Positions 1 to 64,000 of a stretch of DNA of 64,000 bases are shown one piece after another; positions within the stretch are counted from its first letter, which is position 1; the number at the start of each line of letters is the position of its first letter. This DNA is from Kangiella taiwanensis (GTDB lineage: Bacteria > Pseudomonadota > Gammaproteobacteria > Enterobacterales > Kangiellaceae): contig NZ_JAHCLT010000002.1 of assembly GCF_020005165.1 (NCBI RefSeq), forward strand, positions 186,001 through 250,000, given 5' to 3'. The position numbers and the translations under genes were made by a program. The notes beneath the pieces are model-generated. The model worked only from the letters and a program-made list of their open reading frames with translations. It was not told the origin of the DNA and searched no databases.

Positions 1-183
1 AGCAGTTACGGCAGCGAGCTGGTCTTCAAAGATCATCTTACTATCATGTAGCAGCCGACCGATGAGCGTACTTTTTCCATCATCAACACTACCACATGTG
101 ATAAAGCGCAAAAGCTCTTTATTTTCATGCTGCTCAAGATAAGCAAGAATATCGTTCTCAATTAGAGGTGATGCGTGCGACAT
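1..183 (-). CDS. cysN: Sulfate adenylyltransferase subunit 1 (GTPase), 5' part only
   Basis: The first 61 codons of CysN; the rest lies beyond the left window edge. CysN is the regulatory GTPase that couples GTP hydrolysis to adenylylsulfate formation by CysD. The visible part holds the P-loop GSVDDGKST (about residues 31-39) preceded by the typical RFITCG strand. Its ATG overlaps the cysD stop by one base (TAATG), so the two are translationally coupled. Whether a CysC (APS kinase) domain is fused at the C-terminus cannot be seen here. Confidence 0.93.
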
Positions 184-1088
184 TAGAAATACCCCTCAAT
201 TTTTTTCTTTTCCATGGAGCCAGCGCTGTCATGGTCAATGACACGACCTTGACGCTCAGACGTCTTAGTCAGTAGCATTTCTTGAATAATTGCTGGTAGT
301 GTATCAGCCTCAGACTCAACGGCGCCCGTTAATGGGTAGCAGCCTAAAGTACGGAAGCGCACCTTCTTCATCATAGGTTTCTCGCCATCTTCTAATGGCA
401 TACGCTCATCATCTACCATGATCAAGGTTCCATCACGCTCCACGACTGGTCGCTCTTTGGCGAAATACAAGTCAGGAATAGGAATCTTCTCAAGATAAAT
501 ATATTGCCAGATATCAAGTTCGGTCCAGTTTGACAAAGGGAATACACGAATGCTCTCGCCTTTATGAACTTTACCATTGAAAATATTCCATAACTCTGGG
601 CGCTGATTTTTAGGGTCCCAGCGATGTTTCTTATCACGGAAAGAATAAACACGCTCTTTAGCTCGTGTTTTCTCTTCATCACGACGAGCCCCACCAAACG
701 CAGCATCAAACTGGTGCTGGTCCAAGGCCTGTTTCAGCCCTTGTGTTTTCATGATATCAGTATGCGTCGCACTGCCATGAGTAAAAGGACCAACATTCAT
801 CGCCAAACCTTCAGGGTTCTGATGGACTAGTAGCTCAAAACCGTAGTCCTTAGCCATTTGATCACGAAACTCAATCATCTCCTTAAACTTCCACGTTGTA
901 TCAACATGAAGTAGAGGAAATGGCAATGTCGCTGGCGCAAACGCTTTGCGCGCCAGATGAAGAAGCACAGATGAGTCCTTGCCTACGGAATAAAGCATCA
1001 CTGGTTTATCGAACTCAGCGATAACTTCACGAATAATATGGATAGATTCCGCTTCTAATTGACGCAGAAAAGAAATAGATGTGTGCAT
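183..1088 (-). CDS. cysD: Sulfate adenylyltransferase subunit 2
   Basis: Catalytic subunit of ATP sulfurylase, which makes adenosine 5'-phosphosulfate (APS) from ATP and sulfate in cytoplasmic sulfate activation. The PP-loop SVGKDSS sits at about residues 34-40, and the family blocks [10 protein letters not shown] and [11 protein letters not shown] follow. I chose the ATG at 1088 (301 residues) because it matches the usual CysD N-terminus of about seven residues before LRQLEAES. An in-frame ATG at 1103 would add five residues. Neither start has a clear ribosome binding site. It forms an operon with cysN and lies just beyond the distal end of the polysaccharide operon, from which a 135-base gap separates it. 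Confidence 0.95.
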
Positions 1089-1103
1089 AATGATTGTTTT
1101 CAT

Positions 1104-1139
1104 AAAAAAATAGTATCACAGTGCCCCAAAAGAGGCACT
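1104..1139 (-). terminator. Weak hairpin between phosphomutase and cysD
   Basis: A six-base-pair stem AGTGCC/GGCACT (1120-1125 with 1134-1139) is followed on the minus strand, after nine bases, by a run of seven T (1110-1104). It could end the long polysaccharide transcript before cysD. The gap between stem and T-run is larger than in a good intrinsic terminator. Confidence 0.3.
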
Positions 1140-1238
1140 CAACAATCATTAAAGTATAGAGGAAGGAAGTTATTTAGATTAAATAACTAGAAAAGATAAG
1201 GGTGTGATAGAAAGAAATATAATCACAATTCTTAATCA

Positions 1239-2597
1239 TCAGAGCAGTGATATAAGTTCTTGAGTCTTCTCTTCCATAAGAGCCTTGTCACCCCTAGACT
1301 CAACATTTAGCCTGACTACTGGCTCTGTATTAGATTTCCTTAAATTAAAGCGCCAACTTTCAAATTCAATACTAACCCCATCAGTAGTGTCAATCTTTTT
1401 TGCAGAGTCTTTATAATGTGAAAGGACTCTATCAATAGTTTCATTTGGATCCGCTATTTGCTTATTTATCTCGCCAGAAGAAGGAAACTTTGCTATTCGG
1501 TCCTGCACTAAGGAGGATAGAGAGCAGCTTTTTACAGAGATCAACTCAGCTATCAATAACCAAGGTATCATGCCACTGTCGCAATAACCGAAGTCTTTAA
1601 AATAGTGATGAGCAGACATCTCTCCCCCATAAACTGCATCTTCAGTTCTCATCACATCTTTGATGAAAGCATGGCCGCACTTCGACTGTACAGGAGTTCC
1701 ACCATTCTCTTCTACAATATCAACTGTATTCCACGTCAGTCTTGGGTCATGTACTATTTTTGCCCCTGGATTCTTTTTCAAGAATGCTTCTGCTAATAAA
1801 CCAACAATATAGTAACCTTCAATGAACTGACCTTTCTCGTCAAATAAGAAACAGCGGTCAAAATCCCCATCCCAAGCTATACCTATATCTGCGTTATTTT
1901 CCAATACAGCATCCGAAGTTACTTGGCGGTTTTCCTCTAAAATCGGATTTGGGATTCCATTAGGAAAAGTTCCGTCAGGCTCATGGTGAACTTTTATAAA
2001 TTCAACAGGTATATCTTTTAACTGAAATTGAGCTTCAATTGCATCAAGTATATGCCCTGCCGCACCGTTACCACTATTTGCTACAATTTTAAGGGGCTTT
2101 AAACTGCTGGTCTTGATGTAGTTCAGCAAATGCTCTACAAATTCATTAGAGATATCATATTCCCGAAAAGATCCCTTTCGCTCTGTCTCATACGAGTTTA
2201 ATAAATCACTATAAACTAAAGCTTCAATATACTTTAGCCCCGTTTCAGAGCTTATCGGTCGAGCTTTTTCCCTAACAAGTTTGAACCCATTGTAATCAAT
2301 AGGATTATGACTTGCTGTGACTTCTATACCACCGTCGGTTTCAAGGTGTTGAGTTGCGAAATAAACCTCTTCAGTGCCAGTCATGCCAATATCTATAATA
2401 TTAACACCTTCATCCATTAGCCCCTTGGCAACTGCTTGCTTCAGTGATTCTGAAGTTAGCCGAATATCTCCTCCAACGATGATTGTTTCAGGTCTAAACT
2501 CCTTTGCGAAAGCCCTACCGATTTTGTATGCGATATCTTGATTGATATCATCCCCAAGTCTCCCTCTTATATCGTATGCTTTGAAGCAACTAGTCAT
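1239..2597 (-). CDS. Phosphomannomutase/phosphoglucomutase
   Basis: Alpha-D-phosphohexomutase that interconverts hexose 1- and 6-phosphates, giving Man-1-P or Glc-1-P for nucleotide-sugar synthesis. The phosphoserine loop TASHNP is at residues 94-99 (Ser96), the metal loop DGDFDRC in the middle, the sugar-specificity loop GEMSAHHYF, and the C-terminal phosphate site RKSNTEP. The ATG at 2597 is chosen over upstream in-frame codons because AAAGGG lies eight bases before it; the protein is then 452 residues, normal for the ManB/AlgC type. It is the last gene of the polysaccharide operon, 10 bases after the preceding stop. Substrate preference (mannose or glucose) cannot be told from sequence; no GDP-mannose genes are nearby. 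Confidence 0.9.
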
Positions 2598-2607
2598 TTT
2601 TAACCCT

Positions 2608-3927
2608 TTAATTACTATAGTTATTACAACCGATACCAAAATATGTGATGCCGACTTGATTCATTTTTTGGATCTCATAGATATTCCTACCATCAAAGAT
2701 TACAGGGTTGTTCAAATTACTTTTAATAAGCTCAAAATCTACATCCTTAAACTCATCCCAATCAGTCACAATAAATAATGCATCAACACCCTTGATTGCT
2801 TCATATTTAGAGAAAGACACATTAATAGAGCCATCAAATAGCTCAGCATCTAATTTGCTGGACTTTATCATTGGGTCATATAAGTTTACTTCTACAGATT
2901 CAGAAATTAAAGCATTGACTAAATTAATAGCTGGCGAGTTGATCAATGAGGAAGTATCTGGCCTGAATGTAGCTCCCCAGATAGCTACTTTTTTATTTGA
3001 TAAATCACTTTCGAAATAACGCCAAAACTTTCTAAACAAAATATCTTTTTGGTCTTCATTTATGTCTAAAGTTGCTTGCATCATTAGTGAACCAGAATCA
3101 AAACCCTTGAAAAGATTCTGGATATTAACTACAGCTTCCTGCAAAGCTACTCCACCGAACCCACAGCCAGCCTGATTATAATTCTTGCCAAACCTTGGGT
3201 CACAAGACATTGCATCTATAATAGACATGAAATTAGCATTCCTACTTTCTAATAAAGTAGAAAGCTCATTAATAAAACTTACTCTCATAGCCAAGAAAGC
3301 AGAAATGGCATTATTAACCACTTCCACATCAACCCCTTCCATAAAGCGAGTTTCACGTGCATTACCTAAAGTATCACTAAGCAACGTTGAGACAATGGTG
3401 TTAGAAGGGACTTCTTCTGTTCCAATTAGTAGTAGCTGCGGAGCGTAAAAGTCACTAATGGCAGTCCCTTCTCTAAAAAAAGTCGGGATTGTAATAATTT
3501 CATGCCGCTCATTACTTTCACTCCTAGATAAGAGCAAATCTACTTCCAACTTTATAGTCTCATGGGTTCCTATGCCCAGGCTGGTAGTTAATATTATATG
3601 TTGCTTTTCCGTTTTTCCTCTTACAAGACTGAGTATGAACTTTATCAAAGAATCAGAACTTTTTCCCTTATATACTACCCAGTGGATATTAGCATCACTT
3701 CTTTTTCTTGAGTAATGGTTTAATTGTCCCACTGCGCTCATATCTTCAAGTAATTGATTTAAACCAGGTTCAGAAGCAAGATACTTTTCATGGTAATTAA
3801 TATCACAGGACAGCCCTTCAGTTATTCCAACAAAAAATCCGCTTTTAGCCAGGCATGCAGCAATAGTTTTTGCCTCTAGAGACTCACCATAGACATTAAC
3901 TTTATGAGAGCTACTTGTTAGTGTCAT
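2608..3927 (-). CDS. UDP-glucose dehydrogenase-like protein lacking catalytic residues
   Basis: A 439-residue protein with the three-part layout of the UDP-glucose/GDP-mannose dehydrogenases. The family block around FFREG (about residue 160), the central helix segment ending FINEL, the GCGFGG loop, and a C-terminal [12 protein letters not shown] segment are recognisable. The catalytic loop reads [10 protein letters not shown] where active enzymes have GFGG-x-CF-x-KD, so the nucleophilic Cys and the following Lys/Asp are missing. The conserved Lys and Asn of the central helix also look replaced (VNNAISAF), and the N-terminal GxGxxG nucleotide loop is degenerate (VYGESLEA). The frame is intact and has a GGAG ribosome site; its start overlaps the pgi end by 17 bases. 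It may be a catalytically dead paralogue with a binding or regulatory role. A true dehydrogenase (tviB-like) is encoded upstream in the same operon. Confidence 0.85.
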
Positions 3928-5557
3928 CTTTACTACTCCAGTCGCTTACCTGAGTTAACAGCCACTTTGTAGAATCATCAAATTTATTACGATAATTCGG
4001 CTCATGGATGGCTCTAAGGGCTTCTTCAGATATAGATTTACCAAGCTCAACCCCCCATTGGTCAAAAGGGTTTATATCCCACAAACAAGAAAGAACATAA
4101 GTCTTATGTTCATATAGCGCTATTAAACTGCCTAAAATCCTTGGAGTTAACTCTTCTATTAGCAGGGTTGTAGAGGGTTGGTTACCTCTATATCTTTTAT
4201 GTGGGTTAATTTCTTCTTTTTCTGCGAAGATATCCCCGAAAGCTAGTACACTTGACTGAGCAAAGCAGTTCGCAAGAGATAAGCTTTGCTGTTGATACAA
4301 AAAATCAGCCTCAACGTCCGGGCGTGCTCCGTTGTGATACCTCTTCACTGTTGAAATAAAGTCACAACTTACATCTTGTGTGCCTTGATGTAATAGTTGA
4401 TAGAAAGCATGCTGAGCATTTGGTCCCAACTCCCCCCATATTATAGGTGAAGTTTTAAACCTGACTTCAGTCCCGTTTACGGATACAGCCTTTCCATTAC
4501 TTTCCATCTCCAGCTGAGAGAGATAATTGGGTAGAAGTTTAAGCCTACCATCATACGGGAGTACGGCATTTGCACTTATCTCTAGAAAAGAAGAGTTCCA
4601 AAAGCTTATTAAAGCCAAGACTGTCGGTAAGCAGCTTTCAGGAGTAGAGTTTTTAAAATGAAAATCCATTTCGTAACCGCCTTCAAGCAACTCATAAAAA
4701 ACATCCATACCGTATTTGATTGCAATTGGTAGGCCTATGGTTGACCACAGTGAAAAACGACCACCGACCCAATTCCAAAATATAAGTTGATTTTCTTTCC
4801 TGATACCCCATGCTTCCATTTTCTCTTGACTTGCAGAGACACCTATAAAGTGGTGATTCTTTGCTAACTCAATACTTCCTGAATAACTAGTCAGCCACTT
4901 CAATGCCGTATTCACATTATAAAATGTATCGACAGTGGTAAAAGATTTAGATGATATTATGAAAAGAGTCCTTTCAGGGTCTAGAACCTCAAGTAACTGA
5001 GAAATTTGAGTTCCATCCATGCTCGAAACAAAGTGGAGCTTGATACTATCTCCAATACTTGAGCCGATTTCCTGTAGTGCATCACATACCAGTAAAGGAC
5101 CTAGCTCTGAACCTCCAACCCCTAAACTTACAATATTAGTTATAGCCTTACCTGAATAGCCTCTCCATTTGCGTTTACGAATTTTTCTGACTATTAAAGC
5201 CATTGCTTCCAGTTCATCATGAACATCAGCCACAATAGAGGAGTGTTTGGGGAGTGACCTTACATCCTTGGGTGCTCTTAAAGCGAAATGTAGAGCCGGC
5301 CGATTTTCAGTAACATTAACCGGCTTACCACTAAAAAGCGCATGTATTTTATGATCTATTTTACTTTTATAGTAATAATCTAAGAGTAGACTCCATCCTT
5401 GACTACTAATATTTTGTTTTGAGTAGTCAATTTTGAAAGAGCCATGCTCGGCAGTAAACAAATCAATCCTATCAGCACCTGAATTAAAAAGACTTTTTAT
5501 ACTTCGCTTTCTTGCGAGGATGGCTTCTTCTTTGAGAGCTTCTATAATTTTTTCCAT
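3911..5557 (-). CDS. pgi: Glucose-6-phosphate isomerase
   Basis: Interconverts glucose 6-phosphate and fructose 6-phosphate in the cytoplasm, linking central metabolism to both the hexose-1-phosphate and the UDP-GlcNAc branches used by this operon. At 548 residues it has the usual length of the bacterial enzyme. The PGI signature VGGRFSLWSTIGL is at about residues 264-276, the first family block GVGGSELGP at about 147-155, and the C-terminal FDQWGVELGK block is present. It lies between the rhamnose genes and the dehydrogenase-like gene, with one base after the rfbD start region and a 17-base overlap downstream. A housekeeping gene inside a polysaccharide operon is common in marine gammaproteobacteria; it could be the only pgi copy or a second one. 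Confidence 0.95.
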   Translation of the reverse strand: MEKIIEALKEEAILARKRSIKSLFNSGADRIDLFTAEHGSFKIDYSKQNISSQGWSLLLDYYYKSKIDHKIHALFSGKPVNVTENRPALHFALRAPKDVRSLPKHSSIVADVHDELEAMALIVRKIRKRKWRGYSGKAITNIVSLGVGGSELGPLLVCDALQEIGSSIGDSIKLHFVSSMDGTQISQLLEVLDPERTLFIISSKSFTTVDTFYNVNTALKWLTSYSGSIELAKNHHFIGVSASQEKMEAWGIRKENQLIFWNWVGGRFSLWSTIGLPIAIKYGMDVFYELLEGGYEMDFHFKNSTPESCLPTVLALISFWNSSFLEISANAVLPYDGRLKLLPNYLSQLEMESNGKAVSVNGTEVRFKTSPIIWGELGPNAQHAFYQLLHQGTQDVSCDFISTVKRYHNGARPDVEADFLYQQQSLSLANCFAQSSVLAFGDIFAEKEEINPHKRYRGNQPSTTLLIEELTPRILGSLIALYEHKTYVLSCLWDINPFDQWGVELGKSISEEALRAIHEPNYRNKFDDSTKWLLTQVSDWSSKDDTNK

Positions 5558-5558
5558 A

Positions 5559-6458
5559 TTAATGAGTTTTAAAGTTCAATTGCTTAAGCCTTGATAGCAT
5601 ATCAATTAAAGCCGAATCCCATGGTCTATTGAAAAGATCAAACTCTAATTCAGCCTTAGAGCTATCTAATACTGAATACAGCGGCCTAGGGGCAACAGTT
5701 TTAAATTGAGTGCTTGGAACAGGTTCCACCGAAGGTATTTTATGTATTAGACCTAAATCTAAAGACTTAGAGAAAATTTCTTTCGAAAACTCGAACCATG
5801 AGCAACAACCTTTGTTTGCGAAGTGATAGACCCCACTATAACCTTCAATATTATCACTTAGTTTTTTAGCGATGCTAATAAGTGATTCTGCTAAATCGCG
5901 TGCATATGTGGGAGAGCCCACTTGATCATTCACAACAGTTAGGTTATCCCTATTTTCAGCCAGTGATAACATAGTCTTAACAAAATTACTTTTATACTCA
6001 CTATAAAGCCAAGAAGTTCTTACAATTACATAGTTTGCTAAAAGCTGTTGTATAGATCTTTCACCCTTAAGTTTAGATATACCATATATACTTTTGGGAT
6101 TTGGATTGATAGTTTCAGCATAGGGAGTATCTGCTGAACCATCAAATACATAATCAGTTGAGATATGAATAAGTGGAACTTGGTGCTTATCACAAGCCTT
6201 TGAGATATTTTCAACACCAGAATAATTGACTGCGTTAGCCGCATCTATGTCCGTTTCGGCATTATCAACTGCTGTGTAAGCCGAACAGTTTATCCAGATA
6301 TTAGCCCCTGTGCTTCTTACTGCCTCATAACAATCACTTAATTTAGTAACGTCTAGCCTCCCTCTATTGAAGAATAAAGCAGTAATATCCTGCTCCTCAA
6401 GAACATCTCTCAAACATAAACCAAGCTGTCCATCGGCCCCAGAGATAATTACTTTCAC
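5559..6458 (-). CDS. rfbD: dTDP-4-dehydrorhamnose reductase
   Basis: The last step of dTDP-L-rhamnose synthesis: NAD(P)H-dependent reduction of dTDP-4-dehydro-L-rhamnose. The Rossmann loop GADGQLG is at residues 7-13, and the short-chain dehydrogenase YxxxK appears as YGISKLKGE at about 128. The start is GTG at 6458, overlapping the rfbC stop as GTGA, so it is translationally coupled. Length (299) is normal. The operon order rfbB-rfbA-rfbC-rfbD is complete and without gaps. Confidence 0.95.
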   Translation of the reverse strand: MKVIISGADGQLGLCLRDVLEEQDITALFFNRGRLDVTKLSDCYEAVRSTGANIWINCSAYTAVDNAETDIDAANAVNYSGVENISKACDKHQVPLIHISTDYVFDGSADTPYAETINPNPKSIYGISKLKGERSIQQLLANYVIVRTSWLYSEYKSNFVKTMLSLAENRDNLTVVNDQVGSPTYARDLAESLISIAKKLSDNIEGYSGVYHFANKGCCSWFEFSKEIFSKSLDLGLIHKIPSVEPVPSTQFKTVAPRPLYSVLDSSKAELEFDLFNRPWDSALIDMLSRLKQLNFKTH

Positions 6459-6994
6459 TTAGCTAAATACTCCTTAAAGGTGCCAGCTGCTTTGTCCTTA
6501 TCAGACAGAAAAAACTCCATACCTGAAGGCCACTTTATATTTAGATCTGGGTCATTCCAAATTATGCTCCCTTCATCCGTAGGGTCATAGTAGTCTGTGC
6601 ACTTGTACTCAAAGTCAGCTATATCAGAAAGCACCAAAAAGCCATGAGCAAAGCCTGGTGGAACCCAAAACTGCTTCTTATTGTCCTCAGAAAGGTGTAC
6701 TGACTCCCACTGCCCCAAAGTGCCTGACCCTCGTCTTAAATCTACAGCGATATCTAAGACCTCTCCTCGTACCACTCTTACTAACTTACCTTGTGGTTTA
6801 TTTTTTTGAAAATGCAATCCTCTCAATACTCCCTTAGTAGAGCGAGAATGATTATCCTGCACAAATTCATAGTCTATTCCAGCTTCCTCATACCGTTTCT
6901 TCTGAAAGGTTTCTAAGAAAAAACCTCTTTTATCACTGAAAACCTTTGGTTCAAGTATAAAACAACCATCCAACTTAGTGCTGATAACGTTCAT
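6455..6994 (-). CDS. rfbC: dTDP-4-dehydrorhamnose 3,5-epimerase
   Basis: Epimerises dTDP-4-dehydro-6-deoxy-D-glucose at C3 and C5. At 179 residues it is a normal-length cupin of the RmlC family. The conserved RGLHFQ block carrying the catalytic His is at about residues 59-64, followed by the KLVRVVRGEVLDIAVD strand pair and the PPGFAHGFLVLSD block with the second conserved His. Three bases separate it from the rfbA stop. Confidence 0.96.
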   Translation of the reverse strand: MNVISTKLDGCFILEPKVFSDKRGFFLETFQKKRYEEAGIDYEFVQDNHSRSTKGVLRGLHFQKNKPQGKLVRVVRGEVLDIAVDLRRGSGTLGQWESVHLSEDNKKQFWVPPGFAHGFLVLSDIADFEYKCTDYYDPTDEGSIIWNDPDLNIKWPSGMEFFLSDKDKAAGTFKEYLAK

Positions 6995-6997
6995 AAA

Positions 6998-7870
6998 TTA
7001 ACTTATTAACCCTTGAAGATACTTCCCATAACCAGTTTTACTTAATAAAGCACCTCTTTGCTTTAGCAAGTCTTTAGATATCCAACCATTGTTGAAGGCA
7101 ATCTCTTCTAAACAAGCAATTTTCAAACCTTGTCTATGCTCTACGGTTTGAACAAAATGTCCCGCTTCCAACAACGAATCATGTGTACCTGTATCTAACC
7201 ACGCAAAACCTCTACCCAGTAAGTTTACATTTAACAATCCAGCATCTAAGTAGGCTTTATTAACATCTGTAATTTCTAGTTCACCACGTTCAGAAGGCTT
7301 TACGTTTTTTGCAATATCAATAACTTTATTATCATAAAAGTATAAGCCTGTTACTGCGTAATTAGATTTAGGCTTGACTGGTTTTTCTTCAAGACTAAGA
7401 ACCTTTCCTTCATCATTGAACTCAACGACTCCAAACCGTTCTGGATCATTCACATGATATCCAAAAACTGTAGCTCCTGTTTCTATAGACGTCGCTTGTT
7501 TTAACTTGCTTGAAAAACTCTCTCCATAGAATATATTGTCCCCCAATACTAAAGCTACATTATCATTACCTATAAATTCCTCACCTAGAATAAACGCCTG
7601 TGCCAGGCCATCCGGACTTGGTTGTACCTTATAAGTTAAAACCAAACCAAAATCACCACCGCTTCCTAATAGCCTTTGATAACCAGAAATATCTTCAGGT
7701 GTAGATATTATCAATATCTCTCGTATGCCAGACAGCATTAAAACGGATAGAGGGTAGTAGATCATCGGTTTATCGTAAATAGGTAACAACTGCTTAGACA
7801 TACCCTGAGTAATGGGGTGAAGCCTAGTGCCAGAACCTCCGGCTAAAATTATACCTTTATATTTATTCAT
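6998..7870 (-). CDS. rfbA: Glucose-1-phosphate thymidylyltransferase
   Basis: Makes dTDP-glucose from dTTP and glucose 1-phosphate, the first committed step to dTDP-rhamnose, and is normally feedback-inhibited by the end product. The nucleotide-binding loop [11 protein letters not shown] is at residues 11-21 and LGDNIFYG at about 109-116; [19 protein letters not shown] is typical of RmlA. At 290 residues it is full length. Its ATG overlaps the rfbB stop by four bases. Confidence 0.97.
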
Positions 7871-8931
7871 GCTAACTCACCTAACCTGTTGAGCTTGTAT
7901 TCACCAGATATTACTCTTTGCCACCAGTCACTGTTAGATAGATACCATAAAACTGTTTTTTCCAATCCAGTTTTAAATGTTTCCTTAGGAGTCCAGCCAA
8001 GTTCATTTTGAATTTTAGTTGCGTCAATAGCATATCGAGCATCATGACCGGGACGATCTGAAACAAATGTGATTAAATCTTCATACTTAGCAACCCCTAT
8101 TGGCTTTTCGGGTGCATGGGTTTCAAGTATTGAGCAAATTGATTTAACAACATCTAGATTAGTTACTTCATTATGCCCACCAATATTATACGTTTCGCCG
8201 ACTTTTCCCTCTGTAGCTACTAAATATAAAGCCCGAGCATGATCATCTACATATAGCCAATCTCTTATTTGGCTTCCGTCACCATATATCGGAAGAGCCT
8301 TTCCTTGAATTGCATTAAGCACCATATGAGGTATGAGTTTTTCAGGAAAGTGGTATGGGCCATAATTGTTTGAGCAGTTTGTTATTATAGTCGGTAATCC
8401 ATAAGTTCTATTCCACGCCCTAACTAAGTGATCAGAGCTGGCTTTACTAGCCGAGTATGGCGAGCTTGGAGCATACGAGGTTGTTTCTTTAAATAAATCG
8501 ACTGTACCTTCAAGGTCTCCATACACCTCATCTGTAGAAATATGATGAAACCTGAAGCTATTCTTTCTAACTGAATCTAAAGACACCCAATAAGCTCTTG
8601 CTATATCCAACAAGTTAAAGGTACCAACAATATTTGTCTGAATAAATTCCGCGGGCCCGTCAATTGAGCGGTCAACATGACTCTCTGCAGCCAAATGCAT
8701 CACAATATCAGGCTGAAAATCATTAAAAACCTTTTCTAAGCCCGCTTTATTACAAATATCCACCTGCTTAAATTGATATTTTTTAGACCTAGAAACAGCT
8801 TCAAGAGTGTCTAAATTACCTGCATAAGTTAGCTTATCTACATTACACACTGAATGCTCTGTATTGGAAATAATATGACGAATAACAGCGCTTCCGATAA
8901 AACCTGCTCCTCCAGTAACTAAAATCCTCAC
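7867..8931 (-). CDS. rfbB: dTDP-glucose 4,6-dehydratase
   Basis: NAD-dependent extended short-chain dehydrogenase that converts dTDP-glucose to dTDP-4-dehydro-6-deoxyglucose. GGAGFIGS is at residues 7-14, the catalytic DEVYGD block at about 135, and [10 protein letters not shown] at about 160. The start is GTG at 8931, supported by AAGGAG nine bases upstream; no ATG fits the family N-terminus. It is the first of the four rhamnose genes. Its product is also the branch point for other dTDP-6-deoxy sugars. Confidence 0.96.
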
Positions 8932-8940
8932 TACTACTCC

Positions 8941-9792
8941 TTATTTAATCTTTACAGTGGACACATTAGACCAGTCAACTCTATTGCAGGCCTGTTTCAA
9001 AGTAATAAAATCATTACTTTTAAGTATAGCTGACAACTTATTAAGCGAGCTTTTTAAACCAACATAACTTTTAAATTTACGATTAATAGATAATCCAGGA
9101 ACTACCGGTTGCTCAGGATCGAAGTCGCGAGGATGAAAGTATGTCATTATGTAGTTTTCTTTATTAAACCAATGCTCAAGCAGCGCCTTTGGTAATAGTC
9201 TAAAATATCCCCCTCCAGAAAACACAAAATCATTACCTAATAAACGTATTGAATTTAACGGAAATAGCTTTATATTACCGCTAAGAGTCTCTCCTATAAC
9301 GGGTTCAGCAAATGGAAAACTGCTTATGCCGCCATGGGCTCTGCTAGCTGGAAATATGCTGCTATCGACTCTAAAACCAAGTTCATACAATATCTCATAA
9401 GCCCATAAACTATCACGCACAATAGAAAATCCAGGAGCTCGATAAGAAACAACACTTTTTGAAATAGTGTCCTCCAAAACATGCTTAGATCGAGCAAGGT
9501 CTTCTTTAAAGTCCTTTTTGCTCATTTCATATACAAGCTTATGAGCATACGAATGACTTCCTAAATCATGCCCTCTCTTCGAAATTTCTTGAACCAGTGT
9601 TGGATACACTTCTGCTACCCAACCTAATATAAAGAATGTTGCCTTTTGGTCACATTCATCTAAAAGGTCGAGAATTCTATGAACTCCCTGGTGTATTCTT
9701 GATTCAAAGTTACCCCACTTACCTATATCACTTGTTTGTTCTACATCCAATAAGTGAAACCAATCTTCTATATCAAAGCTCAATATCTTCAT
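8941..9792 (-). CDS. Polysaccharide deacetylase family protein (NodB fold, DUF3473-like)
   Basis: A 283-residue carbohydrate esterase-4 type protein. SFDIEDWFH at residues 5-13 carries the first metal/catalytic acid pair, GSHSYAHK at about 98 gives the HxxxH metal site, SYRAPGFS at about 137 the substrate Arg, and YFHPRDFD near residue 219 the C-terminal catalytic His. The SFDxEDWFH start and the C-terminal HPRDFD block resemble the deacetylases of exopolysaccharide/PEP-CTERM loci. There is no signal peptide, so it likely acts in the cytoplasm on a lipid-linked or nucleotide-linked N-acetyl sugar. Its ATG overlaps the formyltransferase stop by one base, and an adjacent deacetylase and N-formyltransferase could remove acetyl and add formyl on the same amino sugar (inference). 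Confidence 0.85.
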   Translation of the reverse strand: MKILSFDIEDWFHLLDVEQTSDIGKWGNFESRIHQGVHRILDLLDECDQKATFFILGWVAEVYPTLVQEISKRGHDLGSHSYAHKLVYEMSKKDFKEDLARSKHVLEDTISKSVVSYRAPGFSIVRDSLWAYEILYELGFRVDSSIFPASRAHGGISSFPFAEPVIGETLSGNIKLFPLNSIRLLGNDFVFSGGGYFRLLPKALLEHWFNKENYIMTYFHPRDFDPEQPVVPGLSINRKFKSYVGLKSSLNKLSAILKSNDFITLKQACNRVDWSNVSTVKIK

Positions 9793-10553
9793 TAATAAAA
9801 CTTAGCCCCATTCTGTATAAACTCTTTGACATCACTCTTACTCGGAAAATGGAAGTAAGTCATTTCATCATCATTATTAGGAATACATTTATAATTTCCA
9901 CGATTGATCAAATCTACAGCTTCACAGATTGCCATCATTCCAACTTTTTTTGATTTAATTATCAAATCTTCTAAGTTTGGTTTAGTAATTACAATATTCT
10001 TTTGAACGAGAATTGGTCCGCTATCTATGCCTTCATCCACGAAAAATACAGACACACCAGTTTGTTTCTCTCTATTCTTTAAAACCCAAAAGCTTGGCAT
10101 CAAGCCCCTATACTTTGGCAATAATGCGGTATGTAAATTTAAGCACCCCTTGGGTGCCAGCTCTATAAGTTGTTTTTTGAAAATTTCATTACCAGCTATA
10201 GATATAAGTAAATCAGGATTGTAGGAACGAATAATTTCTAATGAAACCTGATGATTTATAGAGTGTGAAAGTTCAATTATATTAATGCCATGATTGATTA
10301 AAACCCGCCTAACATTTCTACTGCTTAACTTACTTCTTAAATACTTAAAGCAGTACCTTATAAAAAAACGATTTCCAAACAGCTTTCTTGTTTTCAAAGC
10401 CTTGTTAATCAGGGACTCTTTTTTACCGTAAGGTGAAGGAGGTAACAGCACACAGCTTATAACTTTTGAGTGCTCAGGTAATGTTTTAATTAGATGGTTA
10501 ATATTCTCTGCCAGATAAAATGGTTCATCTTGCGTAATTAATGTAATTCTCAT
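9792..10553 (-). CDS. Formyltransferase family protein, probably sugar N-formyltransferase
   Basis: A 253-residue protein with the formyltransferase catalytic triad N-H-D: NLHTALLPKYRG (about 137-148) gives Asn and His, and DEGIDSGPI (about 170-178) gives Asp. This domain uses 10-formyltetrahydrofolate to formylate an amine. The fold is shared with methionyl-tRNA formyltransferase, but the C-terminal tRNA-binding domain is absent and the setting is a polysaccharide operon. It overlaps the upstream GT gene by four bases and the downstream deacetylase by one. No sugar aminotransferase is encoded in the operon, so the amine may be produced by the neighbouring deacetylase. Confidence 0.8.
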   Translation of the reverse strand: MRITLITQDEPFYLAENINHLIKTLPEHSKVISCVLLPPSPYGKKESLINKALKTRKLFGNRFFIRYCFKYLRSKLSSRNVRRVLINHGINIIELSHSINHQVSLEIIRSYNPDLLISIAGNEIFKKQLIELAPKGCLNLHTALLPKYRGLMPSFWVLKNREKQTGVSVFFVDEGIDSGPILVQKNIVITKPNLEDLIIKSKKVGMMAICEAVDLINRGNYKCIPNNDDEMTYFHFPSKSDVKEFIQNGAKFY

Positions 10554-11653
10554 GACTCGGCGACTTTGTTAAAGAGTTTGATGTATTTATCAGCGATCTT
10601 TTTCCAAGTGTATTCTACTTTAATTAATTCATAATTTTTATCTTTAAACTCATTTAATGCGTTTTCCTGCTGCTCAAAGCTTTTTGAAATTTTTGCAACA
10701 GACTCAACGTCCTCAAAATAAAATGCATTATCGGAAAGCACTGCCTTATTAAACTGATTATTATGGGCAACTATACGAGCTTTTACAGCCATTGCTTCAA
10801 GAAGAGATGGATTGGTACCACCTACAGAGTGCCCATGATAATATAGAGAGCAATAATGTCTCAAAGCGTCTAGTGTAGGCTTTTTATAAATCGCACCAAC
10901 AAATTTTACGCGCTCATATGACCTAAATTTATTAGTCAGGTATTGAGCATGCTTTGTCATTAAGCCACCTACGATAATTAATGTTCGGTCTACTCGGGAG
11001 TTCAGAAAACCATCAATGATCATCTCTACATTGTTTTCTGGCTCAAGCCTTGCGATAACCAAGTCAAAATTCATAGCATCCTCAATAACATCTCCTATCA
11101 AAGCCTTATTAATCACTATATCTGCATCACAGCCATACGCAATAACACTAGACTCTCTTCCATATTCAGATTTGTAATAGTCGGCGATTCCATCATTATC
11201 GCTTACTAAACAGGCACTTAATTTTACAGCGCACTTTTCAGCGAACTTTGTTATTCTTTTAGTAGTAGATGACCACTTTGAACGCATCCATTCCATGCCA
11301 TCCATATTAGTTACAAGCTTTTTTCTTTCTTTTTTATTAATCAGGTAAAATGAGAAAGCTGAACTTTGATACCCTAACTCCAAATAAATATCACATTTTG
11401 ATCGGACGGCATCTCTTAAACAAAGGTAATCATAAATAAAGTTTGCGGCCGCACCAATTCTATTTTCGGGACAATAAATATGTCTTATTTCAACTCCTTG
11501 ATAGATATTTTCTTGGTATTCGTGATCCTTTGGGTTATAGCAAATAACTTCATGTCCATCTTCTATCCATTGCTTACTGACCATCTCTGCAAATTGCTCA
11601 AACCCACCGTACCTGTTAGGAATTCCTCTTGTACCTATAATTGCTATTTTCAC
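10550..11653 (-). CDS. Glycosyltransferase with DUF1972-type N-terminus (GT4-like)
   Basis: A 367-residue GT-B glycosyltransferase of the inner-membrane face. The N-terminal MKIAIIGTRGIPNRYGGFEQ block is the hallmark of DUF1972 glycosyltransferases, many of which are rhamnosyltransferases. The C-terminal half has HGHSVGGTNPSLLEAMA (about 275-291), the EX7E-type donor site of family 4. The start is GTG at 11653, preceded by GAGAG. Linkage and donor cannot be told; dTDP-rhamnose is a candidate because its genes follow directly. Confidence 0.82.
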   Translation of the reverse strand: MKIAIIGTRGIPNRYGGFEQFAEMVSKQWIEDGHEVICYNPKDHEYQENIYQGVEIRHIYCPENRIGAAANFIYDYLCLRDAVRSKCDIYLELGYQSSAFSFYLINKKERKKLVTNMDGMEWMRSKWSSTTKRITKFAEKCAVKLSACLVSDNDGIADYYKSEYGRESSVIAYGCDADIVINKALIGDVIEDAMNFDLVIARLEPENNVEMIIDGFLNSRVDRTLIIVGGLMTKHAQYLTNKFRSYERVKFVGAIYKKPTLDALRHYCSLYYHGHSVGGTNPSLLEAMAVKARIVAHNNQFNKAVLSDNAFYFEDVESVAKISKSFEQQENALNEFKDKNYELIKVEYTWKKIADKYIKLFNKVAES

Positions 11654-11689
11654 ACTAAGCTCTCTTGTATCATGAAATTTTAGTATTTT

Positions 11690-11720
11690 AACTAAGTAAT
11701 TAATAAGTGATTACTTAGTT
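11690..11720. repeat. 11-bp inverted repeat in the wzy/GT4 gap
   Basis: A perfect stem AACTAAGTAAT/ATTACTTAGTT with a nine-base loop sits in the 100-base gap between the polymerase and the next glycosyltransferase. It is the only sizeable non-coding gap inside the inner half of the operon. There is no good T-run, so it may be a pausing/processing or mRNA-stabilising structure rather than a terminator. Confidence 0.55.
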
Positions 11721-11759
11721 TAAAAAACCATCATCTAATACCTTGTTTTAAATGATTTT

Positions 11760-13235
11760 TTAAGTAATTTGTTTAGTCTTCTCTTCTTTCATTCTACCGA
11801 GTAAAAGCAAAACTAAAAACAACATCATTACCTGATGTTTATTGGTATTCGCATTAGTTAGACACGTTACTCCAAACACCATCAGTGCTATATAATATTC
11901 GTTTGCATAATTTATTTTAGATTTAAAATTTAACATCTTGATTATTGGTAAAAGAAAAAACATAAATATTAAAACACTGCCTGATATTACACCATACTGT
12001 ACCAAGTAATTTAAATAATCATTATGAGTATCTAGAAGTACATTAAAAGGGATCCCATATTCTGATTTTAAGTAGTTCCACTGACCTGTCCCAATACCTA
12101 ATAAATTGTTATCTAAAATCATCATAATAGTCCCTTTCCAAATAGCAATTCTGGTGAGCATAGAGCTATTAGTAGGATCTATAGCAAGATCATTGTTTGC
12201 ATATCCAGCATTTATTATTATCTCAACAGAGTTATATGTTGTATACATATAACCCAATATTTCCTTATCATGAAATAGGAAAAAACCTAAGCATGTTACC
12301 AATACCCCAGTTGCGACTAAAACTCTAAATGCCGTTAAGTAATTATAAACCAGAACAATAATAGACCCTATAATAGAAGCAAGAAGAGCTGCTCTCACAT
12401 CTGTCATTAAAACTATAACCAAGCAAAGTAAAGAAGTAACAATTAAAGATACCCTGCTTACCAGACCTTGATTCTGACGAGCCAAACATAAAAACAGTAT
12501 AAATAACATCGAGGCTGAATTTCCAAACACATTATTTGCGAAGTTACCACTAAACATCTCTCCTACAATATTCTTTCCTGCTAGAATAGTAGAAATCGCA
12601 CCTTCAAAAAATAGCAATGGAATAGCCACCATACATCCAGTTAAGAATAGTTTCACATTTCTTTTTGTATAAAGTTCTGCTCCTATTAGCAGTAATAAAA
12701 CTACATACCTGAATTGATACGCGCCATTAATTATATGAATATAATCTCCGCCCTTGAGAACATGTTTTACACACAACAAAATTAGCGGAACAATCATTAA
12801 TAAAGAAACATATATTAGGAAACTATAGTACCTGTACGGAACATGAGAACATTCAAGATTAATTTTTTTCTTTAAAAAGAGGTAAAAGATAACAAATATA
12901 TCAATGTGTGAAATAAACGAAAATGATGCATTTGTTTTATCAGACATGGGAGAAAGGAAAACGCCGGGAAATAATGAGTTAAATGCATTAGGTACCGTTA
13001 AGATTACTACAGGGAATAGAAACCAAAAAAGGTTTCTTTTACAAAATAGGAATATGCATAAAGCAAAGAAATAACAGACAGAAGCAATTGTTATCGGCCT
13101 ATCATGTCGAAAATCAATAGGTATATCCGATGTATATATATTATAAAGGTATGATGCAAATGAAAGTAGAATTACTACTACATATAGCATAAACAACGAG
13201 AACATTGAGAGTTGAGCAAGTTTTTTTGTACTCAT
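11760..13235 (-). CDS. wzy: O-antigen/capsule polymerase-like membrane protein (Wzy/ligase family)
   Basis: A 491-residue integral membrane protein with about a dozen hydrophobic segments from end to end. Near residues 375-415 the sequence GIGTGQWNYL followed by TLDTHNDYLNYL-type residues (DTHNDYLNYLVQYG) matches the large periplasmic loop of the O-antigen ligase/polymerase superfamily, where the His-Asn region is conserved. It would join undecaprenyl-linked repeat units in the periplasm (polymerase) or transfer the chain to lipid A (ligase). Gene context with wzx and wzz favours polymerase. ATG at 13235 is used; an in-frame TTG at 13241 overlaps the previous stop and is possible. Very AT-rich. 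Confidence 0.78.
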   Translation of the reverse strand: MSTKKLAQLSMFSLFMLYVVVILLSFASYLYNIYTSDIPIDFRHDRPITIASVCYFFALCIFLFCKRNLFWFLFPVVILTVPNAFNSLFPGVFLSPMSDKTNASFSFISHIDIFVIFYLFLKKKINLECSHVPYRYYSFLIYVSLLMIVPLILLCVKHVLKGGDYIHIINGAYQFRYVVLLLLIGAELYTKRNVKLFLTGCMVAIPLLFFEGAISTILAGKNIVGEMFSGNFANNVFGNSASMLFILFLCLARQNQGLVSRVSLIVTSLLCLVIVLMTDVRAALLASIIGSIIVLVYNYLTAFRVLVATGVLVTCLGFFLFHDKEILGYMYTTYNSVEIIINAGYANNDLAIDPTNSSMLTRIAIWKGTIMMILDNNLLGIGTGQWNYLKSEYGIPFNVLLDTHNDYLNYLVQYGVISGSVLIFMFFLLPIIKMLNFKSKINYANEYYIALMVFGVTCLTNANTNKHQVMMLFLVLLLLGRMKEEKTKQIT

Positions 13236-13237
13236 AA

Positions 13238-14200
13238 TCAACCCAATGTTTTAATATTCAAGGAATTAAATACGTCATGAATATTCTTATTATAATTCTC
13301 CCCGAAATACTCTTTATAGCCATATGAGTAGCAATCAATACTCGGTTTAATCAATTTAATTGATATTAATGCAGAGGATGCGACAGCGAATACAGCTGAA
13401 AATTCATAACGTTCAATTAAACCTTCAATAGCCTCTTCAGACTCGATATTAATAACATTGCAGTCAACAGACCTGCTTAGACTTCTTCGAAAGTTGTCTT
13501 TTGATAATTCCTTTCTTGGGTGAGCTTTATAATATATCGAATTAAACCTTTCAGACTGCACAAGGTTCTTAACAATGAAAGTAACTTTATCGCTCGATAT
13601 TATTTTTTGATTTCTATGGCCTAGAACTAGTAGATTATCATTTTTATAAATATGGTCCTTCATTTCAAAACATATTTTTTTAATGTTTCTAGCTTCACAT
13701 ACAACATTTTCAAAATACGAATAAACTGTATTTATCTGCTGATAAGGACTTATGATACTACCTTTAATAAGTTTGTACTTTAAACCAAATAGTAGAGACT
13801 TTAGTTTTCTTTTCCAATTATCTGAAGAAAAAGGTTTAACTTTATAATCATTAAATAACAAAGTACCATCTGGGATGATGGAAATTAAGATTTTCTTACG
13901 ACTATTTTTTAGTCGCCAATATACATCTTGAGCAAAAACATTCAAAAAATGTGGCACATATAAATCAAACTGCTCATAATTCAAGCAAAGTCTTTTGAGA
14001 GTTTTCTTCAACTGTAGAATTTTCCTGAAACTATTAAGTTCATAAACCACAAAACTTTTGTCTTCAGCCTCATTAAAGTTTATTTTTACTCTTGTGAAAA
14101 TGATTGTATTCTTTTTCAAATCATTATTTATTTTTAAAATATTTTTAAAGTGCAAATACTGAGCATTAGTAAATAAGATTATTAAGTTACATTTTTGCAT
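13238..14200 (-). CDS. Putative sialyltransferase-like glycosyltransferase
   Basis: A 320-residue soluble, basic protein with no recognisable signal or membrane span. I do not see strong overall similarity, but it carries in order the three short motifs of bacterial GT-B sialyltransferases (GT52/GT80/polysialyltransferase types): an acidic-Gly motif, IPDGTLLF at about 128; an HP motif, YYKAHPRKE at about 234; and a Ser-Ser motif, AVASSALISI at about 276. The operon also encodes a NeuB-type synthase and two cytidylyltransferase-like domains, so a CMP-nonulosonate transferase is expected and this gene is the best candidate. Its start overlaps wzx by 19 bases. The alternative is an unrelated AT-rich glycosyltransferase. 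Confidence 0.6.
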   Translation of the reverse strand: MQKCNLIILFTNAQYLHFKNILKINNDLKKNTIIFTRVKINFNEAEDKSFVVYELNSFRKILQLKKTLKRLCLNYEQFDLYVPHFLNVFAQDVYWRLKNSRKKILISIIPDGTLLFNDYKVKPFSSDNWKRKLKSLLFGLKYKLIKGSIISPYQQINTVYSYFENVVCEARNIKKICFEMKDHIYKNDNLLVLGHRNQKIISSDKVTFIVKNLVQSERFNSIYYKAHPRKELSKDNFRRSLSRSVDCNVINIESEEAIEGLIERYEFSAVFAVASSALISIKLIKPSIDCYSYGYKEYFGENYNKNIHDVFNSLNIKTLG

Positions 14201-15453
14201 TTATAGTATTCTCTATTTTTAGAGTAAAGGTATAAAGCGCTAAAAGTGAATATTATGGAAACTATTACGTATAATTTTTTATAGTCTAATGTATCAAGGG
14301 AAAGTGTTAGTAAAAACAAGGTTATGAAGTAAACACACAAAATCAATATGTTAATCTTTAAATATAACTTCCCACCAAAATTGAAATTTGAAGCAATACT
14401 TAGTGGGAAGATAAAGCACAAAGGCAACAAAATCAAAGACTGATAAGCAAATACTAAGTACAGTTTTGAATAACGTGGAAACATATCTATAAATAAGTCA
14501 CTCTGAATTGTCAAATATATAAACAACGCAGATCCTACTGTAATGGCCAAACCCAAACAAGCTTGTTTTTTTACGTTCTTCATTAAACCTAAATGCTCTC
14601 CATGCTCATACATTTGGGCAATCTTTTGAAAATTCAAAGTATTTACAATACTTAAAAGCATAATATGTCCTTTAATTAACATAAATGACAATCCGCTTAA
14701 GCCAACATCCTCTTTAGAAAACTTTAATAGTATATAGAATCTGTCTAATGAAATTATTGCTTCAAAAACAATGCCTGATAGCACTATAGGAAAGCCTAGC
14801 TTTATTAATGAAGAAGCGCTTTTAAAATTGTCATCACAACTCTTCATTTTTTTCTTTGCAAAAGGCTTGTTATTTGTGCAGCTAAACAATACCGAAATAA
14901 AATAAGCCAAATAAAACAATATTAAGAACGTATTGGCGGATGGAAATAAGCTTATAATAATGACTGAAGTTAATAGTGAAAAAGCATTAACTTTATATAC
15001 AGAACTCAAACTCTTAAAATTACCCAAGCCTCTCAACCTAAACCTTTCTAAAGCAAAAACCAACAACGAAAAAAGGGCAAAAGGAAATATATACGCAATA
15101 TTATTTTTATCATTTGAACGATCATTCAGGAAAATAAAGTAAAGACATACCAGAAAAAAAACTGTTAAGCTTAAGTATAAGCAGATAAGTAATATCCGTT
15201 TGTATGTATCACAAAGTATATCTTCAGAACGAGCCTGTAACTGCCCATACCCTTCTGGTAAGCCAAGCATAAAAACAGAGGCATATATTACTAATGTTTG
15301 AAAAATAGATACATCCCCCCAGCCTTGTGGTCCTATTATTAACGCAGCATAGTAGGAAGTGATTAGAACGCATCCTGCATTAAATATTCTAAATAGAGCA
15401 AACTTTATTTCTTGATTTATTATTCTAGATGTGAACTTTGATATCAATTTCAA
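14182..15453 (-). CDS. wzx: Polysaccharide flippase (Wzx-like)
   Basis: A 423-residue protein with about twelve hydrophobic segments and short charged loops, the layout of MOP-superfamily oligosaccharide flippases. It begins with an amphipathic stretch and an IFNAGCVLITSYYAALIIGPQGWG-like first helix region typical of Wzx (GxxGxG near the first loop). It would move undecaprenyl-diphosphate-linked repeat units across the inner membrane. The first codon of the frame is TTG at 15453; no ATG or GTG is available nearby, and the ribosome site is weak. Poor conservation is normal for Wzx. Confidence 0.8.
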   Translation of the reverse strand: MKLISKFTSRIINQEIKFALFRIFNAGCVLITSYYAALIIGPQGWGDVSIFQTLVIYASVFMLGLPEGYGQLQARSEDILCDTYKRILLICLYLSLTVFFLVCLYFIFLNDRSNDKNNIAYIFPFALFSLLVFALERFRLRGLGNFKSLSSVYKVNAFSLLTSVIIISLFPSANTFLILFYLAYFISVLFSCTNNKPFAKKKMKSCDDNFKSASSLIKLGFPIVLSGIVFEAIISLDRFYILLKFSKEDVGLSGLSFMLIKGHIMLLSIVNTLNFQKIAQMYEHGEHLGLMKNVKKQACLGLAITVGSALFIYLTIQSDLFIDMFPRYSKLYLVFAYQSLILLPLCFIFPLSIASNFNFGGKLYLKINILILCVYFITLFLLTLSLDTLDYKKLYVIVSIIFTFSALYLYSKNREYYKCKNVT

Positions 15454-15462
15454 ACTCTATTA

Positions 15463-16842
15463 TTATTTAGTTTTTCTTTCTTCTAACTTGTTAGAATATA
15501 ATTCAGCTATATCAAGATCTAACCTTGAAGAAATAGAGTGTGCACTTATCTGATCGAAAACCACATGCCCAATAGTTTCGCCCCATATTTCTCCATCTTT
15601 ACTTAGCTTTTCACACTTAAATACCAGAAAACCATTCACCATTTGATATATTTCATCTCTTTCTAATCGCACAGATGTCTTATCAAAGTTTATTCCATAT
15701 AAACTTTGACCATTATGAGTGAAATAAAAATCATCAGAAGGTCTAACTCCGATAACATTATCTACATCAAATATACTAGCAATATCGAGTGCGGACTGAA
15801 TAAGGTACTTTTTGTTAAACGGTCTATCAAGTCCAAGTATCACTCCATACTCAAAACTACCTAGCTCATTATAAGTTTCATACACATCCTGTACCACAGC
15901 GTCTAACTTAGAATTGATAAGAGATATATCTACTCCTCTTGCGTGCACTATAATGTTTTCATAATTGGATAATATATATTCTCTCAGACTTTTATCAGGC
16001 GTTGTAATTATGATTTTTTCGAAAAGGTTATAATTTAATAAATCTTCAACTATCAAATCAATTAAGAACTTACCATTTATTTTTTCGAATGGATTACTTC
16101 TTGAGTCTAAACTTCCACCTCGAATAGGAATAACCACAAATGAGCTATCAACACTTCCCTTCTTCTCGGCTACTTTTCTCAATATATTTGATCTTGTATA
16201 TAAGATTTTTTCTTCGTTACCCGTAAGGTTACTCCCATGTCTCCGATAATTAAAAATCAATTTGTCTAAACTTTTAACCTTAAAGTTATCAACAACTCGA
16301 AACCATAGCTCAAAACCATCCTGGCATTGTAGCTCCTCGTCATATCCACCCACTGCTTTTAAGTACTTTGTGTAAAACATCGTACATGCCCCGTGAGCAG
16401 GACAGTCTAGTAATGTCACATCATTTTCAAAATCATGCCTTTTAAAGGTATATAAATGGTTACCAGACTCATCAACAACATCCCAGTTTCCGAACACCAT
16501 TGCAACATCTTTATCTGTAAAACCATCAAGTAAATTTTGCAATGCATTTGGTTTAAATGTGTCATCTGCGTCAAGTCTAACAATGTATTCCCCCTCAGCT
16601 AACCTTAAGGCAGTATTGTTAGTCTTTGTCAGCCCTTTATTTTCTTGAAATATGACTTCAATTTTCTCTTGTCCAATATATTTAGTTAATATTTCTCTTG
16701 AATTATCCGTTGAGCCGTCGTCTATAATTAATATCTCAATATTTGGATATGACTGATTAACCGTACTTTCAATAGCCTGCTCTATGTACTTACCATAGTT
16801 GTGATTAACTATATAAACAGTTATTAATGGCTTATTCTTCAT
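15463..16842 (-). CDS. Fusion: GT2 glycosyltransferase + cytidylyltransferase-like domain
   Basis: A 459-residue two-domain protein. Residues 1-215 are a family-2 glycosyltransferase: VYIVNHNYGKYI, IIDDGSTDNS, and the DXD motif in VRLDADD. Residues about 228-455 resemble the CMP-acylneuraminate synthetase family: VVIPIRGGS corresponds to the nucleotide loop, NGKFLIDLIVEDLL to the next helix, a late ERDEIYQMVNGFLVF matches the conserved R-(Q/D)-x-P-x-Y-x-NG-x-x-x-F strand, and the end HSISSRLDLDIAELY resembles the closing IDID segment. The Lys after the first loop and the QPTSPLR block are not conserved, so catalysis by the second domain is uncertain. No frameshift is seen between domains. Probably a glycosyltransferase with a nucleotide-sugar-handling domain. 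Confidence 0.78.
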   Translation of the reverse strand: MKNKPLITVYIVNHNYGKYIEQAIESTVNQSYPNIEILIIDDGSTDNSREILTKYIGQEKIEVIFQENKGLTKTNNTALRLAEGEYIVRLDADDTFKPNALQNLLDGFTDKDVAMVFGNWDVVDESGNHLYTFKRHDFENDVTLLDCPAHGACTMFYTKYLKAVGGYDEELQCQDGFELWFRVVDNFKVKSLDKLIFNYRRHGSNLTGNEEKILYTRSNILRKVAEKKGSVDSSFVVIPIRGGSLDSRSNPFEKINGKFLIDLIVEDLLNYNLFEKIIITTPDKSLREYILSNYENIIVHARGVDISLINSKLDAVVQDVYETYNELGSFEYGVILGLDRPFNKKYLIQSALDIASIFDVDNVIGVRPSDDFYFTHNGQSLYGINFDKTSVRLERDEIYQMVNGFLVFKCEKLSKDGEIWGETIGHVVFDQISAHSISSRLDLDIAELYSNKLEERKTK

Positions 16843-16923
16843 TTGGTTACCTCGGTGAGCTTTATATACTTTTGCCTTCTTAGCTTATATATTATTGCCA
16901 ATTAATTAAGTTCACTCAGTATT

Positions 16924-16943
16924 ATTTATACCAAGGTATAAAT
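16924..16943. repeat. 20-bp near-perfect palindrome upstream of the GT2 fusion
   Basis: Nine-base arms (ATTTATACC and GGTATAAAT) flank an AA centre in the 172-base gap between the acetyltransferase and the GT2 fusion. The centre is too tight for a good RNA hairpin, so it looks more like a dyad protein site. The rest of the gap is AT-rich and I see nothing else in it. Confidence 0.5.
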
Positions 16944-17014
16944 TAGTTAGTTATGAGTTTATGTTTTGTCTTACAATTTATAAAAAGTAATTCTTTTTCT
17001 TGTAGCTCTTTGTT

Positions 17015-17608
17015 CTACTTCTGTTTTAATATTCTTATTCTTTCAGCAGGAGCACCGGCAATGACACAATGCTTTGAAAAGCTTTTGTTTACAACAGAGT
17101 TACTTCCAACAATGACTTTTTCACCAAGCACTACATCAGGAAAAATAACAGCATGCACTCCTATCCATGAATCATCACCGATGATTATATCACCGTATGA
17201 ATATCCTTGATTTTGAATTTTATCGTCTCCCAAATAGTTATGCATGCTTGTTTGTATATAAACGTAACCTGAAATGAGTGTATTGTTTCCAATATTGATC
17301 TTACCCCCTCCATTAAATACACTACCAATTCCTACTCTTGTAAAATCGCCTATTACTATATCGGCTTTATTAGTAGCTATCACTCTCACGAGAGTATCAA
17401 GCTTTACAAACTTACCTAAAATGAGAGTTGACCCTCTAGTAGCCCTAAGCTCTACCATCTTACCAATAATAACCTCTTCCGATAAAACTATAGAAGAGTC
17501 TTTCGATATAATTAGAGTCGGCAAGGACTTAAATACAACTTTCTTACCTATTACTAGGCGTTTACCAAAGCGAAGCTTTAGATATAAATGAATTATAAAG
17601 CTAAACAT
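17015..17608 (-). CDS. Hexapeptide-repeat acyltransferase
   Basis: A 197-residue left-handed beta-helix protein. Repeats of the (I/V)(G/I)xxxx type run from about residue 40 to 180, for example IVIGDFTRVGIGS, INIGNNTLISG, IIIGDDSWIG, VVLGEKVIVGSNS; the C-terminal GAPAERI is the usual end of CoA-dependent sugar O- or N-acetyltransferases. A short N-terminal hydrophobic stretch may associate with the membrane. It likely acetylates a repeat-unit sugar. It lies between the SpsF-NeuB fusion (11 bases away) and the GT2 fusion, so acetylation of the nonulosonate is plausible. Confidence 0.82.
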   Translation of the reverse strand: MFSFIIHLYLKLRFGKRLVIGKKVVFKSLPTLIISKDSSIVLSEEVIIGKMVELRATRGSTLILGKFVKLDTLVRVIATNKADIVIGDFTRVGIGSVFNGGGKINIGNNTLISGYVYIQTSMHNYLGDDKIQNQGYSYGDIIIGDDSWIGVHAVIFPDVVLGEKVIVGSNSVVNKSFSKHCVIAGAPAERIRILKQK

Positions 17609-17619
17609 AAAATCAACAC

Positions 17620-19320
17620 CTAACTAAAGTAATCAAACTTTAATTTTTGACCTTTTTTTAAATCCTTATTAGTTGTTTTGCCTATTATTTCATCATAATA
17701 ACGGGATGAAAGACCATGTGATGGTCGCAATATTACCAAATCTGATTCTTTAATGACTGTCCCTTTGGAAATATCACGTGTAGGGTAAATGGCTCTCCGA
17801 AAGCTTTCGACATGACCATTGTCAATCTCTATTTCTACTGGTTCTTTAACTGCGCTACCATTTAAAACATTTACAAGTTTTATATACTCTATTAAATCCA
17901 GCGTTTCACTTTTAGTTAATGAAACTTTATGATCTCTAAACTCTTTTCCTTCTCTTTTATCTGTAAAGTGAAACTCCAAAACTTGAGCACCTTTTGCAAC
18001 TGCAAGTTTCAAAGCATCAGTTCCTTCTGTATGATCAGAGTAACCCATTGTAGCCCCTGTAAGTCGGTGCAACTTTGGCATTACATTCAAATTAGCAGCT
18101 TCATTGGGAATAGGGTACATTGAAGTACACTGCATTACTGCTAGGTAGTTAGCATCATTGTATAGAGGGTTGCAGTCACGGATATAATTAACTGTATCTA
18201 CCACTTCTTGCTCTGTAGCTAGGCCTGTAGATAAAATCATTGGTTTACTTCTTTCTGCAATTTTTTTGAGCAAAGGCCATGCTAGCAGATCTCCAGAACC
18301 AATTTTATAAACTGTATTGTATTCATCAATCCAATCAAGCATTTCCTCATTCCAAATAGATGCCATGAAACGCTTGCCTGAGTCAGAAATAGTTTTTGCA
18401 AGCTCGATATACTGCTCCCGAGACAATTCAAATTTTTTAAAGTGCTTAAACCTATCAGGTGATTCAACTGGATTAACAAGTGTATCTCCTGAATACATTT
18501 GAAATTTTATATAGTCAGCATCACTTTCTATAGCTAATCGCGTTAGTTTTTTTGCATACTCAAAATCACCTTCGTGATTACCACCAATTTCAGCTATCAA
18601 TAATGGACCATGCTGTCCGACAAAACTCATCTGTGTCTCCTGTAAGTTATACTCTGTCATCAGTCTACTTAAATCGATCGAATAATCGTTCCAACCATAA
18701 TTCTCAAAAACTTTACTAGCTATCAAAAAATCTCTTTGTGTGTCTATAGCAATTTGTTTTCCTTCTGCTTCTGGGCAACTAATATTTTTTATAAATTTTG
18801 TTTTTAAGTTTTGTTTATTCTTGTAAAAGAAAGACATCACATGCTCATAATCTTCAGCGGAATTGAATTCTTCATAATATTCTTGATAAATTTTTGTCCT
18901 TATACCCTCGACACTCATTCCTTTAGGGAAAGTCCTACCGGCTACATTAGACACAAAGTCAAAGCCTTTTTCTATTTGTTCACAAGCATCGTCTACAAGC
19001 TCTGTATTTACGAATAAGTTGTCACCATTCACTCTTATTACCGCATCTAAATTGTAGAAAACAGCAGCGTTCAAAAATCGTTGAGCGACATTATCTAAGT
19101 CACCTCGATAAATTTTTATATTATATTTATGGCAGAAAGCCTCAATTGGATCATCAGATGGTAAGTTAGATGTAGCAATGACTATTTCATCTATTTTTTC
19201 TGAAAGATTCAAAAGCTCAACTATCCTTAACAATACTTCCTTGCCAGCAATTTTTTTTAGCCCCTTACCAGGGAGCCTTGAGGACGTTAGGCGAGCAAGA
19301 ATTATAGCTCCAAACCTCAC
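17620..19320 (-). CDS. Fusion: SpsF-like cytidylyltransferase + NeuB-type nonulosonate synthase + SAF
   Basis: A 566-residue fusion. Residues 1-235 are a SpsF/CMP-nonulosonate synthetase-type domain: IILARLTSSRLPGKGLKKIAG at the start, then VIRVNGDNLFV. Residues about 243-505 are NeuB: LLIAEIGGNHEGDF, ADYIKFQMY, YKIGSGDLLAWPLL, CTSMYPIPNEAANL and MGYSDHTEG are all family signatures, and the catalytic acids look present. Residues about 510-566 form an SAF (antifreeze-like) cap: RAIYPTRDISKGTVI. NeuB condenses phosphoenolpyruvate with an aldose to give a nine-carbon 2-keto acid; the first domain would activate it with CTP. The start is GTG at 19320, overlapping the acetyltransferase stop as GTGA. 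The frame is continuous with no stop or shift at the junction. Confidence 0.92.
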   Translation of the reverse strand: MRFGAIILARLTSSRLPGKGLKKIAGKEVLLRIVELLNLSEKIDEIVIATSNLPSDDPIEAFCHKYNIKIYRGDLDNVAQRFLNAAVFYNLDAVIRVNGDNLFVNTELVDDACEQIEKGFDFVSNVAGRTFPKGMSVEGIRTKIYQEYYEEFNSAEDYEHVMSFFYKNKQNLKTKFIKNISCPEAEGKQIAIDTQRDFLIASKVFENYGWNDYSIDLSRLMTEYNLQETQMSFVGQHGPLLIAEIGGNHEGDFEYAKKLTRLAIESDADYIKFQMYSGDTLVNPVESPDRFKHFKKFELSREQYIELAKTISDSGKRFMASIWNEEMLDWIDEYNTVYKIGSGDLLAWPLLKKIAERSKPMILSTGLATEQEVVDTVNYIRDCNPLYNDANYLAVMQCTSMYPIPNEAANLNVMPKLHRLTGATMGYSDHTEGTDALKLAVAKGAQVLEFHFTDKREGKEFRDHKVSLTKSETLDLIEYIKLVNVLNGSAVKEPVEIEIDNGHVESFRRAIYPTRDISKGTVIKESDLVILRPSHGLSSRYYDEIIGKTTNKDLKKGQKLKFDYFS

Positions 19321-19862
19321 TTTCGCTCACCGACTTTTCTAGCTGGCACTCCAGCGTAAATACCATAAGCCTCTAACTCACCTTTAACTACAGAATTAGC
19401 TGCAACAATACACCCCTCTGGTATAACCGCCCCTTTGAGTACAACAACCCCTGTCGCTAACCAAACGTCATCCCCAATATAGACCTTAGATACCGTATTT
19501 TCCTGTAGATTCATCTGTAACGACCTATCCGTACCGTGGTCACTATCTACAACGTACACATTTGGTGCAATCATGCAGTTAGCACCAATTTGAATATTTA
19601 CGGATGAAAAGATCAGTGTGTTGTATCCTATCGTAGTATTTTCCCCAACCGTAATTTTAGCTTTCTCATTACATGGGCAAAGCTTAGCTCCACTCTTGAC
19701 ATAAACACCATCTCCAAACTGAATATTTCGTGGAAATCGCATCAAATAAACAATACTATCAAAGTTCACTGCTGCGCCACATTTACCTACTCTCCTTCGA
19801 TAGTACAGTGTCATAAGCTTAGAAATAAGACTTCTTTTATTATTTTTTCTGAATTGACTCAT
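19317..19862 (-). CDS. Hexapeptide-repeat acetyltransferase (WbbJ/maltose-acetyltransferase-like)
   Basis: A 181-residue left-handed beta-helix acetyltransferase. Repeats such as ITVGENTTIGYNTLI and IQIGANCMIAPNVYV lead to the catalytic-type DSDHGTDRS segment (about 107-115), then VYIGDDVWLATGVVVL and the closing YAGVPARKVG. It would transfer acetyl from acetyl-CoA to a sugar hydroxyl or amine. It differs from the second acetyltransferase at 17015-17608 in keeping the DxDH segment. Its stop overlaps the start of the SpsF-NeuB fusion, pointing to a role in making or decorating the nonulosonate. Confidence 0.86.
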   Translation of the reverse strand: MSQFRKNNKRSLISKLMTLYYRRRVGKCGAAVNFDSIVYLMRFPRNIQFGDGVYVKSGAKLCPCNEKAKITVGENTTIGYNTLIFSSVNIQIGANCMIAPNVYVVDSDHGTDRSLQMNLQENTVSKVYIGDDVWLATGVVVLKGAVIPEGCIVAANSVVKGELEAYGIYAGVPARKVGERK

Positions 19863-19924
19863 ACTTATATGCTACTCAATTGATTACTCAAGGTTTAGTT
19901 AAACTTTAAAGTTCATAATAGAAT

Positions 19925-20950
19925 TTATTTACTGAGCAGTTTCACATACCAAGACATTGCCTCATCTATTCCCGCACCTATTTTATAGGCAGGTTTATAA
20001 CCTAATTTACTCGTTGCTTTATCAATACTAGCTTGTGAATGTTTAACATCACCAATCCTAAAATCACGATATTTTGGCTCTACATTTATATCAATACTAT
20101 TAGCAATTAAAGAGGCTTTAATGTTATTAAAAAGTTCTTTTAAAGATGTTCTATCACCAACAGCAACATTATAAACCTCATTCCGAGCTTCGTTTGGCGC
20201 AACTGCAGCCAAAATATTCATTTGTACTGTATTTTCTATATAACAGAAATCACGACTCGTCTCACCATCACCATTAATATAAACATCATCTCCTTTGATC
20301 ATCGCAGATACCCACTTGGGAATTACAGCAGCATAAGCTCCATTTGGGTTCTGCCGTTTTCCAAATACATTAAAATACCTGAGCCCTATAGATCTAAAGT
20401 TGTAACTTTTAGCGAATACATCTGCATATAATTCATTAACATATTTAGTAACTGCATATGGTGAAAGAGGTTTTCCTATACACTCTTCTCGTTTTGGTAA
20501 TGCGGGATGATCACCATAGGTCGAACTTGAAGCGGCATAAGTAAAACTATCGACTCCCGCGTCTCTCGCAGCAACTAACATATTAAGAAAGCCACTAACA
20601 TTAGTGTTATTAGTACTTATAGGGTCATCTATAGATCTGGGGACTGAGCCCAGAGCAGCTTGATGAAGAACATAATCAACTTCTTCAGAAGCTTTTGCAC
20701 AATCATTCAGATTACAGATATCCCCTTCTATAAAACTAAATCTACTCCACTGCTCCGCCGAAACTAAACTTCTTACTTCATCAAGGTTGTGCTGAAAGCC
20801 AGTCGAAAAGTTATCTAAACCCACTACTTGTTGGTCTAACCTTAGTAGATGTTCCAAAAGGTTTGAGCCTATAAAACCAGCGCAGCCAGTTATTAACCAT
20901 TTTTTTGGAGATGTTTGTAAGTCTTTTTTTACATTATCGTATAGCGTCAT
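19925..20950 (-). CDS. wbpP: UDP-N-acetylglucosamine (uronate) 4-epimerase
   Basis: A 341-residue extended short-chain dehydrogenase very close to WbpP/Tvi[12 protein letters not shown] at about 19-29 binds [18 protein letters not shown] at about 140 holds the catalytic Ser/Thr, and [17 protein letters not shown] gives YxxxK. The YFNVFG block and the [16 protein letters not shown] segment are typical of this subfamily, which interconverts UDP-GlcNAc/GalNAc and their C6-oxidised forms. It follows the tviB-like dehydrogenase, so together they should make UDP-GalNAcA as in the Vi antigen and Pseudomonas O6 pathways. Confidence 0.94.
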
Positions 20951-20989
20951 AAGTCAGCCTTTACATTATTCTTTATAATAGTTGCTCAG

Positions 20990-22288
20990 CTATAATCTAA
21001 TATCAGAATCATTTTTAGGTAAAATAAACTTGAGATCATATAAAACATGATTAGTTTTACCATATGCACGAATAGCTTCAGCGCCCATAGCCCTAAATTC
21101 CTCATGCGCTACAGCTAGTATAATTGCATCATAATATTGATGCTTTACCTCAGTTTTTACAGTAAGTCTGTAATCATTTAACGCCTCATCTCTAGAAACC
21201 CAGGGGTCTACAACATCCACATTAATGTTATACTCCTCAAGCTCCCTAATCATATCGACAACTTTAGTATTTCGCAGATCTGGGCAGTTCTCTTTGAAAG
21301 TTAACCCCATAACAAGAACATTCGCACCTTCAACATGGATACGTTTTTTCAGCATAGTTTTTACCAATTGAGCTACGACATACTGCCCCATAGCATCGTT
21401 AAGACGGCGACCAGCTAAAATCATTTCAGGATGATACCCAACAGACTGTGCTTTATGGGTTAGATAATAAGGATCAACACCGATACAATGACCTCCTACT
21501 AACCCAGGGCGGAATGGTAAAAAGTTCCACTTCGTCCCAGCGGCTTCTAAAACATCTAGAGTATCAATACCCAGTTTATTAAAAATAATAGAAAGCTCAT
21601 TAATCAGTGCAATATTCACATCTCTCTGCGTATTTTCAATTACCTTAGCCGCCTCTGCCACTTTGATGGAACTTGCTTTATGGGTTCCTGCTGTAATTAT
21701 AGAACCATAAAGCTGATCAACAAACTCTGCAACCTCGGAAGTAGAGCCAGATGTAACTTTTACTATACCAGTTAATCTATGCTTTTTATCTCCAGGATTA
21801 ATGCGCTCTGGAGAATAACCTACATAGAAATCAGAGTTAAAAGTTAAGCCTGATACTCTCTCAATGACAGGTACACAGTTTTCCTCTGTAGCTCCAGGGT
21901 AAACCGTTGATTCATAAATAATAATATCGCCTTTTTTTAGTAGTGACCCAAGCATTTCACTCGCTTTTATCAAAGGAGTTAAATCAGGTTGGCGATGCTC
22001 GTCAATAGGTGTCGGCACGGTGACAACAAAGACGTTACAGTCCCTAAGTTCTTCAACCTCTGAAGAGTATCTTAATTGCTCAGTACTCTTAAGCTCTTCA
22101 GCTCCGACTTCTAATGTCGAGTCAACCCCGCTATTCAGCTCTTTAACTCTATCTTTATCAATGTCAAAGCCAAGTACTGGATATTTTTTCCCAAACTCTA
22201 CTGCAAGAGGTAAGCCCACGTAGCCTAACCCAATTACAGCTATTTTTTTTTGCGTTTTGTCAAACTGATTAATGGTTTTAAAACTCAT
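20990..22288 (-). CDS. tviB: UDP-N-acetylhexosamine 6-dehydrogenase (TviB/WbpO family)
   Basis: A 432-residue NAD-dependent nucleotide-sugar dehydrogenase. The N-terminal [18 protein letters not shown] is an intact GxGxxG fold; [11 protein letters not shown] holds the conserved ES-T; the catalytic loop [20 protein letters not shown] keeps the nucleophilic Cys; [19 protein letters not shown] is the C-terminal block. Its lengths and motifs fit the TviB/WbpO type rather than UDP-glucose dehydrogenase. It oxidises UDP-GlcNAc or UDP-GalNAc to the uronic acid. Eight bases separate it from the wecA-like gene upstream. This intact copy contrasts with the inactive-looking paralogue at 2608-3927. Confidence 0.94.
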
Positions 22289-22296
22289 TTATAATC

Positions 22297-23322
22297 CTAT
22301 CTATTCAACCATTCTTTTAACTTATGCCTTTTATCCAATAATGTATTATAAATACAAAACATGAAGACAAATAGTAATAATGAATAAAACTCACTACCAT
22401 TATAGATAGTAAAAATTAGACCAATACATGAAAAAAATACACTAATGCACGTTATAAATAGCAGGGCAAGTCGAGAGCTCAACCCAACATCCATAAATAC
22501 ATGATGTAGATGCTCTCTATCAGCTACTAATGGGGACTGCCCTCTTCTAACCCTTCTGTACATCACTGCAACCATATCTATTAATGGGACAGCAATAAAC
22601 CATAAGACATTTACTGGAGCAACTCTAGCATTCTCAGCTTGACTACTGACAATCAATAACCAGGACACTACCAACCCCAGCATCATACTTCCTGCATCAC
22701 CCATAAAGATTTTGTTCTTTTTTGAGAAGAGCCCCAAGTTAAACAATAAGAAAACTATAAGCGATGCAGAAAATACACCTATTAATAACTGAAGGTCTGC
22801 TCCAGCAACCAAATAACCAATTGCTAACAAGCTTAATAATGCAAGAGTTCCTGCTAGCCCATCAATTCCATCAACCATATTAAATGCATTGATGCCTGCT
22901 ACAATCGCTAAAACTGTCACCACGCCAGAAAAAGAGCCAGTCACCACCTCTCCAGCTCCTAAAAGATTACCTAAACTATATATATGAATATCCGTTCCAA
23001 ATGTTAAAACAGAAGCTGTCAGTATCTGTGCAATTAAACGCAATTTAGCACTCAAATCATAACGATCATCTAAAGCACCTATAAAAACGATCAAAGAAAT
23101 AGAAACTAAAATTAAATTGATTTGATGGCTATTTTCTACAAATAAACTGACCGAAGTCAGCGTTGATAAATAAATTGCTAACCCCCCAACTAATGGGATA
23201 CTACCTATATGCCTCTTTCGCTTATCAGGAGTATCAACTAGCCCCCAATTAACCGCAGCTGGTTTTAAAACCAGAACTGCGGCAAAACAGACAAAGAATG
23301 CGACCATCCAACTAATATGCAT
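22297..23322 (-). CDS. Undecaprenyl-phosphate sugar-1-phosphate transferase (WecA-like)
   Basis: A polytopic integral membrane protein of the MraY/WecA family that starts the lipid-linked repeat unit by putting HexNAc-1-phosphate on undecaprenyl phosphate. GALDDRYDLS carries the metal Asp pair, NAFNMVDGIDGLAG the nucleophile region, IFMGDAGSMMLG the next conserved loop, and REHLHHVFMDVG the His motif. I use ATG 23322 (341 residues), which has AGGA at the right distance; a longer frame from 23370 would overlap wzz by 38 bases. It may use UDP-GlcNAc, UDP-GalNAc or a related donor. Confidence 0.92.
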   Translation of the reverse strand: MHISWMVAFFVCFAAVLVLKPAAVNWGLVDTPDKRKRHIGSIPLVGGLAIYLSTLTSVSLFVENSHQINLILVSISLIVFIGALDDRYDLSAKLRLIAQILTASVLTFGTDIHIYSLGNLLGAGEVVTGSFSGVVTVLAIVAGINAFNMVDGIDGLAGTLALLSLLAIGYLVAGADLQLLIGVFSASLIVFLLFNLGLFSKKNKIFMGDAGSMMLGLVVSWLLIVSSQAENARVAPVNVLWFIAVPLIDMVAVMYRRVRRGQSPLVADREHLHHVFMDVGLSSRLALLFITCISVFFSCIGLIFTIYNGSEFYSLLLFVFMFCIYNTLLDKRHKLKEWLNR

Positions 23323-23332
23323 AACCAAGTTC

Positions 23333-24286
23333 CTATTGTTTTTCGCTATCCTTTCTAAAGAAGAAGCCAACTAAAACTAAAAATATCGAGATTATTCCAC
23401 CTAATATTGAGCCAAGTATGACAATTAACGCTCTTTTGGGCTTATCTTTTTCTTCTGGCTGTTTAACTTGGCTAATTTTTTTAAAAATATATTCTTCTGA
23501 AACCTGAGCCAACATTTTTGTCTTATGTTGTTCTTGAATTAGCTCACTGAATACAGTTCTAATATCAGCTACTGAGGTTTGCCGTATTTGTTCTTCGAGA
23601 TACTTAATACTTTCATTAGCTTCTTTTAAGGCACGTTCTTTCATATATTGGTTAATATCCTCAACTAACCACTCAGCCCACTGTTTTGACATTTCTGGAG
23701 AGAAGTAAGTCACTGAGACTGTCACTAAACCAGTTTCTTTATCCTGGCTAACCGAAACATGTTCTTTAAATTTTTCATAAAGCTCCCAGCTAGTTGGCTC
23801 TACCGTCTTACCTTTAGGGGCCTCGCGAACCCATTTTTTTGTATGTGTATCGTAAAGGTCTTCATCAATAACTAGTTCATTTGAGCTTTGTCTCCACCCT
23901 TTCGCGGCGAATATTGGTACAGCCAGGTTGTATCTTTCTATGAATATTTCTGCAAAACCCCAGCTCTTCATTACTTCCATAGCAATGATAGCATCAGAGG
24001 ACTCACCTCCACCTATGTTGATACCAGCAAGCGATGCTAGGCCACCAAACTGACCAGCTAATTGACTTAACTTTCCACCACTTCCACTTTCATTTGGCTG
24101 CACTACTGCTGTAGCCTTGTATTCATTCGGTAAATACAAGGCGTAAGCAACTGAAGCAATAGCAAACAAAAAAGTTACTCCAATAATGATCCACTTGCCT
24201 TTCCATAAAATAGAGAACAATTCACGCAGATCAATTTCGTCTTCTCTATAGGTTGTCTCATTTTCTTGTGTATTTTGAGTATTCAT
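23333..24286 (-). CDS. wzz: Polysaccharide chain-length regulator (Wzz family)
   Basis: A 317-residue inner-membrane protein with the Wzz layout: first span at about 31-52 (KWIIIGVTFLFAIASVAYAL), a large periplasmic alpha-helical part, and a second span at about 285-308 followed by a short basic tail. There is no C-terminal tyrosine-kinase domain and no separate kinase or phosphatase gene nearby, so control resembles O-antigen/group 4 systems rather than Wzc-controlled capsules. A Gly-rich patch at about 66-95 (ESGSGGKLSQLAGQFGG) is typical of marine homologues. It lies between wzi and the wecA-like gene. Confidence 0.88.
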   Translation of the reverse strand: MNTQNTQENETTYREDEIDLRELFSILWKGKWIIIGVTFLFAIASVAYALYLPNEYKATAVVQPNESGSGGKLSQLAGQFGGLASLAGINIGGGESSDAIIAMEVMKSWGFAEIFIERYNLAVPIFAAKGWRQSSNELVIDEDLYDTHTKKWVREAPKGKTVEPTSWELYEKFKEHVSVSQDKETGLVTVSVTYFSPEMSKQWAEWLVEDINQYMKERALKEANESIKYLEEQIRQTSVADIRTVFSELIQEQHKTKMLAQVSEEYIFKKISQVKQPEEKDKPKRALIVILGSILGGIISIFLVLVGFFFRKDSEKQ

Positions 24287-24361
24287 AGTTTCTATGCTTT
24301 TGTTAAGAATTCATGTCTAACGAGAGTTTTTTTGCAGTCATTATGCACCTCTTTCTTAGAC

Positions 24362-25831
24362 TTATAGTTCCATTTTCCATGATAAACCTACATTAAGTTT
24401 ATCTTCTGCTCCTAATAAGCCTTCAAAAGCCTTGTCTTGATAGGTCATATTCAATGACAATAGACCTTGGCTTAACGGTTTTTCGAAACTAATTTCGGCT
24501 TTATAGAAGCTAGTTTGGTTGCTAGAAATACTGTGATTATCTCCAGTACCATATTTATTCATATCAACACTAGATACTGATACTTTATAGCGTTGCCCGC
24601 CTTTTGTGGAGGCAAGCAGACCTATAGTAATACTTTCGGTATCTGCATCGTAAGTCGAACCGATACTTCGGCCTTCGGTTCTATAACCCGTTTGATATAT
24701 TGAATGTTCATACGTTAAGTTTTTAGCAAATTCATTTTCGGTGTCTGCATATTCAATATAACTAGTTATTAAGCTATCACCGTAACTAAAACTATTTTTA
24801 TATCCTAACTGGTAAAACTTTCTCGACGGAGCATACCCGGCCTCATCTTCACCAACCATTTGTCCATATAGTGAACCAACATATCGCTCTGTCGGTAAAC
24901 GCCAATTAAAGTCTATAGCTGCCAATTGGTTACCCGCCTCATTGGAGTTTAACCGGTCTTCACAGCCATCTTCTATCTCATCACAGTTAGTCCGACCAAT
25001 TGCCAAATCTATTAAACTCGATAAGGACTCCGGTCTTCCTTCTCCGCCCCATTGTGCGGTTCGTCTTAAACCAATCTCTAGTGACTGGAAGGGCTTAAAC
25101 GTCACGGACATTCCTAGAAGTTTTGCGTGAGGGATAAAGCGGTCACTTTCTAACTGTCCTGCAAATGCTGAAACTGACCACGGACCAATCCAAGAAAGCC
25201 AATCACTTTCAAAGGGATCTGCATAATTACGTTGCACGGATAAAGCGGGAATTGGTCGAGCATTATTGCTAAGAATTAGAGAGCTATCCCAACCAGGTCC
25301 ATACCAACGTTCTTGAGCTCCTGCTGAGAATATCCAGTTATCCCAAACAGCCGCAACGTAACTATTGTCTAAACGCTCCTCTTCACCATCAAGGGGGTCA
25401 AAAGCTTTTGTTGCTTCAATATTCCATGCGAGACTTTGAGTCACTCCCATATTTCGAGAGGTTATCTCAGCCTTTTCTCTTCTAGAATCTCCAAAATCAC
25501 GTAAAACTCTGCCTTGGGTTCCTGCTCGTAAAGCTAGTTCGCTGCGCGAGCCTTTTGACGTTTCAATCCGAGCTTTTCTTTTTAAACGCATCAAAGCAGG
25601 CATGAGCTCATCAGGCACATCTATCAAGCTGGCCTTATCTATGTCTTTAACTATCCTAGCCCAAGGAAGTGGCCAAGTAGTTATAGGCGTGTTAATAATG
25701 CCATGTCCCGATAAAGCCTCCACATCCGCTCTTAACCAAGCATCTCTTGTGTCTAGCCATGGTTCTGCTTGAGTTGTGAGTGCACCAACCGCAAGGTAAC
25801 AGCCGAAAATTAAAGCAACTGATTGTCTCAT
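24362..25831 (-). CDS. wzi: Capsule assembly protein, Wzi family outer-membrane barrel
   Basis: A 489-residue secreted beta-barrel. A signal peptide ends near residue 22 (ALTTQAEPW), followed by the helical plug region WLRADVEALSGHGIINTPITTWPLP characteristic of Wzi, and then alternating amphipathic strands to a C-terminal strand ending WKMEL. Wzi helps hold capsule on the cell surface and may act as a lectin, so it favours a surface-attached capsule or group 4-like polymer as the product of this locus. Its ATG overlaps the wza-like stop by one base. Confidence 0.87.
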   Translation of the reverse strand: MRQSVALIFGCYLAVGALTTQAEPWLDTRDAWLRADVEALSGHGIINTPITTWPLPWARIVKDIDKASLIDVPDELMPALMRLKRKARIETSKGSRSELALRAGTQGRVLRDFGDSRREKAEITSRNMGVTQSLAWNIEATKAFDPLDGEEERLDNSYVAAVWDNWIFSAGAQERWYGPGWDSSLILSNNARPIPALSVQRNYADPFESDWLSWIGPWSVSAFAGQLESDRFIPHAKLLGMSVTFKPFQSLEIGLRRTAQWGGEGRPESLSSLIDLAIGRTNCDEIEDGCEDRLNSNEAGNQLAAIDFNWRLPTERYVGSLYGQMVGEDEAGYAPSRKFYQLGYKNSFSYGDSLITSYIEYADTENEFAKNLTYEHSIYQTGYRTEGRSIGSTYDADTESITIGLLASTKGGQRYKVSVSSVDMNKYGTGDNHSISSNQTSFYKAEISFEKPLSQGLLSLNMTYQDKAFEGLLGAEDKLNVGLSWKMEL

Positions 25832-28542
25832 TAGAAACTATTAACCGCTGCGGCACCAAGTGCTAACTGATAGACTATCTGACTCACTTTCGTCCAAAGC
25901 TCTAAGCCATCAACACGAGTTGTATCAAGCGGCACAACAATAGTGTCGCCCGGCTCTATGTTGTTTGCATTATGAGTCAACCAAGAAGATTCATTTGGTA
26001 ATACTACTGAACCGTCAGCTTTAACTATATAAATCGCACCTTCATTTGCAGTGTCTTTTTTACCACCACTTCTATCAATGTAATCTTGGTAGTCAAAGTT
26101 TTCACTATAGAGATGAGATGTTGCTACTTGCACTTCTCCTACAACCGTCACCTCTTGACGGAAACTCGGTACAATCAACCGATCGCCTGCTTTTAAAATA
26201 ACGTCTTGTGAGTCCCCACTTAAAATCGAGTTTATATTAATCACCAACCTACCTGTCGCTTCAGTAGTATCTAAAACTTCAAGAAGTGACTTGGCAGATG
26301 AAACATCTGCCATTTTACCTATATTCGCATCCTCTAACTCTGAAATAGCGATATCCTGACGAAGCCTTGATTGCAACTCATCTAACTTCTTCTGCTCATG
26401 CTCCCTTAATGCTTTTCTTGAAAAAACACTTGCTTTGGGGTGGGCGTATTTACTAAACCCACCCACTCGCTGGACAAGTTGTGACAATGTTTCACCTTTT
26501 GCCACTTTGTACCGCCCAGGAAACTTAACCTCACCCTGGACTTCTACATAAATTTCTTCAGCACTATTTGGAGAAACTTTAATGTTAACTTCATCAAAAG
26601 GGGATAAAGATAAATCTTCACTTCCTAAAAACACTTCTTGTAGATTTAGGTCTCTGTGTCTGATATTAACCCCACCGTCAACGGTAAAAGTCCTCGACGT
26701 GATTTCGGCATTTGTCATATAGGCAGTTTCAGTTAAACCTCCTGCCAAGTGGATTAACTCGCTGGGCTTCATTCCGGATTGATATGGATATTCACCTGGA
26801 TACTTAACACCACCACTAATTTTAACGAGTTGAGCAACTTTATTATTGGATGCTTGAGCTTCTAACTGCTTGATGAATGGTTGCAACTCAGCATTACGGA
26901 TCTCTTGTTTTATTTGCTGGAACTTTAAGATATCGTATTCTTCAGACTCTCTATCTAAAACACGACTTTTCAAAACCTCTTCCTGCTGACGCTTTTTAAT
27001 TTTGTTAGACAAATCTGAAAACTGATAAATATTGTTTGAATCCTTCACATCTTTAGTTAAGCTCTCAAACTCTATACGTTCCTTTAATCGCTGCACATAC
27101 TGCTCTTGTTCAACAGCAATAAAATCTTCAACATCCTCATCTGACACTTGATTAGACAAAACAAGTAACTTATCTCGAGGCTCTAACTCAAAAATATTAT
27201 TCGACGACCATAATTTTCTTAGATTCACAATATAAGGCTTAATACTACCTAAGTCATCTGTCTCCCTAAAGACTAGTACCGCATCAATATTTGCATGAGG
27301 TTTAAGATGAACTTGGCTTTTAATAACATCCGTTAAGCTCAAGCTTTTTTCCCATTTTACCAAACCTGGGCGATACACATGCCCTAGCAACTCAACGACA
27401 TTTTCTTTTCGCTCTACAGCAGGGTAAACTTTAACCATATCGCCATTTTGAATTTTAGATTTCAGGCCTGCTGCCGTTTTAAGATCAACATCAACTACAG
27501 TCTGCTGCCCTGAGTCACTATAACGCTCAATTCGAACATCACTTTTATAAGCGCTTGGTAATAAGCCTCCTGCGAGTTCTATTACTTCATTAATCGTATT
27601 TTCATTTTTAAGTTCATAAATAGCAGGACGAACTACCTCTCCAGCAATCGAAGCTGTTTTCTTAGCTGATGGTATATAAATGACATCCCCAGAACGGAGA
27701 CGCTGGTCATCACTCGTATCACCTTTTAGCAAAAGGTCATACAGGTCAATCGTAGAAACCAATTCTCCATTACGTTTCAACTGAATATTTCTCAATGAAC
27801 CGATATCAGTTAAGCCACCACTGACATAAAGTGCATTCATAACAGTCGATAAAGAAGACACAGTGTAAGCCCCAGGTTTAAATGACTCCCCGAGCACAAA
27901 AACTTGAATAGAGCGAAGCTCTCCTAAACTAACATTAGATTGAACACCTATATACTGCTCACTAATCCTTTGTGATAACGATTCTTTTAACTCTGTATAA
28001 GACAAGCCTGAAACGTTGATTGGGCCCAACTCAGGAAACTGTATTGTGCCGTCACGCTCAACGGTCAGCTCATGGCTCTTATTCTCTTTACCGTAAAGCT
28101 GTACTTTAATGGTGTCGCCAGGTCCAACAATATAATTAGAAGGGACAGGAATATTATTTACTGGAGTATAGGTTGTAGGAACTCCAGCAAATAGGTCATA
28201 GCCAAACTTTTTAAGCTCACGCTCAACTCTCGGTAGCTTTTCTTGTTCTGATTCTTTTTCCTGCTCCACTTTCTGTTCCCTTTGCATTGGGAAGCCAGCT
28301 AGTTCTCTTGGTAAAACTGAGGAGCCTGATGGTTGCTCCGAAGATGAAGCACTGCCTTGCTGCTGCAGAGAAGTACACATGGAATCCACATCATAACCTG
28401 CAGCTCTCGCCATCTGTCTCTGTTGTTCTGTGGCATTTTGACATAATTGCTTTGCCTGCGACATATCAGTTGCAGCTAGAAGCTTAGTAGAAAGAGCTAA
28501 AGTTAAAGCTCCGAGAAGCAAGCCAAGAGATTTTTTCATCAT
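25831..28542 (-). CDS. Large Wza-like polysaccharide export protein with several SLBB domains
   Basis: A 903-residue periplasmic/outer-membrane export protein. After a type I signal peptide (cut near LLAAT, about residue 24) and a Gln/Glu-rich linker, a polysaccharide-export domain lies at about 136-210 (YIVGPGDTIKVQLYG). About six SLBB domains follow near 212, 297, 380, 577, 672 and 807 (for example VLGESFKPGAYTV, IAGEVVRPAIYEL, VQGEVKFPGRYKV), with a charged coiled-coil insert at about 455-570. There is no lipobox, unlike E. coli Wza. It is much longer than Wza (about 380 residues) and belongs to the long form seen in Vibrio and Shewanella loci. Two adjacent ATG codons are possible; it overlaps cysQ by four bases. 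Confidence 0.88.
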   Translation of the reverse strand: MMKKSLGLLLGALTLALSTKLLAATDMSQAKQLCQNATEQQRQMARAAGYDVDSMCTSLQQQGSASSSEQPSGSSVLPRELAGFPMQREQKVEQEKESEQEKLPRVERELKKFGYDLFAGVPTTYTPVNNIPVPSNYIVGPGDTIKVQLYGKENKSHELTVERDGTIQFPELGPINVSGLSYTELKESLSQRISEQYIGVQSNVSLGELRSIQVFVLGESFKPGAYTVSSLSTVMNALYVSGGLTDIGSLRNIQLKRNGELVSTIDLYDLLLKGDTSDDQRLRSGDVIYIPSAKKTASIAGEVVRPAIYELKNENTINEVIELAGGLLPSAYKSDVRIERYSDSGQQTVVDVDLKTAAGLKSKIQNGDMVKVYPAVERKENVVELLGHVYRPGLVKWEKSLSLTDVIKSQVHLKPHANIDAVLVFRETDDLGSIKPYIVNLRKLWSSNNIFELEPRDKLLVLSNQVSDEDVEDFIAVEQEQYVQRLKERIEFESLTKDVKDSNNIYQFSDLSNKIKKRQQEEVLKSRVLDRESEEYDILKFQQIKQEIRNAELQPFIKQLEAQASNNKVAQLVKISGGVKYPGEYPYQSGMKPSELIHLAGGLTETAYMTNAEITSRTFTVDGGVNIRHRDLNLQEVFLGSEDLSLSPFDEVNIKVSPNSAEEIYVEVQGEVKFPGRYKVAKGETLSQLVQRVGGFSKYAHPKASVFSRKALREHEQKKLDELQSRLRQDIAISELEDANIGKMADVSSAKSLLEVLDTTEATGRLVININSILSGDSQDVILKAGDRLIVPSFRQEVTVVGEVQVATSHLYSENFDYQDYIDRSGGKKDTANEGAIYIVKADGSVVLPNESSWLTHNANNIEPGDTIVVPLDTTRVDGLELWTKVSQIVYQLALGAAAVNSF

Positions 28543-29321
28543 AATTGTGGACCTTGTGCTATAAAATAAGGATTTAACAACGACTCTTTAGTGTTATACA
28601 TTAATTCTTCATCGTTCTCATAAATAAAGCAACTACCACCTGCCGCAGTCAATACAGCATGAGCAGCAGCAGTGTCCCACTCTGATGTGGGCCCTAAACG
28701 AGGGTAGATATCAGCGGAGCCCTCTGCGACAAGACAAATTTTGAGCGAGCTACCCATTGGCACTAACTCAAAGGAGGAAAACTGCTCCAAGTAACCTTTC
28801 ATATCGTCTGACTGGTGTGAGCGGCTGCCAACAACTCGGATTGGCTCCTCTGGAGAACTTGAAACTCCGATATTGTTTTTACCAGATTTAGATTGCTTCC
28901 AAGCACCAAGACCTTCTCCTCCAAAATAAAGCTGCTCAAGAACTGGCGCGTAGACACTGCCAAATACTGGCTTGCCTTCATTAATTAAGGCGATGTTAAT
29001 AGTGAACTCACCATTTCTTTTGATGAATTCTTTGGTGCCATCTAAAGGATCAATCAACCAATAAGTTTGCCACTGCGACCTTTGTGACCATGGGATATCG
29101 GCTGATTCCTCAGAAAGAATTGGTATTTCAGGGGTTAGCGAGGATAAAGCATCGACAATACAGCGATGCGAAGCCAGATCGGCTTCAGTTAAAGGTGAGC
29201 TGTCAGACTTCTCTTGGATATCAAAGTCTTGTTCATAAATTGCCATGATCTTGTGGCCTGCATCTACAGCTATATTATTGATTTTGCTAACGAATTCTTC
29301 CGTTAGTAGTTTCTTATCCAT
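28539..29321 (-). CDS. cysQ: 3'(2'),5'-bisphosphate nucleotidase
   Basis: Hydrolyses 3'-phosphoadenosine 5'-phosphate, the by-product of PAPS-dependent sulfation and sulfate reduction, to AMP. It is an inositol-monophosphatase-fold enzyme: LSEESADIPW at about 75 and IDPLDGTKEFI at about 96 give the metal ligands, and SEWDTAAAHAVL near residue 210 is the third block. ATG 29321 is preferred (GGAA seven bases upstream) over the in-frame ATG 29333. It is the first gene of the polysaccharide operon and lies right behind the JUMPstart element, so it should be under the same antitermination. Its placement at one end of the locus with cysDN beyond the other end is notable. Confidence 0.94.
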   Translation of the reverse strand: MDKKLLTEEFVSKINNIAVDAGHKIMAIYEQDFDIQEKSDSSPLTEADLASHRCIVDALSSLTPEIPILSEESADIPWSQRSQWQTYWLIDPLDGTKEFIKRNGEFTINIALINEGKPVFGSVYAPVLEQLYFGGEGLGAWKQSKSGKNNIGVSSSPEEPIRVVGSRSHQSDDMKGYLEQFSSFELVPMGSSLKICLVAEGSADIYPRLGPTSEWDTAAAHAVLTAAGGSCFIYENDEELMYNTKESLLNPYFIAQGPQL

Positions 29322-29360
29322 TAAAGTTTCCATCTAACGCTATTATGAAATTATAGGCTA

Positions 29361-29400
29361 GGTATGCTACCGCCCTTGGGTTTTGGCTCCCAAAGTGCCT
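29361..29400 (-). promoter_or_regulatory. JUMPstart element with ops (RfaH recruitment) site
   Basis: On the minus strand the 40 bases match the known JUMPstart layout: a CACTTTGGGAGC start, a small TTGGG/CCCAA stem, and the ops core GGGCGGTAGCATACC at 29375-29361. In enterobacteria ops pauses RNA polymerase and recruits RfaH, which then suppresses termination over long polysaccharide operons. Here it lies 40 bases before the cysQ ATG, and rfaH is the next gene upstream. This predicts RfaH control of the whole 28-kb operon. Confidence 0.9.
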
Positions 29401-29455
29401 ACTTTACTGTTTTTATTATAATTTCTTTATATTAATGCCCGCTTGAGCGAGCGCT

Positions 29456-29484
29456 ATTATATAGATTCCACCAGACTATCGAAA
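29456..29484 (-). promoter_or_regulatory. Candidate promoter of the polysaccharide operon
   Basis: On the minus strand a perfect TATAAT (29461-29456) has a weak -35 (TTTCGA) 17 bases upstream. Transcription would begin near 29449 and run through JUMPstart into cysQ. A second TATAAT at 29420-29415 lacks any -35 match. The -35 weakness keeps this tentative. Confidence 0.45.
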
Positions 29485-29501
29485 GCCTCTACTTGTAATA
29501 T

Positions 29502-29519
29502 TTAGGAAAATCGTCCTAA
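29502..29519 (-). terminator. Weak hairpin after rfaH
   Basis: A six-base-pair stem TTAGGA/TCCTAA with a six-base loop lies 20 bases after the rfaH stop on the minus strand. It lacks a T-run, so it is at best a weak terminator before the polysaccharide promoter. Confidence 0.3.
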
Positions 29520-29538
29520 GCATTTGACAGCCGTTAAC

Positions 29539-30045
29539 TCATAACTTTTCAATATCTCTATTCATCACTTCCAATTTGCTTTCTTTACCAAGGATGTTAA
29601 GCAAAACGATAGAACGCTGCTCACCGTCTGGCATTTGGAATACGCCCTCAAGATCTTTAAAAGGACCTGACATGATACGAACCCGGTCACCAGCTTTAGG
29701 CGTCTCAGCAGCAACATTTGTGACAAGATTGCTATCAATCACTTTAAGCTGCTCTAACAACTCAAGTGAAATCTTCGCTGGAACGCCACCAAACCGCACA
29801 AAATCTCGTACCCCTCTAGTAGAGCGAATTTTAGACCAATACTCGCCTGTTATCGCCAACTCAACGAATAAGTAGCCGGGGAACATAACCTCTTCGACAC
29901 TCTGGCGCTTACCGCGAATAACCTTCTCGACAGAAATAGTCGGTAAAAAGCTATTAATCAGCTGATTATTCAAGTTTTCCTGCGCCCGTACTTCTTGTTT
30001 GGGCTTACAGTGCACTAGGTACCATGCGACCTGCTCTTTACTCAT
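29539..30045 (-). CDS. rfaH: Transcription antitermination protein RfaH
   Basis: A 168-residue NusG paralogue. The N-terminal NGN domain begins WYLVHCKPKQEVRAQENL and includes VIRGKRQSVEEVMFPGYLFVE and RGVRDFVRFGG, all close to RfaH; the C-terminal KOW-type domain has GDRVRIMSGPFKDLEGVF and ends SKLEVMNRDIEKL. RfaH binds the ops element in nontemplate DNA and RNA polymerase, blocks pausing and Rho, and recruits ribosomes. An ops element lies 138 bases downstream of its stop, in front of the polysaccharide operon. ATG 30045 is chosen over GTG 30048, with GGAAG upstream. It overlaps the MlaC-like gene by eight bases. Confidence 0.95.
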   Translation of the reverse strand: MSKEQVAWYLVHCKPKQEVRAQENLNNQLINSFLPTISVEKVIRGKRQSVEEVMFPGYLFVELAITGEYWSKIRSTRGVRDFVRFGGVPAKISLELLEQLKVIDSNLVTNVAAETPKAGDRVRIMSGPFKDLEGVFQMPDGEQRSIVLLNILGKESKLEVMNRDIEKL

Positions 30046-30673
30046 CACTAGCTTCCATGACCACTTGCTTAAACTTTTGATTTTTTTGGTTAAGTATCTC
30101 GATCACACCTTCAACACCCTTCGAATCATAAGTTTGCCTAAAGAAAGCTCGTTTCATTTTCACAAAGCTAATGCCTTGGAAGCTAAAATCATATACTGAC
30201 CATTGAGCAACATCCTTGTAAATCTTGAGGTCAATATTAAAATCGGGAAAAGATTGGCTCTTCAAATTAACTCTTAACCAGCCTTTGTTGCCTTTAGAGT
30301 TAAGTCTCACATCTTCTACTGTTGCGACTTGATCTTGGTATTGATCCAAAATCTCAAACAAATATCGTCGTATAGTATCTTCATAAGCCAAAATAAGCCG
30401 CTGAGTATCGCCTTTAGACAACTGACTCCAGCGCTGACTACCTAACATTGCTCTGAGCGTATTTTTTGCGGACCAGACCTGCAATAACTCACTATCCACA
30501 AAATCCATCAGTAGTTTAGGTTCTTGATGAGCTTTTTCATGGTTTTGCTCTAAAAAGCTGTTGATTTTATTGAGTTTCTTGCCGAAATATTGAGAAATAG
30601 AGACATCAGCCAGAGTGGCAGACGATAGGCATAGCAAAAAGACTGTGATGAAAGGTCTAACACAATATGTCAT
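30038..30673 (-). CDS. MlaC-like periplasmic protein (Ttg2D/Tol-Ttg2 family)
   Basis: A 211-residue secreted protein. A signal peptide ends near residue 22 (LCLSSATLADV). The rest has the MlaC layout: LLMDFVDSELLQVWSAKNTLRAMLG (the helix before the 'LG..W' turn), RWSQLSKGDTQRLILAYEDTIRRYLFEIL, and a beta half with DFNIDLKIYKDVAQWSVYDFSFQGISF. MlaC carries phospholipid between outer- and inner-membrane Mla complexes. No mlaD/E/F/B genes are adjacent, so this is a stand-alone copy. It overlaps rfaH, forming a two-gene unit. ATG 30673 is preferred because it begins directly before the signal peptide; a GTG at 30706 would add 11 residues. Confidence 0.8.
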   Translation of the reverse strand: MTYCVRPFITVFLLCLSSATLADVSISQYFGKKLNKINSFLEQNHEKAHQEPKLLMDFVDSELLQVWSAKNTLRAMLGSQRWSQLSKGDTQRLILAYEDTIRRYLFEILDQYQDQVATVEDVRLNSKGNKGWLRVNLKSQSFPDFNIDLKIYKDVAQWSVYDFSFQGISFVKMKRAFFRQTYDSKGVEGVIEILNQKNQKFKQVVMEASDE

Positions 30674-30745
30674 TATTATTTTTACTCCGCTCCTCGATAA
30701 AACCACATCATAAGTGAATCAGCTTAATACAAACTTAATGTTTAC

Positions 30746-30783
30746 CGGTGGTTCTAAGGAGCCTGATTGGCTAGAGACCACCG
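30746..30783. repeat. Imperfect long hairpin between uvrB and the MlaC-like gene
   Basis: CGGTGGT and ACCACCG form the outer stem, AGCC/GGCT an inner stem around a TGATT loop. It lies 60-98 bases after the uvrB stop in the minus direction and has no T-run. It may be a weak terminator or REP-like element. Confidence 0.45.
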
Positions 30784-30843
30784 AATTTTACCATCAGAGC
30801 GACCACTAACCAATAAATTCCACAGTTTTGTTAATTTTGTGAC

Positions 30844-32832
30844 CTAAGCAATACTTTGCTCACGAATTTTTTCAATTCTGTCGCGAACTTCTGCTGCTTT
30901 TTCAAATTCTAAATTTTTTGCATGGTCTAGCATTTCTTTTTCTAGTGTTTCAATCATTTCAACACTATCGGCTAAGCTACGGACTTCATATTTGCCTTTC
31001 TTCTCAGCAATACGCTTCTTACCCCGACTTGAACCTCCTGTATCCATAACATCACTAATTTTCTTCTTAATCCCTTGTGGTGTAATACCATGCTCTTTAT
31101 TAAACGCTTGCTGGATAGCGCGGCGTCGCTCAGTCTCATCAATCGCACGCTTCATTGAACCCGTTATTCGGTCACCATAAAGAATCGCTTTACCATTGAG
31201 GTTACGCGCAGCACGGCCAATGGTTTGAATCAAAGAGCGCTCCGATCGTAAAAACCCTTCTTTATCTGCATCTAAAATAGCAACTAAAGAAACTTCTGGC
31301 ATATCCAGCCCTTCTCTTAACAAGTTAATGCCCACCAGGACATCAAACTCACCTAGTCGCAAATCACGAATAATCTCCATTCTTTCAACCGTATCAATAT
31401 CCGAGTGAAGATACCTAACCCGTATACCATGCTCGGCGAGGTAGTCAGTTAAGTCTTCGGACATTTTCTTAGTTAAAGTAGTAACCAATACCCTCTCGTT
31501 AACAGCTACCCGCTTATTGATCTCAGACAACAAATCATCAACCTGCGTCCCGACTGGGCGCACTTCAATCTCGGGGTCCACTAAGCCGGTTGGGCGAACC
31601 ACCTGCTCTACCACTTGCCCAGAATGTTCTTCTTCATAATTACCAGGAGTTGCAGAAATAAAGATCGTTTGCGGCTGAATACGTTCGAATTCATCAAACT
31701 TTAAAGGTCTGTTATCAAGCGCCGACGGTAGGCGGAAACCAAACTCTACTAACGTTTCTTTCCTCGAACGGTCACCTTTGTACATAGCGCCGATTTGCGA
31801 CACAGTAACGTGTGATTCGTCAATGATCATCAATGCATCAGGCGGCAAATAGTCTAATAAACAAGGAGGCGGCTCGCCAGGTTGTGCCCCTGATAAGTAA
31901 CGCGAATAATTTTCAATGCCTGAGCAATAACCCAGCTCCTGCATCATTTCGATATCAAACTTGACTCGCTGCTCAAGACGTTGTGCTTCAACCAGCTTAT
32001 TCATCTCATACAACTGCGCCAGTCGCTCCTTCAACTCTTCTTTTATCTGCTCAATGGCATCAAGAATCGTCTGACGCGATGTAACATAGTGACTTTTAGG
32101 GAAGATAGTCGCCCTCGTGAGATTTTTAATCACCTCGCCAGTAAGAGGGTCGAATGTCTGAATCGTCTCCACTTCATCATCAAATAATTCAATGCGGATA
32201 GCATTTTTATCAGATTCAGCAGGATAAATATCAATCAGGTCTCCGCGAACTCGGTAGGTCGCACGCTGAAGTTCCATATCGTTGCGGGTATATTGAAGTT
32301 CAGCCAGACGCCTTAAAATATAACGCTGGTCAATCGCATCACCAACTTTGAGATGCATCACCATGCTATGAAACGCTTTGGGGTCACCCAAACCATAGAT
32401 TGCCGAAACCGACGCAACGATAATAGCATCACGACGCTCTAACAATGCCCGTGTTGCAGACAGCCTCATCTGCTCAATGTGCTCATTAATCGAGGCGTCT
32501 TTTTCGATAAAAGTATCAGACGCAGGGACGTAGGCTTCGGGCTGATAGTAGTCGTAATACGACACAAAGTATTCAACTGAATTATTCGGGAAGAACTCTT
32601 TCATCTCTCCGTAGAGCTGAGCTGCCAACGTTTTATTGTGCGCCATGATGATTGCTGGTCTACCGCTTTGAGCAATAACATTTGCCATGGTGTAGGTTTT
32701 TCCAGAACCGGTCACACCGAGCAACGTTTGGTGTGACAAACCATCATCAAGCCCCTCTAACAGTCCTTGGATGGCTTTGGGTTGATCTCCGGCAGGTTGA
32801 AACTGAGATTTCAAATCAAATATTTGGCTCAT
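30844..32832 (-). CDS. uvrB: Excinuclease ABC subunit B
   Basis: DNA-damage recognition helicase-like subunit of nucleotide excision repair. Walker A GVTGSGKT is at residues 39-46, the beta-hairpin [14 protein letters not shown] block at about 90-103, the DEAD-like DESHVTVSQ near 338, helicase motif VI region QTIGRAARN near 540, and the C-terminal UVR domain [20 protein letters not shown] that binds UvrC. The length of 662 residues is normal. It is divergent from the aminotransferase gene and upstream of the MlaC-like/rfaH pair on the same strand. Confidence 0.98.
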
Positions 32833-32883
32833 GCACTTATATCATTTAGTTAGATAAGTTGGTTTCCAGATCGCCAGAACTGC

Positions 32884-32912
32884 TTGGGTAGCGATATAAC
32901 TTGGAGTATGAT
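32884..32912 (+). promoter_or_regulatory. Candidate promoter of the aminotransferase gene
   Basis: TTGGGT, a 17-base spacer and TATGAT point into the aminotransferase gene, with a start of transcription near 32919 and a leader of about 38 bases to the GTG codon. The -10 is good, the -35 moderate. Confidence 0.45.
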
Positions 32913-32956
32913 TGACGCTTATTGTCTCATACTTTGCAAAAAAATCGAGGGAACAC

Positions 32957-34138
32957 GTGACAATCGAATTATCTAAAAGAGTACAGCTGATTCAACCATC
33001 ACCAACGCTGGCCGTAGCCGCGAAAGCCAAAGAACTGAAAGCACAAGGTCGTGACATCGTCGGCCTTGGCACAGGCGAGCCAGACTTCGACACGCCTGAC
33101 CACATTAAGCAAGCGGCTATTAAGGCGATTAACGAAGGCGCGACTAAATATACAGCTGTCGATGGTACGCCTGAACTGAAAGAAGCGGTCATCAACAAAT
33201 TCAAGCGAGACAATGGCCTGGACTATGAGCCGAACCAAATCTTGGTTTCTTCAGGCGGCAAACAAAGCTTTTATAATTTATGCCAAGCACTATTAAACCC
33301 AGGCGATGAAGTCATTATTCCAGCCCCCTACTGGGTTTCATATCCTGACATGGCATTATTAGCGGAAGCTCAACCTGTCATCATTGAGACCGATATTGAG
33401 CAGCACTTAAAAATCACCCCAGAGCAACTACAAAACGCTATTTCTGAGCGTACACGCTTGTTCGTCATTAACAGCCCGAGTAACCCTACTGGTGTCGCCT
33501 ACTCTAAAGACGAACTCAAAGCCCTAGGCGATGTTCTTAAAAAACATCCGAACATCGTGATCGCCACTGATGATATGTACGAGCATATACTTTGGGAAGA
33601 AGGTTCATTCTGCAATATTTTAAATGCATGCCCTGAGCTTTATGATCGCACGATTGTTCTCAACGGCGTCTCAAAAGCTTACTCCATGACTGGCTGGCGT
33701 ATCGGTTATGCCGGAGGTCCTGCAAACTTGATTGCAGCGATGAAAAAAATTCAATCGCAGAGCACATCGAACCCAGCAGCACCGAGCCAAGCTGCCGCGA
33801 CCGAAGCGCTCAATGGTGACCAAAGTTGTATTAAACCGATGCTGGATGCCTTTAAAAAGCGTCACGACTATCTTCTTAATGAACTCAACGCCATTGAAGG
33901 TATCACTTGCCTACCAAGCGACGGTACATTTTATGCCTTCCCTAATGTTCAAGGACTCATCAACAAGCATGGTTGCGAGTCAGATTTAGACTTAGCAGAA
34001 TTGCTAATCGAAAAAGTTGATTTAGCACTGGTTCCAGGCTCCGCTTTCGGCGCGCCAGGCCACATGCGTTTATCCTATGCAGCCAGTATGGAAACGTTAG
34101 AAAAAGCGATTGAAAGGCTTAAAAAAATAGCAAATTAA
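32957..34138 (+). CDS. Class I PLP-dependent aspartate-type aminotransferase
   Basis: A 393-residue aminotransferase of the I-gamma aspartate/prephenate group. The N-terminus reads SKRVQLIQPSPTLAV and GTGEPDFDTPDHIK; NSPSNPTG holds the PLP ring-stacking region; NGVSKAYSMTGWRIGYAGGP carries the PLP Lys. The GTG start at 32957 is chosen because GAGGG lies five bases upstream and the length then equals the family norm; a frame opening at TTG 32912 lies within the promoter. It makes aspartate (and possibly arogenate) by transamination. It sits between uvrB and tRNA-Asn, the same order as in Pseudomonas. Confidence 0.93.
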   Translation: MTIELSKRVQLIQPSPTLAVAAKAKELKAQGRDIVGLGTGEPDFDTPDHIKQAAIKAINEGATKYTAVDGTPELKEAVINKFKRDNGLDYEPNQILVSSGGKQSFYNLCQALLNPGDEVIIPAPYWVSYPDMALLAEAQPVIIETDIEQHLKITPEQLQNAISERTRLFVINSPSNPTGVAYSKDELKALGDVLKKHPNIVIATDDMYEHILWEEGSFCNILNACPELYDRTIVLNGVSKAYSMTGWRIGYAGGPANLIAAMKKIQSQSTSNPAAPSQAAATEALNGDQSCIKPMLDAFKKRHDYLLNELNAIEGITCLPSDGTFYAFPNVQGLINKHGCESDLDLAELLIEKVDLALVPGSAFGAPGHMRLSYAASMETLEKAIERLKKIAN

Positions 34139-34158
34139 AACTTTTTTCGATTTAGGTG

Positions 34159-34187
34159 TTGACCAAGGGGCGAAATATGTCTATTAT
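34159..34187 (+). promoter_or_regulatory. Promoter of tRNA-Asn
   Basis: TTGACC (34159-34164), a 17-base spacer and TATTAT (34182-34187) are followed by a GC-rich CTCGCCCC discriminator, as expected of a stringently controlled stable-RNA promoter. Confidence 0.75.
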
Positions 34188-34223
34188 CTCGCCCCGTTCA
34201 ACGCACAACGTTGAACACACAAT

Positions 34224-34299
34224 TCCCCCTTAGTTCAGTCGGTAGAACGGTGGACTGTTAATCCATATGTCGCTGGTTCGAATCCAGCAGGGGGAGCCA
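34224..34299 (+). tRNA. tRNA-Asn (anticodon GTT)
   Basis: A 76-base cloverleaf: acceptor arms TCCCCCT and AGGGGGA, discriminator G, encoded CCA at 34297-34299, T-loop GGTTCGAATCC, and anticodon GTT at 34257-34259 in the loop CTGTTAA. A good promoter and an intrinsic terminator frame it, so it is transcribed alone. Confidence 0.98.
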
Positions 34300-34307
34300 T
34301 ATTTTAG

Positions 34308-34336
34308 AGGCCTTGTAGCGATACAAGGCCTTTTTT
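34308..34336 (+). terminator. Intrinsic terminator after tRNA-Asn
   Basis: A perfect ten-base-pair stem AGGCCTTGTA/TACAAGGCCT with loop GCGA is followed by TTTTTT (34331-34336). Confidence 0.93.
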
Positions 34337-34379
34337 GTGCTTAAATATAATTGATATAACACTAAAGGGATTTTTAATC

Positions 34380-35144
34380 ATGATACGCATGTCTGTTCTA
34401 ATTTTTGTCGCTCTGCTTTCACTACTAGCCTGTCAAGACCGCCCCAATAAAAAGCAAGATACCAGCTTCTATAATTTGCTAGGAGACGTTAAATCAGTCC
34501 ATCATGTGTTCGACTATAGTGAACTCGACGACCAAAGCAATATATTCGCAAATCAATCAATGCGCGCAGTCTTTAATGAACAAGGAATGTTAACTGAAAT
34601 GGTTAGTCACTATGTTGATCAAACGAATCCAGAGAGTGCTCCTACAGTAATCGCAAGCCAATACTTGTACGATGACAGTCATAGGCTCATCACCCAATAC
34701 GAAAGGTTTGATAGCGAACACCCAAGTGTTATCAATTTTTTATATAAAGACACAGAAGTTTTACCCTACGCCTCAACAACTCATGATGGCAGCCAAGGTC
34801 AAATGACCAACCTAAAATATGATGAGCGTGGTAATTTAATCTCTGCAATCACCATTTCAAGCGATACTGAGGCTAAGTCTGAATACTACGCCACATACAA
34901 TTCAGACGATCAACTCGTAGAAGCAAAGCGTTTATTCGGGGAAACTTACCACTCGACCACAACCAAGGTATATAACTCTGAGAGCTGGATTAAGTCAGAA
35001 ACTCATAATATCAATGATGACAAGTCAGTATTAACTTATGAATACCTCAAAAGTGACTCGGAGGGTAACTGGCTCAAGAGAAAGTTGATGATGTCTGATA
35101 AAAGTGGCTATGTGATTGAAAATCGTACAATTCTTTATCATTAG
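34380..35144 (+). CDS. Lipoprotein of unknown function with YD/RHS-like strands
   Basis: A 254-residue predicted lipoprotein. The signal peptide ends in a lipobox, LSLLAC, about residue 18, giving an acylated Cys followed by a basic/polar linker. Several short segments of the form 'YDERGNLISA', 'YNSDDQLVEAKR' and 'YLYDDSHRLITQYE' recall the Y-D-x-x-G-(R/Q/N)-L strands of YD/RHS repeats, spaced about 25-45 residues apart. I do not recognise a named family. The ATG at 34380 is chosen because it begins directly at the signal peptide and has AAAGGG upstream. It follows the tRNA-Asn terminator and ends next to a hairpin whose T-run faces the other strand. Confidence 0.75.
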   Translation: MIRMSVLIFVALLSLLACQDRPNKKQDTSFYNLLGDVKSVHHVFDYSELDDQSNIFANQSMRAVFNEQGMLTEMVSHYVDQTNPESAPTVIASQYLYDDSHRLITQYERFDSEHPSVINFLYKDTEVLPYASTTHDGSQGQMTNLKYDERGNLISAITISSDTEAKSEYYATYNSDDQLVEAKRLFGETYHSTTTKVYNSESWIKSETHNINDDKSVLTYEYLKSDSEGNWLKRKLMMSDKSGYVIENRTILYH

Positions 35145-35146
35145 GC

Positions 35147-35174
35147 AAAAAAAAGCCGAGAAATGATTCTCGGC
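35147..35174 (-). terminator. Intrinsic terminator facing the minus strand
   Basis: An eight-base-pair stem GCCGAGAA/TTCTCGGC with loop ATGA (35155-35174). The eight A bases before it on the plus strand (35147-35154) become a T8 tail on the minus strand, while the plus side has no T-run. It is therefore a strong minus-strand terminator, though no minus-strand protein gene lies between it and the HTH gene. It may still slow plus-strand transcription from the lipoprotein gene. Confidence 0.8.
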
Positions 35175-35321
35175 CAAATCCCACCATATAGCTGAAGGAA
35201 AACTGTATCAGAACGTATCTGATTTTCACTTTAATCTTAAGAGTTTACCTATTTTTTCAAGTTTGCTTTATTTGTTGGCAAGACTGTGGTAAAAATAAGT
35301 TACTAGATTAAAGTTCATCTT
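35147..35321 (-). ncRNA. Candidate small RNA, about 175 nt
   Basis: A minus-strand unit without an open frame of note: a promoter-like TTGATT (35356-35351), a 17-base spacer and TAATAT (35333-35328), then about 175 bases ending in the strong terminator at 35147-35174. The palindrome 35333-35348 fills the spacer between -35 and -10. The unit rests on promoter and terminator geometry only. Confidence 0.3.
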
Positions 35322-35332
35322 GGATATATATT

Positions 35333-35348
35333 AATGCATGAATGCATT
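35333..35348. promoter_or_regulatory. 16-bp palindrome, likely operator
   Basis: AATGCAT and ATGCATT arms around a GA centre lie 35 bases before the HTH gene ATG. A site of this kind next to a small Cro-like regulator suggests autoregulation. It also falls within the spacer of the possible minus-strand promoter, so one protein could control both directions. Confidence 0.5.
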
Positions 35349-35383
35349 GAAATCAAGTCAAAATTGCATTGCTGGGATACAAT

Positions 35384-35773
35384 ATGAGTGAAATAATTGA
35401 TCAACTTAAGCAACTTATGAATAATTTTGGTGAAACTGATTATTCGATGCAGCGTAAATCCAATATAAGTCAATCGACGATATACAGAATTTTAGAGCGA
35501 AAGACGACCGACCCCGGTGTTCACAAGATCGATACACTAGCAAGGGCTTTAGGCTTCAGACTGTCGCTCGTACCAATTAATGAAACCACAAGCCAAATAG
35601 ACTATTCATCTGAGGTAGACACTTTAAAGCGTATCATTACTCTGGTGGAGTCTCTAGCAAATGCACGTGGTATTGAACTGACGCCAGAAGAAAAAGCTGA
35701 AATGATTTTATCCAACTATCAAGCCAATAGTTCAAAAGAAGAGCTTGGGATGCGGATAGTTAACTTGAAGTAA
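35384..35773 (+). CDS. Small XRE/Cro-type HTH regulator
   Basis: A 129-residue protein with an N-terminal Cro/C1-like helix-turn-helix at about residues 8-65: DYSMQRKSNISQSTIYRILE, then DPGVHKIDTLARALGFRL. The C-terminal half (about 75-125) is charged and helical, probably for dimerisation. No toxin-like partner is adjacent. The ATG at 35384 has GGGAT ten bases upstream; an in-frame TTG at 35369 is less likely. A palindrome 35 bases upstream is a probable operator, and a bidirectional terminator follows at 35797-35826. Confidence 0.82.
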   Translation: MSEIIDQLKQLMNNFGETDYSMQRKSNISQSTIYRILERKTTDPGVHKIDTLARALGFRLSLVPINETTSQIDYSSEVDTLKRIITLVESLANARGIELTPEEKAEMILSNYQANSSKEELGMRIVNLK

Positions 35774-35796
35774 AGAGTTAAACTCTTAGTATTAAA

Positions 35797-35826
35797 AAAT
35801 AGCGCCTGAATGGCGCTATTTTTTTG
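35797..35826. terminator. Bidirectional intrinsic terminator
   Basis: A ten-base-pair stem AAATAGCGCC/GGCGCTATTT with loop TGAAT has T-runs on both sides (TTTTTTT on plus; an A-run before it on plus for the minus strand). It ends the HTH gene and, from the other side, module copy A. Confidence 0.9.
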
Positions 35827-35833
35827 TATACCG

Positions 35834-36229
35834 CTAAATTCTTGTTAGCGACGTAATATCACTACTCCCTGAGCTTTTAGCGCGTACAGGCCTCAAAAAG
35901 CCTTTAGACTGTATAATCTTTCTATTCTTACGCTCGAACTCTTCTAGTTTCTGATTCCAAACTAGAATTTCTCGCAGTTTATCTTTCTCGCTTAAATTAC
36001 TTGTCTCAATCTGTGAGTACTCTTGCAACAAACGCAAAGCCATAATGTCCGCTCTACGAAAAGCAGACAGGTCCACTATATTCCCCTCTTCTTCAAAAAG
36101 GGAACTACTAGAAAACTCTGAACTAGAGAGTTCTTCGCTTTTGTTTCGATAAGCCTTTAGAATTAGCCAAAACAGCGCTGCTGCGAACGCTGCTAACACT
36201 AAACCGTAGGCCAAAAATAGTGATGCCAT
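35834..36229 (-). CDS. Unknown single-span protein, module copy A, third gene
   Basis: A 131-residue protein not recognised as a known family. An N-terminal membrane span (about 4-24, LFLAYGLVLAAFAAALFWLI) is followed by KAYRNK, a Ser/Glu-rich linker, and a charged helical cytoplasmic part that is identical to copy B (37395-37787) over LLQEYSQIETSNLSEKD through FERKNRKIIQS. The first 107 bases overlap, in another frame, the 3' end of the preceding membrane-protein gene. Aligned by eye with copy B, the region after the overlap differs at 34 of 151 bases yet keeps the amino acids, so the protein is under purifying selection. Confidence 0.8.
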   Translation of the reverse strand: MASLFLAYGLVLAAFAAALFWLILKAYRNKSEELSSSEFSSSSLFEEEGNIVDLSAFRRADIMALRLLQEYSQIETSNLSEKDKLREILVWNQKLEEFERKNRKIIQSKGFLRPVRAKSSGSSDITSLTRI

Positions 36230-36716
36230 TGAGCTGCTTACCTATAAGAAAGACAAGTTGTTTTAAAATCGGTATTAAAAGAACCATCACAATACAAAAG
36301 TTTACCGCCTGTAAGGCATAGGCTTGAGTATTGCCGACGAGATTGAATTCAGTAAAATGCCGCTCAACATAACGGCCTAAACTGAAAGAAATTGCTACGA
36401 GCGTTAAAACACAAATGGCAAATTCTTCTTTTAATACTCTCCCTGAAATCACGGCCCTAGTTGCCACATATAACAAAATTAAAATATCTGTAATCATCCA
36501 GGTGATGTACCAGATATAGATAGCAATTTCATGAGACCTTAATGCTGGACTGATCGCCCAGTTAACAAACTGAACGATCACTAAAAACATGCAAAAGCTC
36601 ACTAAGCGCTTCTGCTTAGTGAGCATTAAGTGCATAAATAAACACCCCACCAAAGATAAAGTAAAAATATCCTTCAGTGGCTGCCAAAGATTTAGGTCTA
36701 AGACAAAGTTAAACAA
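36123..36716 (-). CDS. Unknown polytopic membrane protein, module copy A, second gene
   Basis: A 197-residue protein with about five hydrophobic segments: around 18-32, 38-57, 66-87, 98-115 and 130-155. A basic C-terminal tail reads GLRFSVSSVRSSAVLAN and ends SKQKRRTL. Conserved with copy B: LVGCLF, KRLVSFC, YIWYITWMITDILILLYVA, GR-(Y/F)-VERHFTEF, LNGITIFGLRFSVSS. I do not recognise the family. The start appears to be TTG at 36716, directly after an in-frame stop, with GAGGA and AGG upstream; copy B also begins at an equivalent TTG. The last 107 bases overlap the downstream gene. Confidence 0.72.
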   Translation of the reverse strand: MFNFVLDLNLWQPLKDIFTLSLVGCLFMHLMLTKQKRLVSFCMFLVIVQFVNWAISPALRSHEIAIYIWYITWMITDILILLYVATRAVISGRVLKEEFAICVLTLVAISFSLGRYVERHFTEFNLVGNTQAYALQAVNFCIVMVLLIPILKQLVFLIGKQLNGITIFGLRFSVSSVRSSAVLANSKGLSKQKRRTL

Positions 36717-36841
36717 TTACCTGTGTTCCTCTACTCTACGTAGGTTTAGTCTTCAACAAATCCTAACAAACACAAAGTTTTAAACAAAAGAGGAAACAGC
36801 AATTTGTACAATATCTAACTGTTTAACTGGTCTCTACATCG

Positions 36842-37000
36842 TTAGTCACGCTTAGTTTTGTCAGGATCCTCTTCCGGCTCCCCTCCACCGTTACCAGTGT
36901 AGACTTCAAGCGCAACTTCTTGCTCAAAAAGTATAGGTTGTTGAATTTCTTGAGGTTGTACCATAGATAAATAACAGATCATTGCGATAGATTCAAACAT
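36842..37000 (-). CDS. 52-residue peptide, module copy A, first gene
   Basis: A short frame with a strong ribosome site (GGAGG, nine bases before ATG). The peptide begins MFESIAMICYLSMVQPQ, continues through VALEVYTGNGGGEPEEDP and ends TKRD. Copy B encodes a 52-residue partner with the same first 22 residues and the same Gly-rich, acidic tail. The first 66 bases of the two copies differ at one base. A weakly hydrophobic N-terminus with one Cys and an acidic C-terminus is all that can be seen. A 125-base spacer separates it from the next gene in this copy. Function unknown; a secreted or leader peptide is possible. Confidence 0.75.
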   Translation of the reverse strand: MFESIAMICYLSMVQPQEIQQPILFEQEVALEVYTGNGGGEPEEDPDKTKRD

Positions 37001-37090
37001 AATTAAATGCCTCCAACAGTAGTTACATCAATAAAAAGTGATTTGAAATAAAATAATTCATGGATCACGAAAGGCGTTATCCAGATTTGG

Positions 37091-37216
37091 TTACCATAAC
37101 TTATTGGTTTGTAACACTATTATTATGATAAAGAACAAGTGTTATGGGTTTTGCTGATTAAATATTAATCAATATAATTAAATAAAAGCGTGAAGTAAAT
37201 TTTACATTTGATAAAT
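37091..37216. repeat. Conserved upstream block, copy A
   Basis: Aligns with 38531-38656 at a constant offset of 1440. Identical sub-blocks are TTACCATAACTTATTG, GTTATGGGTT, AATATTAATCAATATA, and a 28-base stretch at 37189-37216 containing GTAAATTTTAC. CCATAAC (37094-37100) and GTTATGG (37141-37147) are inverted with respect to each other, 40 bases apart. The block lies 91-216 bases before the peptide gene and probably carries promoter and operator sites. Confidence 0.75.
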
Positions 37217-37341
37217 GTTACTTATTATTATATTTCGATTTTGTATTTAGCTAACCCATTGAAATAAATAGTCATTTATGCATTACCCGCAATGCGCAAA
37301 CCCCTTAAAAGTATTATCTTTAATAAGTTTTTTTAAGAAAC

Positions 37342-37372
37342 AAAAAAAAGCGCCTTTAGTAAGCGCCTTTTC
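37342..37372 (-). terminator. Probable terminator of module copy B
   Basis: On the minus strand AAG(G)CGC and GCGCTT form a six-base-pair stem with a bulged G, followed by T8 (37349-37342). It lies 22 bases after the copy-B stop. Confidence 0.6.
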
Positions 37373-37394
37373 ATTGCCAGTGTGTGGGGGGGTG

Positions 37395-37787
37395 CTAAAT
37401 GCGTGTCAAGGGGGAAACGCTAGAGGGGCTTACTTTGCCTTGCACGGGGCGTAGGAAGCCTCTGGACTGTATAATTTTTCTGTTTTTGCGCTCGAACTCC
37501 TCCAGTTTTTGGTTCCAGACAAGTATTTCTCTGAGTTTATCCTTTTCTGAAAGGTTGCTGGTTTCAATTTGTGAGTACTCTTGGAGTAGACGCAAAGCGG
37601 TTATATCTGCTCTACGATATGCAGACAGATCAACAATGTTCTCTTCACCACTGAAGAGTGACTCGCCTGAAAATCCGCTATCTAGGGATTCGGCGTTTTT
37701 GTTTCGATAAGCCTTTAGAATCAGCCAGAACAACGCTACTGCGAACGCTGCTAACACTAAACCGTAGGCCAAAAATAGTAATGCCAT
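37395..37787 (-). CDS. Unknown single-span protein, module copy B, third gene
   Basis: A 130-residue paralogue of 35834-36229. Membrane span at about 4-24, then KAYRNK, an acidic/Ser-Gly linker that differs from copy A (ESLDSGFSGESLFSGEEN), the shared IVDLSA-(Y/F)-RRADI segment and the helical part. ATG 37787 is supported by position and by copy A. Its first 110 bases overlap the 3' end of the preceding membrane-protein gene in another frame, as in copy A. Confidence 0.8.
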   Translation of the reverse strand: MALLFLAYGLVLAAFAVALFWLILKAYRNKNAESLDSGFSGESLFSGEENIVDLSAYRRADITALRLLQEYSQIETSNLSEKDKLREILVWNQKLEEFERKNRKIIQSRGFLRPVQGKVSPSSVSPLTRI

Positions 37788-38277
37788 TTAGGTGTTTCCC
37801 TGCTAATAATACTAGTTGTTTAATCACTGGGGCAGTAAGAACAATAATAATACAGATGTTTACCGCCGGTAACGCATACGCTTGCAAACCTTTAATCAGG
37901 CTAAACTCTGTAAAGTGTCTCTCTACAAAGCGACCTATATAAAATGCAATGGCTATCGTTGTGAATATACTCACCGCCATTTCTTCTTTTGTAATTTTGT
38001 TGGTTACTACAGCCTGAAATGCGACATACAGTAAAATCAATATGTCTGTAATCATCCAAGTAATATACCAAATGTACTTACCCTCTCCATGCTCCATCAG
38101 CCACGGGGACAAATTCCAATTGAGGAATTGAACCACTACCAAGAATGCACAAAAGCTCACCAAGCGTTTCCGCTTGGTGAAGAGTAAATGCAAAAACAAG
38201 CATCCAACCAAACATAAAGTAAAAGTGTTTGTAATGAAGCCAGTTAAGTTTAATTCATTTACGAAGTTTGTGATCAA
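37678..38277 (-). CDS. Unknown polytopic membrane protein, module copy B, second gene
   Basis: A 199-residue paralogue of 36123-36716 with the same five-segment layout and the same basic tail (SSVRSSVVLADSKGLSKQKRR). The start is TTG at 38277 with AAGGA about eight bases upstream, inside the end of the peptide gene. In this copy the peptide and this gene are in the same frame, separated only by one TGA and one sense codon. No catalytic motif is evident: I looked for the His/Cys pair of AgrB-type peptidases and the Ser/His pair of rhomboids and found neither. Confidence 0.75.
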   Translation of the reverse strand: MITNFVNELNLTGFITNTFTLCLVGCLFLHLLFTKRKRLVSFCAFLVVVQFLNWNLSPWLMEHGEGKYIWYITWMITDILILLYVAFQAVVTNKITKEEMAVSIFTTIAIAFYIGRFVERHFTEFSLIKGLQAYALPAVNICIIIVLTAPVIKQLVLLAGKHLNGITIFGLRFSVSSVRSSVVLADSKGLSKQKRRIPR

Positions 38278-38280
38278 ATA

Positions 38281-38439
38281 TCAATCCTTCTTACTTGTCG
38301 TAGGATCTTCTTCTGGCTCTCCACCAGAGCCTCCTGTGTATACTTCAAGCGCAACTTCCTTCGGTTCAAACAAAGGTTGTTGAATTTCTTGAGGTTGTAC
38401 CATAGATAAATAGCAGATCATTGCGATAGATTCAAACAT
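38281..38439 (-). CDS. 52-residue peptide, module copy B, first gene
   Basis: Partner of 36842-37000. It begins MFESIAMICYLSMVQPQ, carries VALEVYTGGSGGEPEEDP near the end and closes TTSKKD. AGAGG lies nine bases upstream of the ATG. The C-terminal third is more variable between copies than the N-terminal part, but length (52) and the charge pattern are kept. It ends three bases before the TTG start of the membrane-protein gene, in the same frame. Confidence 0.75.
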   Translation of the reverse strand: MFESIAMICYLSMVQPQEIQQPLFEPKEVALEVYTGGSGGEPEEDPTTSKKD

Positions 38440-38530
38440 AATTAAGTACCTCTAACAGTAGTTATTTAGGAAAAAATACGATATAAAACAAAATTAATAA
38501 TGGATAGCAAAATGCGCATCCGCCTAGTCG

Positions 38531-38656
38531 TTACCATAACTTATTGCTTTTTAACGATATTATTATTTTAAAGAACGGGCGTTATGGGTTTCTTTGTATA
38601 AATATTAATCAATATAGTTTAATAAAAACGTGAAGTAAATTTTACATTTGATAAAT
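38531..38656. repeat. Conserved upstream block, copy B, shared with the rhombosortase gene
   Basis: Second copy of the block at 37091-37216, with the same inverted CCATAAC/GTTATGG pair. It lies between the divergent peptide gene (minus) and rhombosortase gene (plus, start 38664), ending eight bases before the latter, so it should hold the control sites of both. Confidence 0.75.
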
Positions 38657-38663
38657 AATAGTT

Positions 38664-39284
38664 ATGAGAAATTTTTTTTATAGATACGCTATCCCTTTGA
38701 TTTTAAGTCATATTTGCATTATTCTCATATTTGCATTACCCCAGTTAAATTCATGGATGGAGTACAATCGCTCGGCAGTAAACTCAGGTGAATTTTGGCG
38801 CTTGGTGACACCCAACTTTGTTCATTTAGGAGTCCGTCATACTCTTCTCAATTTAGCCGGGTTGTGGTTTACCATGGCGCTATTTATAAACTTGCTCAAG
38901 AATACTGATTGGTTAATTTGGTTCACTCTTCTTTTTGTTGGGAATATCCTTGGGCTGCATTTGTGGGTTCCCTCATTAGAGCAATATGTTGGAATGTCAG
39001 GAGCCCTTTATGGCTTAATCGCTGGCGCAGCTGTAGCTGAGTTGCGTCTAGGAATAAAACTGAGCGGCCTTTTACTGATCATAGTTGGCTTGAAGATTTT
39101 CATTCCTCAATTTATTGGTGAGGAAAGTAGCTACAACGAGTGGTTGGGTGGCAATGTTATTGAGGAAGCCCATATCATAGGCTTTATTCAAGGTTTAATA
39201 TTGGGTTTAGTTTGGCCAAAGAGTCGCCTTAACAAACCGAACTCAATAAAGGCCAAACTAAACAATGATAATAAACCCGCCTAA
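38664..39284 (+). CDS. rrtA: Rhombosortase (GlyGly-CTERM-processing rhomboid protease)
   Basis: A 206-residue polytopic inner-membrane serine protease of the rhomboid fold. Family features in order: GEFWRLVTPNFVHLGVRHTLLNLAGL (about 42-67), the catalytic Ser motif VGMSGALYGL (about 109-118), and the catalytic His in EEAHIIGFIQGL (about 167-178). The short length, with six spans and a Lys/Asn-rich tail, fits rhombosortases, which cleave proteins that carry a C-terminal GlyGly-CTERM tag. No tagged substrate is visible in this window. It is divergent from module copy B and overlaps comEA convergently by four bases. The subfamily call rests on motif spacing; a general rhomboid is the alternative. 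Confidence 0.78.
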   Translation: MRNFFYRYAIPLILSHICIILIFALPQLNSWMEYNRSAVNSGEFWRLVTPNFVHLGVRHTLLNLAGLWFTMALFINLLKNTDWLIWFTLLFVGNILGLHLWVPSLEQYVGMSGALYGLIAGAAVAELRLGIKLSGLLLIIVGLKIFIPQFIGEESSYNEWLGGNVIEEAHIIGFIQGLILGLVWPKSRLNKPNSIKAKLNNDNKPA

Positions 39285-39586
39285 ATGCTTATCTTGGCAC
39301 GGTTTTTTTCAAGTGTTTTAGCACCAATACCCTTAACCGCTGTTAATTCGTCAATCGACTTAAATGGACCGAACTTTTGTCGGTAGTCAATGATTGCCTG
39401 AGCTTTTTTCAGACCAACACCTTTTAACACAGCTGCAAGCTGACTAGAACTCGCCGTATTAATATTGACCTGAGACAGTTTCTGCTGGCTTTGACTTTTT
39501 GGAGTTCTCTCAACCTTATCTTGAGCTACTAGGTTTTGACTGAACAAACAGGTAAGTACGATTGCAAGTGATGCAAAAAATTTCAT
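39281..39586 (-). CDS. comEA: ComEA-like helix-hairpin-helix DNA-binding protein
   Basis: A 101-residue exported protein. A signal peptide ends near residue 21 (SQNLVAQD), followed by a short linker and two helix-hairpin-helix motifs: VNINTASSSQLAAVLKGVGLKKA and FGPFKSIDELTAVKGIGAKTLE. ComEA-type proteins bind incoming DNA in the periplasm during natural transformation. Pseudomonas carries a comEA-like gene at the same place next to tRNA-Asn. Confidence 0.92.
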   Translation of the reverse strand: MKFFASLAIVLTCLFSQNLVAQDKVERTPKSQSQQKLSQVNINTASSSQLAAVLKGVGLKKAQAIIDYRQKFGPFKSIDELTAVKGIGAKTLEKNRAKISI

Positions 39587-39611
39587 TCTTTAATCTCCTT
39601 ATTAGAACAAT

Positions 39612-39640
39612 CCCTTGTTGGCGACAACCGCCAACAAGGG
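39612..39640 (-). terminator. Strong hairpin between pyrF and comEA
   Basis: A perfect twelve-base-pair stem CCCTTGTTGGCG/CGCCAACAAGGG with a five-base loop, followed on the minus strand by ATTGTTCT. It probably ends the lapA-lapB-pyrF transcript, though the T-run is interrupted. Confidence 0.65.
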
Positions 39641-39664
39641 GAGATTAATCGAGACGGATAACTG

Positions 39665-40366
39665 TTACAAGTGGCTTACGATAGAATCAGAGATATCGCA
39701 CAAGGCTTGGTAAGGATTGTTTGCTTGGGTGATGGGGCGGCCGATAACTAAGTAATCAGAACCTGCATTTAATGCTTGTGACGGTGTCATGATACGGCTC
39801 TGATCGCCCTTATCACTTCCCTCTGGACGAATGCCTGGCGTTATCAACTTAAAATCTTTCCCGCATTGCTGCTTGAGTTGCTTAGCTTCCCATGAGGAAC
39901 ACACCACTCCATCCAGACCTGAATCTCTGCTCATTTGGGCCAGGTGCGCAACTTGCTCCGCTAAGCCACGTTGATAACCTAACTCGCTAAAAACTTGTTC
40001 ATTCATGCTTGTTAACATGGTTACTGCAATTAATAGCGGTTTGTTTTCTTCGTGCTCAAGTGCTTCTCTTGCCTTTTCCATCATCACTCTGCCACCCGAC
40101 GCATGGACATTAATCATCCATACCCCAAGCTTTGCTGCTGCTTGGCAAGCTTTGGCAACCGTGTTCGGGATATCGTGAAACTTTAAATCAAGAAACACAT
40201 TATAGCCTTTGGCTACCAACTCTTTGACAAAATCAGGACCAAATAACGTAAACATTTCTTTGCCGACTTTAAGTCCGCAAAGCTTTGGATTTAACTGCTC
40301 TACAAGCGCGAGAGCTTCCTTTTTATCATTATAATCAAGTGCGACTAAAATTTTTGGTTCAGACAT
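39665..40366 (-). CDS. pyrF: Orotidine 5'-phosphate decarboxylase
   Basis: Last step of UMP synthesis. The catalytic D-x-K-x-x-D appears as LDLKFHDIPNT at about residues 59-69, and the phosphate-binding end TPGIRPEGSDKGDQ and YLVIGRPITQA are typical. At 233 residues it is full length. It follows lapB by 14 bases, the arrangement seen in E. coli (lapAB-pyrF). Confidence 0.97.
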   Translation of the reverse strand: MSEPKILVALDYNDKKEALALVEQLNPKLCGLKVGKEMFTLFGPDFVKELVAKGYNVFLDLKFHDIPNTVAKACQAAAKLGVWMINVHASGGRVMMEKAREALEHEENKPLLIAVTMLTSMNEQVFSELGYQRGLAEQVAHLAQMSRDSGLDGVVCSSWEAKQLKQQCGKDFKLITPGIRPEGSDKGDQSRIMTPSQALNAGSDYLVIGRPITQANNPYQALCDISDSIVSHL

Positions 40367-40380
40367 GACTTACCTATTTA

Positions 40381-41550
40381 CTATTCACCCTCAATGCCCT
40401 TGATTGGCTTGACGGAACTCCACTCTTTACAGCTCGGACACTGCCAATAAATGGCTTTTGTCTCAAAACCACAATTATGGCAGGCATAACGTGGTTTACG
40501 AGCAATTAACTTCTCTACAATATCATCCAACAACTGCAGGCTGGGTTTGGCTGAATCTTGTGCATGCTCGATATGCAATGCAATCAGTCGTTGAAGACCT
40601 TTTAACGACGGCCGGTCTTGTAAAAACCCACCGATTAACTCGGCAGCTGCTCTATCATCTTTGTCGTGCTGAATAATTTTAGATAGCTCCACTAGAACAG
40701 AAACGCCAGCACCCAGCTCAAGGCTCTTATCTAAAAAATTCTTATAACCTGTGCGGTCTTTAGTGTGGTGGTACGCTTCAGAAATACTGGGTAAAGCTTC
40801 TGGTAAGAACGCAATATCTTGTTGCAATATCCGTTGGTAAGACTTAATGGCTTGCTTATAATTTTTTTGCTGCAAATGAATATCACCTTGCAACAGACTG
40901 GCGCGAACGGAATCTGAATTGATGCTAAGAGCTTTCTTAACGTTCGCTAAAGCAGCCTTGATATCACCTTCTTGGCGCTTTTGGCTTGCTAGCTCACAAT
41001 AAAAGTGTGCAATGGGCTTGGTTTGTTCCACACCAATACTTGATTGTAACTGCTCAGCGATTTTCGCAGCATCATCCCAGTCGCGTGTGAGCTGGTGAAT
41101 ATTTAGTAATTGAACCAAAGACTCATTTTTATGCACCGGATCAGCCAGCAATTCATTAAACAGCTTTTCCGAACGGTCATACATACCAACCGCATTGTAA
41201 TCTAAACCAAGCTGGAATAAGGCTGTATTTCGATCTTTTGATGACAATTGAGGGCGTGCGATGAGATTTTGGTGCAATCGAATCGCTCGATCAACCTCAC
41301 CCCGCTTTCGAAACAAATTACCCAAAGCCAAGTGGGTTTCTACAGTATCAGTGTCAACTTTGAGCAGGTCAATAAATGTATCGACAGCCTTATCGGGTTG
41401 CTCGTTCAATAAGTAATTGAGGCCTTTGATATAGTTACTGGAGAGACTGTTACCTTGCTTGCCTTTGCGACTTTTACGCCCCATGAGGAAACCAGACAGT
41501 GCAGCAAGGGGTAGTAACGCTAACACCCCATACAGTAACCACTGGTTCAT
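40381..41550 (-). CDS. lapB: Lipopolysaccharide assembly protein B (TPR protein)
   Basis: A 389-residue inner-membrane-anchored cytoplasmic protein that regulates LpxC turnover and coordinates LPS synthesis. One N-terminal span (about 3-20), then TPR-type repeats from about 40 to 330 (for example ALGNLFRKRGEVDRAIRLHQN), then a C-terminal rubredoxin-like zinc site, CHNCGF and CPSCKEW (about 358-378). Its ATG directly follows the lapA stop (TAAATG). Confidence 0.95.
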   Translation of the reverse strand: MNQWLLYGVLALLPLAALSGFLMGRKSRKGKQGNSLSSNYIKGLNYLLNEQPDKAVDTFIDLLKVDTDTVETHLALGNLFRKRGEVDRAIRLHQNLIARPQLSSKDRNTALFQLGLDYNAVGMYDRSEKLFNELLADPVHKNESLVQLLNIHQLTRDWDDAAKIAEQLQSSIGVEQTKPIAHFYCELASQKRQEGDIKAALANVKKALSINSDSVRASLLQGDIHLQQKNYKQAIKSYQRILQQDIAFLPEALPSISEAYHHTKDRTGYKNFLDKSLELGAGVSVLVELSKIIQHDKDDRAAAELIGGFLQDRPSLKGLQRLIALHIEHAQDSAKPSLQLLDDIVEKLIARKPRYACHNCGFETKAIYWQCPSCKEWSSVKPIKGIEGE

Positions 41551-41850
41551 TTAAAATGGATCCTTCGCAGCAATAGATTGTTGACGGAGTTGCTGTAATT
41601 CCTTCTCTGCCTTTTCAAGTTTCTTTTTGGTTCGGCTGAAACGATGTCTATACTTATAAACAGCAAAGAGCATACCAAGAATACCAAGCACCAGACCACA
41701 AAGCCCTGACCAGAAAACGACCAACGATAAAGCAAGTTCAGTGGTACCAAACAGATAATTAACGGTAATCGCTTGGTCATTATTTAGTGCAAACACTGTG
41801 CTGATCACTAACACAACCACAAATAGAATAATGGCTATAATCTTACGCAA
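41551..41850 (-). CDS. lapA: Lipopolysaccharide assembly protein A
   Basis: A 99-residue inner-membrane protein with two spans (about 4-22 and 42-66) and a basic, coiled-coil C-terminus (KKKLEKAEKELQQLRQQ). It partners LapB. NNDQAITVNYLFG between the spans is the family block. Confidence 0.93.
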   Translation of the reverse strand: MRKIIAIILFVVVLVISTVFALNNDQAITVNYLFGTTELALSLVVFWSGLCGLVLGILGMLFAVYKYRHRFSRTKKKLEKAEKELQQLRQQSIAAKDPF

Positions 41851-41925
41851 ACTCGCTCCAAGCTGTTCATTGTGCTTGTACGTGCCTTATCAAATAAGGA
41901 CACGGACAGTATTTTGGGTGTATTT

Positions 41926-42228
41926 CTATGGTTTAATGGGCTTGTCCTTACCCTCATCAACTCTCTCGCGCAACTCTTTACCAGGCTTGAAGTGAGGTAC
42001 ATGCTTCCCTTGTAAAGTGACTGACTCACCTGTTTTCGGGTTTCTGCCGACACGAGGAGCTCGGTAATGAAGCGAAAAGCTTCCAAAGCCACGGATCTCA
42101 ATTCGCCCACCATCTGATAGCGTTTCAGACATCTGGTCAATCAGTGACTTCACTACCAGTTCCACATCACGAACCGATAGCTGAGGATTTTTATCCACTA
42201 GACACTCAATCAATTGTGATTTTGTCAT
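41926..42228 (-). CDS. ihfB: Integration host factor beta subunit
   Basis: A 100-residue DNA-bending protein of the HU/IHF family. It begins [10 protein letters not shown]; the beta-arm segment [27 protein letters not shown] carries the intercalating region with Arg-Asn-Pro; [16 protein letters not shown] closes the domain. It lies downstream of rpsA as in most gammaproteobacteria. Confidence 0.97.
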
Positions 42229-42344
42229 TGGTCTAGACCTCCATTTAATTGAATACCCATTAGTATGGGGTATTTCACTGCAAAAATCATCTAACTATTT
42301 TAATTATATGGTATTTTTTACAAATTTCCACATTAGCAACAGGC

Positions 42345-42373
42345 AAAAAAAAGCCCAGCAAACGCTGGGCTTT
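42345..42373 (-). terminator. Intrinsic terminator after rpsA
   Basis: A nine-base-pair stem AAGCCCAGC/GCTGGGCTT with loop AAAC, followed on the minus strand by T8 (42352-42345). It separates rpsA from ihfB, so ihfB needs read-through or its own promoter. Confidence 0.93.
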
Positions 42374-42402
42374 CATGATTTTAAGAAAAATCAGCAGTGA
42401 GA

Positions 42403-44076
42403 TTACTCGTCATCACCTAGCTGCTCTTTCAATAAATCACCTAGAGTTGCAGGAGAAGAGCTCTGCTCGTTGCTGAATTCTTTGATTGCTTCAGCTTCTT
42501 CTGCAGCGTCTTTCGCTTTGATAGACAAGGTTAAGTTACGGTTTTTCTTGTCTACGCCAACGAATTTCGCTTCGATGTCATCACCAATGCTTAGGTGCTT
42601 GCTTGCATCTTCAATACGCTCAGGAGCGATATCAGAAGCACGAACATAACCTTCAATGTTCTCTGCTAGCTCAACTGTTGCGCCTTTAGCGTCAACATCG
42701 ATGATTTTACCTTTAACTACAGAACCTTTAGGGTGCTCGCTTAAGTACTCAGCAAATGGATCTGAATCAACTTGCTTAATACCTAGAGAGATACGCTCAC
42801 GCTCTGCGTCTACAGACAATACAACTGCTTCAACTTCGTCGCCTTTCTTGAAGTCACGTACCGCTTCTTCACCAGAAACTGTCCATGAAATATCAGAAAG
42901 GTGTACAAGACCGTCGATACCACCGTCAAGACCGATGAAGATACCGAAGTCAGTGATTGATTTGATTTTACCAGTCACTTTGTCGTTCTTGTTGTGAGTT
43001 GCAGCGAATTCGTTCCAAGGATTAGGCACACATTGCTTAATACCTAGAGAAATACGACGACGCTCTTCATCAATGTCAAGAACCATAACTTCCACTTCGT
43101 CACCTAAGTTAACAACTTTAGATGGGTGGATGTTTTTGTTAGTCCAATCCATTTCAGAAACGTGTACTAGACCTTCAACACCGTCTTCAATCTCTACGAA
43201 ACAACCATAATCAGTTAGGTTAGTTACACGACCTTGTAGACGTGCGCCTTCTGGGTAACGGTCATTGATATCAACCCATGGGTCAGAACCAAGCTGCTTG
43301 ATACCTAGAGAAACACGGTTACGCTCACGGTCAAACTTCAATACTTTAACGTCGATTTCGTCACCAACTTGTACCACTTCGCTTGGGTGCTTAATACGCT
43401 TCCACGCCATATCTGTAATGTGTAGAAGACCGTCAACACCACCCAAATCAACGAATGCACCGTAATCAGTAAGGTTCTTAACGATACCTTTAAGCTCTGC
43501 ACCTTCCTCAAGGTTAGCAAGAAGCTCTTCACGCTCTGCACTGTTTTCAGACTCGATAACAGCACGACGAGAAACCACTACGTTGTTACGTTTTTGGTCA
43601 AGTTTGATAACTTTAAATTCAAGATCAACACCTTCAAGGTGTGAAGTATCACGTACTGGACGAACGTCAACCAATGAACCAGGAAGGAAAGCACGAATTG
43701 ACTTAACTTCAACAGTGAAACCACCTTTAACTTTACCCGTGATAACACCTGTAACTGTTTCGTCTGCTTCATGTGCAGCTTCAAGCACACCCCAAGCAGC
43801 GATACGCTTAGCACGCTCACGTGATAGACGAGTTTCACCGAAACCGTCTTCTACTGCGTCTAATGCTACTTCGACTTCGTCGCCAACGTTAACTTCTAGC
43901 TCACCCTTGTCGCTCATGAATTGGCTACGAGGGATAACGCCTTCTGACTTTAAGCCAGCGTTAACAACAACAACTTCATTATCAATATCAACAACCGTAC
44001 CGGTGATGATAGCGCCTGGACGCATTTCTACGTTCTGTAGGCTCTGTTCAAATAGTTCTGCGAAATTTTCGCTCAT
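42403..44076 (-). CDS. rpsA: 30S ribosomal protein S1
   Basis: A 557-residue protein with six S1/OB-fold repeats starting near 20, 105, 190, 275, 362 and 450. The repeats have the standard form, for example [20 protein letters not shown] and [22 protein letters not shown]1 recruits structured or leaderless mRNA to the 30S subunit. The start ATG at 44076 is preceded by only a weak AGG, as is usual for S1, whose synthesis is autoregulated at the leader. Confidence 0.98.
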
Positions 44077-44094
44077 TCGTTAGTACCTGATACA

Positions 44095-44120
44095 CTCTGC
44101 TAAGACTTTCTTAGACAGAG
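44095..44120 (-). promoter_or_regulatory. rpsA leader hairpin
   Basis: CTCTG-CTAAG pairs with CTTAG-A-CAGAG (ten base pairs, one bulged A, loop ACTTT), ending about 19 bases before the rpsA ATG. Structured leaders upstream of rpsA mediate autoregulation by S1 in gammaproteobacteria; this hairpin fits that position. Confidence 0.45.
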
Positions 44121-44208
44121 ACTTAGTTAAAATCACCATGCGACTTTCCCGTTGCCATGGGTCAATGAGTTTTATTAGTTCATCATCCGTGCGAACTAAC
44201 TTTTCCAA

Positions 44209-44895
44209 TCACTGTTCAGAAAAGCCTATAAAATCAAGGATTTGCTGAACCACTTCATCAATCGTTAAATCTGAGCTATCAATAACAAAAGCACCCTCTG
44301 CTGGCACCAATGGGGCCACAGTACGAGTGCGATCACGCTCATCTCTATCGATGATGCTTTTTAGAAGGTGCGAAATATTAGCATCTACGCCCTTTTCGAT
44401 CAACTGTTTATGGCGTCTTTCTGCCCGTATTTCGGGGCTTGCAGTCAAAAACACCTTGTGCTCGGCATCAGGAAAAACCACCGTCCCCATGTCACGACCA
44501 TCGGCAACAAGACCAGGCTTCTGCCTGAATTGTTTCTGACGTATCAGCAGCGCCTCACGAACTTCAGGAATCGCCGCCACTTGTGAGGCCATGGCGCTGG
44601 TTTCGTCTAAGCGCAATTGAACGCCAACATCTTCACCATTTAGTAGCACTTTTTGCTCACCATCGGGTTGCGGATCAAATACCACATCCAAGTCCAAAGC
44701 GGCTTGTGCAACCTTGTCTACCTGGTTGATATCAATATCATTTTTGATGACCGCTAATGCTGTCAGCCGATACAAAGCTCCGCTATCCAATAAGTGGTAG
44801 CCGAGCTTCGTGGCTAATATCTGGCTAATGGTCCCTTTGCCTGAACCGCTAGGACCATCAACCGTAACTACTGGGATCGTTGGCGTTTCACTCAA
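44209..44895 (-). CDS. cmk: Cytidylate kinase
   Basis: Phosphorylates CMP/dCMP. P-loop GPSGSGKGT is at residues 15-23; the CMP-binding block [12 protein letters not shown] at about 37 and [15 protein letters not shown] at about 128 follow; the lid Arg segment RRHKQL is present. 228 residues, normal. Nine bases separate it from hisC upstream; rpsA follows after a 132-base leader. Confidence 0.96.
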
Positions 44896-44904
44896 ACCAG
44901 CCCC

Positions 44905-46005
44905 CTACTTCGTCATTTCTCGTAAAACTCGAATGAACTTGGCGTTTTCTTCTTCTAAACCAATGCTCACACGCAGGTGGTTTGGCATTTCATAGTTCGC
45001 CACAGGACGAACAATAACGCCTTGCTCCAACATGTGCTGATAAATCGGTCCAGCTGGCTTGCCCATATCCACGGTAATAAAGTTAGTCACTGATGGAATA
45101 TAGTCATAGTTAAGCTCTCTAAAAACGGCTTCCAACTGCTCCATACCTGCTTTATTGACGTCTAAGGCACGTTGTAAGTACTCATGGTCATCTAATACTG
45201 CTTCTGCCGCTGCTAAAGCCAAAGAGTTCATATTAAACGGCTGACGTGGGCGGTTGATAAGGCCTGTAATTTCTTCATTCGCTACCGCATAGCCTGCTCG
45301 AACACCGGCTAAACCGTACGCCTTAGAAAAAGTACGAGTCACAATGAGGTTCGGATAGTCTTTAATCCAAGGAATCGTTTGTGGGTAGTCTTTATCTTCT
45401 ACGTACTCGTAATACGCTTCGTCTAAAATGACTAAAATGTCTTCTGGCACCTTATCCATGAAGGCTTTTAGCTCACCAGACTTAACCCAAGTACCTGTTG
45501 GATTGTTTGGGTTAGCGATAAATATCATACGAGTATTTGACGTAATCGCTTCGGCCGTGGCTTCTAAATCATGGCCCCAGTCCTTCGCAGGAATCACAAC
45601 TTTCTTAGCGCCAATTGCTTGCGTCACAATGGGGTAAACCACAAACGCATGCTGCGAAAAAATCACTTCATGCTCAGGAGCAACAAATACGCGTGCAATC
45701 AGCTCTAAAACATCATTCGAGCCATTACCCAAGGTAATTTGATTGATGTCAACGCCAACACGTTCAGCGATTTTAGCCTTAAGATAATAGCCGTTCGCGT
45801 CAGGATAGCGTGCTAATTCAGAAAACTCTTTCTCCATCGCAGCTTGCGCCTTGGCGCTGATACCGATTGGGTTTTCATTGCTCGCCAACTTAACAATATT
45901 AGTAATACCCAGTTCTCTTTCCAGCTCCGAAATCGGCTTACCCGGCTGATAAGGGTGTAACTCTTGAACCCCTGAATTCGCTAACTGTATAAAATCACAA
46001 CTCAT
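44905..46005 (-). CDS. hisC: Histidinol-phosphate aminotransferase
   Basis: PLP enzyme of histidine synthesis that may also transaminate aromatic amino acids. HPYQPGKPISELERE begins the protein; NENPIG, LGNGSND and RTFSKAYGLAGVRAGY (PLP Lys) are the family blocks. The ATG at 46005 is used (GGAG seven bases upstream; 366 residues), rather than an upstream in-frame codon at 46068. It lies directly before cmk; in Pseudomonas an aroA-type gene stands between them. Confidence 0.94.
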   Translation of the reverse strand: MSCDFIQLANSGVQELHPYQPGKPISELERELGITNIVKLASNENPIGISAKAQAAMEKEFSELARYPDANGYYLKAKIAERVGVDINQITLGNGSNDVLELIARVFVAPEHEVIFSQHAFVVYPIVTQAIGAKKVVIPAKDWGHDLEATAEAITSNTRMIFIANPNNPTGTWVKSGELKAFMDKVPEDILVILDEAYYEYVEDKDYPQTIPWIKDYPNLIVTRTFSKAYGLAGVRAGYAVANEEITGLINRPRQPFNMNSLALAAAEAVLDDHEYLQRALDVNKAGMEQLEAVFRELNYDYIPSVTNFITVDMGKPAGPIYQHMLEQGVIVRPVANYEMPNHLRVSIGLEEENAKFIRVLREMTK

Positions 46006-46149
46006 AACAGACTCCGTCTTAATTCTTACGCTCAGCGCTTTATCGATAGAAAAATAGGCTGTAGCCATATAAATTTGCGCACATTATCCAAGAAAAAGTG
46101 TCAACTTTCACCCCAAATAACCATAAATCTTGATATTGAGCTGAGATAT

Positions 46150-46174
46150 AAAAAAGGCCGCAACAAGGCGGCCT
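46150..46174 (-). terminator. Intrinsic terminator of the TonB-dependent receptor gene
   Basis: A seven-base-pair GC-rich stem AGGCCGC/GCGGCCT with a six-base loop, followed on the minus strand by a T-run (46155-46151). Confidence 0.88.
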
Positions 46175-46202
46175 GAAATATCTATAGGTTACTTCTTTTT
46201 AG

Positions 46203-49058
46203 TTAGAAGTTAACTGAAAAGCCTAAACGTACTGAACGCGGGCTTTGGTAAGCAGTTGGCGTTAAGTAGTTAGGGTTTGGATTACCCGAGTCAGTTTCAG
46301 CTGTTTCTACAACCTCTCGATTTGCCTCTGTAGTCCAAGCATTAAACATATCCATACGGAATGTTAGGGCATACTCTTCTCCCCAATGAGGTCTGTATTG
46401 TAAGCCTAAGTCTAACTCGCGAATAGAAGGTGTTCTGCCACGACTACCTCGAGGCACCAACTGGCCGTTCTCATAAAATGACTCAGCGCCGTAAGCAGCT
46501 GCAAACGCATCTGTAGGATGTACACCGAACGCATTCACAGGGCGACCGGACTGCCATAAGAAGTTATAGCTCAATTGCCATTCGTCTGCTAAACCAAAGC
46601 GCCCGAATAACTTTAAAGTATGGCGACGATCATTAGGCAAGTAACCGTAGGCACCATCAAGCAGTCCAGGTTGGTCAAACAAAGTTGTTAACCCGGCGTC
46701 ATCTTGACCGTTATCACTTCGGACGAAACCTTCATTGTTACCATAGCTTTGCGACCAGACATACGAACCTTGCAGGGCCCAATCGCCATCCCATGGACGC
46801 TCAAAGTCTAACTTAATTGCATTATATTTACGCTCTGACTCTGGATAACCAAGTTGTTCTGCGCTTAAATCAGCAAATTGTTCAAACTCAGGAAGATAAA
46901 TTCTCATATCTTGCCCAGGGTTAGTAAGAACATACTGATGGAAGCCTGTCCAAACGTCTTCTGGGTCTTCACCATCAACGGTCTGAGTCATGCCATTTTC
47001 TTCAGCCCAGTCTAATACTGCAGCATCAATAGCAACATCTTCAAGCGTTGACTTCAGATCACGATGAATGAACTGGATACCAGCGGTAACATTATTTTCA
47101 AATGCCATCTCATAGCCAACAGAATACTCATCCTGATACATAGGGTCTAGATTTTGATTAACGATGGCGCGCTCGTCAGCAACTTCCCCGTTACCAAATA
47201 CTGAGACAGGACCTAAAGCAGGACCTTTGATTGGACTATCATCAGCATTTAATCCATTTAACTCAAAAAATTGTTCTGTGAAAAACTCAGAACCAGCTAA
47301 ACGAACGTTGGTATTGGTCGCAACAGGAAGATGGTAGCGACCATAGTTAGCAAATAGTTTTGCAGAACCGTCACCATTAATATCCCATGCCATGCCAAGT
47401 CGAGGGGCAAGCTGGTCATCAATTTTGGTGAAAGTATTACCATTAGCATTTTTATTATCAAAATACTCGTTACGAAGACCAAGAGTTAAAGTGACATCAC
47501 CTAGGCTCCAGATATCTTCAATGTAAAGCGCTCGAGACTTAGTGTCGAAATCACCACCATTGAAGTAAAAACGCTCTCTCACGTTTTCTCCTGTACTACT
47601 CCCTGCATCATCGTTATATAACCAATAAACACCGCCAGAGTATTGTTGCAGATCAGAAGCAGTATAGTTTTCTTCATCGAAGCCAAAGCGTAGCTGGTGA
47701 TCACCTAAATACCAGTCAAAGTCCAATCGGAATGCATCTTTTTCATCACTAGATGTCCCTACTAATCCGTTTGCCCAGTTACCGAGGTCACGACGAACAC
47801 CGCCTCTTATATCGATAATAAGAGGGTTATTGTCCAATGCGCTGTATGCAGTTCGGTCATACTCACTTTGACCATATAAAGCTCTAACACCTAAATCTCC
47901 AAACTGACCGTTATAGCTTAATATATGATTGTCGCCACCAGCGTTCTGGAAAGCTACGCGCGGGTTAGATCCGTCAAGGTCTGTAGTAACAAACTGGGAG
48001 CTGCTGCCGTCAGAAAAACCTGTGTATTCAACCAAGTGGTTAGCCGAGAGCTGCCAATCTATTTTAGCTCCCCAGAAAGCATCATCATTAGTGCCGGTCT
48101 GAATTTGAGAGCCACCACTGACTAAATCTTGAGTTTCGTTATCACGTGGATTGTAAAGAGCGTAGAAGAATAACGTATCTTCTACAATCGCACCGCTCGC
48201 ATGAATAACTGCATTTGTGAAGTCATCTTCATCACGACTGTTGTCTGTTAAAACAGTGCCGTCACTAGGGCGTACAATATCTTTTCTACGGTCACGCAAG
48301 CTATCCGGCTCCCAAAAAAAGTCGACTCCCCACTCAAACTCATTAGTACCAGACTTTGTTACAGCATTAACCACACCACCTGTTGAGCGACCAAACTCAG
48401 CACTATAGCCACCCGTTTTAACTTGGAATGCCTCATAAAACTCAAACGGGATGGTACTGCCACCAAGTCCATTACGGAAGTTAGTCACATTAAAACCATT
48501 GATGTAGTAAGCATTCTCACCTACTGTCGCACCACCAAATGAAGGTAGGTTACCAAATGCAGAGTCACCCTGCAGTGTTCCCGGTGCAAGTAAAGAAACA
48601 GCAGTAATATTTCTACCCACCGGCAATACGTCTACTTCAGCTTCTGTGATGTTTAGTGCAGACTCTGCCGTGGTGGTATCCAAGCGAATGCGACCAGACG
48701 TAACAGTTACTGTTTCTACACCCTCCTCAACAAGGTCAACGTCAATATCAGCTCGAGTACCAATAGCTACTGTTACATTTTGTGTATAGCTTTGATACCC
48801 ATCCTTAGATACAGTGACTTTATATGAACCGACTGGTAATGCAGGAAAAAGATATTCGCCATCCACATCCGTTCGTACCGTACGTGTTAGGCCTGTGCTT
48901 TCATTAGTTACGGTTACCGTTGCATTGCCAACAGAAACATCACCAGCAATAACACCATTTACGTTACTGGCTGCATGTAGGCTTGCGCTACCTAACCCTA
49001 ACGCGACAACCACAGCGGTGTGCGCTACGGCCTTTTTAAAGGAAAAATGGTTCCCCAT
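46203..49058 (-). CDS. Oar-like TonB-dependent receptor with carboxypeptidase-regulatory-like domain
   Basis: A 951-residue outer-membrane receptor. A signal peptide ends near SASLHAASN (about residue 29); an Ig-like carboxypeptidase-regulatory domain at about 33-108 (VTVTNESTGLTRTVRTDVDGEYLFPALPVG) is followed by the plug (about 120-235, with YINGFNVTNFRNGLGG and GRSTGGVVNAVTKSGTN) and a 22-strand barrel ending in Phe (VRLGFSVNF). Substrate unknown; Oar-type receptors often take up peptides or other large molecules. ATG 49058 is chosen because GGAG lies eight bases upstream; two earlier in-frame ATGs exist at 49076 and 49064. Its terminator follows 29 bases after the stop. Confidence 0.92.
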   Translation of the reverse strand: MGNHFSFKKAVAHTAVVVALGLGSASLHAASNVNGVIAGDVSVGNATVTVTNESTGLTRTVRTDVDGEYLFPALPVGSYKVTVSKDGYQSYTQNVTVAIGTRADIDVDLVEEGVETVTVTSGRIRLDTTTAESALNITEAEVDVLPVGRNITAVSLLAPGTLQGDSAFGNLPSFGGATVGENAYYINGFNVTNFRNGLGGSTIPFEFYEAFQVKTGGYSAEFGRSTGGVVNAVTKSGTNEFEWGVDFFWEPDSLRDRRKDIVRPSDGTVLTDNSRDEDDFTNAVIHASGAIVEDTLFFYALYNPRDNETQDLVSGGSQIQTGTNDDAFWGAKIDWQLSANHLVEYTGFSDGSSSQFVTTDLDGSNPRVAFQNAGGDNHILSYNGQFGDLGVRALYGQSEYDRTAYSALDNNPLIIDIRGGVRRDLGNWANGLVGTSSDEKDAFRLDFDWYLGDHQLRFGFDEENYTASDLQQYSGGVYWLYNDDAGSSTGENVRERFYFNGGDFDTKSRALYIEDIWSLGDVTLTLGLRNEYFDNKNANGNTFTKIDDQLAPRLGMAWDINGDGSAKLFANYGRYHLPVATNTNVRLAGSEFFTEQFFELNGLNADDSPIKGPALGPVSVFGNGEVADERAIVNQNLDPMYQDEYSVGYEMAFENNVTAGIQFIHRDLKSTLEDVAIDAAVLDWAEENGMTQTVDGEDPEDVWTGFHQYVLTNPGQDMRIYLPEFEQFADLSAEQLGYPESERKYNAIKLDFERPWDGDWALQGSYVWSQSYGNNEGFVRSDNGQDDAGLTTLFDQPGLLDGAYGYLPNDRRHTLKLFGRFGLADEWQLSYNFLWQSGRPVNAFGVHPTDAFAAAYGAESFYENGQLVPRGSRGRTPSIRELDLGLQYRPHWGEEYALTFRMDMFNAWTTEANREVVETAETDSGNPNPNYLTPTAYQSPRSVRLGFSVNF

Positions 49059-49488
49059 AGACATGTCTCCTCTCATGTTTGATGATTTTTTTTGTACTAA
49101 ACCCTAGATTTTTTTATGAATTTAAATCTTGAGCAATGGAAAACCTAATAGGTTTGGAAACACTTTGCAACAGTTGCTTACATATGCAAAATCACGCCTA
49201 TTTGAACATAGAGTTTTCTTTAACAAGCATCCAAAATGGTTTTATTAATTTTTTCTAATAAACAACTCGAGTAAAATCTTGCTATTGTTGAGGTATAAGC
49301 ACTTTATAACGAAAAGCTATAATGGTGATTATCATCACCAGTAAGAAATCTTTTCCTAATTTACAAAAGTGAATATAGATTAAAGGCTAAAAGAAATGTA
49401 ATTTTTTGTGACGCTGTTCACAAAAAACTTTCCGTAAGCCATAAAGTGAATTAGAGTGTAATGCATATTTGCTTTGGCAATAATTTAT
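49059..49488. other. Divergent intergenic region, receptor gene / diguanylate cyclase gene
   Basis: A 430-base AT-rich stretch between divergent genes. It holds three dyads: AAACCT-AAT-AGGTTT (49141-49155), GCAAC-A-GTTGC (49167-49177), and the longer Fur-box-like site at 49321-49340. I cannot place a convincing promoter for either gene. Confidence 0.55.
49321..49340. promoter_or_regulatory. Fur-box-like inverted repeat
   Basis: TGGTGAT/ATCACCA arms around TATC. Aligned by eye with the classical 19-base Fur consensus, 13 of 19 positions agree. It lies 263 bases before the receptor ATG and about 150 before the cyclase ATG, far for simple repression of the receptor. Confidence 0.35.
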
Positions 49489-50232
49489 ATGCGCACAGTC
49501 ATTTATAAAATAGGTCGAATAAAAGTCGTTATAGTGATTTCCATCATTGCAGTACTTTTAGCGGTGGGACTTAACTATATATTTCAGTCTTTTCAAGAGG
49601 TTACGTATAGTTATAGCTCTCTTATTCGTGCCGCTGTGATTCCACTAATCGTCGCTCCTATTTTATCTTGGTATTTAGTTGGCTTGTTCGTTCGCGTGAT
49701 TGAACTTGAACAAAAAATGACAGAATGGGCCTTATTCGACCAACTCACGGGCTTGCTTAATCGACGCGCCTTTCTTCATCGTGCAGAACAGGAATACTAT
49801 TTGGCAAAACGCCAAGAAACAACGTTTGGTGTTGTCGTTCTCGACCTGGATCACTTTAAAGATATTAATGACCAATATGGTCACAAAGCTGGTGACTCGA
49901 TTCTAAAAGACTTTGGGGAGCTTGTGCTAAAGCAGATTAGACAAAGCGACATATCAGGACGTATTGGTGGCGAGGAATTTGCTTTCATCTTACCCAACAC
50001 TAACTTAGTTCAATCTAAAGTGTTTGCCGAGAAGTTACTGGCAGTCGTATCCGATAGAGTGGTAACGATTGACGAGCAAGCGATAAAATACACTGCGAGC
50101 ATCGGTATTACAGTGTCTTTCCCAGAAAATGATTTTAAGATTAATAACTTAATTCACCATGCTGACCAGGCTTTGTACGAAGCCAAGTCAGCAGGTAGAA
50201 ACTGTTATAAAGTGGCAGAGAGCTTACTTTAA
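49489..50232 (+). CDS. Membrane-bound diguanylate cyclase
   Basis: A 247-residue protein with two N-terminal membrane spans (about 12-34 and 46-67) and a GGDEF domain (about 83-245). DQLTGLLNRRAF begins the domain, GVVVLDLDHFKDIND holds the metal Asp, the active site is GGEEF, and the inhibitory RxxD (RQSD) precedes it by five residues, so product inhibition is expected. It makes cyclic di-GMP. The ATG at 49489 has only a weak ribosome site; an in-frame TTG at 49474 is possible. The 3' end overlaps serC convergently by nine bases. Confidence 0.92.
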   Translation: MRTVIYKIGRIKVVIVISIIAVLLAVGLNYIFQSFQEVTYSYSSLIRAAVIPLIVAPILSWYLVGLFVRVIELEQKMTEWALFDQLTGLLNRRAFLHRAEQEYYLAKRQETTFGVVVLDLDHFKDINDQYGHKAGDSILKDFGELVLKQIRQSDISGRIGGEEFAFILPNTNLVQSKVFAEKLLAVVSDRVVTIDEQAIKYTASIGITVSFPENDFKINNLIHHADQALYEAKSAGRNCYKVAESLL

Positions 50233-51315
50233 CTTCTGTTCAAACTGATCCATAAAACGAATCAAAGTTTCAACGCCTTCAATAGACATAGCGTTGTAGA
50301 TACTCGCCCTGAGGCCGCCAAAGGTTTTATGACCTTTTAATGCAATTAAGTGGTTCTCTCGAGCTTCACTTAAAAACTGCTCTTCATGTTTGCGATCTTT
50401 CATCTGAATAGCGACATTCATAAAAGAGCGCGAGCCTTTTGCTACAGGAGAATGATAGAAGTCTGATTGATCAACATAATCATACAGCATATGTGCTTTC
50501 TTAAGATTACGCTGGTGCATTTCTTCAATCCCCCCCTGCTCTAACAACCACTCAAACACCAGACCAGCAAAATAAATACCGAAACTAGGCGGTGTATTCG
50601 GCATGGAGCCCTTAGCTGACACATGAGGGTATTGGAATAAAGCAGGAACTCGCTCTGTTTGAAAGCTATCAAACAAATCTTCACGAACAATCACAATCGT
50701 CATGCCAGATGGCCCGATGTTTTTCTGGGCACCTGCGTAGATTAACGCATACTTCTCGATATCAATCGGTCGAGACAAGATATCGGAACACATGTCGCTG
50801 ACTAACTTTCCTGCAAATCGGTCAGGATCGTCTTGGAACTGTACGCCGACAATGGTTTCGTTAGACGTAAAATGAAGGTATTTACCTTCATCCTTAAGCT
50901 CCCACTCATCTTCAGGAACAAGCTCCAGTAGACCATCAGAGTTGGTTCGGATTCCTTGCTGAATATGCATATCATTAAAGCGCTGCGCTTCCTTAATGCA
51001 CATTTTGGACCAATGATCCATGTCAAGATAGTTTGCAGTTTCACCTGGCGCCAGAAAGTTCATCGGAACCATAGAGAATTGATGCGATGCACTGCCGTGC
51101 ATAAACAAAACTTTATAATTGTCAGGAATATCTAGAAGCTGACGCAACTTGGCTTCAGTGTTATCCAATATCCCCTGAAAGTCAGGTGTACGGTGCCCGA
51201 GCTCCATGACTGAGCAACCGTAACCGTTCCAATTTAATAACTCTTTTTGCGCTCGCTCTAATACTTCTGTTGGTATTGCAGCAGGCCCGGCACTGAAATT
51301 AAATGCACGAGTCAT
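50224..51315 (-). CDS. serC: Phosphoserine aminotransferase
   Basis: PLP enzyme of serine and pyridoxal phosphate synthesis. RAFNFSAGPAAIP opens the protein, SVMELGHRTPDF and HGSASHQFSMVPMNFL follow, and YAGAQKNIGPSG contains the PLP Lys. ATG 51315 is selected (GGAGAG just upstream), giving 363 residues; another ATG at 51327 is less well placed. It lies 96 bases downstream of gyrA. Confidence 0.97.
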   Translation of the reverse strand: MTRAFNFSAGPAAIPTEVLERAQKELLNWNGYGCSVMELGHRTPDFQGILDNTEAKLRQLLDIPDNYKVLFMHGSASHQFSMVPMNFLAPGETANYLDMDHWSKMCIKEAQRFNDMHIQQGIRTNSDGLLELVPEDEWELKDEGKYLHFTSNETIVGVQFQDDPDRFAGKLVSDMCSDILSRPIDIEKYALIYAGAQKNIGPSGMTIVIVREDLFDSFQTERVPALFQYPHVSAKGSMPNTPPSFGIYFAGLVFEWLLEQGGIEEMHQRNLKKAHMLYDYVDQSDFYHSPVAKGSRSFMNVAIQMKDRKHEEQFLSEARENHLIALKGHKTFGGLRASIYNAMSIEGVETLIRFMDQFEQKLK

Positions 51316-51411
51316 TTCACTCTCCATTCAAATAATCTAGAAACACAATAACCTTGAGCGCCAGACTACCGAAATATTCTTGTCAGGTCTAATAGCCTAA
51401 TCTTCTATCAA

Positions 51412-54030
51412 TTAATCTTCTGTTGATTCGTCATCCGACTCGACGCTGGCCGACTCAACACTTTCAGATTCAACGTCGTCTTCTAACTCATCATCGTCGA
51501 CATCAAGTTCAACGATACGCTGCAAGCCCACTAGTGTCTCGCCATCATCCAAGCGAATCAAGCGCACGCCTTGCGTGTTACGACCCATGACACGAATATC
51601 ATCGACGCCTGTGCGGATAAGTGTGCCACCTTTACTAATTAGCATCACTTCGTCGCCGTCAATCACAGGCACAGCTGAGACGACTTCACCATTTCGATCA
51701 CTCATCTGGATAGAAATGACGCCCTGACCACCACGACCACGTAGCGGGTGATCTTCAACAGCGGTACGCTTGCCGTAACCGTTTACCGTTGCCGTTAAAA
51801 TTGAGCAATCTTCTTCTGCCACCAGCATCTGAATCACTTTAGCGTCTTCTGGTAACTTCATACCTCGTACGCCTCGCGCCGTTCGGCCCATTGCCCGAAC
51901 CGCATCTTCCCCAAAGCGAATTACCTTACCCGCGTCACTAAAGAGCATGATTTCATCTTCACCAGACGTTTCCGCAACACCAATCAGCTCATCATCATCA
52001 GCAATAGTCAGCGCGATAATACCGTTCGAACGTGGACGTGAGAACTGCTCCAAAGATGTCTTCTTCACAGTACCATTCGCTGTCGCCATAAAGACAAAAC
52101 GCTCTTCTGAGAACTCACGGATAGGAAGGATCGCACTAATCTTCTCATCTTTTTCTAGTGGCAATACATTGACGATTGGTTTACCGCGAGAACCGCGACC
52201 AGCATTTGGCAGTTCAAAGACTTTTAACCAGTACACTTTGCCGCGCGACGAGAAACACAGAATAGTGTCGTGCGTTGAGGCAACTAGCAGTCGATCGATA
52301 AAGTCCTCGTCCTTCATTTTTGTGGCTGATTTACCACGACCGCCACGTCGTTGGGCTTTGTAGTCTGATAAAGACTGGTATTTAACATAGCCCTCATGAG
52401 AAAGCGTTACTACCACATCTTCTTCAGTGATTAAGTCAGCAATGGTTAAATCTAGTTTGCTGTCTAAAATTTCAGAACGACGCTCATCACCAAAAGTTTC
52501 TTTGACTTCTTCAAGCTCTTCACAAATCACTTCAAGCAAACGCTCTTTGCTCATAAGAATTTGTAAAAGCTCTTCAATCAAGCCAAGCAAGTCTTTGTAT
52601 TCACTGATAATTTTATCGTGTTCAAGACCTGTCAGTTTATGCAAACGTAGTTCTAATATAGCTTTCGCTTGTTCTTCTGAGAGCTTGTAATAGCCATCAT
52701 GGAAACCAAACTCAGCAGGTAGATGCTCAGGGCGGCAAGCTTCAGTACCAGCACGTGCCAACATGTCAGCAACCTGACCCGGCGCCCACTGGCGATCCAT
52801 CAATTCTTCTTTCGCTTCTTTTGGCGTCGGCGACTTTTTGATCAGCTCAATCACATCGTCAATGTTAGCAAGCGCAATCGCCAAACCTTCTAACACATGA
52901 GCTTTTTCACGTGCTTTGCGTAAGTCGTAAATCGTACGACGAGTCACTACTTCACGACGGTGAGTCACAAAGGCATCTAAAGCATCTTTCAGGTTAAACA
53001 AACGAGGCTGACCGTTATCCAACGCAACCATGTTAATACCGAAAACATTCTGCATCTGAGACTGTGCGTATAGATTATTCAGTACAACTTCTGGTACTTC
53101 ACCTTTACGCAATTCAATCACCATACGCATGCCGTCTTTATCAGATTCGTCACGTAAACCTGTGATACCTTCTATCTTTTTGTCTTTAACTAATTCAGCA
53201 ATTTTTTCGATCAGGCGGGCTTTATTAACCTGATACGGCAACTCAGTCACAACGATAGAGTCTTTGCCATTTTTCTCATCAGTTTCAATATGGCTTCGGG
53301 CACGCAAGTAAATCTTGCCACGACCAGTATTGTAAGCGTCGATGATACCCGCACGACCATTAATGATAGCAGCTGTCGGGAAGTCAGGGCCTTTGACGTA
53401 CTCCATCAACTCTGAAATCGTGATATCAGGATTCTCAATCAGCGCCAAACAACCGTCGATAACTTCGTTCAAGTTATGCGGCGGAATATTAGTCGCCATA
53501 CCAACCGCGATACCGGATGAACCGTTGACTAATAAGTTGGGAATTCGTGTTGGAAGCACCGTTGGCTCTGATTCAGAACCATCATAGTTGTCTTCGAAGT
53601 CGACTGTTTCTTTTTCTAAATCGGCGAGAAGCTGATGCGCCAGCTTCATCATACGCACTTCCGTATAACGCATCGCAGCAGCAGAGTCACCGTCAATCGA
53701 ACCGAAGTTACCTTGGCCATCGACTAACATGTAACGAAGCGAGAACGGCTGAGCCATACGAACAATGGTGTCATAAACCGCAGAATCACCGTGTGGGTGG
53801 TATTTACCAATCACGTCACCGACCACACGAGCCGACTTTTTGTATGGTTTGTTAAAGTCATTACCCAGTACATTCATGGCGTACAAAACACGTCTGTGTA
53901 CTGGCTTTAACCCATCCCTAACATCTGGTAGTGCACGGCCGACAATCACGCTCATGGCGTAGTCTAAATAAGACGCCTTTAGCTCATCTTCAATATTGAC
54001 CGGCAGGATCTCTTTGGCAAGTTCACCCAT
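51412..54030 (-). CDS. gyrA: DNA gyrase subunit A
   Basis: The 872-residue breakage-reunion subunit. Catalytic Tyr is Tyr122 in MRYTEVR; the quinolone-resistance region [12 protein letters not shown] keeps Ser83 and Asp87 in E. coli numbering, so it looks fluoroquinolone-sensitive at these sites. The GyrA box AQRRGGRG (near residue 560) begins the beta-pinwheel C-terminal domain, and the protein ends in a long acidic tail rich in Asp, Glu and Ser. Confidence 0.98.
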
Positions 54031-54190
54031 TCTGAAAAACCCTTTAAATTCTGATAGTTATAGTTAGAAACTCAAAGACATTATGCTTCGATTTAAGCAG
54101 ATAATTCTAACACAGGCCTCTTTTTTTCGCTAATTTTTATCTCTTAATCCGTATGTTTTTTGAACGATCTTTGAATAAATATTTGATTGG

Positions 54191-54219
54191 TTATGAATTA
54201 ATCTTTTGTCAGGTATAAT
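54191..54219 (+). promoter_or_regulatory. Candidate promoter of mtaD-ubiG-gph
   Basis: A perfect TATAAT (54214-54219) with a weak TTATGA 17 bases upstream, giving a leader of about 33 bases to the TTG start. Confidence 0.5.
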
Positions 54220-54258
54220 AGCCGCAGTTAACTCATTGATATAACAAGTGAGAATGCT

Positions 54259-55614
54259 TTGAACCAAAGCACAAATCAGCCATCATTACAGTCTGTTGAT
54301 CAGATTATTAGCCCAGAGTGGGTAATACCCGTAAGCTACAAAGGCAAGCGTAAACTCGAGCCTTTTCGCAACTACTCCGTTGCTATTCATAAGGACAAAA
54401 TCGTCGCTATAGAACCCACCGAACAGCTACTGGAAGCTTACTCAAGCGATCAACACCTCAAGCTACCTGGGCAAGTACTCATCCCGGGCTTCGTGAACTC
54501 TCATACCCATGCTGCCATGAGCTTGTTTAAAGGTCTGTCTGATGATCTGCCACTCATGATGTGGCTCGAAAATCATATTTGGCCTGCGGAAAAAAAATGG
54601 GTAGACGACAAGTTTTGTGAAGATGGCGTGACACTTGCAGTAGCAGAGATGCTTTTATCTGGCACCACCTGCTTCAATGATATGTACTTTCAGCCCAACA
54701 TGACCGCGAAAGTTGCCCAAAACATCGGCATGCGGGCTAGCGTCGGTATGCTGGTATTCGATTTTCCTTCTGTCTGGGGCTCTGGCTGGGAGGCTTACAT
54801 CAAAAAGGGTTTAAGCCTGCGTGATGATTATAAGCACAGCGATTTACTGAGTTTTGCCTTTGCCCCTCATGCCCCTTACACCGTTTCAGACGAGCCACTG
54901 AAGAAAATTGCGACATTGAGTAACGAGCTTTCTATTCCAGTGCACATGCACATTCATGAAACCGCTCATGAAGTTAAAGAAAGTATGAAACAATACGGTA
55001 AGCGTCCTTTGAAGCGACTTCAAGAATTGGATTTGGTAAACCCGAACCTGATTGCCGTGCATATGACGCAGCTTCAACGTAACGAAATCGAAACCATCGC
55101 TAACCATGGCGTTTCAGTGGTTCACTGTCCGCAATCGAACATGAAGCTTGCCAGTGGTATCAGTCCTATACAGGACTTGTTAACCGCGGAAGTGAATGTT
55201 GCTCTGGGTACAGATGGTAATGCCAGTAATAACGACCTTAACATGTTTTCAGAGATGAAAACGGCTTCTTTACTGAGCAAGGTTTATACTGGGTCAGCTC
55301 AAGCTTGCACGGCAAAAGATACTTTGTATGCCGCAACGATGGGTGGCGCTGAGGCGCTGGGTCTTGGAGAAACCTGCGGCTCGATTGAGGTGGGAAAAGC
55401 CGCAGATCTTGCATCGATTCATTTAGATACGCTTCAAGCCCAACCAATGTATGACCCTGTCTCTCAAATCGTTTATACTGCTGGTCGAGAGCAAGTCAGC
55501 CATGTGTGGGTAAACGGAAAACTCCAAGTAGCCGATGGAAAGCTGACTCAGCTTAACCTTGAAAAGTTACTCAATATGGCCAAGTCATGGCGCGCTAAGA
55601 TTCAACCGTCGTAG
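54259..55614 (+). CDS. mtaD: 5-methylthioadenosine/S-adenosylhomocysteine deaminase (TRZ/ATZ amidohydrolase)
   Basis: A 451-residue metal-dependent amidohydrolase. [17 protein letters not shown] gives the first His pair, [11 protein letters not shown] the middle ligands, [14 protein letters not shown] and [15 protein letters not shown] (metal Asp) the end. Members deaminate methylthioadenosine or S-adenosylhomocysteine; the same family includes triazine hydrolases, so substrate is by context. The start is TTG at 54259 with GTGAG upstream; an ATG five bases earlier is in another frame. First gene of an operon with ubiG and gph. Confidence 0.9.
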
Positions 55615-55624
55615 GACAAATCAC

Positions 55625-56353
55625 ATGTCAGAATCAAAAAACAGTACTCAAGCAAACGTCGACCCTCATGAAATCAATAAATTTGAACAAATGGCGTCGC
55701 GTTGGTGGGATAAAGAAGGTGACTTTAAACCCCTTCATGATATTAACCCCCTTCGTCTTAAATTTATTATGGATCGCGTGGGTAACCTGCACGGCAAAAA
55801 AATGCTCGACGTCGGTTGTGGCGGCGGCATCTTAACCGAGTCACTCGCCAAAGAAGGCGCAACGGTCACAGGGATTGATATGGGTGAAATGCCGTTACAA
55901 GTCGCTAAATTGCATAAATTAGAGTCAGGCGTTGAAGTTGATTACTTGCAAAGCACAGCTGAAGAGTTTGCCGAAAACCATGCAGGTCAGTTCGACGTTG
56001 TCACCTGCTTAGAAATGCTTGAACACGTGCCAGAGCCAAGCTCCATTATTGAAGCCTGTCGTAAATTGGTTAAGCCAGACGGCCACGTTTTCTTTTCAAC
56101 GATCAACCGCAACCCGAAAAGCTTTTTATTCGCGATTGTCGGTGCGGAATACTTGCTACAAATGTTGCCCAAAGGTACTCACGACTTTAAGAAGTTTATT
56201 CGTCCTTCGGAACTGGAGTCGTGGAGCCGCCCGAATGGTTTAGAATTCAAAAGCATCGAGGGTATGCACTACAACCCATTAACTAAAAAGTATTGGATGA
56301 GCGACAACGTCGACGTCAACTATATCGTCCATACAACTCCAAACTCACACTAG
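55625..56353 (+). CDS. ubiG: Ubiquinone biosynthesis O-methyltransferase
   Basis: SAM-dependent methyltransferase for both O-methylations in ubiquinone synthesis. [15 protein letters not shown] is the UbiG N-terminus, [19 protein letters not shown] the SAM site, and [13 protein letters not shown] the post-I block. ATG 55625 (242 residues) has AGGA eight bases upstream and lies ten bases after mtaD; a longer frame would overlap mtaD. Confidence 0.97.
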
Positions 56354-56358
56354 CACGC

Positions 56359-57033
56359 ATGATGAAGCCGACCATAAAAGGCGTGTTATTCGATCTGGAT
56401 GGCACGCTACTTGATACCGCTCCTGACATGGCCCTAGCGTTAAATATTCAGAGAGAGCTGCATCAACTAGCGCCTTTGCCTTACTCTGAAATACGTCCTT
56501 ATGTGTCTCACGGCGCCATTGCTATGTTGCGTATTGGTTTTGGTATTGACACTCACGACACCAACTTTAACGCGATGCGGGAACAGTATCTTCATATTTA
56601 TGGTGAGAACATCGCTGTTCGAACAAAGCTTTTTGACGGTTTAGCGGAGTTCCTCCACAAACTCAAAACGGCAAACATTCAATGGGGTATTGTGACGAAT
56701 AAGCCGGAATTCCTGACAAAGCCATTACTGAATGCGCTAGGCTTAGACAAAGAAGCATCTACCGTGGTCAGCGGAGATACTATTGAACCAAGAAAACCTA
56801 ATCCCGCCCCGCTATTTGCAGCCTGCAAAGAAGCAGGATTAATACCAACACAATGCATTTATGTCGGTGATGCTGAAAGAGATATCGCTGCTGGTCGCGC
56901 TGCAGGTATGAAAACGGTGCTTGCCAAGTGGGGTTACATCACACCAGATGATGATACTGATCGTTGGGAGGCAGATCTAACTTTAGAGCAGCCTAGGGAG
57001 CTTATGTCTATGCTTGCTCAGAAATTTGGTTAG
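56359..57033 (+). CDS. HAD phosphatase, Gph/MupP type
   Basis: A 224-residue haloacid-dehalogenase phosphatase. Motif I FDLDGTLLDTAPD, motif II VTNKP, Lys block EPRKPNPAP and motif III YVGDAERDIAAGRAAG are all present. It was named phosphoglycolate phosphatase in older annotation; the copy next to ubiG in Pseudomonas is MupP, which dephosphorylates N-acetylmuramic acid 6-phosphate in cell-wall recycling. Context favours MupP, sequence alone does not decide. It starts five bases after ubiG and overlaps the next gene convergently by 26 bases. Two adjacent ATGs are possible. Confidence 0.9.
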   Translation: MMKPTIKGVLFDLDGTLLDTAPDMALALNIQRELHQLAPLPYSEIRPYVSHGAIAMLRIGFGIDTHDTNFNAMREQYLHIYGENIAVRTKLFDGLAEFLHKLKTANIQWGIVTNKPEFLTKPLLNALGLDKEASTVVSGDTIEPRKPNPAPLFAACKEAGLIPTQCIYVGDAERDIAAGRAAGMKTVLAKWGYITPDDDTDRWEADLTLEQPRELMSMLAQKFG

Positions 57034-60019
57034 CTTTGTGCGTTTCAAGGTATTTCAAAAGCTCATTAGGAAATAAAGGCTTTGAATATAGATAGCCTTG
57101 CACATAATCACAGCCGTAGCTCATTAATAACTTTATTTGCTCCATCGTCTCCACCCCCTCTACTACAGAGGTCAGGTTAAAACTTTTTGCAAGTCTAAGA
57201 ATGTTTTCAACAATGACATTGTTATCAACGCCATTCTCATGAGAAGGCTCTTCTTTGCCTAAGCTATCAACGAATGATTTGTCAATTTTCACCTTAGCGA
57301 CAGGTAGGTTAGCCAAAAGACTGATAGAGGAGTATCCTGTACCAAAGTCATCCAGCGCCGTAGTAATCCCCATATTTTTTAGCTCAGTTAAAATTGCTTT
57401 GGACTTGCCAGTATCAATCATCGCTGCACTCTCAGTGACTTCGATTCCAATATGTTGAGATGAAACATCGTACTTATTTTGTAGTGACTGTAATGTAGAA
57501 ACTAGATTATCTCGCAAAAAATCTTTAGGAGAGATATTTATAGCGACTTTCAAATAATAACCATGCTCTTTCCAGCTTTTGACCTGCTTGATAGCTGACT
57601 CTAAGACCCAATCGGTTAGCGAGTGTATTAAATTACTTTCTTCGGCAATATTGATGATTTTATCAGGGGGAATATAACCAAGCTCAGGATGCTTCCATCT
57701 CAGTAGTGCCTCAAAATAATGTATTTTCCCAGTGTATGGAGACAGTACCGGTTGGTAGGCTAAAGTGAACTGGTCAAGAGCAATGGCGTGAATAATATCT
57801 TTTTCAATTTTAAAACGCTCTTTCGCATTAACCGTTTCACTTTGGTGGTAAAAAGAAAAAGGTTCTGTTCCTCTTTTTAATTGTTTAACCGTATTTTCGG
57901 CTAAAACTAAAAGCTCTTCTGCATTATTAGCATCCTGAGGGTATGAAACGATACCTGCTCTAAGATTGATTTTAACTTCATGCCCCATTACCGAAGTCAT
58001 GTTGTTATAAGATGACATGATTTTTTCAATAGTTTTAGTGATACTCAGGTTATCGGTATCAAGAACTATTGCAGCAAACTCGTCATCTCCTGCTCTGGAT
58101 AGAAAAGCAAAAGCATCGCTATAACTGCCTAAAGTATTTGAAACCTGTTTGATCACTTCATCGCCAACAGTGTTCCCGTGGGCATTGTTCACTAAATGCA
58201 GCTTCACAATATCGAAGTAGATTAGTGATAACGATTTAAAATTATAATTCTTTACAGAAAGTGTTTGCTCTAAATACCTGACTAACGAGTTACGGTTCGG
58301 CAGTTCAGTTAACTGATCGAAGTTAGACAAACGATGCAAAGACATTTCGGACAGCTTTCTGAGGCTTATATCTCTGAAGTTACTAACCACCCCTTGGACG
58401 TGCCTGTCTTGTGATAGGTTCACAAGAGTGTTTTCCACCCAAACAGGGCTACCACTTTTTTTAAGAATACGATATTCAGGTATCCGCACGACATTACCAG
58501 GGCTAGACATAACCCGTTCCCAAGCCGAGCGGGCTATAGGGAGATCGTCTGGATGTATAAACTCTAAGCCACTCTTCCCCAAGATTTCATTTTCTTCGTA
58601 CTCTAATAGTTTTTGGGCGCTTACAGAAGCAAAGTTCAAAAAACCTTTTGCATTGTATAAAGCAATACCATCGAATGCATTCTCGACTAATGACTTATAA
58701 TAATGATCTCTCCGACGGATCTCTTTCTTCAATTCCCTGCGCTCGGTGATATTCCTCACCGTGCCGATTTCAGAAATAGGAGTTCCATCGTCAGCTCTTC
58801 GAAAGACCACCGCGTAATTTTGTAAGTAAAGATACTTCCCGGTCTTATGCTTTAATCGCGCTTCTGAAAAAACCACATCACCTTTGGAGGAGTTAAGTAT
58901 ATTCTCCCCTCTTTCTAACAAGCTAGGGAGATCATCAGGGTGAACTAAGGAAAGAATATCTTTCCAGCCAGAAAAGTGGCGCTCTGGGTAGCCAAGCATT
59001 TTTGATAGTCTTCTCTGCCCTAAAACAAACTGATCACGTTCTAAGTCAAAGCTATAAACTATATCTGGAGTGGTTTTTAAGACTTCTCTTAAAAACTCTC
59101 GACTGCTTTTAAGCTCTAGAAAAGAATCCTCTCTGTACTGAGTTTCTCTTGCCGAGGTGATAAATCTATTGTCACTTTGTTTATTGATGGCTAACTCGTA
59201 TTCTTTTGGGATGCCTGATACAGAGGTATAAACAACATTAAGGATGGTTGGTGACTGAAAAGACGTTTTTTTATAAAAAGGTAAGGTATTACTACCATCT
59301 GCAGCAGTTTCATAGAGCTGAATCTTTTGACCAGTAAGTTCATTCTTAGAAGCTCCAAGTAGCAGCGATGCACTGTCATTCATATCGATAATTTTACATG
59401 CCCCATCCAATACAAATACAGGATCAACAATGTTATCAAGAATAAGACGCTGTTGGCTCTCTTTCTCATTAATACCTTGGCTGTGGTGTTGTAATTGACT
59501 GAATTGGCCCTGAAGCTTTTCTGTTTGAATCTGTGTACTTAAATGTGCTGAAACTAAATCAGCGACTGCCTCTACTAACGATTGATGTGATGTTGAAAAG
59601 TACCCTTGCCTTTCATCTTCAAGATCTATAACCCCTATCAGCTGTTTGTTGTAAACAACAGGTACAGTTAATTCAGAGCAGGTATTATCTAAATACTGGA
59701 GCCAGTAATCACAATCTGAGCTATGCGCCACTAATATCGACTCCTGGTTCATAGCCGCATGCCCGACCACACCAGCGCCTATCATAATTGGCTTTAGTTT
59801 AAAGCTTTGCTTTGAGTCATTACTAGCATAGGAGATGCAGATCAGTTGATTATGCGCAGGTTCGAAGCGAAAAAAGGCACAGTCAAAGCTTTTAATACTC
59901 GAGTATAAAGCTTTAACGATAATGTCAGCAGTCTGCTGTACTGAGTCGCTATTCAGAAGATCTCGCGAAACTTCCAGTAACAGCTCTTGGTGGTGTGTGA
60001 TTCTTTTGTCTTTTTCCAT
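57008..60019 (-). CDS. GAF-PAS-PAS-PAS-GGDEF-EAL cyclic di-GMP protein
   Basis: A 1003-residue cytoplasmic sensor with no membrane span. Order: GAF (about 10-165), three PAS domains (about 188-300, 308-430 and 436-555), GGDEF (about 560-725), EAL (about 740-985). The GGDEF site reads AGDDEF, one Gly replaced by Asp, so cyclase activity is doubtful. The EAL site is intact: FEALLRW, NISPKDF, EVTESAAM, LDDFGTGYSS, KIDKSFV and EGVET all occur, so it is probably a phosphodiesterase, perhaps GTP-tuned by the degenerate GGDEF. It is the last gene of an operon with the histidine kinase and regulator (34-base gap). Confidence 0.92.
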   Translation of the reverse strand: MEKDKRITHHQELLLEVSRDLLNSDSVQQTADIIVKALYSSIKSFDCAFFRFEPAHNQLICISYASNDSKQSFKLKPIMIGAGVVGHAAMNQESILVAHSSDCDYWLQYLDNTCSELTVPVVYNKQLIGVIDLEDERQGYFSTSHQSLVEAVADLVSAHLSTQIQTEKLQGQFSQLQHHSQGINEKESQQRLILDNIVDPVFVLDGACKIIDMNDSASLLLGASKNELTGQKIQLYETAADGSNTLPFYKKTSFQSPTILNVVYTSVSGIPKEYELAINKQSDNRFITSARETQYREDSFLELKSSREFLREVLKTTPDIVYSFDLERDQFVLGQRRLSKMLGYPERHFSGWKDILSLVHPDDLPSLLERGENILNSSKGDVVFSEARLKHKTGKYLYLQNYAVVFRRADDGTPISEIGTVRNITERRELKKEIRRRDHYYKSLVENAFDGIALYNAKGFLNFASVSAQKLLEYEENEILGKSGLEFIHPDDLPIARSAWERVMSSPGNVVRIPEYRILKKSGSPVWVENTLVNLSQDRHVQGVVSNFRDISLRKLSEMSLHRLSNFDQLTELPNRNSLVRYLEQTLSVKNYNFKSLSLIYFDIVKLHLVNNAHGNTVGDEVIKQVSNTLGSYSDAFAFLSRAGDDEFAAIVLDTDNLSITKTIEKIMSSYNNMTSVMGHEVKINLRAGIVSYPQDANNAEELLVLAENTVKQLKRGTEPFSFYHQSETVNAKERFKIEKDIIHAIALDQFTLAYQPVLSPYTGKIHYFEALLRWKHPELGYIPPDKIINIAEESNLIHSLTDWVLESAIKQVKSWKEHGYYLKVAINISPKDFLRDNLVSTLQSLQNKYDVSSQHIGIEVTESAAMIDTGKSKAILTELKNMGITTALDDFGTGYSSISLLANLPVAKVKIDKSFVDSLGKEEPSHENGVDNNVIVENILRLAKSFNLTSVVEGVETMEQIKLLMSYGCDYVQGYLYSKPLFPNELLKYLETHKANQISEQA

Positions 60020-60053
60020 AAAGGCTTCCTAACACCATAATAATTCAGAAAGC

Positions 60054-62054
60054 TCAATCGGTAAAATATTTATTTTTCCAGCTAATGACAATGCTTACCC
60101 CACCTTGGTCAGCATGATTTCTCGCAACGATATGCCCGTTATGATAGTTAGCAATAAGTTTTGCAAGATACAGACCTAGCCCCAAGTGCCCACCTGAGTT
60201 TTTTCTACTGGAATGCATTAAGCTAAATACTGACTTAAGCGCTTTCTTATCAATCACGGGGCCACGGTTGCTGACTTCAAATACCAGCCGAGACTCTTCA
60301 GTCTTAAGCTCAAGCTTTATCGGGTTAGATTTATCATCGAAATCAACAGCATTTGTGATTAATTTATCCACCATTTGCACAAAAAGATCACGAGATCCCT
60401 TCAATTCGACGTCACTTAATTCTGATATAAATTCGAAGCGATGCTCTGGCCAGTTAGTCGCATATGCCCTAGTCAAGTCACGCAGCACTGATATCATATC
60501 GAACGTGTGTTTGTCAGCGCTCTTAATCGCCTGCTCTAATCGAGTTGCTTCACTGAGACGACTCAAAGTTTGACTCATGCGACTCGCACCCGACTGTGCA
60601 GTCTGTAGCATCTGTGCATCAAGTTCCGATAAGTTTTCAATGCTTAAGTTATCTAACGAGCTGCGAATAATCGCGATGGGTGTGCGCAGTTCATGGTTAA
60701 GTCTTGCGACTAGTTTTTCCTGATAATCGTGATGCTGCTTCAAGCGAGTTGTCAGATGTGAGAAAGTGTTTGTCAGATCGGCGACTTCATCATCATAGTA
60801 TTCTTCTCGTTCGATGACATGGCGAATTTGGCCCTGTTCCGAGACAGCCTCCTCGGTAATATCTCGAAGCTCAACAATACGGCGACTGTAGTCTTTACTG
60901 GAGCGGTATAACCACCACACCATCAATACCCAGAATAGCAGCATTAAGAGCAACATGCGTAACCAGAAATCACGTAGGTATAACTTTTGGTTGATTGCTG
61001 ATGACTCTAAAATCAAAGCCCCAACGACTTGCTCTCCATCATACAATGGTTCAAGTATTCTTGAATATGCCGTAAGCTTTCCTTCACTGATTAATTGCTC
61101 CTGAGCTTGGCCTTGCAATGTTTTGTCTAACTCTTCGCTGGATAAGCTGACCTTACTTCCTCTGGTTTCTATCGGACTTAGGTCATTTAACCAAAGTTTA
61201 TTACGCCAATGTCCTTTAATATCCTGATGAGGCTGGCCATAGCTATAGACAATATCACCAGACAGATTCGTTACCATGACTCGATAATCATCTGCACTCA
61301 GGCGAGATAGGGCCCCGACATTCAACATGCTATTAAGCGTAACTTGTTCGAAATTTGTAAATGAATACAAGCCCTGTAGCTCTGGACCAGCATTGCCGTT
61401 ATCTACATCATGAATTTCTGCACTGAACATTGTCCCTACTAGATCACGTGGCAGTCGGACTTCAAGTTGATATCCTCGCGTTGACTCCTGCCAAACCGCA
61501 TACACCGAATTGATGTCTATAAAACCGTTACTGGTTTGGCGTAACGCAGAAACACGACCTGGCGATTGCGGTGAAAACTGTAGTCGATAACCATCAAGCT
61601 GTAACTCAACCTTATCCGATAGCCCGGTCATATCGAGCCTTTTCCGATAAATGATGTCATCATCCTCGACCTTAAGTAGCAGAAAAAAGTGCTGCTGGTC
61701 TTCAACCAAATTCAGCTCAGCCTTTTGACCAAAGTTCTGGATGCTAGTACTAAAACCATGATAGGGATACCATTCGTCTGAAAAACCATCGACTAGAATA
61801 CCCGTTTCACGGAGCGCGACCTGTAAACTAGGCTTCACACCATTAGTATCAAGCTTTTGTCTAAAATTATTATCATGCTGAATTAACTGTTCAAAGAAAC
61901 TGCGTAGGTTATTTGCCTGTTGAATGGTTTGCTGGAAATTATCTCTCTCTAAGTCGCTCTCAAACTTACTGTCAATCAACCAACTCGCTAGCGGGATCAG
62001 CAAAAATACACAGCTGATCAATAAAATGCGCCATTTGAGAGATAAAGATTTCAT
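60054..62054 (-). CDS. Sensor histidine kinase resembling the dedicated-sortase-system kinase
   Basis: A 666-residue inner-membrane kinase. First span at about 8-26, a large periplasmic part (about 27-360) with an ILVDGFSDEWYPY segment and DOMON-like strands, a second span near 365-385, HAMP-like linker, H-box LNHELRTPIAIIRS (about 455), N-box LITNAVDFDD and G-box GGHLGLGLYLAKLIANYHNG. The periplasmic 'DG-x-x-DEW' layout and the partner regulator resemble the proteobacterial dedicated sortase kinase (TIGR03785), from memory. No sortase or LPXTG protein gene lies in this window. It follows the regulator by 18 bases. Confidence 0.82.
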   Translation of the reverse strand: MKSLSLKWRILLISCVFLLIPLASWLIDSKFESDLERDNFQQTIQQANNLRSFFEQLIQHDNNFRQKLDTNGVKPSLQVALRETGILVDGFSDEWYPYHGFSTSIQNFGQKAELNLVEDQQHFFLLLKVEDDDIIYRKRLDMTGLSDKVELQLDGYRLQFSPQSPGRVSALRQTSNGFIDINSVYAVWQESTRGYQLEVRLPRDLVGTMFSAEIHDVDNGNAGPELQGLYSFTNFEQVTLNSMLNVGALSRLSADDYRVMVTNLSGDIVYSYGQPHQDIKGHWRNKLWLNDLSPIETRGSKVSLSSEELDKTLQGQAQEQLISEGKLTAYSRILEPLYDGEQVVGALILESSAINQKLYLRDFWLRMLLLMLLFWVLMVWWLYRSSKDYSRRIVELRDITEEAVSEQGQIRHVIEREEYYDDEVADLTNTFSHLTTRLKQHHDYQEKLVARLNHELRTPIAIIRSSLDNLSIENLSELDAQMLQTAQSGASRMSQTLSRLSEATRLEQAIKSADKHTFDMISVLRDLTRAYATNWPEHRFEFISELSDVELKGSRDLFVQMVDKLITNAVDFDDKSNPIKLELKTEESRLVFEVSNRGPVIDKKALKSVFSLMHSSRKNSGGHLGLGLYLAKLIANYHNGHIVARNHADQGGVSIVISWKNKYFTD

Positions 62055-62072
62055 CAGTAAAGACTATACCAA

Positions 62073-62765
62073 CTAAGCTTGATTCCAGCGATAACCCATC
62101 CCATAAACCGTCTCAATAGAATCGAACTCTTTGTCGATACGCTGAAACTTTTGGCGGATGCGCTTAATGTGAGACGTAATGGTACTATCATCGACAACAG
62201 CTTTTACCGCCTGCATCAATTGCTCACGGTTTTTAACATGACCCGGACGAGACACTAACGCGTTGACGATCCAAAACTCACTGACCGTTAAATCGACTAA
62301 CTGGCCGTTCCATTTCACACTTAAGCGCTCGTTATCAATCTCAAGAGAACCTACTTCATGAATGGCATTCGCATTAGGAGCGGTCTGCAAAGAGTCTAAG
62401 CGACGAAATAGTGCTGAAATTCGGGCCAAGAGATGCGGTAAGCTGATATCCTTGGTCAAATAATCATCAGCACCTAAGCGTAATCCAGAGATAATGTCTA
62501 AATCACTGTCTAAGGCCGTCAAAAAGATGATGGGTAACTGGGTCGATTTTTGGCGCAAACTACGGCAGATCTCAAACCCTGCTTCATGCTCATTTCCCAG
62601 GCCAATATCCAATAAAACTAAATCAGGTAGACGATTAGCAAAAGCCGTTTCTGCTTCTTGCTTCGTTTCGTAAACTACGACTTCGTAGCCGGACTTTTTT
62701 AAAGCCATGCTATAGTTTTGTTGTAACAATGGTTCGTCTTCAACAACTGCGATTCGCTTGCCCAT
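62073..62765 (-). CDS. OmpR-family response regulator, dedicated-sortase-system type
   Basis: A 230-residue response regulator. The receiver domain (about 1-125) has the acidic pair EDE, phospho-Asp in LVLLDIGLG and LTKDIS; the winged-helix domain (about 133-228) has LTVSEFWIVNAL, DDSTITSHIKRIRQKF and VYGMGYRW. The LLDIGLGxExExGF stretch and the YGMGYRW end strongly recall TIGR03787, the regulator partnering the sortase-system kinase. First gene of the three-gene operon running to 57008. Confidence 0.87.
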   Translation of the reverse strand: MGKRIAVVEDEPLLQQNYSMALKKSGYEVVVYETKQEAETAFANRLPDLVLLDIGLGNEHEAGFEICRSLRQKSTQLPIIFLTALDSDLDIISGLRLGADDYLTKDISLPHLLARISALFRRLDSLQTAPNANAIHEVGSLEIDNERLSVKWNGQLVDLTVSEFWIVNALVSRPGHVKNREQLMQAVKAVVDDSTITSHIKRIRQKFQRIDKEFDSIETVYGMGYRWNQA

Positions 62766-62857
62766 GGAATTTCCTAATTTTTCGCTTGTCTACCAGTTTA
62801 TAGGTAAGTAAGGTAAAATAACTTTACTGAATAATCCAACCATTTTAAGACTTTTTC

Positions 62858-63613
62858 ATGCAAAACTACCAACCTAACGACAACTTTCTTCAAGATAAAA
62901 TCATTTTGGTCACTGGAGCAACAGACGGAATCGGCAAAGAAGTCGCTCTTGAGTATGCAAATAACGGGGCAACGGTGGTTCTATTGTCCCGAGATACGCG
63001 TAAACTAGAGAAAGTCTATGATGAAATTGAGGCGTTAGGTTATCCGCAACCCGCCTACTTACCTGTAAATTTACAAGACAATAACCCTGAGACCTACCAA
63101 AAGGTCGCGGAAGTTATCGAGAAAGAATTTGGTCGCTTAGACGGATTGCTACACAATGCCGGTGATTTGGGACTATTAAGCCCTTATGAGCACTTTGATG
63201 ACGAAACTTGGATGCGAGTCATGCAGATCAACGTTAATGCACCCTTTTTACTGACAAAATACTGCATCCCTCTACTGAAAAAATCGAAAAGCTCATCGTT
63301 AGTATTCACCTCTTCAGGTGTAGGTCGCCAAGGAAGAGCCTACTGGGGTGCATACGCAGCCTCTAAATTTGCAAATGAAGGCATGATGCAGACATTAGCT
63401 GACGAGCTTGAGACTAGCAATGTCCGTGTGAATAGCATTAACCCAGGCGCAACTCGGACCAAAATGCGAGCAAACGCTTATCCTGGCGAAGATCCTGAAA
63501 CATTACCAACACCTGAAGACATCATGCCTGCCTACTTGTGGTTAATGGATGACGCGTCGAAAGCAGCTAACGGACAAGCCATTGACGCTAGAGATTTCAT
63601 CAAAAAAGCTTAA
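62858..63613 (+). CDS. yciK: YciK-type short-chain dehydrogenase
   Basis: A 251-residue NAD(P)-dependent oxidoreductase. TGATDGIG at residues 19-26 binds the cofactor, NAG is in LLHNAGDLG, the catalytic Ser is in VFTSSGVG and Tyr/Lys in YAASKFANEG. The YciK group has unknown substrate and lies next to gph in Pseudomonas; here the signalling operon stands between them. Confidence 0.93.
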   Translation: MQNYQPNDNFLQDKIILVTGATDGIGKEVALEYANNGATVVLLSRDTRKLEKVYDEIEALGYPQPAYLPVNLQDNNPETYQKVAEVIEKEFGRLDGLLHNAGDLGLLSPYEHFDDETWMRVMQINVNAPFLLTKYCIPLLKKSKSSSLVFTSSGVGRQGRAYWGAYAASKFANEGMMQTLADELETSNVRVNSINPGATRTKMRANAYPGEDPETLPTPEDIMPAYLWLMDDASKAANGQAIDARDFIKKA

Positions 63614-63634
63614 GCTCGATACAAGGAAGCATGC

Positions 63635-64000
63635 TTGAAGAACCTCAGTTTACATAAAGCAACAACGGCTGACTCCACAGTAGAGTCAGCTGTCCCAGTA
63701 CAGTTTGCTGCAATAGATCTTGGCTCCAATAGCTTTCACTTAGCTGTTGCAGAGTTTGATGGGCACACACTTCGCGTCATCAGTCGCTTAAAAGAAAAGG
63801 TTCAGCTAGCCGCAGGACTAGACCAGAACGATATTCTTTCCGACGAAGCTATTCAGCGCGGACTAAACTGCTTACAGCTCTTTGCTGAGCGTATTCAAGA
63901 TATTGATCGTCAATTTGTTACTGTCGTCGGCACATTTACGCTGCGCAAAGCCGTTAACGCCTCAACGTTTGTTAAGCAAGCTGAGCAAATACTCAATCAC
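63635..64000 (+). CDS. ppx: Exopolyphosphatase/pppGpp phosphohydrolase, 5' part
   Basis: The first 122 codons; the gene runs off the right window edge. AAIDLGSNSFHLAVAEFDG is the phosphate-1 site of the Ppx/GppA family, followed by LKEKVQLAAGLD and VVGTFTLRKAVN. The start is TTG at 63635, supported by AAGGA seven bases upstream. Ppx degrades polyphosphate; GppA converts pppGpp to ppGpp. The two cannot be separated from this part. Confidence 0.9.
   Translation, partial: MKNLSLHKATTADSTVESAVPVQFAAIDLGSNSFHLAVAEFDGHTLRVISRLKEKVQLAAGLDQNDILSDEAIQRGLNCLQLFAERIQDIDRQFVTVVGTFTLRKAVNASTFVKQAEQILNH

Follow-up and report, generated by a model that had tools for sequence, protein, structure and literature searches.

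A duplicated three-gene locus in Kangiella taiwanensis

The minus strand of the 64,000-nucleotide stretch of Kangiella taiwanensis DNA analysed here (the window) carries two tandem copies of a module in which a gene for a small peptide precedes genes coding for a five-helix membrane protein (Mem) and a single-span protein (Ssp), the last two overlapping out of frame (Table 1). The first-pass annotation had reported two copies sharing gene order, lengths, TTG starts and an upstream block, all of which we confirmed at the positions in Table 1. Repeat blocks of copies A and B are 71-86% identical in register, and the two upstream blocks are 85% identical. At the amino-acid level, the copies share 79% (peptide), 66% (Mem) and 82% (Ssp) identity, with dN/dS values of 0.39 for the peptide and 0.10 for Mem; synonymous sites of Ssp are saturated. 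These identities and dN/dS values indicate that the module genes are old and constrained rather than chance open reading frames (ORFs). Between positions 33500 and 40500, the only RNA element scoring above threshold was a tRNA (34224-34296).

Table 1. Features of the two-copy locus (positions in the window).
Feature	Position	Strand	Remarks
Copy A precursor peptide	36842..37000	-	52 aa; homologues in 12 further Kangiella loci
Copy A core TGNGGGEPEEDP	36863..36898	-	peptide A residues 35-46; covarying residue: E ahead of P
Copy A Mem	36123..36716	-	197 aa, TTG start
Copy A Ssp	35834..36229	-	131 aa, one span; 107-nt out-of-frame overlap with Mem
Copy B precursor peptide	38281..38439	-	52 aa
Copy B core TGGSGGEPEEDP	38302..38337	-	peptide B residues 35-46; same position as copy A core
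Copy B Mem	37678..38277	-	199 aa, TTG start
Mem B R116-F-V-E119-R120	37918..37932	-	outer end of helix 4; probable peptide contact, from covariation
Copy B Ssp	37395..37787	-	130 aa; 110-nt out-of-frame overlap with Mem
Copy A upstream block	37090..37225	-	~60-bp stretch (37160-37219) common to 22/22 aligned A-type copies
Copy B upstream block	38530..38665	-	counterpart of copy A block
HTH (Cro/C1-type) gene	35384..35773	+	convergent with Ssp A; probably outside the module
Rhombosortase gene	38664..39284	+	TIGR03902, E 1.8e-40; not part of the module

Profile searches of Pfam and NCBIfam returned no family for the three proteins and no model for Mem, and revealed neither a TPR family in the module proteins nor a kinase domain in Mem. 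PADLOC matched 0 of 44 Mems, and the AgrC model gave a single match among the same 44 at chance level (E 0.027). The phage family phrog_31674 covers 28 of the 44 (best E 2.9e-12; the match list is silent on whether the two window Mems are included), and the earlier statement that no family is matched therefore stands as far as Pfam and NCBIfam are concerned, with relatives of Mem matching this one PHROG. This phage family has no function on record and is silent on the peptide and Ssp. The AlphaFold2 model of copy B Mem had a pLDDT of 81.4 and a pTM of 0.71, and a five-helix Mem model reached a pLDDT of 95.6. Fold searches of the PDB found nothing at E≤0.001 (best E 0.83 and 0.68); the matches listed for the latter search were mostly GPCRs with TM <0.4, and fold similarity was not used as evidence. 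Loop charges are consistent with an N-out/C-in topology.

Distribution and genomic setting

Of 20 Kangiella genomes, 19 encode Mem. Members of other families in the order encode it too, as do prophages and plasmids. The A-type triplet is kept in 13 Kangiella genomes, including that of the window, and the module is conserved beyond the two copies originally noticed. An Ssp-like ORF follows 50 of 62 non-A-type Mems, although 3 of those 50 are doubtful. Several different peptide-Mem sets can occur in one genome, with up to 9 Mems (G266). Orphan Mems with no visible peptide account for 5 of 62 loci and for 8 of 13 in another set, four of these eight belonging to family f20 (L082 and L232-L234). 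Class-wide searches recovered the genome itself and one 33-residue match containing a stop among 369 genomes, and the genome itself only among 350. Searches of INPHARED phages with three Mems, and of IMG/VR with the Mems of L049, L137 and L108, gave no match. The three-gene module is undescribed; its carriers are Kangiella, marine bacteria related to it and a subset of the prophages of these bacteria.

The rhomboid-type protease gene reported next door proved to encode a rhombosortase, and it adjoins the module in all 13 A-type genomes examined. All 18 near-complete Kangiella genomes have the HTH and rhombosortase genes, and in the six that do not carry the module at that place the two are immediate neighbours. 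For this reason, a partnership was rejected: the rhombosortase gene is a flanking gene only, and the suggested link to the rhomboid protease was not borne out. Across 25 loci, Mem was the only recurrent neighbour; no kinase, regulator, other output gene, rhombosortase or C39-type exporter recurred.

A repeated peptide core that covaries with Mem

The peptides share a core motif, G-x-G-x-x-E-P(-P), present in 1 to about 12 copies, which identifies them by sequence as precursors, often multi-core. Repeated core units were chosen by regular expressions, which biases them toward identical cores. The motif occurs in the ORF directly upstream of 53 of 62 Mems outside the Kangiella set and of 16 of 28 within it, compared to 1 of 225 control ORFs; the median gap between peptide ORF and mem is 16 nt. 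Leaders attached to this common core vary, being Sec-like, FlgM-like or of the double-glycine type, in counts that are rough, as L106 and L127 were binned as FlgM-like yet look Sec-type. The FlgM model TIGR03824 matched 7 of 29 peptides weakly (best E 0.0026), and the first member among the matches listed scores 14.9 against a cut-off of 40.75. Double-glycine-type leaders were seen in L091 and L132 and, by eye, in L225, L229 and L230. A pattern search found leaders ending in Gly-Gly at 2 of 62 loci, to which reading by eye adds others in G266; neither window peptide has one. Both window peptides have an acidic, Gly-rich composition, end in GGGEPEEDPDKTKRD and GGEPEEDPTTSKKD and lack a hydrophobic span; no Kangiella A-type peptide has a classical signal peptide. 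As judged from leader types, the small peptide is probably exported. The separate export parts proposed earlier would not be needed where the leader is of Sec type. A lasso peptide was discarded as a candidate, the core E being frequently replaced by R, K or I.

The core residue preceding Pro and the Mem column of R116 (copy B numbering) carry opposite charges. In pairs drawn from a sample of genomes, E/D cores were paired with R/K in Mem in 56 of 57 cases and R/K cores with D/E in 9 of 13, while ten later pairs comprised eight of opposite charge, two of E with Q and none of like charge. Besides the two E-Q pairs, exceptions to the rule are L118 (K core, R in Mem), three cases in which an R/K core faces G, and five neutral cores facing a charged Mem residue. 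The R116 column was the best of 65-68 Mem columns at every redundancy cut, and a tree-based test gave P = 4e-8. Co-changes on the tree were mostly to neutral, with full reversal on the same branch in one case only. Within A1 Mems, R116, E119 and R120 are invariant columns. This charge covariation, unmatched by the score of any other Mem column, makes direct contact between Mem and the peptide very probable.

Candidate functions of the module

Small molecules are considered the main signals of Gram-negative bacteria; signalling by dedicated peptides through membrane receptors is familiar chiefly from Gram-positives. Given the conserved triplet, the repeated cores, the swapped leaders and the core-Mem covariation, we favour, with modest confidence, a peptide signal with a membrane receptor. 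The product of the first gene would be exported, as leader types suggest (clearly in relatives only), and then probably cleaved to yield short G-x-G-x-x-E-P-P peptides. The core would dock at the outer end of Mem helix 4, on the periplasmic side according to loop charges, where R116 and R120 (copy B) may pair with the acidic residue preceding the core Pro. Mem and Ssp, whose tail is predicted to be cytoplasmic, could then relay the signal inward. The first-pass annotation had proposed a peptide signal with its receptor; the multi-core, leader-swapped peptide and the charge covariation strengthen that idea, in which signalling itself is still conjectural. The absence of a recurring output gene at the loci examined, orphan Mems, the charge-rule exceptions, co-changes mostly to neutral and the lack of a classical signal peptide in A-type peptides speak against it, and immunity predicts the same covariation.

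The main rival, possible in our judgement but not likely, is a secreted bacteriocin- or microcin-like weapon, with Mem and Ssp acting as immunity proteins and the covariation reflecting toxin-immunity recognition. The order of the genes, double-glycine-type leaders, multiple peptide-Mem sets per genome, orphan Mems and mobile settings all agree with this explanation, and class II bacteriocins and microcins likewise have a membrane protein gene directly after the peptide. However, membrane-active bacteriocins do not resemble the window peptides with their acidic, Gly-rich composition, the cores are multi-copy and nearly constant across the family whereas weapons usually diversify, the 25 loci have no recurring C39-type exporter gene nearby, and neither PADLOC nor Pfam reveals an immunity family.

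Mem and Ssp might instead bind the precursor to cut, modify or export it, the target lying elsewhere. Although covariation implies direct recognition and multi-core precursors need processing, we consider such a maturation complex improbable: there is no conserved nucleophile, with only W74 and Y137 (L081 numbering) near-invariant over 44 Mems, and the covarying position accepts R, D, E, Q and G alike and is therefore not catalytic. An arrest peptide, whose leader and C-terminal G-x-G-x-x-P-P would stall the ribosome to control translation of mem, fits the small size of the ORF, its PP close to the C-terminus and the short distance to mem. Stalling, however, would explain neither the tandem functional-looking cores nor why their charge covaries with a residue on the outer face of Mem, and we regard it as very unlikely. 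Least credible of all is cleavage at the peptide Gly-Gly by the neighbouring rhombosortase, which adjacency in Kangiella and the Gly-rich motif would suggest, since the HTH and rhombosortase genes adjoin each other in six genomes lacking the module there, modules elsewhere show no recurring rhombosortase gene and the peptide glycines lack the hydrophobic span and basic end that follow the Gly-rich motif in GlyGly-CTERM proteins (PMC6219818).

The signal-receptor reading has partial parallels in known systems. Agr/ComX-type systems also encode a small precursor next to a membrane protein with several spans, whereas the module has no sequence or fold match to them and lacks an AgrB-like protease, as well as a histidine kinase and response regulator at the 25 loci. 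In RRNPP systems and in arbitrium, the AimP-AimR pair of SPbeta-type Bacillus phages, a peptide gene likewise adjoins its receptor gene, here a probable one, and some module copies sit in the prophage repressor region; in contrast, the arbitrium peptide is imported and sensed in the cytosol by a DNA-binding receptor, and RRNPP receptors are cytosolic and TPR-type, while the module, found in Gram-negatives, encodes a five-helix membrane protein and a single-span protein.

The analysis unites three uncharacterised protein families in one module, carried by chromosomes, prophages and plasmids alike, and covariation points to the two residues through which peptide and membrane protein probably meet. 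A cluster of hypothetical genes is thereby turned into a ligand-receptor (or toxin-immunity) pair open to direct testing, for which natural versions with swapped charges provide the controls.

In Kangiella the module is chromosomal and locally duplicated, while in several prophages it converges tail-to-tail on a gene for a CI-like repressor, suggesting that the choice between lysis and lysogeny may be among its outputs. More speculatively, and on balance doubtfully, the module could serve phage-host peptide communication in Gram-negatives, arbitrium-like in purpose, with a periplasmic five-helix receptor and single-span partner tuning the adjacent CI-like repressor, and with Kangiella and other chromosomes keeping domesticated copies for population sensing. 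An HTH model trained on 13 of the genes matched 6 of 42 convergent ORFs and 9 of 445 other ORFs, both counts excluding those 13; Pfam counts are the cleaner evidence for HTH genes at convergent ORFs.

Organization and distribution of the triplet

The first-pass annotation had proposed two tandem triplets in the window, and both are present on the minus strand, in the order peptide, Mem (a five-helix membrane protein) and Ssp (a single-span protein), in a Kangiella genome of 2.56 Mb. Both are under purifying selection. In all 20 copies examined of the A-type, a form found in Kangiella, the 3′ end of Mem lies inside Ssp in an out-of-frame overlap of 107 or 110 nt (two of 22 copies, both in locus L036, were excluded for their split or short frames). 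Across 10 copy pairs, the difference rate was 0.24 within the overlap compared to 0.44 immediately before it, and third positions differed at rates of 0.23 and 0.32 in the two frames compared to 0.63. Both overlapping frames thus look constrained, and gene conversion may add to the low difference. The long overlap is peculiar to the Kangiella A-type, the remaining Mems stopping earlier. An AT-rich block of ~60 bp, about 150-220 nt 5′ of the peptide start, is common to 22 aligned A-type copies. The upstream blocks of the L036 tandem copies are identical as aligned; the second copy has its Ssp split across two frames, and in the third the Mem ORF is short and an Ssp was looked for and not found.

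Coordinates of the triplets and associated features
Sequence	Feature	Position	Strand
Window	Triplet (peptide, Mem, Ssp)	35834-37000	minus
Window	Triplet (peptide, Mem, Ssp)	37395-38439	minus
Window	Mem/Ssp overlap	36123-36229	
Window	Mem/Ssp overlap	37678-37787	
Window	Flanking HTH gene	35384-35773	
L036 (genome G019)	Three tandem copies	7537-9891	
L158 (plasmid)	Triplet	3661-4719	

The gene triplet is conserved. A search of 40 family genomes with the copy B Mem found relatives in 18, all Kangiella (18/20); profile A1 added genome G029, bringing the count to 19/20, and the twentieth genome is 55% complete. The A-type module occurs in 13 genomes as one to three tandem copies, with an HTH gene on one side and a rhombosortase gene on the other. 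Six further Kangiella genomes carry a shorter Mem and Ssp, with a repeat peptide visible in five; in G032 the contig stops just 5′ of the pair. These shorter loci lie close to rsmI-, RNase P RNA- and mraZ-like genes, as identified by eye. With the Mem of locus L081 as query, matches came from 39 of 246 family f7 genomes. Across the order, profile A5 matched 29/295 genomes in 10/99 genera, Kangiella accounting for 17 of the 29, with a maximum of nine matches in one genome, G266. There, some Mems (among L132 and L225-L231) accompany double-glycine-leader peptides and Cys/Trp-rich tails, and others have no visible peptide. Mem relatives in family f20 (L082, L232, L233 and L234) have no core peptide visible upstream. 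A class-wide Mem search of two samples returned the query's own genome and one chance-level match, and nothing else.

An Ssp-like ORF follows 50 of 62 Mems, three of the 50 being doubtful. No family was found for the module parts except one PHROG lacking a functional annotation for Mem; phrog_31674 was matched by 28 of 44 Mems, each Pfam or NCBIfam model was matched by at most one of these 44, and each Pfam model by at most one of 19 Ssps. The membership tests placed the module in none of RRNPP/arbitrium, Agr, GlyGly-CTERM and FlgM. Open-licence PMC literature contained no description of it among the matches listed.

AlphaFold2 predicted five helices for the L081 Mem (44 sequences, pLDDT 95.6, pTM 0.88); the copy B Mem scored lower (pLDDT 81.4, pTM 0.71). 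By known rules, which also make export of the peptide likely, Mem loop charges are consistent with an N-out/C-in topology, and the end of helix 4 (R116, E119-R120, copy B) would therefore face the periplasm. Since basic residues follow the N-terminal span of Ssp, its tail should be cytoplasmic.

Multi-core precursors and their leaders

The precursor is often multi-core in relatives. The peptide tail is repeated four and eight times in two of them, and distant Mem/Ssp pairs have upstream ORFs that start like a signal peptide and contain GGGVEP in tandem (12 units in L045, eight in L047, six in L048, five each in L050 and L083). In f7, ORFs preceding Mem carry cores such as GNGGGKEPP, three GNGAGIEPPK or five GSGSGNEPP. 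A core motif, G.G.(1-3)P within the final 70 residues of the ORF upstream of Mem, was found for 53/62 Mems outside and 16/28 inside the first Kangiella locus set, compared to 1/225 control ORFs. With a wider upstream limit it was still absent from 8/28; five of these have a GxxGGEP variant, and no peptide was seen in the other three (L044, at a contig end, and two of L046). For core units picked by pattern, changes between cores are mostly silent (silent:other 21:0 in L081, 28:0 in L033 and 30:0 in L103), the excess being less clear in L045 (47:27), L092 (14:10) and L035 (14:21).

Rough leader classes at 62 loci were FlgM-like (26), Sec (22), double-glycine (2), other (7) and none found (5). 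The window peptides' leader, MFESIAMICYLSM, fits no leader class. Finding the same core on several export-type leaders suggests, from sequence, that the product would leave the cytoplasm. Many precursors of L081 and L085-L104 begin with an FlgM-like stretch (VTLSAEAKAKL type), and NCBIfam gave weak FlgM matches for seven of 29 peptides; one thought is that the flagellar apparatus might export such precursors.

A blind search of IMG/VR with a GNGGGxEPP DNA pattern found 12 contigs, four with Mem immediately 3′, one of which duplicates a known locus. A looser E pattern gave 80 contigs (including the 12; Mem in eight) and an R pattern 35 (Mem in one), hence 9/115 when pooled.

Charge covariation between core and Mem

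Core and Mem charges covary. The comparison took in 87 distinct Mems whose core lay ≤200 nt away (the remainder were dropped) and set the residue preceding the core Pro against the Mem position aligned to L081 R121 (copy B R116). With E/D cores the Mem residue was R/K in 56/57 (Q in one); with R/K cores it was D/E in 9/13, G in three and R in one (L118, whose two cores are unlike each other); with neutral cores it was neutral in 12/17, R in three and E in two. This column showed the strongest anticorrelation of 65-68 testable columns whichever redundancy cut was applied (r = -0.86, -0.81, -0.79 and -0.74 at n = 87, 57, 47 and 39), followed by R125 (r -0.49 to -0.58). In a tree inferred from 83 Mems with the R121 and R125 columns left out, both traits changed on nine branches, the peptide alone on five and Mem alone on six (P = 4e-8, taking 164 branches as equal). 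Six of the nine went to neutral in both, one was a complete charge reversal, another combined core E->R with Mem R->G, and the last core E->neutral with Mem R->E. Among Mems fetched later, a core was present in five of 13 in one batch and 5/5 in another. Later pairs joined E cores to Mem R (L225, L283, L327, L334) or Q (L226, L320) and R cores to Mem D/E (L229, L230, L235, L268); for L225, L226, L230 and L320 the core was identified by eye, and L268 came from the blind scan for R cores.

We somewhat favor reading the module as a peptide signal with its receptor, and its working mode may be like that of a peptide-receptor system; cleavage, binding, signalling and an output are what we infer for it. 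A secreted antagonist with immunity proteins is a less likely alternative reading of the same genes.

HTH neighbors and mobile settings

A convergent ORF lies beside 54/73 Mems (Kangiella A-type excluded), and the window module is likewise convergent with an HTH gene. Pfam scanning of 38 proteins (35 of the 54 convergent ORFs, the window HTH, and one extra gene each from loci L131 and L137), of which 22 had been chosen beforehand as HTH-like, matched HTH_3 in 15 and Phage_CI_repr in 13. A home-made HTH model, whose training overlapped the scored genes, matched 18/54 convergent ORFs compared to 10/446 others, and 6/42 compared to 9/445 once 13 training genes were removed. At L184 (an IMG/VR provirus that contains the L110 module), L188, L191, L193, L133 and L139, Ssp ends ≤20 nt from, or overlapping, the end of an opposed CI-like HTH gene, itself head-to-head with a Cro-like gene (names assigned by eye). 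For L149/L184, L152/L188 and L137, the HTH genes match phage repressor profiles. The window-type HTH gene occurs in 18/18 near-complete Kangiella genomes, whether the module is present or absent. Among the closest six Kangiella genomes its protein is 95-99% identical, more conserved than pyrF or the adjacent rhombosortase.

As a hitch-hiker, the triplet also occurs on plasmids (L156-L160), whose hosts include Vibrio, Pseudomonas and Acinetobacter. A plasmid relative 98.5% identical to L101 over 1187 nt sits in blaPER-1 regions; since PER enzymes derive from Pararheinheimera (PMC7782503), f7 is probably Alteromonadaceae. blaPER-1 is annotated in three of five plasmid stretches read, and the A. 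gerneri record has a truncated peptide frame.
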